DNA of 64,000 nt. It comes from Liolophura sinensis. Its lineage: Eukaryota; Mollusca; Polyplacophora; Chitonida; Chitonidae. Shown in pieces: positions 1-64,000 of this stretch. Made by a program: the position numbers and the translations under genes. The notes beneath the pieces were generated by a model, which did not search any database, had not been told where the DNA came from, and saw only the letters and a list, made by a program, of their open reading frames with translations. Every line of letters starts with the position of its first letter. The stretch's first letter is position 1. The stretch spans positions 23,169,608 to 23,233,607 of the forward strand of contig NC_088300.1 in NCBI RefSeq assembly GCF_032854445.1, read 5' to 3'.

Positions 1-305
1 TTGACATAAATGAATTCAATTGCCTCATTCAGAAGATGATGAGTTATCCTCCGGGTTGGGGGGGGGGGGTATCTCTGGTGCAACCAGGTCAAAATACTGA
101 GATAAGTAATCGCCAACCTCAATATTCAGTTTGCTGAATTAAAAGTGTAAACGGTTTTGATCTGTAAACATCGGGCTGATAAATCAAGTGTGTCCTCATT
201 TTCCTCTAGTTCATTATTCTAGAGAATTGGTTCACAAAACCTCGGCCTGTCAGCCACGTCTGTTTGACGAAATAAACAACAAATTTGACAACCAAAGAAA
301 TGAGA
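1..305. repeat. Block duplicated at 5430-5730
   Basis: This stretch is a diverged copy of 5430-5730. Shared landmarks in the same order are CATTCAGAA, GAATTAAAAGTGTAAACGG (AATTAAAAGTGTGAATCG in the other copy), a GATCTGTAAACA-like piece, GATAAA.CAG/AAG and CAAATTTGACAA / GAAATTTACAAACGAA. A poly-G run of over ten bases lies near 57-69. No gene is seen. In the other copy the block sits about 950 bases upstream of forkhead copy B, so this copy may stand before a further gene to the left of the window (inference). Confidence 0.7.
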
Positions 306-318
306 AATAAAACGTCCT

Positions 319-606
319 TTCGTGATGTATTTATTTACTTATTTGATTGGTGTTTTACGCCGTACTCAAGAATATTTCACTTATACGACGGCGGCCAGCA
401 TTATGGTGGGAGGAAACCGGGCAGAGCCCGGGGGAAACCCACGACCATCCGCAGGTTAGTGCCAGACCTTCCCACCTACGGTCTTAGAGGAAACCAGCAT
501 GAGCTGGACTTGAACTCCCAGCGACCGCATTGGTGAGAGACTCCTGGGTCATTACGCTGCGGTAGCGCGCTAACCAACTGAGCCACGGAAGCCCCTTCGT
601 GATGTA
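319..606 (-). mobile_element. tRNA-related SINE, family S1, full length
   Basis: The element runs from an ATTTATTT-type tail near 325 through the core TTTACGCCGTACTCAAG and GGCCAGCATTATGG to a tRNA-like head ending about 595 (TAACCAACTGAGCCACGG on the plus strand is the A-box side read in reverse). It is flanked by the 11-base target duplication TTCGTGATGTA at 319-329 and 596-606. The same family occurs at least a dozen times in this window in both orientations. Confidence 0.85.
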
Positions 607-868
607 AGTGAGTGAGTGAGTGCTTGGGGTTTAACGTCGTACTCAACAATTTTTCAGTCATGTGACGACGAAGGAATCATTAGGGTGCATGTACGTGTAA
701 TGTGCCTCCTTGTTGCAGGACGGACTTCCACCACTCTTTTATTTAGTGCTGCTTCACTGAGACGACTTACCGAAGGCAAGTAAGCCGCCCCGCCCGAGCC
801 ATTATACTGATACGGGTCAACCAGTCGTTGCACTATCCCCTTCATGCTGAACGCCAAGCGAGGAAGCC
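607..868 (-). mobile_element. SINE, family S2, head-truncated
   Basis: The plus strand reads a GTGAGTGAGTGAGTG tail, then GGGTTTAACGTCGTACTC, GTCATGTGACGACGAAGG and a CCGCCCCGCCCGAGCC core. This is the reverse complement of the full-length element at 25810-26104, but the tRNA-like head is missing. A third copy of TTCGTGATGTA at 869-879 closes its far side, so this SINE and the S1 element before it share one target sequence. Confidence 0.85.
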
Positions 869-1051
869 TTCGTGATGTAACTTGACTGGCTAATAAACCT
901 TTCACAAATGTGTCCCCTTGTTAGAATTTCACGAAGTTAAACTTCATTCCGTTTTGAACTGGGCTCTTCAGTCTCCAGTTGTCTCTAAGATATAGTCTTA
1001 CACTAAATAAAAAGACACAACAGGAGTCAAGATAAAGTAATATCAGGTGCG

Positions 1052-1057
1052 TTTATT
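1052..1057 (-). promoter_or_regulatory. Poly(A) signal of forkhead copy A
   Basis: TTTATT on the plus strand is AATAAA on the minus strand, about 120 bases after the stop codon of forkhead copy A. It is the first canonical signal downstream and is a plausible 3' end of the transcript. Confidence 0.5.
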
Positions 1058-1177
1058 GTATTTCACACTACCCTGCGGCAAAGCAGTGCGATAGTGAAAC
1101 TTTTCTTAATGACAGGACGTACCCATAGCACTATGAGAAAGCCTTCAGCACTATGTACATATATGACGATAACGCGA

Positions 1178-2582
1178 TTAACCGCTCAGGGCATTCGAAC
1201 ATAATCCGTCCGTTGAGCTATAACTTTGGCAGTACAAAGTCTTTAACATCGGATCAGACAACATGTAAGGCATATAGACATTATTGAAGACACCATAAGG
1301 CTCGGAATCATGTTCTACATCTACGTCATCATCAAAGGTCAGTTTTAGTGGAGGGATATCAGGAAGGGCAGGTAAATTAAAAATACACTCAGGAGTCACT
1401 TCCGGTAAACTGTCTGAACTACCAGTGACTCCGTTATATGCTGATGACCATGTTTCGAGGTAACACTGGGACGTAACTCTACATGCAACTTCGTTACCCA
1501 TATTAAATTCGGGACTTGAGAACTCTTCCAAAGAGCCGTAACCGCTGCTGTCAGACACACACACTGAGGTGTCACTTCTGGTGTCAGTATCAAGGGTCAC
1601 TGACTCTTCCGACCACATACATGGGTTATCACACGGCGGTATAGGACTGAAATTTTGACTCAGTGGGCTCCCATGCACAATGTCCGACACTTTGTGTTGA
1701 GAGTTAGATTGGACTTCGTTATGATCCTCCAAATTACACATCTGGAGCTGGAACAGTTTAGCCGGAGATGGACTGGTGTCGAGGATGTTCTGGAAAGCCT
1801 CCATTCTGTGAGTCAAGGATAACACACAACCTTCCCATAATCCATTGGCGTTGACTTGTTGGAATCCTGACCGTAATGCGTTGGATCCAGAGAACTTATT
1901 AGTCGGTCGGTAATCTCCTCGGGCAAAGGTCAGCAGGCTCTTTGGGATAATGCTCCACAGAAAAGCAGACCTGAAACACATCAAATAAGAATTGTCAGTG
2001 TGAGACGGAAATAAAACATTGTATGAATTTGCAAAATATCTTCAGTCAATATATACCTTTAAGTAATTCAAAGGTAAATAATTATATATGTCCCTCTTTA
2101 ATGACGTCAATGACGGTATTTTAATGATGCAGAAATATGAATTTATCTTACCTATTAAGGACACCGTTGCGTGGTTTTTGGTTCTTTAGTCCGATCTTGG
2201 TAAAGCATTTGGTTTTGGACAAACTATGGCGGATGGCATTTTTCCAGTGTTGTTTACCGCTGTCTTTAAAATAACGGTAACGCGTCTCAATGTAACGGTA
2301 GATTTCAGTGATGGGCAGACAGAAATTCGGAGACCTCATTATCGCCAGGAAGATGAGTTCCGTGTAGGTGAAGGTTGGTTTCCGATTGCCATTCTGAGTG
2401 TCGAGTCCCTCGTAGATTCTGACAAAGTTATCCAGCACACTGCACAGGTCATCTTGGCTGACGGGCGGAACGGGCGTTTTCTTGATGGAGACCGGTCTAC
2501 AGACCTTCCGGTATTTCAGTAAATTTTCCACCATGTCGGTATCTGTGTGGAAACTTTCACTGAACTTTCTCTTGTAAGCCAT
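1178..2582 (-). CDS. Divergent forkhead-box transcription factor, copy A
   Basis: Two coding exons: 2582-2152 and 1970-1178, with a 181-base intron (donor GTAAGA, acceptor TTTCAG; the split codon AG|G keeps the frame). The product is 407 residues. The forkhead domain lies at about residues 68-165. It starts at RKPTFTYTEL and includes the helix 3 signature NAIRHSLS (the DNA-contacting N, R, H and S are kept), and after the intron the wing piece FLWSIIPKSLL and FARGDYR. An unusual conserved block, RIYEGLD, precedes it. After it come GLWEGCV, EAFQNIL, SPAKLFQLQ and an acidic Ser-rich tail with DSSGY and SSPE. The family is DNA-binding nuclear regulators. I cannot place it in a named Fox class; the domain is strongly diverged (YTELIFLAIMRSPNFCLP) and is split by an intron. 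ATG at 2582 is chosen because copy B has the same start (KRKFSESF). Confidence 0.92.
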
Positions 2583-2668
2583 TATAGCAAGTTTAGTAGT
2601 GGAGAGAGAACCGAAGTTTTGACGAGTATGTCCTCAGCCACGTTATAGTGAATTGTATAACGGACAGA

Positions 2669-2676
2669 ATATATAA
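2669..2676 (-). promoter_or_regulatory. Possible TATA box of forkhead copy A
   Basis: On the minus strand TTTATATATTCTG lies about 90 bases before the ATG, with CCAAT ten bases further upstream. Copy B has TATAAATA at a similar distance from its ATG, which supports both calls, but TATA-like strings are common in AT-rich DNA. Confidence 0.35.
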
Positions 2677-2749
2677 AGGAATTGGACATGATGTGAGTGA
2701 TGCCTTTCTAACATGACAACTTGGCATAAGTAAAAATATCATCTCAACT

Positions 2750-3960
2750 GCAAATGAGTCATAAGGTTTTTGTCTCTTTGTAATCTGGATTTAAGATCAA
2801 GTGCGATATATCATAAGTAAAAGATTTCATCTTCACTGTGTTTCTGATCTTAAAACCGCGGGGTGCTCCCCTGGGGAGAAATCCTTTGCTAGTACTGATT
2901 TTACTTGTTTTCGAAATGGAAGACTGTTTGTCAGTGTAAATAGTACAAAATGGTGTTGTCCCAATTTGCTATTTACAGAATATTTTTGAGGAAATGATCC
3001 CAAAGAGCTTTTTTGAGCCTGAATTATTAGCATGTTTTTAATGTGACAACACTCACTTCTGTAAAAAAAACAAAACAAAAAAACGGTTCACCTCTCCATG
3101 TTTATAAGAAAATCAAATTGTTTTATTAAAACAAATTTTCCGGGCACTCCTGTTTTTTCATCACCTATAACATACAGCCCGCCATAGGACAAGGGGAACA
3201 TTTCTTGAAATAGTGTGAATCAGCAAACTGAAAGTTAATTAAAGGTAGTTAGCTGTTTTTTTTGTGATTGCTTCTTCTTTGGGCATAAAATTTCATCTGA
3301 CAGCAAAAAGGTCTCGTGTTGAGAATTGTCGTGGTGTGAGTCATCCCTTTACATGCCCCTTACTAATCTGGATTTAAGATTAGGCTTGGTACAAGTAAAA
3401 GGTGCTCCCCTGTGGCGAAATCCTTAGAGAAATGATTGATCTATTTGACTGATATGTCTTTTGTCACAAAGGGGTAGGGAAGGGTAGTTCTTATCTAAAT
3501 TGGATATGTTTTCTTATGAATATAAGTGTTTTAGTGTAGATATCTTATCTATCCATGGCCCAAGTTTCAGGGTGGAAATTGAAGATTGTTGGGATGCTAT
3601 ATATATATATATATTTTTGCATAAATGTTGGTATAAATAGTTGCTACTCAAACAATATCTTTGTCAGAAATCATCCTTAACTTATGTTTTATATCCTTAG
3701 AATGTTTTCTAAAATAAGTACATTCACGTTTGCAAAACTAACAATCCGCCTCTCCATGTTTCTAAGAATTGTCAAAACAATATTTCCGGGCACTTCTGTT
3801 CCCACCATCCATAACATACAACCCGCCACAGGACAAGTGAATATTCCTTGAAAGTAAATTAAAAGTAGATAACGGTTGTTTATGACTGATCCATGGACAT
3901 AAAATCCTGTCTGTTAGAAAAAAGGTATGGTCCAGAGAATTTTTGGCTGTTAATAGAAAG
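2750..3960. repeat. Imperfect tandem duplication of about 600 bases
   Basis: Unit 1 (about 2750-3335) and unit 2 (about 3335-3960) share, in order: TGAGTCAT, AATCTGGATTTAAGAT, GGTGCTCCCCTG, GAAATCCTT, CCTCTCCATGTTT, TTTCCGGGCACT, AACATACA.CCCGCCA and AGGACAAG. Unit 2 has about 80 extra bases, including a TA run. The duplication lies between the two forkhead genes and has no convincing reading frame. Confidence 0.75.
3598..3615. repeat. Short (TA)n microsatellite
   Basis: A TA run of about nine units inside the second unit of the intergenic duplication. Confidence 0.9.
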
Positions 3961-5064
3961 TGCATATATCAAGAAGTTTTTTAACTAAATCGTCGAAATC
4001 AATTGTTCATCTTGTAAGTGAAATGAATATTTTGCTTCCAATGAAACTGAGAAACTAAATGTAAATAGCTAACGTTTGAACGAAAATATCAATTTGGTTG
4101 AGTCACGCGTCTATGTTTTTGGCACATACTTATAGTTGAAAACCTAACAATGTTCTTATAATGGGCTTAAATATCATCTTCCTTAAGTTTAAGAATATCA
4201 TTTGTCGGCATAGAGATTAATACTACAGATATTATAAATCGTTTGGCTATTAATCCCCATGCTGAGATAAGCCGTCACCTATACCATGGGTCAATTTTAC
4301 GTATTTGCTTATTTTGGAAAGGAGCCATTGTCTAGCAAGACATGTATAATATCGCATTTAGTACTACAAAATATAACAGAGATGTTTTAGATATCCGAAT
4401 TTAAATTGCATATTTGGCCAAGTATATAGTAAATGCCTTCGCTATAAGTTGAGTGATATTTTTTATGGGGTGATGTGAAAGAGAAGTATATGTAAAAACT
4501 GAGTTTATCTCAACTCTGTTATATATTATTTCCTATGGTAATCTGACTTATGCAAGGGACAGTAAACGAAAGATTAAATCTGCTCCCAGTCACCCCGGAG
4601 AGCACCCATAGGGGAACAATCATCGATGACCATTTATTCATTACCACTCTATATTAACCGGTGTGATCCGAAATCTCAGGTTTGATGAAGAATAGTTCAT
4701 TTGTGGAAATTTATACCAGATAGTTTCGCAGGTATTCAGTCTCATGTTGTATAAGCGTTATTAACACAAGAGTAGAACAACGAGTATCTATCGGTTTCTA
4801 GGCGATATTGATTACCTACATGTAACCTTGTTTTCGACTACCAGTTGGCAGATAATGGAACAACACTTAAACATATGTTTACCACCAATTTATACTTTTC
4901 TCTTTGGAAGGTAACGGTATGTTTATATTAATTAAAAAGGACCAGCATGGATATGTTCATAGCGCATTATTGGAAGATCTGTCAGCAAAAGTACCAGATG
5001 TATATGTAATATGTGTTCACAAGATTACGTGTAATGGTTGCGTTTGTTTTGTAGACAAGCAAAA

Positions 5065-5104
5065 TAGGGTCATACGTGATACAAACATATCACGTATGAC
5101 CCTA
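5065..5104. other. Perfect 17-bp inverted repeat, 6-nt loop
   Basis: TAGGGTCATACGTGATA at 5065-5081 is followed by CAAACA and then its exact reverse complement at 5088-5104. Spacing is tight and there is no mismatch, so either strand's RNA could form a stable hairpin. It lies between the divergent forkhead genes, about 1.6 kb from copy B and 2.5 kb from copy A. Confidence 0.9.
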
Positions 5105-5429
5105 GTGTACATTTACAATGACACCTTTGACATATGCAATATATATTAAACATGATTTTAGACTGGAGTAAACATTTGGAACAGGTAACAAGATTTATAT
5201 AGATATACTGTGGCATGCAGCTATATTTGTTTTAACTTGAGTTTTGCGTGTACATATCTTTAAAATGTTTCATTTAAACAGTTACATAGATACTTTTCAA
5301 ACTAATTTGTACACATACAAATATACTGAATAATGCTAAAAAAATTAATTGAATATATGTGAAATTAATATTATAAAGGGCAAGTATCGTTCTTTCAGGT
5401 AAGTCATTGACAGATTGATCTGCGCTGAG

Positions 5430-5730
5430 TTAATCTCCTCCATTCAGAATCTGAGGGATTATCCACCTACGGGATTAGCTCTGGCGCATCCAGTAGACGT
5501 TATCATTGAAGCGACATGCTGAAAATCGTCATCTGCCATTGAGGTCAGTCATTGCTCAATTAAAAGTGTGAATCGTTTTCATCTATAAACAATAGGGAGA
5601 TAAACCAGTTATGTCAGCAGTTTGCTCTATTTTGCTATCCTACAACATTGCTTCATGAAACTCAAATGTGTCAACCTTTCTTATTCGACCAAATGCAAAA
5701 CGAAATTTACAAACGAAGGGATGAATTAAT
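5430..5730. repeat. Second copy of the window-start block
   Basis: Diverged direct copy of 1-305 (see that entry). It ends about 950 bases before the ATG of forkhead copy B. The stretch from 5730 to 6340 holds AT-rich DNA with no further structure that I can see. Confidence 0.7.
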
Positions 5731-6357
5731 ACCAATGCATGCGTAGAAATTTACATGCATATCAGAAGAAGCTACTTTGCGCTGGACGTTAACTCGCTAG
5801 TAACGCTATCTTGACGTGTTTGTTTACACGTTACAATTTGGAGAGCTCAAATTTAAGTGAAAGTTCTTCCCCCCAATGATATAGTTTGTATTATCTTCAA
5901 CCAAAAAAAGTGTGATTACCAGAATCAAAAATTTTTTTGTTTTTGTCTGACATAAAACGGCTGCAGAAAAATTGTTCAAAGGGTAATTAAGAAAGGGTAT
6001 TGACATACTGCTGAATAGGTCGTTCCAAATATATTTTATAAGAAATTGACCTAACTGAAATCAATATATGTAAAGGAAAATAAACATATTTGTGTCTTGT
6101 TTAATATTAAATATTACAAAATTGATACAATAGTGTGGTTTTGATATTATTTTCATAATTAAAAACTGTTATTGGAATATCTTCTAGTGTTTGCCACTAC
6201 AAGAAATGGAAGAAGGGCTAAGGACGCTACTGGGTTATGAATTAGGTGCGGGATGTGGAGTAGACAAATGTACGGGTGGAATTAGGCCGCTGAGTGAGGT
6301 GTGGTTGCTTATCAGCTGGGGATGGGTGTGAGAAAAGAATGAGCGCGAGTGAAGAGC

Positions 6358-6375
6358 GGGTGGGGTGGGGGTGGG
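6358..6375 (+). promoter_or_regulatory. Canonical G-quadruplex motif upstream of forkhead copy B
   Basis: GGGTGGGGTGGGGGTGGG has four G-runs of three or more with one-base loops, the most stable quadruplex arrangement. It lies about 190 bases before the TATA-like box of copy B. That it folds in the cell or regulates the gene is inference. Confidence 0.6.
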
Positions 6376-6561
6376 TGCTACCTCGGGTTTAATTGTCTTT
6401 GAGATAATTAACTCAAGGATTAAATCACCCATTTCCTGTGAGGCATCTCCCTTTGCTGCCTGAAGTCTGACTTGACATCGAGTAAGTCAGATGATTACAA
6501 TGTATTAAAATGAGTACCTGACATACCAACTCAGCATAGTTTACTCAAGATCAGTAAATCA

Positions 6562-6569
6562 TATAAATA
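6562..6569 (+). promoter_or_regulatory. Possible TATA box of forkhead copy B
   Basis: TATAAATA, 117 bases before the ATG at 6679; a start site near 6595 would leave a short 5' leader. Confidence 0.45.
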
Positions 6570-6678
6570 ATAAGTTCTTGCGGAGTAGGTCACCATCATT
6601 GCTCTGTGACCCATTACCAGTAAAACAACACATCAGCGCTAACAGTGCAAGTTTTCCGGGATTAACTACTATTCCAAT

Positions 6679-8368
6679 ATGTCTAACAAGAGAAAATTCA
6701 GCGAGAGTTTCCAGAACGACACAGATGTGGTACAGGAGTTTGCTCAAGTACCGAGCGTCATCTGCTCCCAGTCGCCAGGCCATGACCACTCCGTGTGCAA
6801 CAGTCAGCCAAGACCATCTCCGGAACACCATCGATCAGTTTATCAGCATTTATGAGGGACTTGACCATGCCGACGAGACTCGAAAACCCAACTTTTCCTA
6901 CACCGAACTCATCTTCCTGTCTATCATGCGATCTCCGAATTTCTGTCTTCCTATCAGTGAGATTTACCGTTACATTCAAACGCAGTATGCGTTCTTCCAC
7001 AATTCTAGCAAAGAACACTGGAAAAATGCTATTCGTCATAGCCTGTCTAAAACCAAATGTTTCACCAAGATTGGCCTGGAAAACCAGAAACCCCGAAACG
7101 GCGTTCTAAACAGGTATGTTATCTCTACTACTAATGCGAGCAGTTTGCTCAAGTTCAGAGCCATTTTCCGGATCTGACTGAAATGCTGCGAATGTATCCT
7201 TAACATCAATCATTTATTCATTCGTTTGCAAGTTTAATCACCGTTAAAATATTCCACCATGCTCTATGGCAATAACTGGTCTCTTCTTTCTTTGATATCC
7301 TTTTGTAATCCTACATGTGACAGAACATTTACAGTGAATAACTTACCAATGCTTAATTATAGCATGTTTATGTTTATTTCTTTTATAGATCGGCTTTCCT
7401 GTGGACAATAATGCCTAAAAGTCTACTGAACTTTGCCCGAGGGGATTACCGCCCCGACCAGTAAAGGAATGGCACCGAACGCCTTACGAAAGAACTTCGA
7501 CGAAGTGAGTACCACTGGTCTGTGGGAAGGATGCGTCTACACGCTAACCAGTAGGATTGAAGCCTTCAGAAACATCTTAAACACCAGTTCTAGTCCCGCT
7601 AAGATATTCCAGCTACAAGTGTGTCATTTTACAGATACAAACCAGTTTACTGTCACCAGCTTTTCACCAACTTCTGTTTCCACCGCTCCAATCTCTCTCC
7701 CTACCTCTCGCCCGGGTAACGCAGACGGAAACCATCTTCCAGTGCTCAGTCCACGTAATTTAAGTGCTATCCCCTCTCTCCCCACCCCACCTGCGTCTGA
7801 CCCGGCTAGCCCTAATAGTGAATCCAGCAGTGATTCTTTCTACTCGTCCAGTCCATCTGACAGTAGCGGCTACGACACTATTGGCGACATATCCAGCCCT
7901 GAGCACGGAAACAATGACCTTGACAGAAGAGGAGTTACCTCCCCTCATAGCCTCGATGTGGAGTTCAGCGGGCTTTTCCAATCCAATCAAAATACACATG
8001 TGATACCGGAAGTTGCGCCATCTTGCATTGAGAACATTCCTTTTGTACCTCAATTCCCTTCCGTCAATGAGACACTGGCTGCTTATTCGCCGAGCGTGTC
8101 TCTGCCGTGTTTTGTCGAAATGTCTGTGGTGGATCAAGACTTCAACTTACCCTGTCTTTATGAGTCGTGCCTGTCGACAGATTTCACACCAGATATCACG
8201 ATATCGCAAGAAGAAAGGTCTATTTTACTAGAGTTCTTGACCTTTTTGATCAGTATGGTGCAGTTTGTTATGTTTTTGCGTTGTTTCAAGACTCTTAACG
8301 CAGAGTTTGCTCACATGATCATGTTTAGAAATGTCATATATTCGTACTTGTATTGCTTGTATGTATGA
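6679..8368 (+). CDS. Divergent forkhead-box factor, copy B, two frameshifts
   Basis: Paralogue of copy A. Exon 1 is 6679-7113 and exon 2 starts at 7389; the 275-base intron (GTATGT ... TTATAG) interrupts the same split arginine codon as in copy A. The forkhead domain runs from RKPNFSYTEL through NAIRHSLS to FLWTIMPKSLL and FARGDYR. Downstream blocks GLWEGCV, EAFRNIL, SPAKIFQLQ, DSSGY and SSPE match copy A. Two one-base excesses break the frame: one in TTT at 6739-6741 (KRKFSESF lies before it, LLKYR after it) and one in CCCC at 7452-7455, which otherwise gives stop TAA at 7462-7464. With both allowed for, the frame stays open to TGA at 8366-8368. Alternatives: assembly errors, a young pseudogene, or a 135-residue product from the in-frame ATG at 6782 that ends just after the DNA-binding domain. 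The C-terminus after about 8220 does not resemble copy A. Confidence 0.8.
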
Positions 8369-8526
8369 AGTGCTCTCAACATTTATGTGCCTGTCTTTAG
8401 TAGATAAGATATTCTACTTAGTATCTTACTCTTTGTTAATATTGCTTAAAACCAAAGTTTGGTTTCGAACAGATTTCTTAGTGACGTCATGAGTTAACAA
8501 TAAGGTGAAAGAAATGCAAACCTGGG

Positions 8527-8532
8527 AATAAA
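8527..8532 (+). promoter_or_regulatory. Poly(A) signal of forkhead copy B
   Basis: AATAAA about 160 bases after the stop codon; a second AATAAA follows near 8621. Confidence 0.5.
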
Positions 8533-9162
8533 TGCCAATCAAAACAAACATATTACTGTTTTCTTTATTCTTTTGGTCGACTTGCTCTAAATATACATGT
8601 ACCTCACTACTTCAGCAGTGAAATAAATGAAGCTTGATTTATTAATGGGAGATAGCCTTGTAGGCATACTGTGTCTCTTTTGCTCTGCATTCTATGAATG
8701 TAAAAGCAAACAACTGCTTCTAAGTATGCAAACGAGTTGGTAGTTTGAAATCAACGTAGAAGTGATTCTGAACAGCATTGCTTGTTTCTGGAAGTGGCTT
8801 ACACAGATTTATATAATGATTTCGTGAAACATTTATTTACATACATTGGATCAATCACATGACATAAATATGTACACATTTGGACAATAATCATGGAATC
8901 AAACACGATCGAAAGTACGATTCGTAAAGGTAAACTAGTAGTAGTTCTATAACACGCATCGTTCAGCAAAAACAATTTGAGGGAAAACTGGGTAATGTAT
9001 AAAACATTTCCTAGAGCTCAATATGTAAACTATTTGGGGACGACATGAGATGCGCAGACGCAGAGGTTTACCTAGCAACTAATATGCAGACTGAGCTATG
9101 TGATGAAGACAAACCTAACTGATTCACTTTAAATATTTCAACAACATGTATGGTACACGTTG

Positions 9163-10735
9163 TACATGATACCAAGTGCTGCAAAAAGGGAATCCGTTAT
9201 GTGTCTGGGTCTTAAACGTTCCTTGAGTTTAGAATTTATGAATGTGTATATATTCTGGATATCCATTTCTTTAATTGGCCACCGCTCCGCCCCCTTCAGA
9301 GATTTTTTTATCTACTCGGTAATTTCTACTTTCTGCAAAGTTCAAACATTGAGAAATCTCTTCTGTGTAAATTTTCTATTGTTCATTTTCAAAGTTAGAT
9401 CTTTGAAAATGTTTTCAATCCAGAGAGTCTTTCTAATTATCTTACTTTCAAGATATACATCGCATTAATAATAAACATCCTAGCATACCTCCAAAAACTT
9501 TAATACTGAAAGCAAGGGTGAGCGTAGTGTGCTCAAATTGATAATCAATACACAGTTGCCGTGCTCGTCATGGACGCTGGGACGGTTCCATTTCGCTAAT
9601 AAAATAGGAGGGGCTGTGTTGTGCAGCCAGAACGTCTGTTTTTTTCCAAATTTGACTGCTCACATTTTCCGAGGACAAAGGCAAAATGAATTTACATATT
9701 ACTGGTCAGGAGGTCCAGTTTAAAGATGAATCACTTACCGTTACCGACATCATGTGGCCAATAGGCACTTACCTCACGTATGTAAAGAGGTGGTATCAAA
9801 CAACAAGCATCTAGGTACTATATCTGGATAAGCATGAGCAACGATACCTTTTTTCAACGTTCTCTTACTTGTAACCCCTCCAAGAGCGGCGGATTGCTGG
9901 TATTGTTGCAAGCAAGCGATGGGAGAGAACAACTTGTGCTCGATGATGGCAGACACTTCCCGTGATGCAGAACTCAGTCGGTAGTACACAAACTACTGTC
10001 TCTGCGCCACTGCAGTCACTGTTCTGAGCCACGCTGGTGTTGGAAAACACCAATGTCTGTAAATGTCCATTAGGAAGAGTGCAGCCTGAAGAGTTACATA
10101 CAAATGGAGACCGTATGAAGAACCACGCCGCTCTTTCAGCAGTGTTTTACACTCAACCGTTTTTTCTTCCCAGCCGTCGGATCCCTGGCTCCATACCTAC
10201 CTCACCCAGACACAGAGTGTGAGCCGACTTGAAGAAGTTAGCCTGCCGAAATCTGCTCCACATGGTCATCAAATTCTCGACAACGCTACCATCTCAGGAA
10301 GCACTTTCCACTTACACTTCTACTGCATCTATAAGTTTCTCCAGGAAATAAATCATTTACTTCTGACAGTTTTTTTTTAATTAGTTTGACCTAAAATCGT
10401 CATTTCTCTATCGTCGCAATCCTGTAATGTTCAAATTTAGAGCTCTAACTGACATGGAGCGGTGGTCAATAACTGTCACGCGCAACGCTCTGATTGGAAG
10501 ATTTATTACCTACCATTTCCACCCGAATGAACGTGTCCAAAATCATAACAAAACAACCTAGACCGTTACATTTTAACAAAAAGGGGAGAGCGGTTGTTTT
10601 AAGTGTTATTTTTTCCCTCTAATGGCTCCATTATTCCATAATGGTATATTAGAATAGAAAAAAAAACGCAGTTGTACATGATACCAAGTGCTGCAAAAAG
10701 GGAATCCGTTAGGTGTCTGGGTCTCAATGTTTGAG
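9163..10735. repeat. Direct repeat pair near 9163 and 10675
   Basis: About 55 bases starting GTACATGATACCAAGTGCTG and continuing through AAAAAGGGAATCCGTTA to GTGTCTGGGTCT occur near 9163-9215 and again near 10673-10727. About 1.5 kb lies between. The pair could be remnants of one dispersed element or the ends of a local duplication. Confidence 0.8.
9869..10085 (-). other. Possible cysteine-rich coding exon, unidentified
   Basis: On the minus strand a pyrimidine-rich acceptor (AACTCTTCAG) is followed by 217 open bases and a good donor (ACAA|GTAAGAG). The reading begins CTLPNGHLQTL and contains cysteines in SDCSGAE, VVCVLP, EFCITG and SVCHH. I do not recognise the family. No neighbouring exon was found, so it may be a lone open stretch. 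It lies inside the direct repeat pair at 9163 and 10675. Confidence 0.2.
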
Positions 10736-11809
10736 AACTCGAGAGGCCTTCGCCCCCTCGTTTTGAAACAGTGGACAACTCCCGTCTGCTGTGTATTATC
10801 TTGGTGATGTGAGCATGGCAAACTACGTTTTATTCGTTAACTGTGCATACGAATGTACTTTGAACTAAATTCATCTTTAAGACAAAATACCTGGATAATC
10901 AGTTATATTTTTTGATAAATTTGAAAGTGAACTTTTGCAATGCCTCTTTTTATGCATAAAGACTCAAGACTTGCTTAAGGTGTCGGTGAACACAACTTTT
11001 TCCTTGTAGGCCTACCGTACACATAATTCAGTGGTTTAACATATATTTAACATGTATGTACTACATTGACATGTAACGAGCGGGTAAACATTGCAAGCGT
11101 ATGTATTTGATTTGTAATTCAGATCAATTTATTAAGTTATTTGTACAAATTCGTACGTGTATTCTCATTATCTCACAATCACACCACGTGACGATGTCAC
11201 ATATCACAGTTATATCTTGTTTTACTAATATCAGCCCATAAACCAATTCAGTAATAGGATCAGGCTAGGGAAAAGACAAAGGAATGAGACCAATCATAAA
11301 ATGCAGACATATATAGACTACGTTGAACGTACATAAAGCGGGACCACACAAAGAATATATACACACACATACCATAGAGAATTGAGCAAATAGTTACAAC
11401 CGTTCGATACCGTCACTATATTTGACTTATATATGTAACAGTTCATCTGAAACTCCAAAATTTACCTGTAATTTAGGACATCGGCTGCATGAGTTTGGTT
11501 GATAAACATCATATATATTTAGGATAATCTGCCAGACATTATTCCGAGAGAGATTCTGAGCAAAGCTGTATAGTGACATCATTACGCATTCTGAACGTGC
11601 GCGATGAGACATTTCTCGCCTCTAGCAGTTGGTTCCTGCTCTGCAAATAGACATCATTTCCTCGTCTTACACCGCAGCTCTTGTGAATTACCTAAGAGCA
11701 ATATGCGTGGACACACTTGTTTCAGGCGGACAATGTTCCCCGCCTCAAGGGTTTTAAATATCAGGTAACTTTTACAAAACAAAAATTGGTTTTGTCTTCT
11801 GAGCTAGTT

Positions 11810-14800
11810 TTACCCCTTGAAAACTGCACTTCGTCCCCGAATGAGGACGTCGACGTCAGAGAGAATGATCAGCAGTAATGTGATGACGATGAAGATGACG
11901 CCACTGTAACCCAGCCCCAGGGTCACGACGTCATTCTCGACGACGCTGTAGTACTTCCGCCGAACGGAGGAGAGATTTGATATGTTGATGGTCAGAGAAG
12001 AGAGTATGTCCCCGATGAAAGCCTGTCGTTCCGCCTCTGTTAGCGTCTGACAAGGGCACTCGCATTCCCCCTCGGACATAAACCAAAAGGTGTTTGTATC
12101 GCATTTGTACTCGTTCCACTCTCCCCCCGCCGACACGAGTTTCACGGATGGTCGCTCCACACCTATTGACAAACAAAATTGATTTAAGTTGGATATCGTC
12201 GGCAAGGAACTTTTGGACAAATGTGATGGCAAAGATCTGTTTCAATGGGGTTTAATGTTAACCAGAAGTTCCTGGTCATTCGTTCGTTCAGTTCATCTGC
12301 CCACAGAAAGAAAAAAATAACTGGTACCGCGATTAGTGTGCTTTCCCTTCAGTTTGCCAAGGTACCGCCACTGGGATTAGTGTGTTTTTCTATTCAGTTT
12401 ACTTAGGTACTGTCACTGGGCTTTAGTGTGCCTTTCCCTTCGGCTTAAATAGGAACTGTCACTAGGATTATTTTCGTTCCCCTTAAATTTGCTTAAGTAC
12501 TATCACTGTGATGAGTATGCCTTACCCTTCAGTTTGCCTAGGTACTGTCACTGCTTTTCCCTTAATTTTGATTAGGTCCTGTCAGTGGTATTGGTGTGCT
12601 TTTCCCTTGAGCTTGCTTAGGTCCTGTCAGTGGTATTGTCAGTGCTTTTCCCTTGAGCTTGCTTAGGTCCTGTCAGTGGTATTGGTGTGCTTTCCCCTTG
12701 AGCTTGCTTAGGTCCTGTCAGTGGTATTGGTGTGCTTTTCCCTTCAGTTTACATATGTACTGTCACTGGGATTAGTATAATCTTCTGTTCAGGTTGCTTA
12801 GGTATATATTTAAGAGTCTTAAATTGTTGGTAAAAATTCTAATCGTTATAACAATGGTGTTTGGGATTACAATTTACGCCTGTCAGACACTTACATAACT
12901 ACTGCTGCAAAGCACATTGGTTTTACCATGATACTTAACGATAGGTATCGTTATGTGAAGGTATATCCTCAAAAGACAATGCTCATTTGCATGATAACTA
13001 GTTCTAGTCTTAGTGTACTGAACCCATATCCCAACCGCAATCATCCTCTACCAGTATCGCTACTCCCACTAGCACCACTATACCCTATACCTCACCATAA
13101 CCCGTTCCCTACCCCATCAGTACGCGAGTACATGTTTGATAAAGCCCCACCATCACCCCCACCCCAAACCTTGCCCCTGTCCCAATCTCAATCAGCACCC
13201 GTACCCCAAACCGTATCCACGACTAACACCCCAATACATACAACTACTAATGAGGCCTACATGTGTTCGTGTACCTTGTAGGCATTTCTTGAACCACAGG
13301 GTCGATCCAGGTGTATTTACCATGTGGGCGTAGTCTTGGACAGCCTGGATGCTTTGGTGTCGGTACAGCTTGCATACACCCGTACTCACTAAGCTTGAAA
13401 AACTTGCTGCCCAGCATTCATTGCCGCTTAAATCATCATCGCTACACAGGTTCTGGCACTCGGTGGATGATTTCGCCGTGACATTTTCTGCTAATAGTGT
13501 GACCGGAATATCCAAGTCCGTTTCCTCATGTGCTTCGTACATGCACGGTTTCTCTGGGAAAAGAACATTTTACAAACCAATGGCAGGGTGTCTTAATTCA
13601 TTGGTTCATTCATGTTTAACGCCGTAATCCAGAATTTTTCACTTCACGGGTTTATGGGTTGAGGAAGCCTTAGCGCCTGGGGTAAACCATCGCCCGTTGC
13701 TAGGTACCCGCAAACCTTTAAAGATTTATAGTAGTAGTCGAAAATGCCAGAGCTGGATTCGAACATGTGACTTTATTGTCCACGGGTCTGATAGTAGCAA
13801 CAAGACAGCAAGGCCCCGTTTGTCCGTTAAGCAAATAAGAATAAAACGGCAGTTTAAAGAGAGAAAACAGTGAAGGAAACAGTGCTCTGCAAAGTTCCGA
13901 TATATTCATTATATCAGTTCAGCTAGTTTGAGAATGAAGGAAACTTTCTCCCCAGTCGTCATATACGCACAATTCAGCAGAGAATTTGTGTTCCCACAAA
14001 GCGATACTATAGTCTAGCGTTACGGATTGTTGGTCTGTAATTATAATCTTCTTTGTATTGGAGAGAAATATGGCTGCAAAGCTTACAGATTAAGTACGTC
14101 TATAAAAATGTTGAGGTTTCTGGGACTGAGATTTTAAGACCAAAAATGTTTCATAACATAATAGAACGTAAATTAAGATCGTCAAGTGTTCAAAGATATT
14201 TTAATTTGGACAAAACAGTTCGAATGATCCAAACAATAGGACTACATCAGGTCTACATGATCCTCTGTTAGTAATCCAAGGCTCATTTCTTTCAACTCCA
14301 CAAAATTGGGATATAAAACATGTCAGATTTAGCTTATTTGTTATTTTATTAGACATTTTGACTGCATTCGATTCAATTTTATTTCAAGTGCCTAGCTTTC
14401 AAAACTTACTGCTGCTGTGTTCGCAGAAAATCTCGGCGCTGGATCCACACCGAGCCGTTTCCCACGTCTGGGAAGACATCTCCACCCTGACACATTGCTC
14501 CGAGTTGTCGTTCGAGGGCTGCCCATATCCCCAGTTGTTATAGGTCACTGGAGTGCACGTGTTTGTCCAAATGAACTCGGTGGTGTCTAAGGTAGGCCGT
14601 ATCTGCCCTAACCAGATATGATCAATAGTTCTGGGGAAAGCAAATAAAAGTTACGTTCATTAAAGCCAGAAAAACCTTAATGGTATCTAATGTGGGTAGT
14701 ATCTGCCCAAACCACGTATGGTTAGGGCAACTGTAAGGGACGTAAATATGACACACGCTCCTGAAACCTCGGTGGTATCTGATGTGGGTAGAATATGTCC

Positions 14801-17409
14801 TTACTGCACATGGTTCACAGTTCTAGGAGAGATACATATGAGGTACTCTGCTTAAAAGGGTAACATATAATGTGGGTAATATCTACCCTAACCACACAGT
14901 GCCCACAATTCTTTTAGGGATACATATGAGATAAGCTCCTGAAACCCCGGTAGCATATAATGTGGGTAGTATCTGCTCTTACCGCATATAGCCCACAGAT
15001 CTAGGGGAGATACACATGAGAGACGCTCCTGAAACCTCGGTAGCATATTATGTGGGTAGTATCTGCTCTTACCACATATGGACCACAGATCTAGGGGAGA
15101 TACATATGAGATACACTCCTGAAACCTCGGTAGCATATAATGTGAGTTGTATCTGCCCTAACCACATATGGTCCACGGTTCTAGGGGAGATACACGAGAT
15201 ACACTCCTGAAACCTCGGTAGCATATAATGTGGGTTGTATCTGCTAACAACACATGGTCAACGGCCTTAGTTGAGGCAACTAGTAGTTACGCTCTGGACA
15301 GCTCAGTGGCATTTAATGTAGGTCGTATCATTTCTAACCACACATGGTTAACGGTTTTAAGGGAAGTAAACAAAAATCATTAAAACCGGATGCCGAATAT
15401 ATTTAGATGTAGTAGATTACGATATAAAAACGTCAATATAGAAAGTAAGACCAGAGCAGTGACAGCAGTGTGGAAGTTGGCAAATGGTCATACGTATTAC
15501 TTGTGGAATTCGGCCTTTTATCAATTTACCCTATCCCGGGTTTTATTCCGACTGTTCATCTATATGCTTAAAAGGCAGTAACGTACAACCCCTCCCTATC
15601 ACCTTGCCTTAAGCCAAATTAAGTAAAAGTAATGCAGTTATGTTAGTTGTAATTTACTAAACGTCACTAGCCTGGAATGCTCACAGTCAAAAGTGCCAAA
15701 AATGACAAGTAAGGCGCGTCTGTCTTTATAATTTATTTATTGAATCCTTACGCCATGTTTGTTTTGATATTTCGGTTTATTGGACAAAATTACAGACATG
15801 TTTGGTTTGTCTTTTATGGGAATTTTGATTTCGGTGGATTACGTTAAATTATACAACAAGAAACATAGCACAACAAAGATTTACAAGAACTATTTTAATG
15901 AAGCACAACATGTTTCCCCTTTTTCGTTCAAATCAAATCCAGAGCTGTTCTATTTTAAAGCTATAAACATTTCGTTCATTTGAAATATGCTCGGATTGTT
16001 CGTACTTCCAGGTAATTACTAAAAAATAGGTTGACTTGCTTCTTTCTGTTCCATATGCAAGGAATTGTATAAATTGGCGCGATACAAGAATACGACGCAG
16101 TTCGTGTGCAAACCTTGTGGAGTTTATTGGGGTCACATTAAGGCTCTATGTCATAGCTGCATTCGGAACTTTGTAACAGTTCCCATGCCATATACTGTTC
16201 GCCGCTAACGCGATACAAACGAGGATCTACGAGACTATACAATGTTTATCAAAGTTTGTTATTGTATTTACCAGTCGCCATGGAAACACATCACATCATC
16301 AAAACTGAAAAAACGTGTCGTTTTAACAACTTAAAGCTTTAGTAATGCTGGTAATGTTAAAGCCAGAGAGAGAGAAGTATTGATTTACTTTAAGCCCACT
16401 GGTTTCAACACGAATGATTTGATATCGCCCATCTTAAGATTCCATGCCTCGGACAGGATTTACAGGTCCATTGTCCCTTAACAATGGTTATTAACAGATA
16501 TATCGAACTTAAGAGAATTAACGAGAATATTTCCAACACATACTTGTTTGTCAGCTGCTGAATGGTTGCCATGACGACCGCGTGTTTGTTATCGTCTTCG
16601 ATGTGCACTAAGTATCCACCAAATCGACCGCATGCCTCAGTGGCCTCATCCCACGTGGCAGTTTGATTGTAGTACACCAAAGTCGTTAAGTTAGATTGAG
16701 CAGCGGAGCCGCCGGGAGCTGTGAAAACAAAATACTGATATTGCGATAGTTGCAAACACTCTAATCTTAAATCTAATCTTACAAAAAGAGGGCACCTCAG
16801 ACATTTTTCTGTGGTTTCAAGACAAAACCGCAGAATGGAACCGGTACCGATAACATTACCATTACCAATTCAAATGCAATTTGACTATATTACCAGCTTT
16901 TTCTTTCACAGCTTTTTGGTGTAATCGCACTTTACATTTTTTAACATGCATGTCATATGCTGGTTCAATATATAAGAATGCCATACAATTCTTAAGTCTT
17001 CCGTCTATATTCTAGCCACCGGTGCGTACAATACACAATGATGACTGGTAGAGGAACCTGTCTCACTCCTCTGTTTGAACTACCGAGACTTTAACATCGG
17101 TAATCATGAGACTGCCTCGCTTTGCATTAAGCATTAGAGAAATGGATCAAGCGCTGGTCGACCCCGTGTTATTATACAATGACTGGCTTGGGGCTCGTGT
17201 CTGGTGTTTTCGGCATGGCGAAGTGGCAGCACTTACAATATGTCAGTATTGGATACCGCTTGCTACAAGGAGGCACAGTCGTGATATGACCGAAATGATT
17301 TTGAAATTGACGTTAAACTTCAATCAAACTAGCAAATATTGAACATACCTGGTGGACCGACTATTGCCAGTAAAACTGCCACCAAAATCATTTCAATGGC
17401 GGCAGACAT
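11810..17409 (-). CDS. C-type lectin / PAN single-pass membrane receptor 1
   Basis: Five coding exons on the minus strand: 17409-17349, 16718-16544, 14630-14410, 13553-13275 and 12162-11810. All have GT-AG borders and the joined frame is open for 362 residues. Residues 1-20 are a signal peptide (MILVAVLLAIVG). A C-type lectin domain spans about 32-150 (VYYNQTATWDEA, WLGQI, NNWGYGQPSND, IFCEH). The sugar-site motif is QPS rather than EPN or QPD, and WND is replaced by WET, so calcium-dependent sugar binding is doubtful. A PAN/apple-like exon follows at about 153-245 (STECQNLC, NECWAASF, VCKLYR, FKKCL). The last exon has CECPC, an extracellular helix (LTEAERQAFIGDIL), SSVRRKYYSV and a transmembrane segment near 326-346 with a short tail. 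It is likely a surface recognition receptor (inference). The ATG directly follows TTTTTTTCAG, suggesting a 5' UTR intron. Confidence 0.9.
12322..12810. repeat. 45-bp minisatellite in receptor 1 intron 4
   Basis: About ten imperfect copies of a unit built from GGTACTGTCACTGGGATTAG, TGTGCTTTTCCCTTCAG and a TTTGCTTA-like end. Near 12560-12740 the copies switch to a GGTCCTGTCAGTGGTATTGG subtype, which suggests separate rounds of expansion. Confidence 0.85.
13140..13185 (-). other. G-rich tract downstream of the exon 4 donor
   Basis: The plus strand is a C/A-rich run (ACCATCACCCCCACCCC, TTGCCCCTGTCCC), so the intron RNA of receptor 1 is G-rich, with GGGG runs separated by 1 to 8 bases about 90 bases after the exon 4 donor. 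It is close to, but not strictly, a canonical quadruplex. Confidence 0.4.
13605..13740 (-). mobile_element. Diverged SINE S1-like fragment
   Basis: TTTAACGCCGTAATCCAGAA and GGTTTATGGGTTGAGGAAGC match the S1 core with many changes; it resembles the copy at 52805-52900 more than the typical S1. It lies in intron 3 of receptor 1. Confidence 0.55.
14655..15375 (-). repeat. Tandem array of receptor 1 exon 3 start plus acceptor
   Basis: Eight further copies, about 90 bases each, of the 5' part of exon 3 (14630-14570) with its splice acceptor stand head to tail in intron 2. Copy 6 (about 15125-15211) reads CCTAG|AACC and then TVDHMWLGQI and ATEV in the same frame, against TIDHIWLGQI and TTEF in the real exon. 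Copy 1 (about 14680-14766) reads ACAG| then NHTWFGQI and PTLDT. Copies 2 to 5 are interrupted by stops; in copies 2, 4 and 5 the TGGTTAGGG site has become a donor-like GTAAGR lying about 18 bases after the acceptor. Copy 8 has lost its AG. Confidence 0.85.
15410..15690 (+). repeat. Dispersed repeat S3, copy 1
   Basis: Contains GACAGCAGTGTGG, TGGCAAATGGTCATACGT, AATTCGGCC, GGGTTTTATTCCGACTG and ACGTCACTAGCCTGGAAT. The same order is found at 26928-27190, 50770-51060, 51140-51310 and, inverted, 61165-61320. Confidence 0.75.
17090..17335 (+). mobile_element. SINE S2-like, diverged
   Basis: ACTTTAACATCGGTAATCAT, CTGCCTCGCTTTGC and ending near GACGTTAAACTTCAATCAA follow the order of S2 with many changes. 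It lies in intron 1 of receptor 1, just before the signal-peptide exon in plus-strand order. Confidence 0.55.
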
Positions 17410-18434
17410 CTGAAAAAAATATATAATTTCTTCAAATCGACAGCTAGATGGATACATTGATTGACTTATTATAGAAATCTCAAGTTATTAAGTATATAAA
17501 AAATACATGTAATTTCAAAACGTTTCAAAACCACAAATTATAACATTTAAGCTTACTAAACATGTCCAGGTAGCAATTTTTTCTTCTCGAGCTAAGGTTT
17601 CACAAAAGTTGTTCCAGACATAAGTAAAAACTTGCGACCTTTAGTCCTTGGTACTAGAAGTTGACATTTGGAAACATTTGTCTTACGATAACAATGATTA
17701 GGTGGACAAATTTGTAAATTTCTAATTATCAAAAATAAGCTTTAAGATCGTATTCCAAATTTTTACTTTAGTCAGAAATATCATCGTGGAATCTGCTTCA
17801 GTTTCGTCTTGCTTAAGTGACGACGTAAGACGGACCGTCTCGTGATTATCGTGATTTTGGTGATCATTATCGTTGTAAACATATCATTATTAGCCTCGAT
17901 AGGTACCGAATGAATGTTATTATTTTTTATTGCTCACTGTATGGCTCGAAAGAGAGGTCTCGTTGCGAGACAAATAAATAATGACTTGTGACTGTTGAAC
18001 AGAAAATCCCAGAAATGACTAGAAATCCGGGTTTCTGTGCTCATCAATCTGTTAAATATTCAAAGCTACAAATGAACTAAATAGAAATTCCGACCTACTT
18101 GTTTGCAATCTCTAAAACAACAATTCAGCAATAAGGATCAATTTTCGCAGCCAATTTTCATTAAAACCCAGTGGCTCCATGCAATCCATCGGTATGGCCA
18201 AAGTACCTAAGAGATTTATTATCTAATGGGCACGGAGGTGACCATATCGCCTGACACGTAATTAGGTACGCGTCAACTGAACCTAGTCACTATACCCCAC
18301 AGATTGGATTCATCAGTCTGATCAAGTGTTTGTAGGACCCATTGAAGCCAGTGTAACAGTATGGGATTTCCCAGGCGTGTAGAAGCCAATGGTTTAGAAT
18401 TAAGTTGTTGTTTAGGGAAATTACTCAGTCATCT
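17410..18434. other. No gene recognised
   Basis: AT-rich sequence upstream of the signal-peptide exon of receptor 1. It should contain the receptor's 5' UTR exon and promoter, but I see no clear core element. Confidence 0.5.
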
Positions 18435-19290
18435 GGAATTTTGTCTAACCTTTATTGAAGACGAAATCAACAGTATTCTGTAATGTTGTTAAACCAGTAA
18501 TGTAGATGAACCAATCAGTAATAGGGCTTTTTGTGAAATTAGTATTGCAGAAGTGCACGTTCTACTGAAGAATCAATCAGTAATCTGACATTTTGGTTTC
18601 ACCTGTACTGTTGAAGAATCAATCAGTGATCTGACATTTCTTGCACCTGTACTATTAAAGAATCAATCAGTAATGTGACATTTCGTTTCATCTGTATTGT
18701 TGAAGAATCAATCAGTGATCTGACATTTTGTTTCATCCGAACTGTTGGAGAATCAATCCGTAATGTAGCATTTTGTTTCACATGTACAGTTGAAGAATAA
18801 ATCAGAAATCATTTTAATTAACGTGTACTGTTTAATAATGAATGAGTAATCTAGCATTTTTTTTTCAACTGTATTATTGGGGAATCAATCAGTGATTTGG
18901 CATTTTGTTTCACCTGTACTGTTGAAGAAATAATCAATAATCTGAAATTTTGTTTCATCTGTACTCTTGAAGAATTAAGCTGTAACCTAGAACTTTGCTT
19001 CACCTGTACAGTTGAGAAATAATCAGTAATCTGATAAATTGTTTCACCTTTACTGTTGAAGAACCAATCAGAAATCTATTATTTTGTTTAACCTGTACTG
19101 TTGAAGAATCAGTCAGTAATATGACATTTTGTTTCATCTGTACTGTTGAAGAATCAATCAGAAATCTTACATTTCGTTTCATCTGTAATGTTGAAGAATT
19201 CACGAGTAATCAAGCATTTTGTTTCACTTTTACTGTTGAAGAATTTTCAGTAATCTGATATTTTGTTTCACTTTTAGTGTGGAAGAATCA
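18435..19290. repeat. 45-bp minisatellite, about 19 copies
   Basis: The unit is TACTGTTGAAGAATCAATCA followed by GTAATCTGACATTTTG and TTTCACCTG. Because 45 is a multiple of three, long frames stay open on the minus strand (repeating SSTVQMKQN-like peptides); I read this as a by-product and not as a gene. Confidence 0.9.
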
Positions 19291-19519
19291 GTGAGTAGTC
19301 TGGTATCATTAAAAATCTTAAATTTCTCATAACATAAAGTAACAAAACCGATAAAAAAATAAATGAATACATTTCATGCGTGATATAAATCCATGCACAG
19401 TATAAATCCTGAAAAGAAAACAGAAATGCAATATATCCTGAATTTAAAGGACACATATATCCTGAGGACATTTTTTCAAATTGTCAAATTACTACACAAA
19501 AGATTTATCAATTTATGCA

Positions 19520-19620
19520 TCTATTTTATTTGTTTGGATGACATTTAAATCCCGTACATAGGAATATTTAACGTATACGGCGGCGGTGACCGTTATGGGT
19601 GACAAAAGTCACAGGGCCCA
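19520..19620 (-). mobile_element. Diverged SINE S1 fragment
   Basis: GGAATATTTAACGTATACGG, CGGCGGTGACCGTTATGGG correspond to the S1 core in reverse orientation. Confidence 0.55.
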
Positions 19621-20034
19621 GAATAAAAAAACAGAGTTTAGCATGTATCTGACGAACTTTATCACATGTCCCACAGCTTTTCTTCCATCGTTTGTTCAAC
19701 TTCAACTCAGTCTCATACTAGGCCTTACGATTTTAGTATTTCAAGACTAAAGTCATAAGCTAAAAGCATGCACAAGTTGTATACGGTAAATAATACAACG
19801 TGCTGGATATACCTGCTGACGCACCATTGTCGTGCCATTTGCTCCCATGTAGACAAGTCAGTGTTTCCCATCGAAAAGACGTCCACAGTGGATCTTAACT
19901 CACATGATTTCACGCCGTCTTCACCTGGATGAATTAGATAACGCAGGTGAATCTGACCGCTTACTGGTGGATTTCACAGGGCGCCCCATACCCGAAATGA
20001 GTGATTGATCGACTTTGATCGATTGAACGTCGCC

Positions 20035-20510
20035 ACACGCTGGATGACTGGGTAACTGTGATGGGCTCCACCACACATTGCTATAGCCTGGATGACTGGG
20101 TAACTGTGATGGGCTCCACCACACGTCGTTATACCCTGGATGACTGGGTAACTGTGATTACCCAGTTGCCATACCATGGATGACTGGGTAACTGTGATGG
20201 GCTCCACCACACGTCGTCATGCCCTGGATGACTGGGTAACCGTAATGGGCTCCACCACACGTCGTCATGCCCTGGATGACTGGGTAACCGTGAGGGGCTC
20301 CACCATACGTCGTCATGCCCTGGATGACTGGGTAACCGTGAGGGACTCCACCACATGTTACCATAACCTGGATGGCTGGGTAACTGTGATGGACTCCACC
20401 ACAAGTTGCCATATACTTGATGAAGGTAATTGTGATTCGCTCCACCACACGTCGTCATAGTCTGGATGACTGGGTATCGACGATGGGTTCCACCACAGGT
20501 CGAGTTAAAT
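20035..20510. repeat. 48-bp minisatellite, about ten copies
   Basis: The unit is CTGGATGACTGGGTAACTGT, GATGGGCTCCACCACACG and TCGTCATGCC. One unit near 20155-20170 is shortened. A period of 48 keeps several frames open on both strands (DDWVTVMGSTTRRHAL on plus, WWSPSQLPSHPG on minus). Confidence 0.92.
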
Positions 20511-20633
20511 AACGTATCTTCACACTTTAACCAAACTGTGAAACAGTGTTGAATTCCTCCACTTGTCTTGAAACTTTTGGCAAATTATGGCTTGAATAAA
20601 ATAGTGCGGATTTTCCCCTTGAAAAATAATTAG

Positions 20634-20880
20634 GAGCTCCGTGGCCGAGTGGTTTGCATGCTAGCGTGGCATAATGATTTCGTAGTTTCTCACCAATGCG
20701 TTCTGTGTGTTTTCTCTCAGGTCGTACGAGTGAAACAACCATCAACAGCCATGGTCATGGTTTCCCCGGGCTTTCCCCAGTGTCCTCTCACCTTTATTCT
20801 GAGCGCCGTCGTATAAGTGAATTATTTCAATTATAATGTAGGTAGGGAGTAAAACAGCAATGAAATAAATAAAGAAATAA
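20634..20880 (+). mobile_element. SINE S1, diverged full-length copy
   Basis: Head GAGCTCCGTGGCCGAGTGG, GCTAGCGTGGCATAATGA, then TCTCACCAATGCG, CATGGTTTCCCCGGGC and a tail TGAAATAAATAAAGAAAT. The tRNA-like A-box side (GTGGCCGAGTGG) is recognisable. Confidence 0.75.
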
Positions 20881-22076
20881 AATAATTGTAGTTAACGGTC
20901 TTACCTGCATAACTACGTCGCAGCGACCGTTAATTTAGTAGGGAGAGAAGCTGCACAGCGTTCCCCTGGGTCTTCTGGCGCTGATGATGGCGGCCCTTTT
21001 TGGTTTGTAATGACACAAAACACACATCCGCACAAAACCCAAATCGATCAAGATAAGCTATTGGATTTACTGCTGTTATGAAAATCATTTCACTGATTGC
21101 TCAATCTGCTGATCAGCTTTGTACACCCATTTCTTAACAAAGCCTTGTTATATCCCTTAAAGTGGGTGTGGTGGATATCACAAAGGCAGGGGTGTGTTTG
21201 GAAATCAAGTCATACGACGACCCCAGGGTTTAAAGGCTTGTATCGCCCATGCTTCAGCATAAGCAACTCGACACTTCACGCAGCCCCAATGTCATTCGCT
21301 AAATCCTAATCGATAAATCTCTCACTAATAAATCAATACGCCAGTAAACCCGTGGAATGGTTACTCCAACCTTTTGTTCGTACAATACCAATAGATTATG
21401 CCGAAGAAACGGCTAATGTTTATAACGATTAGGAGGCCATAATTGATTCCGTGCAGACGCCAAATGAAATCCAGAGGTCGTCATGTACTGACAGATTCTT
21501 GCTCCGATCCTATGCCGACAGGAAGCTTTGCAGAAAAAGAACCGTTATCTGGCGTCCGTGGACATATTACCCCCGATGTTACTAGGTTACGTAAACACGA
21601 GCTGAGCACCGGCATAAATAACTATATCCATCTTAATGTCAATCATATGCAGGAGAAGCCAGCAATTCTAGCTGTATACTGTACATGGTTTTCGGTTTAA
21701 TGCAAGTTAAAGCCTTTCGAATCCAATTTTTGATCATTTATTTATTTGATTGGTCGACGGCTGGTGGCCTTTTGGTCGCCGATCAAAAATCTGGGTGGAG
21801 GACAATAAGCATAGGGCTCAACTCATCACGAATTGTTCAAATTACTGCCTCTTAGTAAATAAACAGATTCGTACACACACTATTTATAGTGTTAAAATGA
21901 TTTTAAAGCTTGAAAATTTTAGGAAATTTATTACTCATTCTGAACGGTACTTTTTGAAAGGCAATCAGGTGGGCTATTCTAAAATAAAGACAAAAATTCG
22001 ATTGGATTTACGCTGATCGATTTTTTCCCCAAAATCTCAGGTATTGTATTTAAAAGAGAGGGCCTCCGAGAGGGCG
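20881..22076. other. No gene recognised
   Basis: Open frames here are short and uncharacteristic. An ATTTATTTATTTGATTGG scrap of an S1 tail lies near 21738-21755. Confidence 0.5.
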
Positions 22077-22860
22077 GCATGGACTCGTGGCAGAGTGGTT
22101 AGTGTGCTAGCGCAGGATAATGACTCAAGTACAGATCATGCTGGCTTCCTCTACGGTCGCACGTGGGAAGGTCTTCCAGCAACCTGAGGAATTGTGGCAT
22201 GATACTTTATGTTATATATCGGGTGGGCATAAAAAAATGAGGCGTACCTTGACACTCAATATCTGCGAAACCCTATTACGTCAGTTTCTAAAAATTTAAA
22301 CACTCAAAAGCCATTATGTCCTAAGTATATAGACCAAAGTTCAATTTCCTTTAAGATTTCTGTTCATGGGACCCAAAGCAAAATTTCCGGACATTTCAAA
22401 ATGATGTTCTACCTCCTCTTACTTGAAAAGGTGATCAATTCCTTGTCCGCCGCAGAGAAAACCATCTTGATTCAGCAAAACTTGTGCTTATCCGGCAGAA
22501 GGGTTTCTATGACACTTTTCCAGACAATTTTTCCAGACGATATTTGATTGACACGTGTCAAACAGGTGCAGTTCGCCCTCTACTCATGACACCTGACAGG
22601 TGATGCAATGTGTTTCACCAGAACTTGCGTTTTTGAGGCTATGTTTTCATTTTAACCCTGTGTACAGACTACTCAAGCTATAACCTTGAAAATTGGTCAG
22701 TATATTAACAAAATCATGCTATTTGAATGTCTAAAGTTTAAAAGGTTTTAAACAAAGGATATTGGAGCAATGCAGCATTAAAATATTCTTTATGCCCACC
22801 CGATATATGAAATACCCTTGATTACAGCATAAAACATCAATGAAATAAATAAATAAATAA
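22077..22860 (+). mobile_element. SINE S1 split by a TIR element
   Basis: The head (GGCATGGACTCGTGGCAG, GTGCTAGCGCAGGATAATGA, CATGCTGGCTTCCTCTACGG) ends at about 22212. The missing tail (GAAATACCCTTGATTACAGC, ATAAAACATCAATGAAATAA) resumes at 22809. The interruption falls at the point that reads GTATAAGTGAAATATTC in intact copies. Confidence 0.8.
22214..22808. mobile_element. MITE-like DNA element with perfect 20-bp TIRs
   Basis: ATATATCGGGTGGGCATAAA at 22214-22233 and its exact reverse complement at 22789-22808 bound a 595-base element. The ends are consistent with insertion at a TA dinucleotide, as in the Tc1/mariner group. I see no transposase frame, so it is non-autonomous. It sits inside an S1 SINE and is therefore younger than that SINE. 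Confidence 0.85.
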
Positions 22861-23269
22861 ATACAGGTATAAAATTTAATCGGGAGGGGAAACTGATAAA
22901 TCTTCCTACATTAAAATCACTTTACCTCAATAAAAAGGCTATCTGTACGCACAGAAAAAGAGGCAAAAGACTTCACCAATTATGTTAATACTCTTACCAT
23001 AAACGATGTTAGCGTATTAATAGAGTTGTAATCCACACACCCTGAGCTTTCATCTCGGCTATGCTCAGCGTAGCCGACTCGAGTCTAGCGCCGGAATCAT
23101 GTTCGAGTGCTGTCCCACTGGAAATGTTGTCGGTTACATCTTACTTATTTGCGACTGTATATTGTATGGTTTTATCGTTTACAGATAACAAGAGGATATG
23201 TATTCAGAATTGTGTCAACATCAATGGAAATCTGTTTCTTTGGAATTGCCCTCGATGACTGCAGCGCAT

Positions 23270-23400
23270 GCGACAGGGACTTGTTCCAGGCTAGTGAATG
23301 GAAGAGTGCATAGCTATTCCAGTGAGACCAAAGCTGGGCTGGGACAAATGAAACAGATCTCAGAGATCTGGCATGTGGGTAATGTGAGGTTGTCAGATTG
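23270..23400 (+). repeat. Dispersed repeat shared with 39095-39205
   Basis: GTTCCAGGCTAGTGAATGG, AAGAGTGCA, GCTGGG.. and GAAACAGATCTCAGAGATCT match GTTCCAGGTTAGTAAATGG, AAGAGTGCA, GCTGGG and GAAATAGATCTAAGATCT at 39105-39185. Confidence 0.7.
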
Positions 23401-23639
23401 AGCTATTCTACTGTCTACTTGCAGTTAACAAGGTTCAATTCATCGATACATTATGTACATTCAGTTAACTATATTTACTACGCATGCGTGAAAGCCAAAA
23501 CGTAGTTCGATATTCGTGATGTCAGATCCCAAGCAAGCGGACTATAAACCATGTAAAAACGTAGGAATCAGTGGCCAAATCTGAATAGAGGCAAATATTG
23601 GGGTTGGCTCTAAGCGCATTAACGATTCGGGTGCCGATA

Positions 23640-23935
23640 TGTTTAAACTCAGACGATCTTCCTCACCTGGTTTCTATGCAGGTACAAACTCAAACCTACT
23701 TACTCTTTTGTTTTTTATCCAGGTTCAAACTCCAACTTGCTTCCTCGCTTGTTTTCTATGTAGGTTCTTGTTTTTTCTGCTGGTGCAAACTCGGTCATAC
23801 CTCCTCACTAGTTTCCTGTGTAGGTGCAAACTCAGACCTTTTCGTCACTTATTTTCAACGCAGGTTCAGATCCACATCATCTTCCTTGCTTCTGTGCAGG
23901 TGAAAACTCAATGTGCTTCCTGTCTAACGACCATT
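23640..23935. repeat. Tandem units of about 40-55 bases, each starting (C)AGGT
   Basis: Six units each open with CAGGT or TAGGT plus GCAAACTC-like sequence and end TTGTTTTCTATG-like. Every boundary therefore reads AG|GT, which looks like a splice acceptor and donor back to back. No coding exon is recognised. Confidence 0.7.
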
Positions 23936-24174
23936 CGCGCATGTGCCAATTTTGGGACCTGCTTCACGTCATTCGTGTGCCACTTGGAATTTGCTCTCTG
24001 GAATCTGTTTTATCTCCTAAGACCATTCTGAAACTGGAATCTATTTCCTGACTGATGACTGTCCGAATACAAATTAGAACTTTAAACCCGTTTTCCGACT
24101 GATGACCCTTCGGACGCAAACTGGAACATGCTTTCAATCTAATGACGAATCTTATGATAATTAGGGTACACATT

Positions 24175-25799
24175 AGAAGTGGAAATTATACATATACCGG
24201 TATTCTTTGGACTGATTCGGCAATAACTGTTCAGCTACTGTACAGTTTTACACACAAAATAATTATTTGATCAAGAAATTATTTTGTTTTATTCTATTCT
24301 CGGTCATTATAATACACTAAATGTGGCAAAGCTTAAATTTTAGAGCGGTGCACCAAAAACTTTTATTATATTTTTTAGTAGCTTTAATTTCACGTAGAAT
24401 GCGTGAAATAATATACTGTGCTCAGACAGATACCGAACAAGAAATAGATTACTCTGCATCTGAGCATTTGTTGGCACGCTCGTAAATACAGCTGCATTCA
24501 CGGACAGTCGACATACTAAGTTCTCTGTGACAAAGCAGTTACAAAATGCATTTATTTATTTATTTGATTGGGATTTAACGACAGGATTAAGAACCAATAA
24601 CGCATTGAGATATATATGAAGTTCTAAATAGGGACCTCCAAGAAGTAAATCGTAAGCATTTTCCGTAAGTAGCAGAATTATCATCATTAAACAGACGGGA
24701 CAAAGCATTTGGAAGGTTTAATTCTCAGATAGCATACTTCTCTTTATTAATATACTTCTGGTGCTACCCATAAAGCCCGTGGTTACTTGGCTACATATAG
24801 TCACTCATCGACCAGACAGAATGTGCAGTTATGTCTGGCCCATTCTGAGTTTCCTGGTGTCACTTAGTCATCATCTGATCAGATTTCAACAGAAACCAAT
24901 GCATTATCCGAAAAATCAATTGTGTTAAAAGTAGCACAAGTGATTAATCAATAAAATGCAAGATCAACGTATTGTTCAGTCGAGTATCCAGGGATAATGT
25001 GGTTTCTATGCGGAGATTAAATTACAAATGTTGGACAGTGTTATACAGCACTACTGTAGCTACTGGTTGCCGTATTGAAACCATCATGGGCTTACACATA
25101 TGAAATATCTCACTTGTAATTGTATAATAGGCCCTCCTAAACGCCCATATTCATCTTTAAAAGGAATATTAAATCCTTTTGGTTTAATGATTTAATTTGA
25201 TTTAATTTAATTACATTGAATAAACGTGTATACTTTGCTATCTTTACTTTGCCAATAAATTCAGGAATAAAATTCATACAAATGTTCACCATTGTATTTG
25301 CTCATTATGTAATTTTGTCAAAACAGTTGTGAAAACCCTGTACATTGATTGATTTGCTAAAAAGACAGCTTGAGCTTGCTCTGCATTTGGTTGTTTGCGT
25401 ATTTTTTCTGCTTTAAGAACACACGTAAGGGTGTTTTTCTGTCACTTTTTGGGTAGATGTCACGAAGTGATTGACATTGTTTGGCTGATTTGCTTGTTGG
25501 CTGGATGTACATAATGCCCAGTAGTTTATAAATAGACTTAGTTGACCTTGAAAATATTCCGAGATTCTTTCGCTCTCACTGTTCGTGAGGCTTTTGAATC
25601 GTGACAATTGATGTGATCGCCTGCGCAGTCTTACGTTCCTTCCAGACTACTTTTCTTCCACCTGTAGCCTATAGTGTGCATATCTGTAGGTCACATGTTT
25701 GAATGTTCGTCAGAAACTTGTCAAAGGTCGGTGGGTTTACAACTGGCACTATGTTTACATGTTGTAGTTCCGTCCATTATATCTATAGATTTCACTTCA
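24175..25799. other. No gene recognised; one SINE tail
   Basis: AT-rich. An S1 tail fragment (ATTTATTTATTTATTTGATT, then GGGATTTAACGACAGGATTA) lies at about 24549-24600. Confidence 0.5.
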
Positions 25800-26114
25800 C
25801 CGAGTACAACCGAAGCGGATAGCACAGTTGGTAGAGCGTCCGCTTCGGGAGCGGTAGACCCAGGATCAATCTTTGACCGAGTCACACCTAAGACTTTAAC
25901 GGCGTTGACCCGTATCAGTATAATGGCTCGGGCGGGGCGGCTTACTTGCCTTCTCAGTGAAGCAGCACTAAATTAAAGAGCGGTGGAAATCCTCCTGCAT
26001 CAAGGAGGCACATTACACGTACATGCACCCTAATGATTCCGTCGTCGTCATATGACTGAAAAACTGTTGAGTACGACGTTAAACCCCAAGCACTCACTCA
26101 CTCTCCGAGTACAA
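25800..26114 (+). mobile_element. Full-length tRNA-derived SINE, family S2
   Basis: The 10-base target duplication CCGAGTACAA lies at 25800-25809 and 26105-26114. The head is tRNA-like: A-box TAGCACAGTTGG, an anticodon-arm-like hairpin CCGCTTCGGGAGCGG and a weak B-box GGATCAATC. The core follows, then TTGAGTACGACGTTAAACCC and a CACTCACTCACTC tail. The CGG in the loop position suggests a tRNA-Pro-like ancestor (inference). Confidence 0.88.
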
Positions 26115-26296
26115 GGCCGACGGTGAGACCTCTTAACTTCAACACCCATTGTTTCAGAAAGATCATAGTCACAATCTCGCGTTTATTTCAGCTCGAGCGA
26201 GCATATTCACACGGAAACACCACAACTCGCTAGCTACCTGGGGAGGAAGAGGACACGTGGGTGGTAGTATGCTGGCTTCCCGGAGCGTAGAAAGTA

Positions 26297-26362
26297 TAAG
26301 GGGAGATAACTAACTGCAAAATACCGCACCGCCTTAACATGACGTAGATAAGTTATCTCCCT
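26297..26362. other. Inverted repeat GGGAGATAACT
   Basis: GGGAGATAACT near 26299 is followed after about 38 bases by AGTTATCTCCC near 26351, an 11-bp stem. Confidence 0.6.
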
Positions 26363-26927
26363 AACGTTAACCCGTTACAAGCCCACGTACGCTATTCACT
26401 AATTTGTAACTAAAATTGACTCGTCGGACATGGTCGGGCATACTTGGCGTGTCTTTATGGTAAAATCGGTGAATCGGGGAAGCCGTCTACATAGCTGATG
26501 GTTGCACCAAATTGTCACTCCTGCTTGACAAAGTATCTGTTGCCTTTAACGGTTACCATAGAGATCCAAAGACAATCTGTCAGATTGATGTGGTTTAGAC
26601 TCAAGTGTTGTCCAGTAATAAAACAAAGTGAACCAGGAACGGTGTCTTCTCCATGAATAGCCCTGGAATTGGTCCTCTGAATGATTGCCAGAAAGTTGAT
26701 CAAAATGGAAAATGGTTAAGTGGTCTAATGCATACCTAGCGCATGTAAAAATGTTCACCAAAACACACACAAAATGGATACGGTTCCTAAAACCAGCAAT
26801 AAATGCACCAGTTCCAGAAAAAGCGCTCAAAATCGGGGCTTTCTCATGCAAGTAGTTTTCTCCTCTTAGGTCATATCACCGTCTCTATATGCACTATTGC
26901 ATAATTGTATATAATTAAGTTGTACAG

Positions 26928-27190
26928 CATGGAGATAAAAATCAGAGCAGCGACGACAGTGTGATAGCTGGCAAATGGCCACACGTAACCGGTGAAATAC
27001 AGCCTCTTGTCAGTTTACCTCAGGGTTTTATTCTAACTGTTCATGTAAATGTATAAATGTTTGCAAATTACACGCCCCCTAGCACCACGGATTAGGTAGA
27101 ATTATGTAGAAATATGCAGAGATGTTGCAATTGATTAGACGTCACTGGCCTTATATTACTCAAAATACTGTGTTGTCATCACATTTAACA
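26928..27190 (+). repeat. Dispersed repeat S3, copy 2
   Basis: GCAGCGACGACAGTGTGAT, AGCTGGCAAATGGCCAC, GGTGAAATACAGCCTC, GGGTTTTATTCTAACTG and CATTTAACATGCAATAACAT; the best preserved copy here together with 50770-51060. Confidence 0.8.
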
Positions 27191-27743
27191 TGCAATAACA
27201 TTAAATATATAGTCCGATGATATATTTCCTTTGTCTAAATTTTCCAAAAACTTATATAACTAGTTTTTCTTTTATGTTTAGCTGCAGATAAGCAGCTCGA
27301 TAAGTAAGTCTGCTGATCTGTCAAATGCACGACAGGCCAACCAAACAGCGCTTATTTTCTAAGGCCATATCGGTTAGACTGATTTCTGATGTTTATGAAA
27401 TAAACCAAGTTTAGCAATCCGCGTTTTGCCTACATCTAATTATTTAATATTTTCTGTGTAGTGAACTGTTACCACATTATTTGACTAACTGGTATATTTA
27501 CGTTTTAAATTTGTGTTTCAACTAGGCTGACGATTATCTGCCAAATGATTAGCCATGTAAGTCTTTCATTTACAACGGTAAAGTTCAGGTAAGTAATTTA
27601 ACGTTCACGTTATTTCCTTCGTGGTGATCAAGACGTGTGAGAACTACATTGTCAGTGCAAACCTTAGATGAAATATTTTTGCTTCCAATCGATAATAACT
27701 GTAAGTACCACCTATCACCACGACTAAGATTTCTACATTGTAT

Positions 27744-28126
27744 CGTGATAGACCGCTTAGGGGGTCTAATGATTAAATAGTCCGCCCCGAAGTCGAAAGA
27801 CCCGAGATCAAACCCGGGTCGAGTCATACCAAAGACTTTAAAAAACATTTACTTAACTGTTGCTGACAGAGCAATGAAATAGTGCAGGCAACAGAGCAAG
27901 GAAACATGACTGGTTGGCCCGGTGTCAGTATTATATGACTGGGTCGAGTGTCATGTCTCCTGTCCTCGGTATGATAGTTCAGTGGCGGCAGTGCTTTGGC
28001 GGCATGGACTCGCTCTGACACAGCTATATTCATACACCTAATGACTTATCGTCTCCATATGACTGAAAAATTGCTAAGTACTACGTTAAACCCCAAGCGT
28101 TCATTCATTCATTCATAACGTGATAG
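27744..28126 (+). mobile_element. SINE S2 variant, full length
   Basis: The short duplication CGTGATAG flanks it (27744-27751 and 28119-28126). The tRNA-like head ends with B-box-like GAGATCAAACCCGGGTCGAG, followed by TCATACCAAAGACTTTAAA and a GTACTACGTTAAACCCCAAG core with a TTCATTCATTCATTC tail. Confidence 0.8.
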
Positions 28127-28685
28127 CCCTCCCAGAGTGTAGCGCTCAACTTTGAAGTTAAAGACAACACCAACGTGAAGGCTATGTCAGATGAAATGCC
28201 ATTAACCACTGACCAGGGAAATAGTTCGGCTGATGTTTTAGAACATAGTAAAATTATTCACATACTGGATATAATAGGGGCCTTTTCTTCTGAGTACATT
28301 GTGACCACTGCAGTTGTGTCACAAGAGGTTTTCGCCATCTGATACACGAAGAGTGCTACAGCATATTACATTCAAATAGGTAGACATACATGTATAGCGT
28401 TGTGAATGCCCCAATGAACATTGAAACAATATATTTGCGGATAGATAAATGGGGTGTTGATAAGGACAGAGCTCTGGCAAAGGAAGCAGTCACACGTCAT
28501 TCATTAGCGTGTCCTTGGTGTCGCTCGGTGTTAGTTCATAATAAAACCAGTGCAACAGTAATAAGTTCCACTCAAAACGTCGTTGAATGAGACTTCAGAC
28601 ATATGCCTGATGGAGGTTTCGCACACACATTATACCAGTACTCAAGTCAACAAAAAAGTGTTTAGGAGTTCTCCTGTAAATACAG

Positions 28686-28988
28686 TTGTGCTCTAACGTA
28701 CAAAAACGAAGGAGACTCTTACCCAATGTGTTCGGCTTGATGCAGATGACAACATACATAGAACAGCAATCCAAACTTGAAGGACGAATCCTTGCCCAAC
28801 TCCGCACAGACATCGTTGCTACGAAGGAACTTTTCCACAAACTATACACTCAACACAAAGAGACAAGGAGAGAGGCAGAAATAGTGCAGGAAATAAACAG
28901 AAACAAACTGAAAGAGAATAGGAAAACGCATAAGGAACAGACTCCCTCCAAATTCAAAATTACTGCCCTTGACAGGTTTTACACGTAG
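28686..28988 (+). other. Unidentified charged, coiled-coil-like open frame
   Basis: About 100 codons open after a TACAG acceptor-like site. The peptide is rich in K, E, Q and R (IEQQSKLEGRILAQL, KELFHKLYTQHKETRREAE, NKLKENRKTHKEQ), which is unlike random translation of AT-rich DNA. It has no ATG at its beginning. Downstream, a second short coding-like run (FQELENKFGGSLHFVWDQK, about 29055-29110) is broken by stops. This could be an isolated exon or a decayed mobile-element gene; I do not recognise it. Confidence 0.3.
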
Positions 28989-29199
28989 GATTGATATGTC
29001 CACGGACTCTCTTTACATTGCCCAATTCAAAACGTCCATGTAATAGCATTTTCAGGAGTTGGAGAATAAGTTTGGTGGATCACTTCACTTTGTTTGGGAT
29101 CAGAAGACAGAGCCTCTCGTCTAACCAGACAGTCTGTCAGTAGATGACCTTGTCAAATAATTCTGAATCAGAATGACCTGCAAGAACCATTGACTGTTA

Positions 29200-29744
29200 A
29201 ATCTCACGATTCATAACCAAAGCAGCCACACAATAGATCTGCTCTGAAGTACCTCCTTTACTACCCAACAGCGACTACAACGTAACGCGAGACTAGTTTT
29301 AAGGAGTGATACTACGAGAAATGGGGCATCGCCTATTAAAACATACAGTAAACCATATGTAGGTTATGTCACGACAAAGACAAATATTTTCTAAGCAACA
29401 AAATGTGAAAAACAAGAGCCACATGATATCGACTGTTGAGAGTCGCAGATGTCGAAATATCCAACTTGAAGTCCATATTTAGCAGCTTAAAAGAGTTTGG
29501 CGAAGCTGTCTATTGTATTCAGTCAGGGTCAGGATTTTAAATTTACCTACGAATTGATTAAAAAAAATGCATGACATTTTCCTAGGCTTTCCAACTAAGT
29601 TTACAAAATTTAAATCTGTTTTAAAGCTAGATCTTCACATAGTGTATCCCGCTTTAACTCCGAAACTTCTCATCAGTAATATAATACTGACACCCTAGCT
29701 GGAATCAGGGCCCTATTAGCACTTTCGTTTCTCGGGAAATTACA
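29200..29744. other. No gene recognised
   Basis: AT-rich; nothing beyond short chance frames. Confidence 0.5.
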
Positions 29745-30012
29745 AAATGTAATTCTGTTGTATTTTAGGGATGTAAAGTATTTTTTCGCTGCCAGCCGTC
29801 CATTTTTGGCGTACCGGTACATGCTTGGGATCAAACTGATTAAAATTGTTAAAGTTTTAGGCAAGAATGAGTTTTAATGAGGAAAGTTTGAAATTCTGGG
29901 CAAGAGGACACAAGAATACAGGTGGTGATGAGGCTGCGAGGGACCAGCTGTCGGCATGGAGAGGTGCAGATTTTTACGGTCAACCTATGTCAAGATTTTT
30001 ATGGCTGCTTTC
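29745..30012 (+). repeat. Left copy of a 3.1-kb-spaced direct repeat
   Basis: GTAATTCTGTTGTATTTTAG, TTTTTTCGCTGCCAGCC, CATTTTTGGCGTAC, ATGCTTGG, then GAGAGGTGCAGATTTTTACG and GGTCAACCTATGTCAAGATT. The partner is at about 32850-33120. Confidence 0.85.
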
Positions 30013-30689
30013 CGAAAGGCTAAGCCTGCAATGTGGCTTGCATTGAGATGGAACTTGGTTGAGCAGTTTTAAAGCTTTTTAGTACTATATTTTCCCCACA
30101 TATCTCGTTTTTTTCTAAAATCGGCTGAACGCTACATGGTTTAGGGTAGTACAAGTGTATGAGCAGGCGGGAACAACCAGAGTCAACGTTTCATTATTAC
30201 TGGTTTTTAAAATGGCTCTCTCGGGGCTGACACTGGATAAATAATGTAAAATTTGAGTGTTGTGAGTGAAATTGGAGTCTGTTAGATAGGGTGTGTGATT
30301 AAGGATGGTCAATAAGGCCTTGCATCACATATATGGGCCCAACTTCACACAGTTTGACAAAAACACATCGGCAGATTAATTTACTTAGCTAGAGTAGTAG
30401 AGAGGGCCAGCGTGTATTTAATTTACAAACCAAGCCAGGTTGCTCCCATGTGTGCCACCACACACTGGGTAAATGTGCATCAAATCAACCTGCAGTCACA
30501 AAACATCAAAAACAGGCATCTCTGCTGCAACACAGGCGTCGTGGGGATATGCTTGAAGCTGACAAGGTTAATTTTCCTCTTTAAACGTAAAAATAAATCA
30601 CTTTAGGCATGTAGTTGCCATTGCATGTTTGTATTCATCTCTTATAAGCTACATGTGCACTGACACATTGTAAAGTTTTTATTTCAGAT

Positions 30690-30970
30690 GACGCCAGCGG
30701 GCTTGTGCGCTGGTCTTGTTGGTCTTATGGCGCCAACCTAGAACGGGCTGTTATATCTACAGAACCGATGTACAGGTTCGACCCGGCGTGATTATCCGGG
30801 GTTTATCCCTGTCGCCTGCAAAGGTGGGAAGGATGAACAGACTCCGATATTTCCGGCAATTGTTCCTTTATTGATGGCTGGCTGTTGGTCCGCACCGGGA
30901 ACTCCCAATGTACATGCAAGCCTCCACCAGGGGTAGGCGGCGGGCCAGACCGAAAAGATGCTTTCAACTA
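30690..30970 (+). other. GC-rich island with a tRNA B-box-like motif
   Basis: Much richer in GC than its surroundings. It has GGTTCGACCC, a good B-box match near 30774, preceded by TTATATCTACAGAACCGATG, and then GGGTTTATCCCTGTCGCCTG. A complete tRNA cloverleaf cannot be drawn, so this is at most a SINE-like relic. Confidence 0.3.
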
Positions 30971-31721
30971 CATATTAAAGCGTACTTCTGCATGAACACA
31001 TTCATTTTCGTGTTCTAAGCCGGGCCTCGTAGACCAACCCTTCCTTCGGGGACTCCCCAGCTTATATCTATCCCATCTGCTATGACAGGAATTTTGGAAT
31101 GTTCCTGATGCGAACAATCTTGCCTTCTATGTACGAAAACAAATCACACAATGTATTGGATCCACGTAATACCAATCCATCGCCCACAAGCTATCTACCA
31201 AAAACAGTTCAGTACTTAACGGAAACTAATTCCGGATGCATACATCATTGTTTGACTTTAGGCGAGTGGTATTTACAGAACTGACAACAAACAGCGCACT
31301 GAGCGTTTGTGTACTTTACAAACATAGTGAGGCATGCACCGAAAGTCGTGCAGCTATAACAATCACAATACCTTTACAGATAGAACATACAGGATTGGAG
31401 GGACAGATAATCCATATATTTCACAAGGTCCACAGAATTGATGAGATGAGAAAAAATATCAATTTCAAATATCTAGCCTACATATAAGTGTGATCTGTTG
31501 GAATATTGCCCATGTGAAAATGAGACCCTCCCCGACCAGCAGTCTGTTTCTCCACCAAAAAATAGTACGCTGTTCCTGCGACACCTCAAGCACTGTAGTA
31601 TCTGTAGTATCTGGCCCAGTGTCGCATCCTCCTCCCTGAGCAGCTGTAATTTTTTTTTTATTCTTCCAATGTGCTCACACATAAGTTGAGAAAGTATACA
31701 CCTACATATGGCTTTCCCATC

Positions 31722-31823
31722 CTAGTTCAACATCTTTTGAGCTTTCTTCTTGATTTCTCTCTTCCGACCTTGTCCCTCAAAGATGGCTTCAGTGAACTTT
31801 GCCTGGTTTATGCATATATTGAA
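31722..31823 (-). other. Possible last-exon fragment, unidentified
   Basis: On the minus strand an acceptor (ATCCCAG) is followed by 33 codons and a stop. The peptide has a coding-like composition (NQAKFTEAIFEGQGRKRE, IKKKAQKMLN). A further open frame continues on the same strand at 31682-31473 in another frame (IKKKLQLLREEDATLGQ). It may be a decayed gene or mobile-element relic; the region lies between the direct repeats at 29745 and 32850. Confidence 0.22.
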
Positions 31824-32849
31824 CTGGGATCTACCTAGATGAGTGGGTTTGCTAGCCGTTCAACCTCCCCAAAGGCATGACCAATTGGATGCAGTCCTCC
31901 CCACCCCCCGCCAGTCCTACTTTACAGATTTCTCATATATGTACGGGCGGTTTCCATTCCTCATGATCAGCCAGGAACACACAGTGTGTAGCCTGATTAC
32001 GGATGTAGTTTCTCACTCATTATTTGAGAATTTCTGTGTCGTTAAAGGTTAAAAAGTATGATTTTTCCCTCTTTTTGACTGACTTCAACATGTCTTGAAT
32101 AGGTCGCCTTGCTGACTGTCTGAATGACCACTGTGCATGTACTGTGTGGCTTTCTTTTTGCAAGTGGCAAATTCATATTTCTCCCCTCCACTTATCTGTT
32201 GTAGATGCCAATGTCACTTTGATGTTTGTTGTGTGGAAAGTACTAATTTGGTCTGAGGCAATAACACAGATGATGGGACTCTTTTAGCACTGTGAAATGA
32301 GGTAAGCCAGCCAACCAATGGCAGCCGTGGGGAAGGCGGAGAAGGTGGGGCGAGAGTTCTTTTAAATTGTTTTATCGTGTAAATCACTATGTAAAAGGGA
32401 AATTAGTCTTTTCTTAAGCTCTATCCATGGAAACAGTACCTAGGAGGGTTTCTGTATTAGTATGGATACATAGGTTTACTTTAGTGTTGATCAAATTGGA
32501 CTTTACTGGAATTTTGAAAATCCGCTTTTATAACCCCCTGCTTCACTGTAAGTCAAAATTTTCACAAAGTTTCTAAACAGCATGTCCTATGTTTTGGAAG
32601 TCAGTTGTGAAATAAATTAACTATCTTTTGATATATATACTGTAACATTTTTGGCCTTTAAATTTTTTTTCTTAGCAGTGCTGTTAACATGAAAATCTTC
32701 TTAAAAACGATAATTTTCTAAATGTTTGTCAGTGGAAAAATTAAAATACTTTGTCACTGGATTTTTTTTATTTTTCGTGCAGATAAACATGCAGGCTTTC
32801 CAAAACATTTGCCTTGGTTGAGATATTTTGAACGGTATACCCGCAAAGT

Positions 32850-33120
32850 GTAATTCTGTGCATTTTAGGGTGTAAATTATTTTTTCGCTGCCAGCCTGCC
32901 ATTTTTGGTGTACAGGTGCATGCTTGGTATCAAAATGATGGAAATTGTATAAGCTTTAAGCAGGTATGAGGGAAATTCTGGGCGAGAGGACACAAGGAGA
33001 CAGGTGATGATTAGGCTGCGAGTGGCCTCCCCTTGACGTAACTAGGCACCCACTCAGCTGTCTGTATGGAGAGGTGCAGATTTTGACGGTCAACCTATGT
33101 CAAGATTTTTTGGCTTCTGT
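32850..33120 (+). repeat. Right copy of the 3.1-kb-spaced direct repeat
   Basis: Matches 29745-30012 throughout. It has about 30 extra bases (GGCCTCCCCTTGACGTAACT and following) that the left copy lacks. Confidence 0.85.
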
Positions 33121-33805
33121 CTCTCAGACTGGGCCAGGTATGTGCCAAAGCTTATTGACCGCGGAATGTTTGGGACTGAACTATAGCGGTAAACCTTAAC
33201 ATTGTCGCTTATAGAAAATTAATATGGGTTTGAGGCACTGTTTACTGAAAGAAACAAATCTTTTAAACGGGAGAGTGGCCTCAAGGGAAGTAATTCGGTG
33301 CGGTCCCTGAGACATCAAATTAAGGAGCAAGATGTTAATAAATCATGGGCGCCTAATAAAGAACAGTGTCATTCCGCCTCATACGTACTCATGTACGTGT
33401 ACTGGCGAACGTGAGTGTAGAAACCCCTTCTGACAGAATCAAAAGTCTTTAGTGAGCAAAACACCGGTTTCACTTTCTACATTGTAGTATTTTATATTGT
33501 ATTTCTGCACAAACCAGGATTCTGCTGTTGAAGTAAGCGTCACAGTCTCTTAATGTTGCGTTCACTTAACTACCATGGTAGTCAGTGCTGTAGGCATAAC
33601 GTCGTCATGGCAGTTGCGAGCTCGTAACATTATGAGAGCTTCGTGAAACTGGACCCTGGCCCTTTCGCATTATTTTTGATGTGTTTCTTTGTTAAGTGTG
33701 ATGATAACATAGCACGGAGAAATTCTAGACCTGTGGCGTCTAATATATAAGTTTTAAAACCTATATCTGTTCTAAATAGAACATTAAACAAAGAATTGTG
33801 TTTAA

Positions 33806-33881
33806 GAAACATAACCTGTATAAGAGACATAACCTGTATAAGAGACATAACCTGTATAAGAGACATAACCTGTATAAAAAA
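33806..33881. repeat. 18-bp tandem repeat, four copies
   Basis: ACCTGTATAAGAGACATA repeated about four times with almost no change. Confidence 0.92.
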
Positions 33882-36262
33882 TACCCTTCTTTGAGGATAT
33901 TCATATTGAAACATGATCTAAAGATATGTACCATGTTAAAACTACCAATTAGAATGGACCACCCTGAGTGATGTCAGTATTTGAAAGTTGGGCCTTGCCG
34001 CGTGGCCTAAATCACCTAATGCAGGGGCTGATATCATGGACAACTCTCAGCGTTCCATACACTTGATTTTACCAATCTGGAATGAGCTAGAAATGCAAAA
34101 GCAGATGTTCTGACCCAAGACCTTGCAAGATACTGGGCACGCGCTCACAGACCATTGGCGACCAGTTCCGGTCAATGTTCCGAAGGGTTCTCTAGTGTGT
34201 GAGGAGACGATGTGGTGCTATTAGAGCTGCCGTTACTCATTTCTTCTGTTTTAACAGTTTTATCAGTGTTAAATATTTCCCAATAATTGATGGAGTTATC
34301 CACCTGTTTTCTCCTGTACAGTCATCACGGTCATAGCGACAAGATAAACATTTATTTTCATAAGTATACACATCGCCTGATTCACTAAAACAAGTGTCAA
34401 GATTTTTGTTTTTTTTTTTAATTTGTTGAGTATATTTGTAAGGTTAAATATCTACAAACTTTACTTTGGAGAACACCGAGCTGTTATTATGCTTTATTTA
34501 ATAGACAATTTATTCAATTCATAACGATATATGGACAGAAAAACTAAATGAAATTTGACACATGGGAACTATTATTCAGTCACGTGAACAGTGCCATTTA
34601 CCGATTTCTTGCAGACTGCATTATGTTTTTTCTCTTGATAATTTAAACATTCTCGGAGACCTGTGAAAGACAATCACCTCGTGCTATTCGGTGTTTTAGC
34701 GACCAATCGTTAGAATGATCCAGCGTCCGCTTTCCAGGAAGATATATGTGCACTGTGTTTCCACCATTTAACCGTCAATATCTCTGACACTTCACACAGA
34801 CGCAGAAGTCTTCGAATAAATAAAGACTAATGTAATGCTTTATTGATTAACTTGGACGTCTGACGACAATCTATTCAAATCACGTGTATGTACATACGAG
34901 GAAATGTAAACAAGATTTCATTGAATGTGTGGTGAAAGAACCACAAATAAATACAGAAGAATTTGTGTATATTTAATTTCTTAGACAAGCAGACGTTAAT
35001 AATTAATTTTAACAATATTATCGCAACAAGAAAGATCACGTCAACTTTTTTTACATGTTGAGGTTTAATTATCATTTTACAAATTACCAATCGGTGATTT
35101 TCATACCTGTCGTTTTTTTATTCAGTTGAAAGACTAAATGTTAATGTATGCCGGTTATACCCCTTAAATTCCATGCTTTCTTTCTAATTAGTAATTATCG
35201 GGATAAATCAGAGCGTGAGAGCATGTGTGGGCAATTTAGCAGAGTCGTAACCATAAGATTTTGCCGACTATATCCATAGAATCAAAGGGGGATATTCCAA
35301 ATACGAATATGAATTATGCTTGATGCTACTTAGAGTGAAGAATACAGTAGGTAATATATAAAAATTCCCAGTCACAAGACTATCTCGTGTATTTCTATGT
35401 CATTTAAGAATTGTGTTCATTTATAAGTTGTAAACAAGCTAAGGTCAGATAACTAGATGTCTGCATAAAATAGGGTTTTTTGCTTTGAAAACATGGATAC
35501 GATTATTGCATATTACTGTTATTTCTGTTGTCATGATTGATTTTAACTCCTATGTTGTAAGATATTGTGTAATAGTCGAGGCAGATTGACGGTAAGGTTT
35601 GATGGCGTTTGAGGACAGCAATCTAGGTAAAGTTGTAAATTTCCAGGAGATTACCATGGTGATTACCAATGGCCATAATACCTACAGTGGAATTACATAA
35701 TAGATACAAAAATAAGGGGAAAAAACATGGTTATGTGTCTTGGTGATAGTGACGTAACAAGTCTAAGACGTTATGAAATATGCAAACATTGGCTTGAAGC
35801 TCGCAGGAAAGTCCCAACTGAGCGCATGGTTTAGAGTGAGATATGCGGGAACGTCCGGGATGAGATTCGTGATTCCAGTCGGGATCGACTCCCTCACACA
35901 CCGATATCGACCCCACGGGCCGCAATCTGACACCCCTGAGGAGTGTTGACAAGCTCTGTTGTGTGTGCTGACCACGAATATCGATGTTTGTGGTTGACAG
36001 CTCTTGAAGAGGAATACGTCCCTCCTTCACACCATAACGCTGCCTGTTGTCCTCATGTGAGCATTTGTAAGTGTCACGGCTCAGGGTGATTTCTATACAA
36101 GAATTACAAGGTAAGTCTTGTGGGTTTGTTTTCTTTCTAATTTATTTTTTTTTCTAATAAATCCTATGGATCACAGAAAGTGGTCATCGAAGCGGAAACA
36201 CCATGGATAAATGTGGAGTTTAGATTCGTTATGGGAAGAGCAATGCTAATAAGCGCTTTACT
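33882..36262. other. No gene recognised
   Basis: Mostly AT-rich. The stretch 35740-36050 is richer in GC and open on the minus strand in two frames for 70-99 codons, but neither frame shows a motif that I recognise. Confidence 0.5.
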
Positions 36263-36550
36263 AATTCATACATTGGGGCCTCCGTGGCTTAGTCGGTCAG
36301 CGCGCTAGCGCAGCGTAATGACCCAGGAGCCTCTCACCAATGCGGTCGCTGTGAGTTCAAGTCCAGCTCATGCTGGCTTCCTCTCCGGCCGTAAGTGAGG
36401 TCTGTCAGCAACCTACGGATGGTCGTGGGTTTTCCCCGGACTGTGCCCGGTTTCCACCCACCATAATGCTGGCCGCCGTCGTATAAGTGAAATATTCTTG
36501 AGTACGCCGTAAAACACCAATCAAAAAATAAATAAATAAATTCATACATT
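36263..36550 (+). mobile_element. Full-length SINE S1
   Basis: The 12-base target duplication AATTCATACATT lies at 36263-36274 and 36539-36550. The head GGGGCCTCCGTGGCTTAGTC and GGTCAGCGCGCTAGCG is tRNA-like, with B-box-like GAGTTCAAGTCC. The core ends CCGTCGTATAAGTGAAATAT, GAGTACGCCGTAAAACACC and an AAATAAATAAAT tail. This is the reference copy for the family in this window. Confidence 0.92.
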
Positions 36551-36779
36551 TGTCGTTAAGCTCGCTAAAAATGCATTTTAACTGTCGTCTTAGAATATAC
36601 TCTTCAAGAACTTATACATTTAATCTACATCGCACGTGTATCCTCGTCGCTTTTCCGTCAGTTTATTGAACCTAGTGATTAGGTAAATGTAGAAAAACTT
36701 CGCGGTTCGCAGTGAGTGTATAGGGCTTTCTGGTTGGGTAAGCGCAGATAAGATTGTGGTTCAGTGCGTGTAGGAGATT

Positions 36780-37225
36780 TAGTGGTTTGGTCTGTGTATA
36801 GAATTTAACACGTAAGTCAGACTACAGAACTAAGTCGCTCGGCCATTGTAAAGAACTGTCATTAAATTGTTTGGTCAGTGTACAGAACTTTTAATAAGTA
36901 AACAGAACTAAGTTGTTCGACCATTGTACAAAACTTCTAGCCTTCTGGTTAGTATACAAAACTGACAGTGTATCAGCCAGTGTACAGGACTATCAGGGAA
37001 TCAGCCAGTGTACAGAAATAACAGTGTATCAGCCAGTGTACAGAACTGTGTATCAGTCAGCACATAGAACTGTGTATCAGTCAGTACACAGAGTTTATTG
37101 TTTTCTGGTAAGTGTACCGAACTAACAGTGTGTCAGCCAGTGTACCCAACTATCAGTGTATCAGCCAGTGTACCCAACTATCAGGGTGTCAGCCAGTGTA
37201 CAAAACTAACAGTGTATCAGCCAGA
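36780..37225. repeat. About 28-bp imperfect tandem repeat
   Basis: The unit is CAGTGTATCAGCCAGTGTAC plus AGAACTAA or CCAACTAT. Early copies (36770-36960) are longer and more diverged; the clean part is 36960-37225. Confidence 0.85.
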
Positions 37226-38039
37226 GTTTAGTGACTGGATCAGTGTGCAGGAACCTTAAACATCGATCAATGTTAAGAATTAAGTGGTTCGGTCAGTGTA
37301 AAGAAGTTCTCCAGAAAGTTCTGTCCGGAAAGCATAAACGGTTTTGGTATGTTGTCATGTTTTATACACGAATACTTACTGTACAAGCAGATCCTATTCT
37401 AATTTTGATTGGCTGCGACAAACAAGCTGGGGCACGCACCCCATCCCTTCACCCCAACCCCCATATCTGCAAAGAGAAATATAATAATAATGGCTCTGCT
37501 CTGTTAGTTGTTTGCCATATACAAATAAGAATATTGAGCATTTTACCTACTGTGTTGTCAGAACTCATACGGGTACTATTTTTTTTCTTGTCATTCGTCT
37601 ATATGATATTTATTAATCATTAAAAAGACCCAAACGTCACGCATTTAGCTCTAAAGAGCAACCTTTCGGTGCACTTGGTGGTTTAGCGTTCATCCGGAGT
37701 AGAGTGAAGTATATTTACTTAATGCCGTAGTGCAGGTTCTTCTCGCAGCAACTGATGTTTAAGGCCCGCTGGTTTTTCAGATGAATATAAGGTTTGTTTA
37801 GGATCTTGGCTTTATTATATGCCTGCAGTCCCAGCGACAGTCAGTTCAGCGCATGCAGGTCTGACTAAAAATAATTAGACGGTCTATGCCTTGATATTAA
37901 GTGCCGCCGTCATTAGCGAATGTCTCTCAAACTATGAATATTTGCTTATCCGTTTGAAGAGATCGATGGTTCAGTTTGAGTTCAGAAGATATCGTGGAAC
38001 AAATCTGCCTTGTTATCATTTCAGACCGCCCGTTGTATC

Positions 38040-38345
38040 GAGGCACAGTGCGTAGCGGTTTAAAGTTCAAAACGACACTTAGGGGCTTGATCTACCAAAC
38101 GACACGTAAGGGCTTGATCTACAGAACGACATACAGCGGTTTATCTTCAAAACCACACGTAACGGTTTGATCTATGAAACGACACGTAACAGTTTGATCA
38201 ACAAAACGACATGTAATGGCTTGATCTACTAAACTACATGTAACCGTTTGATCTACAACACTAAACCCAACCGGCAAATCTAAAACACGACACGTAACAG
38301 TTTGATCAACAAAGCGACACGTAAAGGTTTGATATACAAACGACG
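38040..38345. repeat. 27-bp tandem repeat, about eleven copies
   Basis: The unit is ACGTAACAGTTTGATC followed by AACAAAACGAC. There are no spacers of fixed length and no gene in it. Confidence 0.88.
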
Positions 38346-38518
38346 GTTCTAAGTAACAGCCATTACCGGTAAGTAATATTCATTTTCTTCGGTGTTGTCA
38401 CCTCCGCAAAGGAGGTTATGTTTTGTCAGCATTTATTTTGTTTAGCCCAGTGGTTATCTCTGACATCGGTTGGCCATGTTCCCAGCTAAGCTTCCACATT
38501 AACGGCTCTGAACCGTTG

Positions 38519-39121
38519 CATTTACTAACCTGGAACTCGGTCATGTCATCTGTGCTGCCTTCAAAGCGCCAACGCCGTACGCCACAAAAATAGGTGTTAC
38601 GGGAATTTTAAAATAATTCTGAATTCATATCGACTCATTATGTGCGAGTAATAAAGACTATAACATCGCCAATAGCACAAATGTAACCGATGCATCCACG
38701 TGGACAGCCTCAGGAGTTCGCAAGCCGCCAATTTTAAATCACGTGACTCTGTTGCTAGGCTGGACTCGGCTGCTCTTCACCAAATGAAGATCATCTTTTT
38801 TTCACAATATAATTGATTATAGTTCATTTCTGTTCCTTATTAACACACAAACTAAGTTAAGTCTCACAAATAATCTGTTTATCGCCCTTTAGATAATGTA
38901 CATCTCATTGGTTTCAATCAAATCATTCCATGAGTTTATCTTTTTCCGGATGATGCCGAGTGCAGCCGACTGAAATAAAAAAATGTCGGTTAGGGAAGTT
39001 TGGCTTGCTGCCGATGTAACGGATGCATTTGTGTTAACTGTGAAGTTGGGGTGTTTATTATTCACCAATAGCTACGTGATATGAAGTAAGAAGGATGGAC
39101 CGAGTTCCAGGTTAGTAAATG
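38519..39121. mobile_element. Possible DNA element with perfect 24-bp inverted ends
   Basis: The left arm at 38519-38542 starts CATTTACTAACCTGGAACTC; its exact reverse complement is at 39098-39121. No open frame of size lies between. The arm sequence also occurs, diverged, at 23290-23310, so this could instead be two opposed copies of that repeat. Confidence 0.55.
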
Positions 39122-39479
39122 GAAGAGTGCAGATCTGTATATCTGAAAGTTACGCTGGGAAGAATGAAATAGATCTAAGATCTACTCGTGGTAATACGCT
39201 CGACCCTTTACCGCTTGTACATAAGAAGTGGGTTCAGTTCCAATCATGGAACCAGAATGTCGGGATTCCCCCAAACTTTCGTTGTTACTGGGGCAGTATG
39301 ACGTTCCATGATGACCACTTGCTGGGCAACTCTGTGCGTTATTTTTAAATTGTGCATGGCGTTAAACAACGATAAAATAAGTACGTAAAATCCCACATTT
39401 GCATTCAATTCGTTATCCGATGACAGGGAGGTCTGCAGAAGTACAGAATTAACCGAGGCACAAGAAATACGTAAAATAT

Positions 39480-39660
39480 TAGGCTATTAGATCAGCACTC
39501 AGCACTTAGAGGCTACAGCAAGGAAACAGGACTGATTGGCCAGTATAATGTCACCGGGTGGGTGTTATGTCTGGTGTCGTCGGCATGATACTTCAGTTTG
39601 GCAGCATTTTGGCAGCATAGCCACCCATGTATACCGTTACTTTATGCAATGGTGTCACCA
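39480..39660 (+). mobile_element. SINE S2-type fragment
   Basis: CAAGGAAACAGGACTGATTG, GGTGTCGTCGGCATGATAC and TTTGGCAGCA match the middle of the S2 variant at 27890-28010. Confidence 0.6.
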
Positions 39661-41079
39661 TTGGGTACATCCAGATTGACGTCTGTGGCACTTACTTTCG
39701 GAGCGTAAATTTATGTTGTGTTAAAAAAGAATTACCGTCTGTATTAAATCAATGACAGAAAGTCAGTATGATACCAGATCAAGAAATCAAAATTATTGAT
39801 CTCCATTCTATTTTCTTTCAGACATATGGTATCAATGTATTCCGTAATATCGTGGTGGTACGTGTCCTGTAAGTATCAATTAACATTCTACATTTATTGA
39901 CCATTTCTCCCTTAAATCATGTCAGCTTTTGTGAAACCGAATTTTATTTCATTTAACAAGAACTAAACTGGCTCAGAAATGGAGGATGTTTGATAAGGGC
40001 TTCTCATTTGCTGACTGAAAAAGACAAATCGCGGATTTGAATGCTTCTCTGGCATTTTGGTTGTTCATTGTTTTCTAGTGCGGATCGACGATGTATATCG
40101 ACAAACATTTCCACACTTCGTCCTAAAATGTTAAATACTGAGCCCACGAGTTGCTGAAATTTTAAATACTGGGCCCAGACGTTGATATAATGTTAAAAAC
40201 TACCGTCACACCGTAACAAAAATGGACTAAATCAGTCCCTTACTCGCATTAGTCTTGTCGATTTGCTATAAAATTAGTGATGTCTTATGCGCCATCCTGG
40301 CATTTGTGAATGTCTGAAATGACATTGTGCCTCAGGCTGAAGTTTTTTAAGAAGTCTACAAATAATGCACATACTTATCAATTTTCAGTTCTGTACAGGA
40401 AGTAGGACGTGTTTATCACATACTGGGCATAGTCATGAAACACCTGATTTTGAAGAATTTAACTCTGCAAATAAACATTTATAGCATTTCCACCGACGAC
40501 ATAAAACGTATATGAACAATAGTTGTTTTCCTTCATTTCATTGGTGTATCAAGCAATATTTCAAACAGACAAAGGCGGTAATGTTTATTTCTGAAGGAGA
40601 CCGTGCAAATGACACCTCACCAGAAAGGCCTAACTACTGCACACGAGTAACCGAAATATGGATTCTAACATATGATGCCATTGTTTCATTTTAATACAAC
40701 TGAAATGGTATAAATGGCCAGTTTTAAGCTTTTCTGAATATTTGATGTGCATTTTTATCCACTGTTATGATGTGCATTTTTATCCACAAGTATGTGACCA
40801 GAACATTATGTACGCTTGTGAACAAGCACCTTGCGATTGTTGCGGTAGAATCAGAACTGTTGTACGTAATGTATCAACCACAAACTCACAAATCTTGCGT
40901 TTTAACAGTGGGAAATAAATAAAATTTGGATATAGGGATATCCGAATATATACGGATTAGGGGAACAAACTACCAGCATTGATAGTTTAATGCAAAAAAC
41001 TGGTGGAAAAATCACATTGGCTTTCCTAAGTATTAGTTGAGGTGAGGTAATATGGCGTTAAAATGATTTGCCTCCAACC
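39661..41079. other. No gene recognised
   Basis: AT-rich, no repeat or frame that I can support. The signal-peptide exon of receptor 2 must lie upstream of 42801 and could be here or nearer. Confidence 0.45.
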
Positions 41080-41156
41080 ATAATGCTGGCTGCCGTCGTA
41101 TAAGTGAAATATTCCTGAGTACGGAGTAAAACACAATCAAATAAATAAATAAATAA
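41080..41156 (+). mobile_element. SINE S1 3' end
   Basis: CATAATGCTGGCTGCCGTCG, TATAAGTGAAATATTCCTGA and an AAATAAATAAATAAA tail. Confidence 0.8.
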
Positions 41157-41867
41157 AAATGCTTTGATTTATCCTGTTTTTCGGGTTTTTCAAATCTTTT
41201 TTAAGAGAGCTTGATTCATTCAAATACCTGTACTAACGAGTACAAATTTGCTTTTTGAAACTGTTAAGTTATGTTTTATGTCTTGATTGGTGGAAATGTT
41301 TGATTTGTACCAAAGAGAATAATAACTGGAAAGTGATAAATTTCCAAATGCCTCCAACTAAGCCTGATTGTTGGAGGCTTCCAACAAAATGAGTTTCAGG
41401 CACAAATTTGTTCCAGATTTACGCTGTGTCAGTGAGGGAAAAATGGGCTGGTCGAAAATTAAGGAAAATCAAAACTATGACTGGGTTGAGTGCTTGTTCA
41501 ATGAGGATCCGTCAAATGCCCGGCAGTAGGAATCTGACGCCATTTTATTAACGTCAAACTTCCAAGCTGATTATCAATGCGTCCCATCAAAGACAGAATA
41601 ACGTTATTAGAGTAGAAACTAGTACAAAGTAACATTGTTGCGCTGTAATCATTTTTAACCTAATAATGGTTCGAGGTCCTATTTCACACTGTTGGAGGTC
41701 CTGTTTCAAGCCAGGACAGGATTTCGTACAGAATTTTATGTCGTCTTATACCCAGGCCACTTATTAAATCAAAACCGACTGAACGATATACCCAACGAGG
41801 GGGAATTTTAATCTTGAGGGTGGTGTCACGTGGTTTATTCTCTATGCTGTGCGTCTGTAATTATAAT

Positions 41868-42300
41868 TATTTTCGTAAAGCATATATTACTTACCTTGAC
41901 GGAAGGTATCACGGCAATTATCCAACGATGTTAGCATTCGGGAGTACCAGTGTGATGGAATTTCATCAAGGGCCGAATCGAAATTTTCGTAATACATAGT
42001 TTACTCGCCTTTTCAAGGATTTATCTCACTTAGGGCAGGTATCTGTTCTTTATTTCATTATTAAAGCATATGGGTTATGGAAAATATTGCAGTTTACTTT
42101 GTCACTTTCTCAATGCACGGAAGCAAATTGCAATGATTCAAAAGCAGTTAACCTTACAAGAAATTACAAAGGTCGACTGGTCACCGGTAATGATTGTGGT
42201 TGATTGAATTCCATCACACCGGTAGTTCCAAATGCTAACATCATTGAATAATTGCCCTGATATCGTCCGTCAAGGGAAGTAACCTACGCATTACAAAAAT
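41868..42300. repeat. Fold-back inverted repeat, arms of about 100 bases
   Basis: The left arm (about 41868-41972: ATTACTTACCTTGACGGAAG, GGCAATTATCCAACGATG, TTAGCATT, CAGTGTGATGGAATT) pairs with the right arm (about 42205-42300: AATTCCATCACACCGG, AATGCTAACATCATTGAATA, CTTGACGG as its complement, GTAACCTACGC). The arms are roughly 80 per cent alike by eye, with a spacer of about 230 bases. Confidence 0.75.
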
Positions 42301-42800
42301 GGGGATTAGAGCTGTTTGTCATAGTTAAAATTTCTTTTGGGTGGTTATTGTATTTCATGTGAAAGCTGACGAATTATACGACTCATTCTGGACGGTCATG
42401 TGATAGCCAAATGCTTGCGAGAAGATCCTGGATGATGCACAGACTCTTACTTCCTGGTTTAAAGGGGGGAAAAACACCAAAATGAATAGTTGTGTTTTTT
42501 TTTTTACAATTTTTTTAACCTAGTAAAATATATTTGAATATTTAATTCTATGGTGGCCTTTTCTGTCCAAAATGCTACCAGTGACGTCATGAAATTTTTG
42601 CTAATTAATTACATTTCATCCTTCAGTTGATCTTGAAACAAATTGTTTCAAGCAAAAAGCATAGATGACCATCGTAGAATATGATCCCCCAAAAAATCCA
42701 ACTAGTTTCCTTGTTTTAATGATCTTTCGTCTGATATATACTTCATTTTAGAGTGATCTTTGCCCTTTGTCGGCCACATTTCGCTTTTGTTGTTTCACAG

Positions 42801-45800
42801 TTATAATCTACAGCTTACAGTTGGTGTCATGTGTCAGGTTCACTGCGGACATTACACTCTACACACATCCGTTACCATGGAACGAAGCTCGGCGAGTTTG
42901 TGAAGAAAATGGCGGAACCCTCCTTGAGACACAGCACGACCATCTCTACGATTTTGTGCAGGAGTTTAAAACCAGTGATCCGTGGGAGGACTATAGGTTA
43001 GTGCTACACCTGTCATTGTGAATGGCCAATTCGGCGGAGTTGTTAAATGTATTATGTCTTCATTAGTTAGAGTGGATTTCCTGAACCACGATAATAGTAA
43101 GTGCATTGTTGTCTTTTGTCTTTGGCATTGACATATATTGTGACAGGCCGCCATTAGCTGCATAGCAACAATGTTGATATTTTTGTAATATCTTGGAAAC
43201 TTTTGTCAATAACTCGCATAACTGGAAACAAATTGTCCTGGATGAACATCTTTGCTTTTTACATTTAGACTGGTGGAGAAGGACCGCTTCGGTGGCCTAA
43301 TACTTAGAGAATCCGCCTCCAAGTAGGGAGACCCCGGGGTCCAATCTGGGTCGAGTCATACCAAAGACTTTAAAAATAGTACTTGTGACTGGGTGGGGTT
43401 TCAAGTGTGGAGTCTTCGGCTTAATAATTCAGTGGTGGCAAAGCTTTGGTGTCATGGACTCACCCTGCCACAAAAACACACACCTAATGACTGAGCCGAG
43501 GGGTTGAATTTGATGAAGTATGAATAGATATTTACCTTTCGGATGGTCGACAGCTCGGAATTTTATAAGTCTGGCGATCTAGGGCCTTAGGCATTGTAAA
43601 TGAGTAGCAGGACAGGCCGTGGAGATTAGCAACCCCGACTGTTTTCCGAAATTTTATCAAGTATTCAGCAGGGGTGGATGGCAGCAGGCCGTGCCCATGT
43701 GAGCGCTAGTACAAATATAAAAAGTGAACATAGTCATCCAGAACTGGAAGCAAATAACGTTGTATCAGAGCATGTGTGATTGCATTTTAGCTTGCACTAC
43801 AGTGCACGAAATTTATCAAGCAGAGTGTGATTAGGTAAGCACTGGTCGGCTAGATGTCAGCATAACGTGACTGAGCAGTGAGGCCGTGGGCTTTCCACGG
43901 GCTCTGTCCGGTTTTCCTTCCACCATGATGCTGACCTCCGTATACAGTACTGCTCTATTCTAACAATATATCTGGCACGGAACATCCGTGTAGGAAGGGC
44001 GTATTATCACAGAAAGATGCTCACATCATATGCCCATCATACAGCCAAGATGGGTGTACCATCCGCCTATAATGGGCGTAGGATCCGTATATGACAAGCG
44101 TAGGATCCGATCATCATCCGCGTGGTGTTTTACGACATACACTAACATTCATAAATGCCGTGTTGTTCGACACCAGTTTGTTTGCTCTCTCGGAATAAAA
44201 AAAATACATCCACAAACGGTCTAGTTCCCGGCGTGATTACTAATTGGCACATAGTCATGATAATATGCAGATCAAGTTTTCAGTGTTTCCACAGTTATTC
44301 GGTGAATGCAAAACCATAACCCACACAATACACGATTTTATTCAGTGGAAAATTTTCTGAGGACGTCAATTTAAGTGCTAAATATAGTTATAACAGAACT
44401 TATACGTGATAATTCAGGCACTACGAATGGCTAATTTATAATGTTAGTGCAGCTTTTGGCGAAACTTGGCGTTTACGATTTTACATTTTCACTGAAACTT
44501 ACAAGCTTCGTCGAGAAACGGAAGAGCAAACCTCGGAAGTCATACATTGGGTTGACTCGCCTTTTCATTCCCTTGAATGAGTGAGTTAGGCGAGTGATAG
44601 ACCATTCACTAATATTTTTGTCGTCACCACGTCAGCCTTACCAGATAAACAATTTGAAGATACATCGTGCCTTGTTAATAGCTAGCGTGTAGGCAAAGGT
44701 TAAAGTGCCGTAACGCGGTCTAAACGAGATAATATGTACCGGCCGATCATTATCCGCGAAAGATGTGATCAGGATGGTGCCAACATCCGCGCGTGGGCGG
44801 AACATCATGGCCGTGGGATCCGCGTAGGATCCGCCCCAAATCCGATCAAGATGCGCGTAGATGGTGGATAATACGCTTAGAGTATATCGTTAAGATCGGG
44901 TAGTACTATAAGTGAAATATTCTTGAATACATAATTCAGCATAAGTTGTGTTGGAGTTGTGAAACTCGCAGTTATTCATTCGTCCATTTGTGAGCCGTCA
45001 TGTACTCAAGTCCATCTGAGAGCAGTCATATTTACTGTCATTCACTGTGTAGGATTTTGATGGGTTTGGAGATATCGGCTTTCACGCCATTCGACATTCG
45101 TCATTTGTACATTTTCTTGCCCTGAGAGGTTACACATTCACAGGCAGTTGGGGAATAAACCACTTATCGGACTATCATCCGTAGATCGAGGAATTCATCT
45201 TGATTGTGGATTCTATATTTATGTGGACTGACTCGCCTTTGGAAACCGGAACTGGTGTTTCCCTCCTTCAAAACATGTTGAACTCCGCCTAATACCCAGC
45301 ATGCCACTGTTTTTTTAAAAATAATTATGACAACACCCGGGGCAATTGGCTCTAGCCGTCGAAACCGAGCTTATGGACTTCAACATTATAAGTTAGAAAT
45401 GGTGTTCATTTTCCTAGCAAGAATATGAACTTAAAACATATCCATGTGTAAAGCTCGTGTTGTTACGTGTAACTGACTGAAGGCAATTTTGGTGCTGAGT
45501 ATGACTGATTTTACAGACAGATGAATATAGGCGACTCTCTAAAAGAAGTAGACTATAGGTGTCAGCATAATGCAGCTAGGAGGTGAGGCAGGATGTGACA
45601 GACAAAGTTGCCCGACATTACATGTGGATATCTCCCTGTTGCTATCTGTTGTATTTTGACATGCTAGGAACATCACATCTTTCTGGATCGGAGTTTTCAA
45701 CGATTACGATTACGATACCTGGACTCCTTTTCACATACCGGATGATATCTTTTCCCGCTGGTCGAGTAACTGTGAGCTGGTACCAGCGGACACTCAAATA

Positions 45801-47286
45801 CTGGAAAAGAATGGGGTGTTTAAGTGCGTTGCTGAGGACATGAACAGCCCTGGATCTTGGACGTCAGGTTTATGCGGAGATCCAAAGCCCTTTGTCTGCT
45901 TAAAGGAAACAAGTATGTCGTCATTTAAGCCTATGTATAGCCCCCATGTGTATGGGTTAGAACTGAATACCATTATTTAGAGCTAACGCCGTGCTTTTAT
46001 TTTTATTATAACGGTGAGTTAACTTTTATTCTATGTTAGCATAATACAACAATATAACGCAAATGGATTGACAAAACATACATGTAGGAATATTAACAAT
46101 ATTTCAGCAATATTGTGGAGGCATACAGGTTAAGTAAGGACATAACTCGTATATATTGAGAGGGTGAAGTGCAACCAGAAATGCATGAAGAGAAATGTAC
46201 TAGTGAGTAATACGATAGATTTGCAGGTTTGTTCTTCGTTCATTATTGCTGGCCACGGGAGCGATGTTATTGAAAACAGACAACGCGATACTGAGGAATT
46301 GTGGGTAATAATTTGTCACCTGAAAATTACCATCAGTATACTGTAACACGCCTGTTGATTTTTTAACTTACACAGCACAGGTCAGATGGGCACAGTCTGA
46401 CACGTCGCTATATGTATACTGGTATCTTGCCAAAAATGGAGTGATATCTAAGTCGCGGCACATGTAGATATCGGGGCACAGTTTCACGCAGATGTCGCAA
46501 GTATACACGATAATAACACATATACAACAATAGTATAGTACAAAATATCGTACGACAAATGTACAATAAAAAAGTGTCGCACGCCGCTGCGTGAAACTGG
46601 GCCCTGATGTGCGAAATTGTATTCACTGTTCAAAGAGGTTAAGGCTCATATACGCTATTAGTGTTATTAAACATGATAGCTCCTGTAACTCAGTTAGTAT
46701 TCGTGCGTGGGAAGGTCAGTCAGCAGATTGCGGATGGTCGTGGGTTTCCCCCGGGCGCTGCCCGGTTTCCTGCCACCATAATGCTGGCCGCCTTCGTATA
46801 AGTGAAATATTCTTGAGTACGTCGTAAAACACCAATCAAATAATTAAATCAATCAATTAGTATTATGATCGTGTGTTTACCCCGCTCTGTGTCCGGTTTC
46901 CTCCCACCATAATGCTGGCCGTCGTCGTATAAGGAACTAGTCTTGAGGACGGCGTAAAACACCAATGAAATAAATAAATAAGTAAATCAGTTAGTATTAT
47001 AAAACTATGTCTTGTCTTATGCCCGGAATAAACAGCAAGCAGCAATAATTAAAGCACTTGGATTTAAAATTGAAGCCCCAAAGCAACTGGCCAGAAAGCC
47101 CAAGGCTAGAAGCTAAATAACTACGAGTAAAACCAACAAAAGAAAAAGATGGTTGGCCCCTTGCAATCCCCGTAACCTTGGCTTTTACAAGGCCATTACA
47201 AGGCCAGTACTTATTCTTCTGGAGCGTCTTGCACAAAGCGATAGATGGCTAAGTTGATTGTAACTACCATTGCGACACATGTTGGT

Positions 47287-47362
<76 letters not shown>

Positions 47363-50300
47363 GTTGATATGTTTGCTTGAAGTTTTACGGCGTACAGTTC
47401 TTCAGACGTGTGACGACAGTCATTAAGTGTATGTATACTGTTTTCTTGTGGTAGGGCCAGTCCATGCTACTAAAGTCCTCCCACCACTGAGGTATATCAT
47501 GTCGGAAGTCACCAGACGTGACACCCAACCCACCCGGTCGCATTATACTGACAACGGACCAACGAGTCCTGTTGCCTTGCTCTAAACTCCAAGTGTTGAG
47601 CGCCAAGCGAGGCAGCAACAAGCGCCATTTTTAAAATCTTTGGTGACCTGGGTTTATTTCCTGGTCTCCCGACTTAGGCCACCGAACCTGTCACTTTGAA
47701 CACGTGTCGATTTGGTAGTTGCAATCAAATTAGGCTACAATAACTTTATACAAGTGACGCCTGGAGGTAACTTCATCCCAAGTTATATAACATTAACAAA
47801 TAAAGTAGTATTCCAGAAATGCTCTAAAAATATTTTTAAAATTCTTCAGCGCTCATCAACAAAATGAATAGCAAACAATCCTCTGTTCCTCGCTAATCAT
47901 TTGGTGACGCCATTTTGCCATTTTATAGCTATCTAGAGTGACGTCACAAAACCTAGGAGCTCCCCCATACCATCGGTATTAAACAATGTGACAATGAGAA
48001 AATACAAACAAAAACGCCCGATACTCAACCAAAGAGTATCAGCTCTGTTCCTTGTTCAAAGGGCCGATGTTTCATTCAGTTTGGCGTTTGGTGAGGGCGA
48101 TGTTCGTGGACACAAGGGCCATGCTTTAGGGGTCCTGCTCGTCCTCGTCCTGCACGGGTATAAACATTTGGCCTAACCTGTTGTGCCAACATCAAGGAAT
48201 TTACCGAACATAGCAGGACGGTCTGATTGATAACAGACTCTTTCATTCGGGTTGTGGGGAGATATTTTCATAATAAAGCTGAACTTGCTAAGGAAAAATC
48301 ATGCAGTCGTAATATTTTTCTTCAAGCAATGACTCTCTCCAAGCGGTTTTCTTGCCAACTAACTCTGACAAGTTACTGCAGTCTCCTGCAAAACATGTAC
48401 ACATTGTGACACCGTCAGCCGTTCTCAGTTCCCTGCTCATAAATGTGTCGTACAAAATGCATCAGTTTAACACTTAAACTAACCACAAAATTCAATTTAT
48501 TGCATCAGTATGTGTCTATTCACTATAAGACACCAGACTGACAAACGAGAGCCAATAGGTTTCTTGACGTGACATCCAATTATCATGTGACGTTTTCAGC
48601 GCTAGTGATTGGCCAAGTTCATAAGGACATCTACAACATGGCTACTCGGAGTGACTTGTCCGCCAGTCCCATATCCCCAATGCTGAAGTTCATCTTCTCG
48701 GCTTTCAAAACTATAGAATTTTTTTTACACATTTTTCTGTTATACATACTTTTCTTCTAAGTATACATAGTGGCAGACTGGCAGATATGTTCATTTTAAA
48801 TATGCCACACACATTCTATTAATTCAGCATAAAGATTCTATTAGACTAGCGGATATGTTGAGTAAGACAGATTAACGTTTTGAGCGTACGGTTTTCGTTT
48901 TCACAATGTTTCAGTGCCGAATTGTGACACAGATACACGTCTTCGGTCTACATTAAAGGAGGCACTATTAACAACGGGACAAGTTACTCAGCTGACATAT
49001 TTTGGGTCTAAGTATGACGTTTGTTCAGACTTTTGTCAGTCTGACCCTACTTGTTGGGCATTTGTCCACAATGACAATAACGACTGCTTCCGCTACAGTA
49101 CCACCAACATGTCAGGTCTTCTAGACCCAGACAATTATGACCACTCAACGACAAGCAGACTTACATTGTTAAAATGTCATCATGGTAAGTCATTTACGTT
49201 TCATGAAAGTTAATGGCTTGTATGTACTGATATATTTCAGAAAAAAACTCAGTTAGCAAGCACTTGCTATAAATCTTCCTTTTGTTGTATATTCCAAACT
49301 ATGCCAAATAACCTACCTGTGAAACTTAATAAATGAATGATTATGGCTTAACCCAGCTTTGGCCTGTTGAATGTAATGGCAGACGTTATACAGCATTTAT
49401 GTTTGTTTACAATGTCACCTCTGCATTTATACTGTTTTATTTACCCTGTCGGGAAAAGGTGGTGGGGTGGTAGGGGGGAGTGATAGGATGACGGCAAGGC
49501 TAACCACTGTAATTTGAAGAACACCTGTTATATGTGTAGTGTCGAAACATGTACCTTTCGCTGTGATTTCGAATCCAGCTCCTGCCAGCCGTACGTGGGA
49601 AGGTCTGTCAGAAAACTGCGGATGGTCGTGGGTTTTCCCCGGATTCTGCCCGATTTCCTCTCACCATAATGGTGGCTTCTGTCGTATATGTGAAATATTC
49701 TGGAGTAACAGCAATCAAATAATAAATAAACAATTTTTTTAGAAACTAAATTCGAAGTCATTAAAATCATTAGTTTGAATGATGAAGTGTTTTCTTGTTG
49801 CAGCGTTTGTCAACACTACTGTGTTTAGTGACTCCAGTGTTTTGGATTACTTTCACCCAGATGTGCCATGTTCCCCATACCAAGAAACAACAGCACAGGC
49901 AAACACAACTTTGACGGAAGAAACAACAAGTGCTGACGAGACCACAGTAATTTCAGAAACAAGCACTGTTTCAGAAAGCACTCTTCTGGAGGAAAAAAGC
50001 ACGACAGAAAAAACGACAACTTTAGAGAAAACAGCTGAAAGAGGTGATAAAGTAAGAACAACTGTCCGCACACGAATAGCTTCGACCACCACAACACCGG
50101 AAAGCAGCAGTACTGTTGGTGCGGAAGGGCTTGTATCTTCTACCAACACCTTACAAGGGATAACTGAAGAAACCACTACTCCCTCTTTAAGTTACACTCA
50201 CCTTTTGTCACAGTCTACGTCACCTTCTATGTCATCGTACACGACATCCTCCACGTCAGGGCATACGTCACCGTTAGACGTACACAGTGATGTCACTACA

Positions 50301-50714
50301 CCAGCCCAACATTCCGCGACACCTGATTCTCTGTTTACAAGCACTAGCTCCGATAGCTGGGGAGAAACTATCGTCACTCTGCCAAATATTTCATCAAATG
50401 TCTCAGATGAGTTTTGTGTGTGTGGATGTTCTTCAGACGGAATGACCGAAACTGAAAAGTCTGAGTTTATCGCTAAGATTTTGAAAGAGCTAACGAAAGA
50501 TAAAGCTAATTTTTCCTCCACAAGACGACGATATATCAGCGTTATGGACGAACGGCCGTCTGCACAGAATGTTGGTGTTGTAGGGGTAATTCTCCTGACT
50601 GTGGCATTTGGTGGGATTATTCTCCTTGATTTAAGTACGCTCGGCCGAGACCTTTCAAATCTCAAGAAAAACGTTCAGTCTCTGCTTGGTAAGCAGTCAT
50701 CCGAAACAATCTGA
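42801..50714 (+). CDS. C-type lectin / PAN / mucin-stalk membrane receptor 2 (5' exon not found)
   Basis: Four coding exons on the plus strand: 42801-42996, 45668-45912, 48915-49184 and 49804-50714. Every border is GT-AG and the frame is open for 540 residues. The 42801 acceptor (TGTTTCACAG) gives the same phase as receptor 1's second exon; the signal-peptide exon upstream is not identified. The hydrophobic run FCCFTVIIYSLQLVSC could instead be the signal, but no in-frame ATG lies before it. The lectin domain has PWNEARRVCEENGG, FWIGVFNDYD and FVCLKE, with no EPN or QPD motif. A PAN-like exon (VCSDFCQ, TCWAF, DCFRYS) follows. The last exon has a Thr/Ser-rich stalk of about 190 residues, then CVCGC, TETEKSEFIAKIL, SSTRRRYISV, RPSAQNVG, a transmembrane segment and a 30-residue tail. 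It is a likely heavily O-glycosylated surface recognition receptor (inference). Confidence 0.87.
43283..43497 (+). mobile_element. SINE S2 variant
   Basis: tRNA-like head GGACCGCTTCGGTGGCCTAA and GGGTCGAGTCATACCAAAGA, then ACTTTAAAAATAGTACTTGT; ends ACACCTAATGACTGAGCC. It lies in the first known intron of receptor 2. Confidence 0.75.
43970..44890. other. Two clusters of ATCCGC / GGATCC / GCGTA motifs
   Basis: Clusters at about 43970-44125 and 44740-44885 are rich in ATCCGC, GTAGGATCCG and GCGTATTATC. The right cluster read in reverse begins with a similar GCGTATTATCC. They may be degenerate ends of one inverted element of about 900 bases; S1 fragments (43880-43945) lie just outside. Confidence 0.35.
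46680..46985 (+). mobile_element. Two SINE S1 3' parts in tandem
   Basis: The first part, about 46700-46850, ends with CACCAATCAAATAATTAAAT. The second, about 46870-46985, ends with CACCAATGAAATAAATAAAT. Each is bordered by a CAGTTAGTATT-like sequence (46690, 46855, 46988), so the same target was used twice or a copy was duplicated with its flank. Confidence 0.7.
46997..47236. other. Coding-like fragment, unidentified
   Basis: On the plus strand 47024-47115 reads NKQQAAIIKALGFKIEAPK then KPKARS and a stop, with a composition more like protein than chance. No acceptor, start or partner exon was found. Confidence 0.15.
47291..47361. repeat. (TA)35 microsatellite
   Basis: An uninterrupted TA run of about 70 bases next to an S2 SINE, in intron of receptor 2. 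Confidence 0.97.
47372..47700 (-). mobile_element. SINE S2 variant, reverse orientation
   Basis: TTACGGCGTACAGTTCTTCA, GTGTGACGACAGTCATTAAG, then TTTTTAAAATCTTTGGTGA and CTTAGGCCACCGAACC at the tRNA-like end. Confidence 0.75.
48638..48760 (+). CDS. Possible 40-residue membrane micropeptide
   Basis: ATG in a good context (CAACATGG) opens 40 codons ending at TAA 48758-48760. The N-terminal half is polar (MATRSDLSASPISPM) and the rest is a hydrophobic helix (FFLHIFLLYILFF). ATTGGCCA, a reversed CCAAT box, lies about 30 bases before. It sits on the sense strand in the intron before the PAN exon of receptor 2. It could be chance in T-rich DNA; function unknown. Confidence 0.2.
   Translation: MATRSDLSASPISPMLKFIFSAFKTIEFFLHIFLLYILFF
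49560..49730 (+). mobile_element. SINE S1 copy
   Basis: GTACGTGGGAAGGTCTGTCA, GCGGATGGTCGTGGGTTTTC, TCGTATATGTGAAATATTC and an AATAAATAAA tail; head truncated. It lies just before the last exon of receptor 2. Confidence 0.8.
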
Positions 50715-50769
50715 TTTAGTAAGTCACATGTCTGCTTAGATTATTAAACTAGTGCAAATGTAATTAAAA

Positions 50770-51310
50770 ATGTACAACACGGAGAGTAAAAGCAGAGCAC
50801 CGACGACAGTGTGATAGCTGGTAAATGGTCACCCGTAACCAGTGAAATACGGCCTCAGTCAGGGTTTTATTCTAACTGTTCATGTAAATGCGTAAATATC
50901 AGCAATTTTGACGCCTCCTAATACCATAGCTTAAGCAGAATTAGGTCAAAAAGATTGCAGTGATGTAAATTCCAATTTATTATACGTCACAGGTCTAGAA
51001 TTACTTAAAACGCAGTGTTGTCATTACATTTAACATACAGTCACATTAAAACAATACAAAGTGACCAGACCTGGTGAATGCTTAGGCCACCAGCAGAATC
51101 CTGGTTTATGCAGGAATACAGCATGATTAAAGACATACAGCATAAAGAGTAAAACCGGAGCAGCAACGACAGTGTGATAACTAGCAAATGGTCACACGTA
51201 ACCGGTGAAATACGGCCTCTTTTTCAGTTTACCTCAGTCAAGGTTTTACTCTAACTGTTCATGCAGATGCATAAATAGTAGCAATTTACATGCCCTCTAA
51301 GGCCCGTTGA
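50770..51310 (+). repeat. Dispersed repeat S3, copies 3 and 4
   Basis: GACGACAGTGTGATAGCTGG, AAATGGTCACCCGTAACC and GGGTTTTATTCTAACTG at 50795-50885, and GCAACGACAGTGTGATAACT, GGTCACACGTAACCGGTGA at 51160-51210. The third copy carries the longer 3' part (TTATACGTCACAGGTCTAG). Confidence 0.8.
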
Positions 51311-52782
51311 CAATATGTGTGAAGAACTAATTTCTGTTACTAAGCCCTTTGGAGATCTGGGGCATGCTTGGCTTTTTGGCACAAACTGATTTCTGTCACT
51401 ACAGGCTGTCGAAGGCAGTATTCGTTGAAGATTGATACAGGGAAGTAACAAAAGGCAGTAATACAGAGAAATACGATAGATGGTGCATGTATCGACTTGT
51501 GTCCGTAAAGATATCACGAAATTTACACCCATGCTTTCTTATACATGTAACATCGTTAGTCCTATATGCCTGGAACGAAATATAACCGCATGTCTCCCAA
51601 TGTTTAAACATTGTGAACTTTAACAGTCACATATAATGCGGCACGTGCATAATATATGATATAATTTAATTTCTTGCATTTTTGCTGAATCTTTGTGACA
51701 CGTATAACTTTACTTTATTTTCAAGCTGAGAACTTGGAAAAATAAACCCAAAGGAACTAAGACTGAGTTGAATCCCGTCGCTAAAGTCTACAACGCTACA
51801 ATGGCATATATGCATATGTGTGTTTTTATTAGTCTGTCGTTTAATCCACTCTGGGCATGCGCACTGATTAGAAACTTCTATCTGGTTTATTGGTGCCTGG
51901 TGTCAAGAAAGCCGTCATATCACCTCGTGATGTAGGGTTCTTTTCTGATTACCGTTGACAAAGCAAGTGGTAGACATGGACAACTCTATATGGAACCATT
52001 GTGCTGAAGAACCCATTGCCGATGCATATCATTTCTTCTTATTTTGCAAACTGGCAAATAAGTGTGAGGACTGTGATAAGTGTCTAAAAATACAGTGTGT
52101 GAAATATCTCTTCCCGCATACTGAGTGAAAGGAGAATTATTGCAGGACAAGAAAGCACAATCTCTTCCCGGTGAGTTGTTTTGAGCGGAATAACTGACAA
52201 CGAAGACAAACTCTTTTCAAAGGAGTGTTTTTCAGCATCCTTGTTATGAACGTCTTCTTTGAAGACTTGCATAAAGACGTTAAGTGCTACTTCATATTTA
52301 AGAATTCCAAGCAGAGAATGTTGGATATGTTGTTCCCTCACCAATTCAAAGCTTATGGTTCATTAACGAATAGATTCGATTTGAATGTATACCACTGTTT
52401 TTAGACAATGGAACTGTATGATTGTCTTTATTGTTGTTTTATAGTAGTGTGACCAAGGCAAAAAGTCCATTGTACGATTGTATCTTTTCACTCTTTTGTT
52501 TTACATGAACACTTTCTTCAGGATTAGAGGATTGTAACATCAGAATTCTCTACACGTGTACAGTTGCACTTTTTGTGTTCAGGTTATACCTGCACTTCTA
52601 AACTCGATACTGAATTCACAGGTGTAATAAAGTGCATGTTTACGGTTATAATGCTTATATACATGTTTAGAGTTACACTGCTTTTAGAATGGTTTACAGT
52701 GGTACTGCTTGCGTACCCAATTTATTGTTCCATTGCTTGTTTCTACACAGGAGTATAGTTTCATTGCTTCCATATATATTTT
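51311..52782. other. No gene recognised
   Basis: Short frames only; none with a known motif. Confidence 0.5.
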
Positions 52783-53372
52783 TTTATTTATTTATTTATT
52801 TTTTGCTTAACGCCATACTCAAGAATTTTTACTTATACGATGGCCGTCATTTTCATGGGTCGAGGAAACCGGAGTGCCTGGGGTAAACTACAGTCCTTTG
52901 GCAAGTTACTGATGTACTTTCTCACATGTGACGTACGGATATGAACACCATATTGGTGGAAGGCAAGTACATGGTCTTCAACGAACGTTAGAATCGGCAA
53001 ACGGTCTCGCGAGTGTTCTTGACCTCCTGTTGTCATCAACGCCTCGCGAACAGGCTAGTGTCGATCTACAGATTCCATGTCCATTGATTCCGAGTGAAAG
53101 ACACGCAGCTCTAACAACTAAACCAATGTCAACCAATGCCAAAACAGGTTTTATTTTTATTTTGTGATTGGTGCTTCACGCCTGACTCAAAAATATTTTA
53201 CTTATACGATGGGGGCTAACATTATGGTGGGAAGAAACCAGGCTCAGCCTGGAGAAAACCCACGACCACCTACAGGCTGCTGGCAGACCTCCCCACCTAC
53301 GACCAGAGAGGAGGCCAGCATTAGCTTGACTTGAACTCACAGCGACTGCATTGGTGAGAGGCTCCTGGAATG
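52783..53372 (-). mobile_element. Two SINE S1-type copies, same orientation
   Basis: The first (about 52783-52960) is a diverged subtype with TTAACGCCATACTCAAGAAT and TTATACGATGGCCGTC. The second (about 53150-53372) has CACGCCTGACTCAAAAATAT, GCTAACATTATGGTGGGAAG and GCGACTGCATTGGTGAGAGG. They are separated by about 190 bases of other sequence. Confidence 0.75.
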
Positions 53373-56300
53373 GAGGACTCGTATAAAGTATTCTCGCAAC
53401 TGATGTGCACTTCACTAAGTATAGGCCTACTGTTTCACTATATGTCGTAGTTCTAAATCCTAAAAGCTATACCAAGACGACTTCCCCTTTGAATTCACCC
53501 CATGTTTTTAGCTTCTGAAAGTCCGTTTTCTGTCCGCCTATCTGTCAGCTGAATTTCTGACGACCTACATTTTAATCTAGGTCTACTATATTAAGTTTCA
53601 AGTGTATAAACAAACAGATGTGTTACAAAAAGTCGATAACTCAATCATTTTGAAATTTAAATATAATTTTATTAAAGATAATTGCGTTATGTAACGTCCA
53701 TATCGAGACGACAATAATGACCACAGTGATGAATGAGAGCGTTTCTTTTGAAGAAATGTGTATTGTCCTAAAACTTTTCAAAACTTAGACAAAATGCGAT
53801 TTAATATTTCATATAATAATAATGTGAAATATTATTTATACTGTAATAATACTTAATTGTATTAGTGAAATAATACAAGGAAATACACAAGACTGGTTTC
53901 AAGATAGATTCTAACATTTTCTTTCAGCGCGTATTCTGTTTATTCCCGCTCGAGCATCCCGCACGTGCTCCCACAACTGAGGACATCCATCAGTTTTTGG
54001 TAGGAGAATTCGTTAGATAATTTGTTAAATGCTCCATTGAGTGCTTCGCTCTGTTAGCACCACAACATATAATTATGTAAAAGATTAACTGAATGAGTGA
54101 CTGACTGACTGTGATTGGTTGAATGATTGACTGGTTGAATGATTGAATGACTAATTGATTGATTGATTGGGTGTTTGTTGTCGTACTTCAGATTGTTATC
54201 AATGAAAATACAAAATATAAATTTGAATGAAATCAAAACTGGGTGCATAGTACATCTGCATATTCACTGTATATATATATTCACTGAAGAGGTTGTCACA
54301 AGCTGAAATCGACAAATTAATGAAGTTAAAGAATATTTGATTCCTGATTGAAATATGCATATAACCACTGCAGTTTAATGTGTTGCGATAATAAATGTTA
54401 TAATGCTACTGCGGTGTATTTTGCTTTTGGGAGGCTGATGAATTAAAAGGAGATGTCATCGGCACGAATGAAGCTGACGGAATTTACAATTGTATAAAAA
54501 AAACATAACCACAAAACAAATCACGGATATACTTCATAACAATACCAGCATAAACATAAACATGTAAAAAATAAGAGATTAATATGATCACAACTAGGAA
54601 TCAAAAGGGGGAATATCATATCGGAATTAAACGTCACGAAAACTTACTTCTTCCACACTCCCTTCTGCCATCGTTAAGCTTGCTCATCTTACTTGTAACG
54701 TTTTCTAAAAACTCCTTTAGCTGAACTGTGAACATAGTGTGGGCCACTAGTTCAGGCCAAAAATATCACACCATCTGATTGGTAATGTACTCGTTGATTG
54801 ATTGGTTGGTTCATTGATTGATTTTGAATTGATTTATTGATTGGTTGATTGACTGACTGACTGACTGACTGATTTGTTGTAAAGACTGACCTGTCAGTTC
54901 CGACAGAGGCTTCCCGCTCTTTACAGTCCAGCTCATGTTATTCATTATGCCGTTTTTGTCACTACATGAAAGTAGTCTGTATAGAGATATAAACACACGT
55001 CAGGTATATGAAAATTATGGAAGCCGAACGTGGCCATGCTATTATTTCTTGTCCAATTGCAAGAGTAACGGTACATCGACGTTAAGAGATTCTGACGAGA
55101 TTAGTGTGAGTTTTGCTAGCCAAAGAGAGGCTCAAGCTGCAGTAATTGTTAGAAACAAACCTAGCAGTTGTTCTGAACACATATGCAGGGAAAACCACAA
55201 CTCAGATACTACAAGGAAGAACAACATAGTACACAGTTTTTGGCCGCTGGGCTGAAGGCTAGAAGGCGTCTTGCAAGTTCCTCATTTACTGACAGCTCAT
55301 TGCCTCTAACAAGAAAAAAAACATGATTGAAAGGGCATTTAGCTGAGAAGGAATGTATTTCCGTCATCTCTGAAAACTCTTGACTGCTTGTCTTTAAATA
55401 AATATGTCCTATAATTTCTTACTTTGCATACTTTCTTAATTCTATAGGGTCTTGAGTTGAACGGTGTTTTTGGGGGTTTTTTTTTTTTTGGAAACTGGAG
55501 TATTGACTTCAAACGTTTATTATAGTTAACTGTTGATACAGGAATGATTAGCCGTCATTCGAAAAGCATAAACTTATTTCTGTATATACAAAAGTTCATA
55601 TATAATCGCTAAACCAGTATGCCCTACAGCCAACGGAACGCATCATCATCGAGACACAAAAACAATAAAGTACTAGTATCAGTGAAAATAAATTATAGTG
55701 GAAAATTACATCGTGTTGAGAGAAAACGCTATTCTTTTTCATAAAAGTGTCAGTGAAAATAAATTATGTTGGTAACTCAATCTTGCAATAGTAGGCCTCA
55801 CGAAATTTTAAGATGTGTAAGTGTGAGTACTGAACATCTATACAGAAACAATGAATTATATGTTATGTGAAGAGTAGTAATACCTCGATCGGCGTTGACC
55901 TCTGATGTTGTTCCCAACTTCATTGTTTCCCTCTCGTCGCCTTCCACAGATGTCCAAAGATGCATAAATTGGGCAAACCCTACACATGAAAAATAAATTA
56001 ATCGTCATACGCTTCCCATGGAATTTGCAAGTGGGCCACCCACGCCATACAATACACAAACTGATGATAAACAGTTAATACATATTTAGCCTGGTCAGGT
56101 CATGTAGCCAAATACACGTGTGTGGAACTCTCACAAATACAGCCATTTGGAAAACTGCACGTGTTATTAAAATGGTACCCAACCATGTTAACCAATCATG
56201 TGTGATCGAAATTATCACCAAGGTGCGTTGAAGCAAGAATGAATAATGAATGATTATGGATTAACGTGTCAATGCTGCAATATTTCAGCCATAACGTGGC

Positions 56301-57300
56301 GATGTTGATACAGGATACCTATATGACTATATGTATAGTGTTGTAGTTGAAGGAAACATGAAAAGAAACTCTAAAATGAAGATTGCAGTTTTAAGAGAAA
56401 ACAAAAAAGTTGTATCCTTTTTTTTTTAAATTTTATTTTTGAGTCATATTTTATATCTATCACTAACTCGCTTATTTATGCATATTTCCCGTCAATGGCC
56501 TCAAATGACGTCATTGTTGAAATTACAGGCTTCGCAGGACCAGCTTAATGCGCCGCAGGTTCAGTCAAATTAACGTTTTAAAAGCACTTTATTTTGGTAC
56601 ACAAATGTTTACTTCAGCCGCAGCCGTTTGAAATATACATTCTTCATATGAGCCCGTACTGTGGCTCCCTAATGTAGTAGTTTTAATTACATATTCAGAC
56701 ATTCCTTGTGCCTATTAAAGTAGACCATTAACCTGAAAGTAAAAATTATTTATTTATTTATTTATTTCGTTGGTGTTTTATGCAGTACTCAAGAATATGA
56801 AAGTAAATAATAAAATAATCTCTCTCTGAACACAGCATAATGCGAATAAGAAAGACTTTATAGGCCTACAGCCTTTTGTTCTAGGCACTTTTTGTGGATA
56901 CCAGTCCTCGTGCATGAAACTATATATACCGACTTACAAGTCAGGATCAGTGAAAAAGCTCACATGTAGGCCTGTATAGACTGTCCATAATCGCTAAGTC
57001 TTAGGCCTATAATCTCACAATTTTAGGCATCATTTAACAAATTTCTGTTTAAGCACACATATTTGACTTAACAGCCTATACACTTTCAAACGTTTCGGGG
57101 AAATCAAGCATTTTGTTCTGTCACCAGAGTACGTTTTCTGCAAGCAATCGCATGGGAAACCTTGTGAGAAACAATGCTACAAGACCTTTGTTCAGGTTAT
57201 AATAGGTGACGTCACGCCGAAATGGTTTTACATTTATCAGGTCATAACAGAATAATGTCAACCATAACGACGTCACATTAAACACAGTACCACACTACAG
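53373..57300. other. No gene recognised; simple repeats
   Basis: Contains GATTGATTGATTGG / TGACTGACTGACTG runs at about 54085-54170 and 54785-54880, and an S1 tail in reverse orientation at 56745-56800 (TTATTTATTTCGTTGGTG, AGTACTCAAGAATATGA). The open frame at 54935-55255 (106 codons) has no recognisable motif. Confidence 0.5.
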
Positions 57301-57308
57301 TAAACTGA

Positions 57309-57395
57309 TACACTGTAACATTGCATCCTAGTTCCCGAGACTCACACCCCACGTTTGTAATATCTACGCCCGGGAACCAGGATGGTAACAGTGTA
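57309..57395. other. Imperfect palindrome, arms of about 26 bases
   Basis: TACACTGTAACATTGCATCC and TAGTTCCCG pair with CGGGAACCAGGATGG and TAACAGTGTA across a spacer of about 32 bases. Confidence 0.6.
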
Positions 57396-57857
57396 AATAG
57401 TGTAACATTTATGCTACAATCAAGGCGACATATTTTGTGATCCATGAGGTGGTGCTACTGAGAAGCATAACCTATAGCCATTGTATCACAATGTCTACAA
57501 TGTGACAATGTATCATTTCTGTTGGAACGTTGTACTGTCATTTTCTGGACGTCAAATGTTTCTTTCCCAGCTCATTACGATGACGTCACTTTACGATCTA
57601 ATGGCAAGACCCAACGACAAAAGACAAATGCAAAAGACATTTAAGACCCATTGAAATGAGGGCCAAAAAAGTAGGCCTAACAAATGTATTAAGGATTATT
57701 GTCCAGATTTAGCTACTTGTCCCAAGTGTAAAGATTATAACCTGTTCAACAGTATGTTACCAGGAGGGCTCTGAGAAACGTAATCATGACTTTAAATCCA
57801 CTACCGTAGTCGATCTGCAGCCGACCGCCCTGTGAAGCTTAACGGGTGACGTCATAG

Positions 57858-58097
57858 ATGTCCAACCTGAGCCTAGCTGACCTGCATAGCCTGGGAATTC
57901 GTATCAAAACGATGTCATTTCTAGCTGCACAGAAGCAAATCTACTGCTGTATCAACTTGAACCCAAAGCGGACGACGCTGAAGTTCCGATTTATGACACT
58001 GACATCTCTGGTTAGATTTCAGATTTCAGTATTTCCAGGTGATGAATTTGATCTTTGTCCAGGCGTTTCCAACCGCACTGGCAATACGGACTGGTAA
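57858..58097 (+). other. Weak candidate open frame, unidentified
   Basis: ATG-started 79-codon frame (MSNLSLADLHSLGIRIKTMS at its start, with LNPKRTTLKFRFMTLTSL later). A GTTAGA donor-like site follows TCTCTG. Composition is somewhat protein-like but there is no motif or partner exon. Confidence 0.15.
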
Positions 58098-58099
58098 GC

Positions 58100-60802
58100 T
58101 ATGATTTGTGTGCAGAACTACATTTTGTGTGTATATCAGATTCAATATTTACTATTCTTCCCTATAGTCCGCTTCCCAATAAATTCCCCGAGTATTCCCC
58201 GAGTGGATTTACTTAAAAAATGGGTTCACGGGAATTACTTTTCGTGCATTAAATCAAGGCAATACTGAAAAAATATAAAATCTTATAACTGTTTAATTTT
58301 CTTAGTTATATTTTCGACGGATTTACTCGACCAGTATTTCAACCCCAGTTATTAATTCTTGATTAACGCAGTCAAACAAAGCGATTATTTTTGGATTGTT
58401 TTCGGTTTTAATCGTCCTCTGTAGCCGGTCAGAAACCCCTGAGTCCGGAAGCTAGCAGGTCACATACGAAAGCTTTGACACATTGATCCATGTGCCAAAA
58501 TGGGGATTCTTTGGGTGGCATAGAAAGTACCCCTAAACCAAATTTATCGAGCACGATCGCGTACGAGGATGAAACTCATTTCATACATTCCTAATGACAG
58601 CCTGGTCACTAATATTTCTTAAGTTCTCTAAACCACGTAAGAATGACCTAATTAACGCTAATTATGACTTTTATCGGTCATGTCGCATACGAGGAATTTT
58701 TTTTTTAACAAAGATACCTTGATATGTGCTAATTACAAAATGGTAATTGTTAAGTTCCAACTCTGCATGTGTGCTAAAAACCATTTAAGAACGGGTCAAA
58801 GGTCAATATTAGCCAATTCCCTTAAAACAAGGGTATCAGTCTCAACTGAGTACGAGTCAAGGCAGCCTGATCACTAAAAACCAATTCTTAAGTGTTCATC
58901 TTATGTAATAAACCGCTAATTAAAGTCAAATGTGATTTTTGCTATGTCGCGCATGAGAATGATTTTTGGTGAAAAGTTACTTTGAGATATGCCGATTTTA
59001 AAATGCTAATGAAGTTCCAACATGTACGTATACACTTAAAAACGGATCTACTGACCAAGACTGCAGGACTGTCGTTCTTAAGTTTGCAGCTAATGGACTA
59101 GATTTTTAAATTCATGCATTTAACCGACTTGTATTTAATAATACAATGTAATTTGAGCTCTTCGTGCTCCGGAGGAGTGCCGACTCTCGCCATGCAGGTG
59201 CCTGGCAAACCGTAGGACTTAAAGCCGCAGCCTGAACAGGGCGACCTTGATTGGAACACGAGTCAACTCTTTAATACAATTAGACAAGCTACCGAAGAAT
59301 CACATAATCAACGTTTTTCTGACATATGCTGGCAATGTCGGTTACGCAGGTGAACTTGTGCAACAAGATGCATCAGGACATGGTTATTATATAATTCTGC
59401 CGCACTTAAGAATCACCATTTTGGCGTTTTCACACATGATTCTGTATGCTCAATGTGTTAAACCTATCGTACGCGACCAGACCGATAAATCTCTGTTAGC
59501 TCCCTGGCTAGCTAGCACTGCCGTAGCTGTCAAACAGCCAGTGCCTTGTTGTACGCAGTTCACAATTGGTCCACAGGAGAGACAGCCAGTGGGATAGCGT
59601 GTATCAAAGCAACATTCATTGGAAGCCATCACGTGGTTGTATCTACTTTTCTTTCACTTTACCGGCATATCAATGATTGATCAAACTAATGACAAATGCA
59701 TTTCCACTTTGTTTTACACCCATCAAGCCTTATCACCAGAGTTTATACACACATATTTAAAGCCTGATTTTACCTCCCTGCTGTTAAAATCTTAAAAACA
59801 CCAAATTTGGCTGTGTTTGGTGGGTATAAAACCCTTCCGTCTTGTGCCGTAAATCCACGCTTTCCTGAGGATCAAATCGTCTGAAAACTTGAAAAAACTA
59901 ACTCTAGGGTTTTTCGACGACTTGTTTTTACAACTGTATGCAGAACAGAAAGCTCTTGCGCGGAGAAATCCGCTACCTTTGCTGTCACTTGTGAGGCCTT
60001 TTAACACTGAACCAAATGACGAAGTTCTGACAGTCCGTAAAGGTTGGACCTGTATGACGTCATTCGGCGGAGACTACTGGCGGGAAAAAAATGCATAAAC
60101 CGAGCCTCATTATCTAGTGATTGTAATGCCATATTACTCAGAGTACTGTATTTTTTCCAGTATTTTAACAATATATACAGGAGCAGATAATTATGAATAA
60201 ATAACTAATCTGGACACTAATCACTAAGTTTTCGGCATTTATAAGCGTTAGAATCGAACGTGTTTTGAATATTAATAAAATACAAAAATCAACACATACA
60301 CAAACCGTCACCATCCACCTATCCCATGATGAAAGAGGCCACTTTGTAGATGTTGGCCTTACAACAGGACAGCTTGAGACAAAATTAATTATAGCTTTTT
60401 AATTGCGTTCATGCATAGGCCTATGTACGTGCATGTATGTTCCAAAACGGTTTCCTGTCTCTCGGACTTTACGACAAGAGGGATAGTTTCGATTTTGACA
60501 TTGTAAATTATTTTCCTTATGGTATATGATTTCAATACTGATTTCACTCAATGCGCCTGAACATTCCTTGCGTCTTTCCAGCATCATTGAAAGCTGTGGA
60601 TTGCTCCTCTTTGCATGGTTCCATCCTAATTTTGCACTCTCTTAGTTCTTTGGTGATTTGTGGCAAATACCGTTTTTGACCCGGAACGTTTATTTTCGTT
60701 GACCGCTGGAATACGAATGTCTGTTTCGATGGATAGATTCTTTCCTATAGAATAAGGTATTTTATCCGAAATTGGACCATGGCTTGGGTCTTATAGTGAA
60801 AT
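58100..60802. other. No gene recognised
   Basis: At 59450-59632 the minus strand has a 60-codon frame with several cysteines (ASNECCFDTRYPTGCLSCG). Nothing supports it as a gene beyond the frame itself. Confidence 0.45.
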
Positions 60803-61025
60803 ATTTATTTATTTATTTATTTGATATGTGTTTTACCCCACAATGAAGAACATTTCACTTTTACGGCGGAGGCCAGCATTATATGGCTAGAGGAAAGCGG
60901 ACAGAGTCTGGTGGAAAGCCACACAGGTTGCTGACAGACCTTCCCGCGTACGCCCAGACAGGAAGCCAGCATAAGGTGGATTTGACCTCACTGTGATCGC
61001 ATTGGTGAGAAGCCAATGGGTCATC
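60803..61025 (-). mobile_element. SINE S1 copy, reverse orientation
   Basis: TTATTTATTTGATATGTGTT, GGAGGCCAGCATTATATGGC and GATCGCATTGGTGAGAAGCC in the order of a reversed S1. Confidence 0.8.
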
Positions 61026-61164
61026 ATGGCAGATGGTCCTTGTTTTACTGTTATTGTATGTTAAATGACAACAGTGCAGTTTGAGTAATTATAGACCAGT
61101 GATGTATAAGAAATTGCAGTTAACATCACCGCATTTCTTTTTACCTATTCTGCTTAAGCTAAGG

Positions 61165-61320
61165 TGCTAAGGGGCGTGCAGTTTGTTACTGTTTAAGCAT
61201 TCGCGTGAACATCTAGAATATAACGAAAACTGAGGTGAACTGAAAAGAGGCCGTATTTCACCGGTTATGGGTGACCATTTGCCACGTATATAGACTGTCG
61301 TCCGTTTTTTCGGACTAAAT
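61165..61320 (-). repeat. Dispersed repeat S3, reverse copy
   Basis: AGAGGCCGTATTTCACCGG, TGGGTGACCATTTGCCACGT and ACTGTCGTCCG are the reverse of the S3 core. It ends about 230 bases before the EIF3K start codon. Confidence 0.75.
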
Positions 61321-61547
61321 GTTTGTTTTGCATTTTTAACACAACATAATGTCGTAAAGCGACTACATAACTGAATGAAAGAATCTGATGCAAATTCTTT
61401 CGTCTTCAACGTATGTCACCATCACATTCTCTAAATGCATTTTGCTATCTAAGATGCGACTTTTGCTATTTTCTAAAAACTTTATCAATCCACCAGTACC
61501 GACATCTGTGTAGGCATTTAATTTCAGTTTACGGCATCAACGGCAAA

Positions 61548-62442
61548 ATGGCGGAAGCAATGAGGTCTCATGTTGGGGCGCTTTTGAAAGGAATTGATAG
61601 GTTAGATTGGTCATTAGACTGGCTATAGGGAAGATTTCATCAGCCAGTATTTGGTTAATGTCAATTTCGTCGTATTTCATGTGGTGTTTTCATATTTCAG
61701 CTGCCTGCATATGTTTGATTGAAGATTAAAGATAGTACCATAAATGGTCCAGATTTCGTTCTGACCCTCCCGTAGATTAGGCTATATTGTGTGTGACACC
61801 TGGGATACAATATATCATGGTGTTTTTCTCCATGCAAAAACAGATTTTACCACTATATTGCTGAAGGAATGTTTTTTTCTAGACTGGAATAATTTAACAT
61901 TTGTAAACTGTTGTGTGCAGTTTTGGTTATACCGTAGAGGATATCTGCATTTCACAATGAACATCTGAGAAGCGGGTTAACTTCAAAGCAATAGCCTAAG
62001 CTTTACAACACCCTACAATCAGTGGATTGACAAAAGACTAGTGTTGCAAAGACTGGCACTATTGGTATGTGTTTGTCTTTGTTTTCCATGTAGCAATGTG
62101 TGGATGGATGTGGGTGTACCCCAGGCTCTGCTGAGTTTCCTCCAACAATGCTGAATGCCATCATATGAGTGAGACTATGGTGTAAAACACCAATCAAATA
62201 AATAAGTCAATTTTAGTCTCTTGGGGAGGAGAATTGTACTGTTTGTAAGCTTAGTATGACATCTAAATTGTCTCTCATGGAGACTTGCAAGTGTCGAAGG
62301 ATGTAATCATTACCTTATTATAATTTGTTGTCATGTGTTTCAGATACAACCCAGAGAATCTTGCCACCTTGGAGAGATATGTGGATCTTCAAGCCAAAGA
62401 GAACACATATGATCTGGAGGCCAATTTAGCTGTCCTTAAACT
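61548..62442 (+). CDS. EIF3K: Eukaryotic translation initiation factor 3 subunit K, first two coding exons
   Basis: Exon 1 is 61548-61600 (ATG in a GCAAAATGG context) and exon 2 is 62344-62442; donors are GTTAGA and GTATGT, the acceptor is TGTTTCAG. The joined peptide begins [20 protein letters not shown] and continues [16 protein letters not shown] and [12 protein letters not shown], nearly the same as the N-terminus of animal eIF3k as I remember it. eIF3k is a non-core subunit of the eIF3 complex that binds the 40S ribosome in translation initiation. The match covers the HAM-domain start of a protein of about 220 residues. The remaining exons are not in the 1.56 kb that follow, so the gene runs off the window. 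An S1 SINE lies in intron 1. The 5' side is short of clear core promoter elements. Confidence 0.95.
62085..62205 (+). mobile_element. SINE S1 fragment in EIF3K intron 1
   Basis: GGTGTACCCCAGGCTCTGCT, GCTGAATGCCATCATATGAG and AAACACCAATCAAATAAAT; strongly diverged from the typical S1. Confidence 0.65.
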
Positions 62443-64000
62443 GTATGTACATGCCAACAATCATAAAAAAAACATTGGGTGTGAGTGGGAATACATTATT
62501 TTTGTAAGCTAGAAAAGCATTTATATTCAAGTCACCTCCCCACCCCCCCCAAAAAAAACATATTAGCTTACCAGAAATCATAACCTGTCCAGATCTGACA
62601 ACATTCCTCTGATACACCAAAACATGACATGCCCTTGTCTGTGGTTAAATTTATTGACAGTTTATGGGTAGACTTATTGTGACATTGGTATTAGATACAT
62701 GTACTTGCTTTCAACTTAATAACAACAGTTATTTTATGTAGCGTGAATATTAGATTTAGGTTACGTTTATGATAACTATAACTTATTTTCAAGGGCGAGA
62801 CAGCACTTGGCTAAAATTATATTTCAGTCAAAAGCTGGATACTCAAGCTGTCTAAAAAGTATTGTACTTCATTATTTTTAGAACAGAATGACAAGACTGC
62901 ACAAATGGCTGGTGTGATTCTAGGTATCCATCTTGAGAATATTATCCAATCAAACACATTACTATCAGATATGTCAGAATACACTGCCTAAGCTGTGACG
63001 TGGCCATTACCCATTTACTCCATGCAGTGACATTATAACACAGAACTACTGCATTTAGATCTTTCACAATGATTTAGTTACATGTAGCTGAAGGGCCATT
63101 TTGCTCAGTGTTGTGGGACAGGCCTGTATCATTCATGGACCACCACAGGCATAAAATAAGTTGATTTACAAGCTGTATAATATTCAGCAACACCAAATAA
63201 TGTCACATACCAGTAAATTGTCTCCACCCAAACTGCATTCATCTCCCCAATAGATCCTATAGGCTTACTTAGTTACGCTGTTCATATTATACAAATACAT
63301 TTTTGTCTTTTGTTTTAGCAATTAGTAAACAGTTTCACTGTGAGAAGATGCCATCTCACCAGACAACACTTAAAATGAACTAAATTGTGTGATAAAATAA
63401 ATTAAATCTAATAAATTTAATTAAATTAAAAATAGTATCAATTTTTTTCTCTGAATTTATTACAACTGAAGTATTTAAATTTTGTTCCTTTGCATTTCTC
63501 GCATATAAAGGATGTTTTTTTCTGTTTTGTTTTATAAAATGCTGTAAAATTATTAAAACGCAGTATTCAAGCTGAGGTGCTTCCTCTGACATCCGCGATA
63601 ACTAGGTCAGCACTGCTCTCATCTTAGAAGCCACCACTACAAAACTGAAGCATAAAATCCAGCGACTGTCAAATGCCTAGATCAGCTTCAAGGGTGCTTA
63701 GATTTATTTTAAAAATGAGCATGAATCTAGTTGTGGAACAATCCTATCATAATTTTGAAAACATTTAATAGGGGTCAAAATCACCAGCACAACCCCTCCG
63801 GAGGCAACCACCTGAACCAAGAGTACCCGGTTGTGCATTTACAGGCAATTTAAACAAGGCGGCTGGAATTCCTTGTAAATGCTATAGCAGGCCTACTGTA
63901 TCAACAGTTCAAGCAGTGGAAGAAATATTCTTCCCATATGTTCAATTTCAGAGAAAGCTACATGTATTTATCACTTTCCGAAGTCTACACCTTTTATCTG
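62443..64000 (+). other. EIF3K intron 2, incomplete
   Basis: AT-rich, begins with donor GTATGT. I searched by eye for the expected YQFNP continuation and did not find it. A poly-C/poly-A stretch (CCACCCCCCCCAAAAAAAA) lies near 62540. Confidence 0.6.

Follow-up and report, generated by a model that had tools for sequence, protein, structure and literature searches.

Tandem copies of an intron-exon edge in a C-type lectin receptor gene of the mollusc Liolophura sinensis

The intron upstream of exon 3 of a lectin receptor gene on the minus strand contains eight diverged copies of a unit of about 90 bp (15389-14679), each of which combines some 35-38 bp of intron end with some 52-55 bp of exon 3 start, and the real edge of exon 3 (14668-14579) forms a ninth unit. 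Positions are those of the window, the whole 64-kb stretch of DNA that was analyzed. The array is real and far beyond chance, and with a probability of roughly 0.86 we regard it as a minisatellite that took its start over an intron-exon boundary, of the type called "mirage" in amphioxus, that is passive and leaves splicing normal.

The receptor gene and its array

The gene hosting the array is, as judged by domain matches and splice phases, a C-type lectin / PAN receptor (Table 1). Exons 2 and 3, when joined, gave a Lectin_C match with E=1.7e-15 in a Pfam search, and the splice phases read from the sequence are compatible at every junction of the gene. The donor of exon 2 reads CAA/GTATGT, and the junction from 16544 to 14630 that the first-pass annotation had drawn between exons 2 and 3 proved correct, phase included, when checked on the sequence. 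For the likely exon 1 there are further in-frame ATGs at 17409 and 17457. The last exon (12162-11810) had no match in the Pfam search, and its hydrophobic segment is probably transmembrane. Note that the intron downstream of the PAN exon holds an array of its own, with 10 copies of a 45-bp unit (12331-12776), which by eye matched neither the PAN exon nor the last exon that follows.

Table 1. Predicted exons of the receptor gene, units of the array and potential micro-exons
Feature	Position	Strand	Basis or remark
Likely exon 1, signal peptide MILVAVLLAIVGPP	17349..17391	-	Predicted; phase agrees with exon 2
Exon 2, C-type lectin domain, first half	16544..16718	-	Lectin_C match, splice phases
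c1, outermost; frame open over copied part, acceptor AG lost	15305..15389	-	HMM E=6e-17, alignment
c2; AG off by one base, 2-base deletion	15217..15304	-	HMM, alignment
c3; AG and frame retained in copied part (TVDHMWLGQI)	15129..15216	-	HMM, sequence
c4; acceptor and GTAAGA donor-like site	15039..15128	-	HMM, site scores
c4 potential 18-nt micro-exon	15090-15073	-	TGA formed at junction
c5; acceptor and GTAAGA donor-like site	14949..15038	-	HMM, site scores
c5 potential 18-nt micro-exon	15000-14983	-	No stop
c6; weak AAAAG acceptor, in-frame TAG	14859..14948	-	HMM, site scores
c7; acceptor and GTAAGG donor-like site	14771..14860	-	HMM, site scores
c7 potential 18-nt micro-exon	14822-14805	-	No stop
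c8, nearest the exon; AG and frame retained in copied part (NHTWFGQI)	14679..14770	-	HMM, sequence
Ninth unit (c9), real intron end and first ~52 bp of exon 3	14579..14668	-	HMM of c1-c8
Exon 3, C-type lectin domain, second half	14410..14630	-	Lectin_C match, splice phases
Exon 4, PAN domain	13275..13553	-	PAN_1 E=4.2e-5 (Pfam search)
Last exon, cysteine-rich stalk and hydrophobic segment	11810..12162	-	Predicted from open frame and phase

Eight tandem copies of the exon 3 start with its acceptor, at a period of about 90 bases, had been described in the first-pass annotation, and this description is confirmed. Tandem Repeats Finder called 14688-15244 with a period of 90, and a fuzzy motif search returned nine occurrences spaced 86-100 bp apart, the last one inside exon 3. 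A profile HMM was built from the eight intronic copies only; its matches to those eight hold by construction, and it also recovers the edge of exon 3 (14666-14580, E=2.1e-11), whereas the next-best match within the window has E=0.11. The unit alignment comprises 38 columns on the intron side and 51 on the exon side, and the unit thus straddles the intron-exon boundary. The proposal in the first-pass annotation of a minisatellite begun within an exon is supported, with the correction that profile HMM and alignment both put the unit across the boundary.

We number the copies from c1, farthest from the exon, to c8, nearest to it, with c9 as the exon itself; the first-pass annotation had counted from the exon outward. 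Identity across the copies ranges from 50 to 92%. The inner copies c3-c5 share 87-92% identity with each other, while c1, c8 and the exon reach 50-74% with the rest, and c1 only 50-61% with all others. By these pairwise values the array appears to have a homogenized interior and divergent edges, the usual minisatellite pattern. Tandem arrays are hard to assemble and the length of this one may be wrong, but an assembly artefact is extremely improbable as an explanation: with differences of 8-50% among the copies, long reads should be distinguishable, and the array DNA was found at a single place in the 609-Mb assembly, in a search that skips very common words. The same single location, with the same proviso on common words, led us to reject an array that is copied elsewhere or borne by a transposon. 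Tandemly duplicated alternative exons were likewise rejected; in these every copy would comprise an entire exon and its two splice sites, and the copies found here carry about 52-55 of the 221 bp of exon 3 and lack its donor.

The course of events that we favor would start with the tandem duplication of a segment of about 90 bp, reaching from the intron's 3' end over some 52-55 bp of exon 3 start, which would then have been amplified and partly homogenized as a minisatellite. Since the remainder of exon 3 follows just one copy, the last, every extra copy would become intronic and bear a relic acceptor. The spliceosome would be expected to choose the last and strongest acceptor, and the copies would drift as intron. 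Both the mechanism of duplication, by slippage or unequal exchange, and normal splicing are what we infer from this arrangement. The protein encoded by exon 3 has 12 matches in the genome including itself, the other 11 at 26-39% identity; the exon side of the unit is thus lectin coding sequence with distant paralogues, which identifies the exon as the source and the array as its derivative.

Splice signals in the copies and the consequences of their use

An acceptor AG stands in the aligned columns of five of the eight copies (c3-c7). It is displaced by one or two bases in c2 and c8 (two in c8) and lost in c1, whose open frame over the copied part reads TVNHVWLEMIRPTLNATEL by eye. GTAAGR is present in three of the eight, c4, c5 and c7. 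In the first-pass annotation two copies, its copies 1 and 6, had been said to keep both AG and phase, and inspection of the sequence bears this out for c8 (CPNHTWFGQILPTLDTIK) and c3 (TVDHMWLGQIQLTLYATE); the donor-like sites assigned to its copies 2, 4 and 5, our c7, c5 and c4, are also there, exactly 18 nt past the acceptor.

The copied acceptors had further been proposed as a source of alternative lectin starts. For simple use of an acceptor this is contradicted: seven copies carry an AG at or close to the aligned site, and extension toward exon 3 from each of them meets a premature stop. The stop comes after 7 codons in four of these (c2, c4, c5, c7), while c6 reads on for 9 codons, c8 for 36 and c3 for 37. 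Only the extension from c8 reaches exon 3, and it does so out of frame. The same holds for any AG of the array: with each of the 47 sites in 15395-14641, a stop interrupts the frame before exon 3 is complete, and alternative starts by extension were therefore rejected.

Splice sites were scored with a crude matrix of generic metazoan frequencies, not trained on this genome. On this scale the real acceptor of exon 3 scores 8.6, the second highest of 324 AG sites in 17500-11800, and the copied acceptors score 3.2 (c7), 2.8 (c8), 2.6 (c4), 2.5 (c3 and c5), 0.4 (c6) and -1.7 (c2). Away from the copied acceptor positions, the highest score within the array is 5.0, for the AG at 14847, which remains below the real acceptor. 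Note that the real acceptor of the PAN exon scores only 2.5 on the same crude matrix, so that by this measure the copied acceptors are not dead. The copies might then serve as decoys, one of the options raised in the first-pass annotation, and as such lower receptor output, the use of any of them as an acceptor leading to a stop and to decay. This would fit the uniform occurrence of premature stops, in 7/7 copies and at 47/47 sites, as well as the several copied acceptors that score in the range of the PAN acceptor. We nevertheless consider such a role highly unlikely, as the real exon 3 acceptor is much stronger and neutral drift predicts an identical outcome.

The donor-like sites of c4, c5 and c7 score 4.1, 4.0 and 1.3, ranking 4th, 5th and 23rd among the 356 GT sites scored over the gene region. 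The real donors within this set, from which that of exon 2 is absent, score 5.7, 2.4 and 0.5, and the sites in c4 and c5 exceed two of these three. Latent or regulated micro-exons are therefore conceivable, in which the mRNA would include 18 nt from c5 or c7, or from c4 acting as a poison exon, and would gain six residues or a stop just ahead of IWLG in the lectin domain. The exact 18-nt distance between AG and GTAAGR in all three copies and the rank of the c4 and c5 donors are in line with this, and so is the outcome of inclusion: c5, c7 or both keep the frame and form no stop at the junctions, with six residues contributed by each, and c4 creates a TGA. We still judge micro-exons to be unlikely. 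Exons of 18 nt are usually poorly recognized, and c4 and c5 owe their donor-like sites to a T-to-A change in TGGTTAGG that the two copies may share through homogenization. Moreover, amphioxus mirages with AG and GT signals are reported as not disturbing splicing (PMC3087553, PMC3902484).

If the array is passive, as we prefer to read it, the copies should be free of coding constraint. Compared with the exon, the consensus of c1-c8 shows differences at 8/17 third positions and at 5/34 first and second positions (Fisher p=0.019, small samples), the pattern expected when coding selection acts on the exon only. Within the set of copies, third positions vary no more than first and second ones, with non-consensus rates of 0.118 and 0.179, respectively (p=0.18), and by this codon-position comparison of c1-c8, again on small samples, there is no sign of a constraint on frame. 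Variability over c1-c8 is slightly lower in the exon-derived half than in the intron half (0.159 vs 0.220, p=0.047), a difference that does not hold over c2-c7 (0.135 vs 0.154, p=0.29), both comparisons being made on small numbers. The lower variability over c1-c8 could stem from constraint, from conversion by the exon or from the alignment. Nothing in the DNA points to use of the copies, and we regard the array as probably inert.

Exon edges elsewhere in the genome

Exon edges were also inspected at 84 other loci, 37 lectin, 24 P450, 16 Sushi and 7 homeobox or haemocyanin, the array locus itself (L001, L002) being excluded. Copies that span a boundary on the donor side were found in three of them, L005, L027 and L086. 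The Sushi locus L086 contains 10.9 copies of a 53-bp unit (L086:1654-2232), 40 bp of which correspond to the exon end. Its CAGGTGAG is intact at eight sites, the real one and seven further ones, and several units have an acceptor-like CTTCCCCAG 16-17 nt upstream of it. In the lectin locus L027, with an exon end read at 1491, a minisatellite of about 9 copies of a 27-bp unit (L027:1268-1503) begins 13 bp before the donor of the exon; its units have GTAGGT, GTGAGT, GTAAAT or GTGGGT in the place of the donor, and in some the GT is gone. In the other lectin locus, the last 27 bp of the exon and 16 bp of intron (L005:1169-1211) are repeated 312 bp downstream with 81% identity, and the intervening sequence looks by eye like decayed repeats, without a call by Tandem Repeats Finder. 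Together with the exon 3 array on the acceptor side, these donor-side cases indicate, as far as the boundaries read from the sequence go, that both sides of exons are affected. No boundary-spanning case was confirmed at the 24 P450 loci, which gave two edge hits (L049, L051), or at the 7 loci of homeobox or haemocyanin type. Two observations on these classes fit a molluscan genome. One 11.4-kb stretch of the assembly holds eight matches to the beta-sandwich model of haemocyanin, an arrangement of molluscan type, and L012 is a Hox gene with a homeodomain followed by AIKELNEQ, a UbdA-like tail of protostome type.

Are exon edges then hot spots for repeats? Same-strand self-similarity (E<1e-4) was detected in 6/168 exon-edge windows and in 43/504 control windows from the flanks (Fisher p=0.038), where edge windows are centered on match ends and not on proven exon ends and flank windows may contain unrecognized exons. 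Edges are thus depleted, and the idea of a hot spot was rejected. By class, edges matched in 3/74 lectin, 2/48 P450, 0/14 homeobox or haemocyanin and 1/32 Sushi windows, and flanks in 18/222, 9/144, 4/42 and 12/96, respectively; this sample includes overlapping loci (L007 and L030 are one exon) and three loci, L072, L074 and L085, that lie inside long multi-Sushi exons as judged from long open frames and positions. Opposite-strand matches occurred in 4/168 edges and 9/504 flanks. Four of the six edge matches were read by eye, and of these the three donor-side cases spanned the splice boundary and L029 did not; the other two are the P450 matches L049 and L051. Repeats touch exon edges less than flanks, as if they were selected against there, and this depletion supports a passive origin of the array.

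The genome is rich in minisatellites: in the 64-kb window, Tandem Repeats Finder reported 26 rows that represent about 13 arrays, three with units below 10 bases. Besides those already described, they include 16.5 copies of a 45-bp unit at 18566-19302, a 41-bp repeat of 2.7 copies at 23658-23767 whose unit includes an acceptor-like TTTTCTATGCAG, and a 48-bp array at 20027-20502, its unit a multiple of 3, that lies partly in an open frame of 151 codons (20129-20584, minus strand) with WWSPSQLPSHPGYGNM-like repeats. Unit lengths of 18, 27, 45, 48 and 90 in the window are divisible by 3 and those of 25, 28, 31 and 41 are not; the divisibility of several is perhaps due to chance. The window further holds two open frames on opposite strands, 2148-2633 and 6509-7177 (FTYTELIFLAIMRSPNFCLPITEIYRYI...), which we take to resemble diverged forkhead domains. 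It is possible, and we propose it tentatively, that mirages are widespread in this mollusc genome and no peculiarity of cephalochordates; as minisatellites that begin at exon edges they would continually scatter ready-made acceptors and donors into introns and occasionally yield micro-exons such as c5, with its six in-frame residues, in fast-evolving receptor genes.

Comparison with known systems

Tandem repeats across intron-exon boundaries were named "mirage" in amphioxus, where both boundaries are described as affected and the cases include the globin genes BflGb6 and BflGb9, Adh3 and TnC (PMC3087553); for amphioxus PGBD5, repeats of 60 and 108 bp at splice sites are given in a second paper (PMC3902484). 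According to the first, many but not all units retain AG or GT signals, inner units are homogenized with the boundary units excluded, and RT-PCR of BflGb6 suggested undisturbed splicing (PMC3087553). The lectin exon 3 array shares the anatomy of BflGb6. Its terminal unit is the authentic exon edge (HMM E=2.1e-11), splice signals are retained in part (AG in 5/8 copies, GTAAGR in 3/8), and by pairwise identity its interior is homogenized and its edges are not. The differences from BflGb6 are a 90-bp unit and older-looking copies, with 50-92% identity instead of 81-100%. The host also differs, a mollusc instead of the cephalochordate of the named mirages, which we treat as a matter of range and not of definition.

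In the potato RdRp gene an intron was gained through a tandem duplication reaching from intron 1 into exon 2, the duplicated segment carrying an acceptor and an exon start, as in the lectin array (PMC4974935). The potato duplication made a new, spliced intron, whereas the lectin array consists of eight copies with no sign of a new exon or intron. For human genes in segmental duplications, minisatellites at exon-intron boundaries are reported as possibly altering gene structure; the internal tandem repeats described there are recent expansions in primate paralogues, about half of them coding, and in this they are unlike the lectin array (PMC2812944). A mollusc case of a boundary-spanning array was not found in the open-licence literature, and a paper on Conus mentions intronic microsatellites and, in its available portion, no such array (PMC3862624). 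The lectin array thus extends the mirage kind to a phylum unnamed in the open-licence literature found, with several cases in one genome. Tandem duplication over exon edges has been proposed as one route by which introns and exons arise anew, and the four arrays described here, the lectin array and those in 3/84 sampled loci, provide an independent lineage, that of a mollusc, in which this route can be tested.
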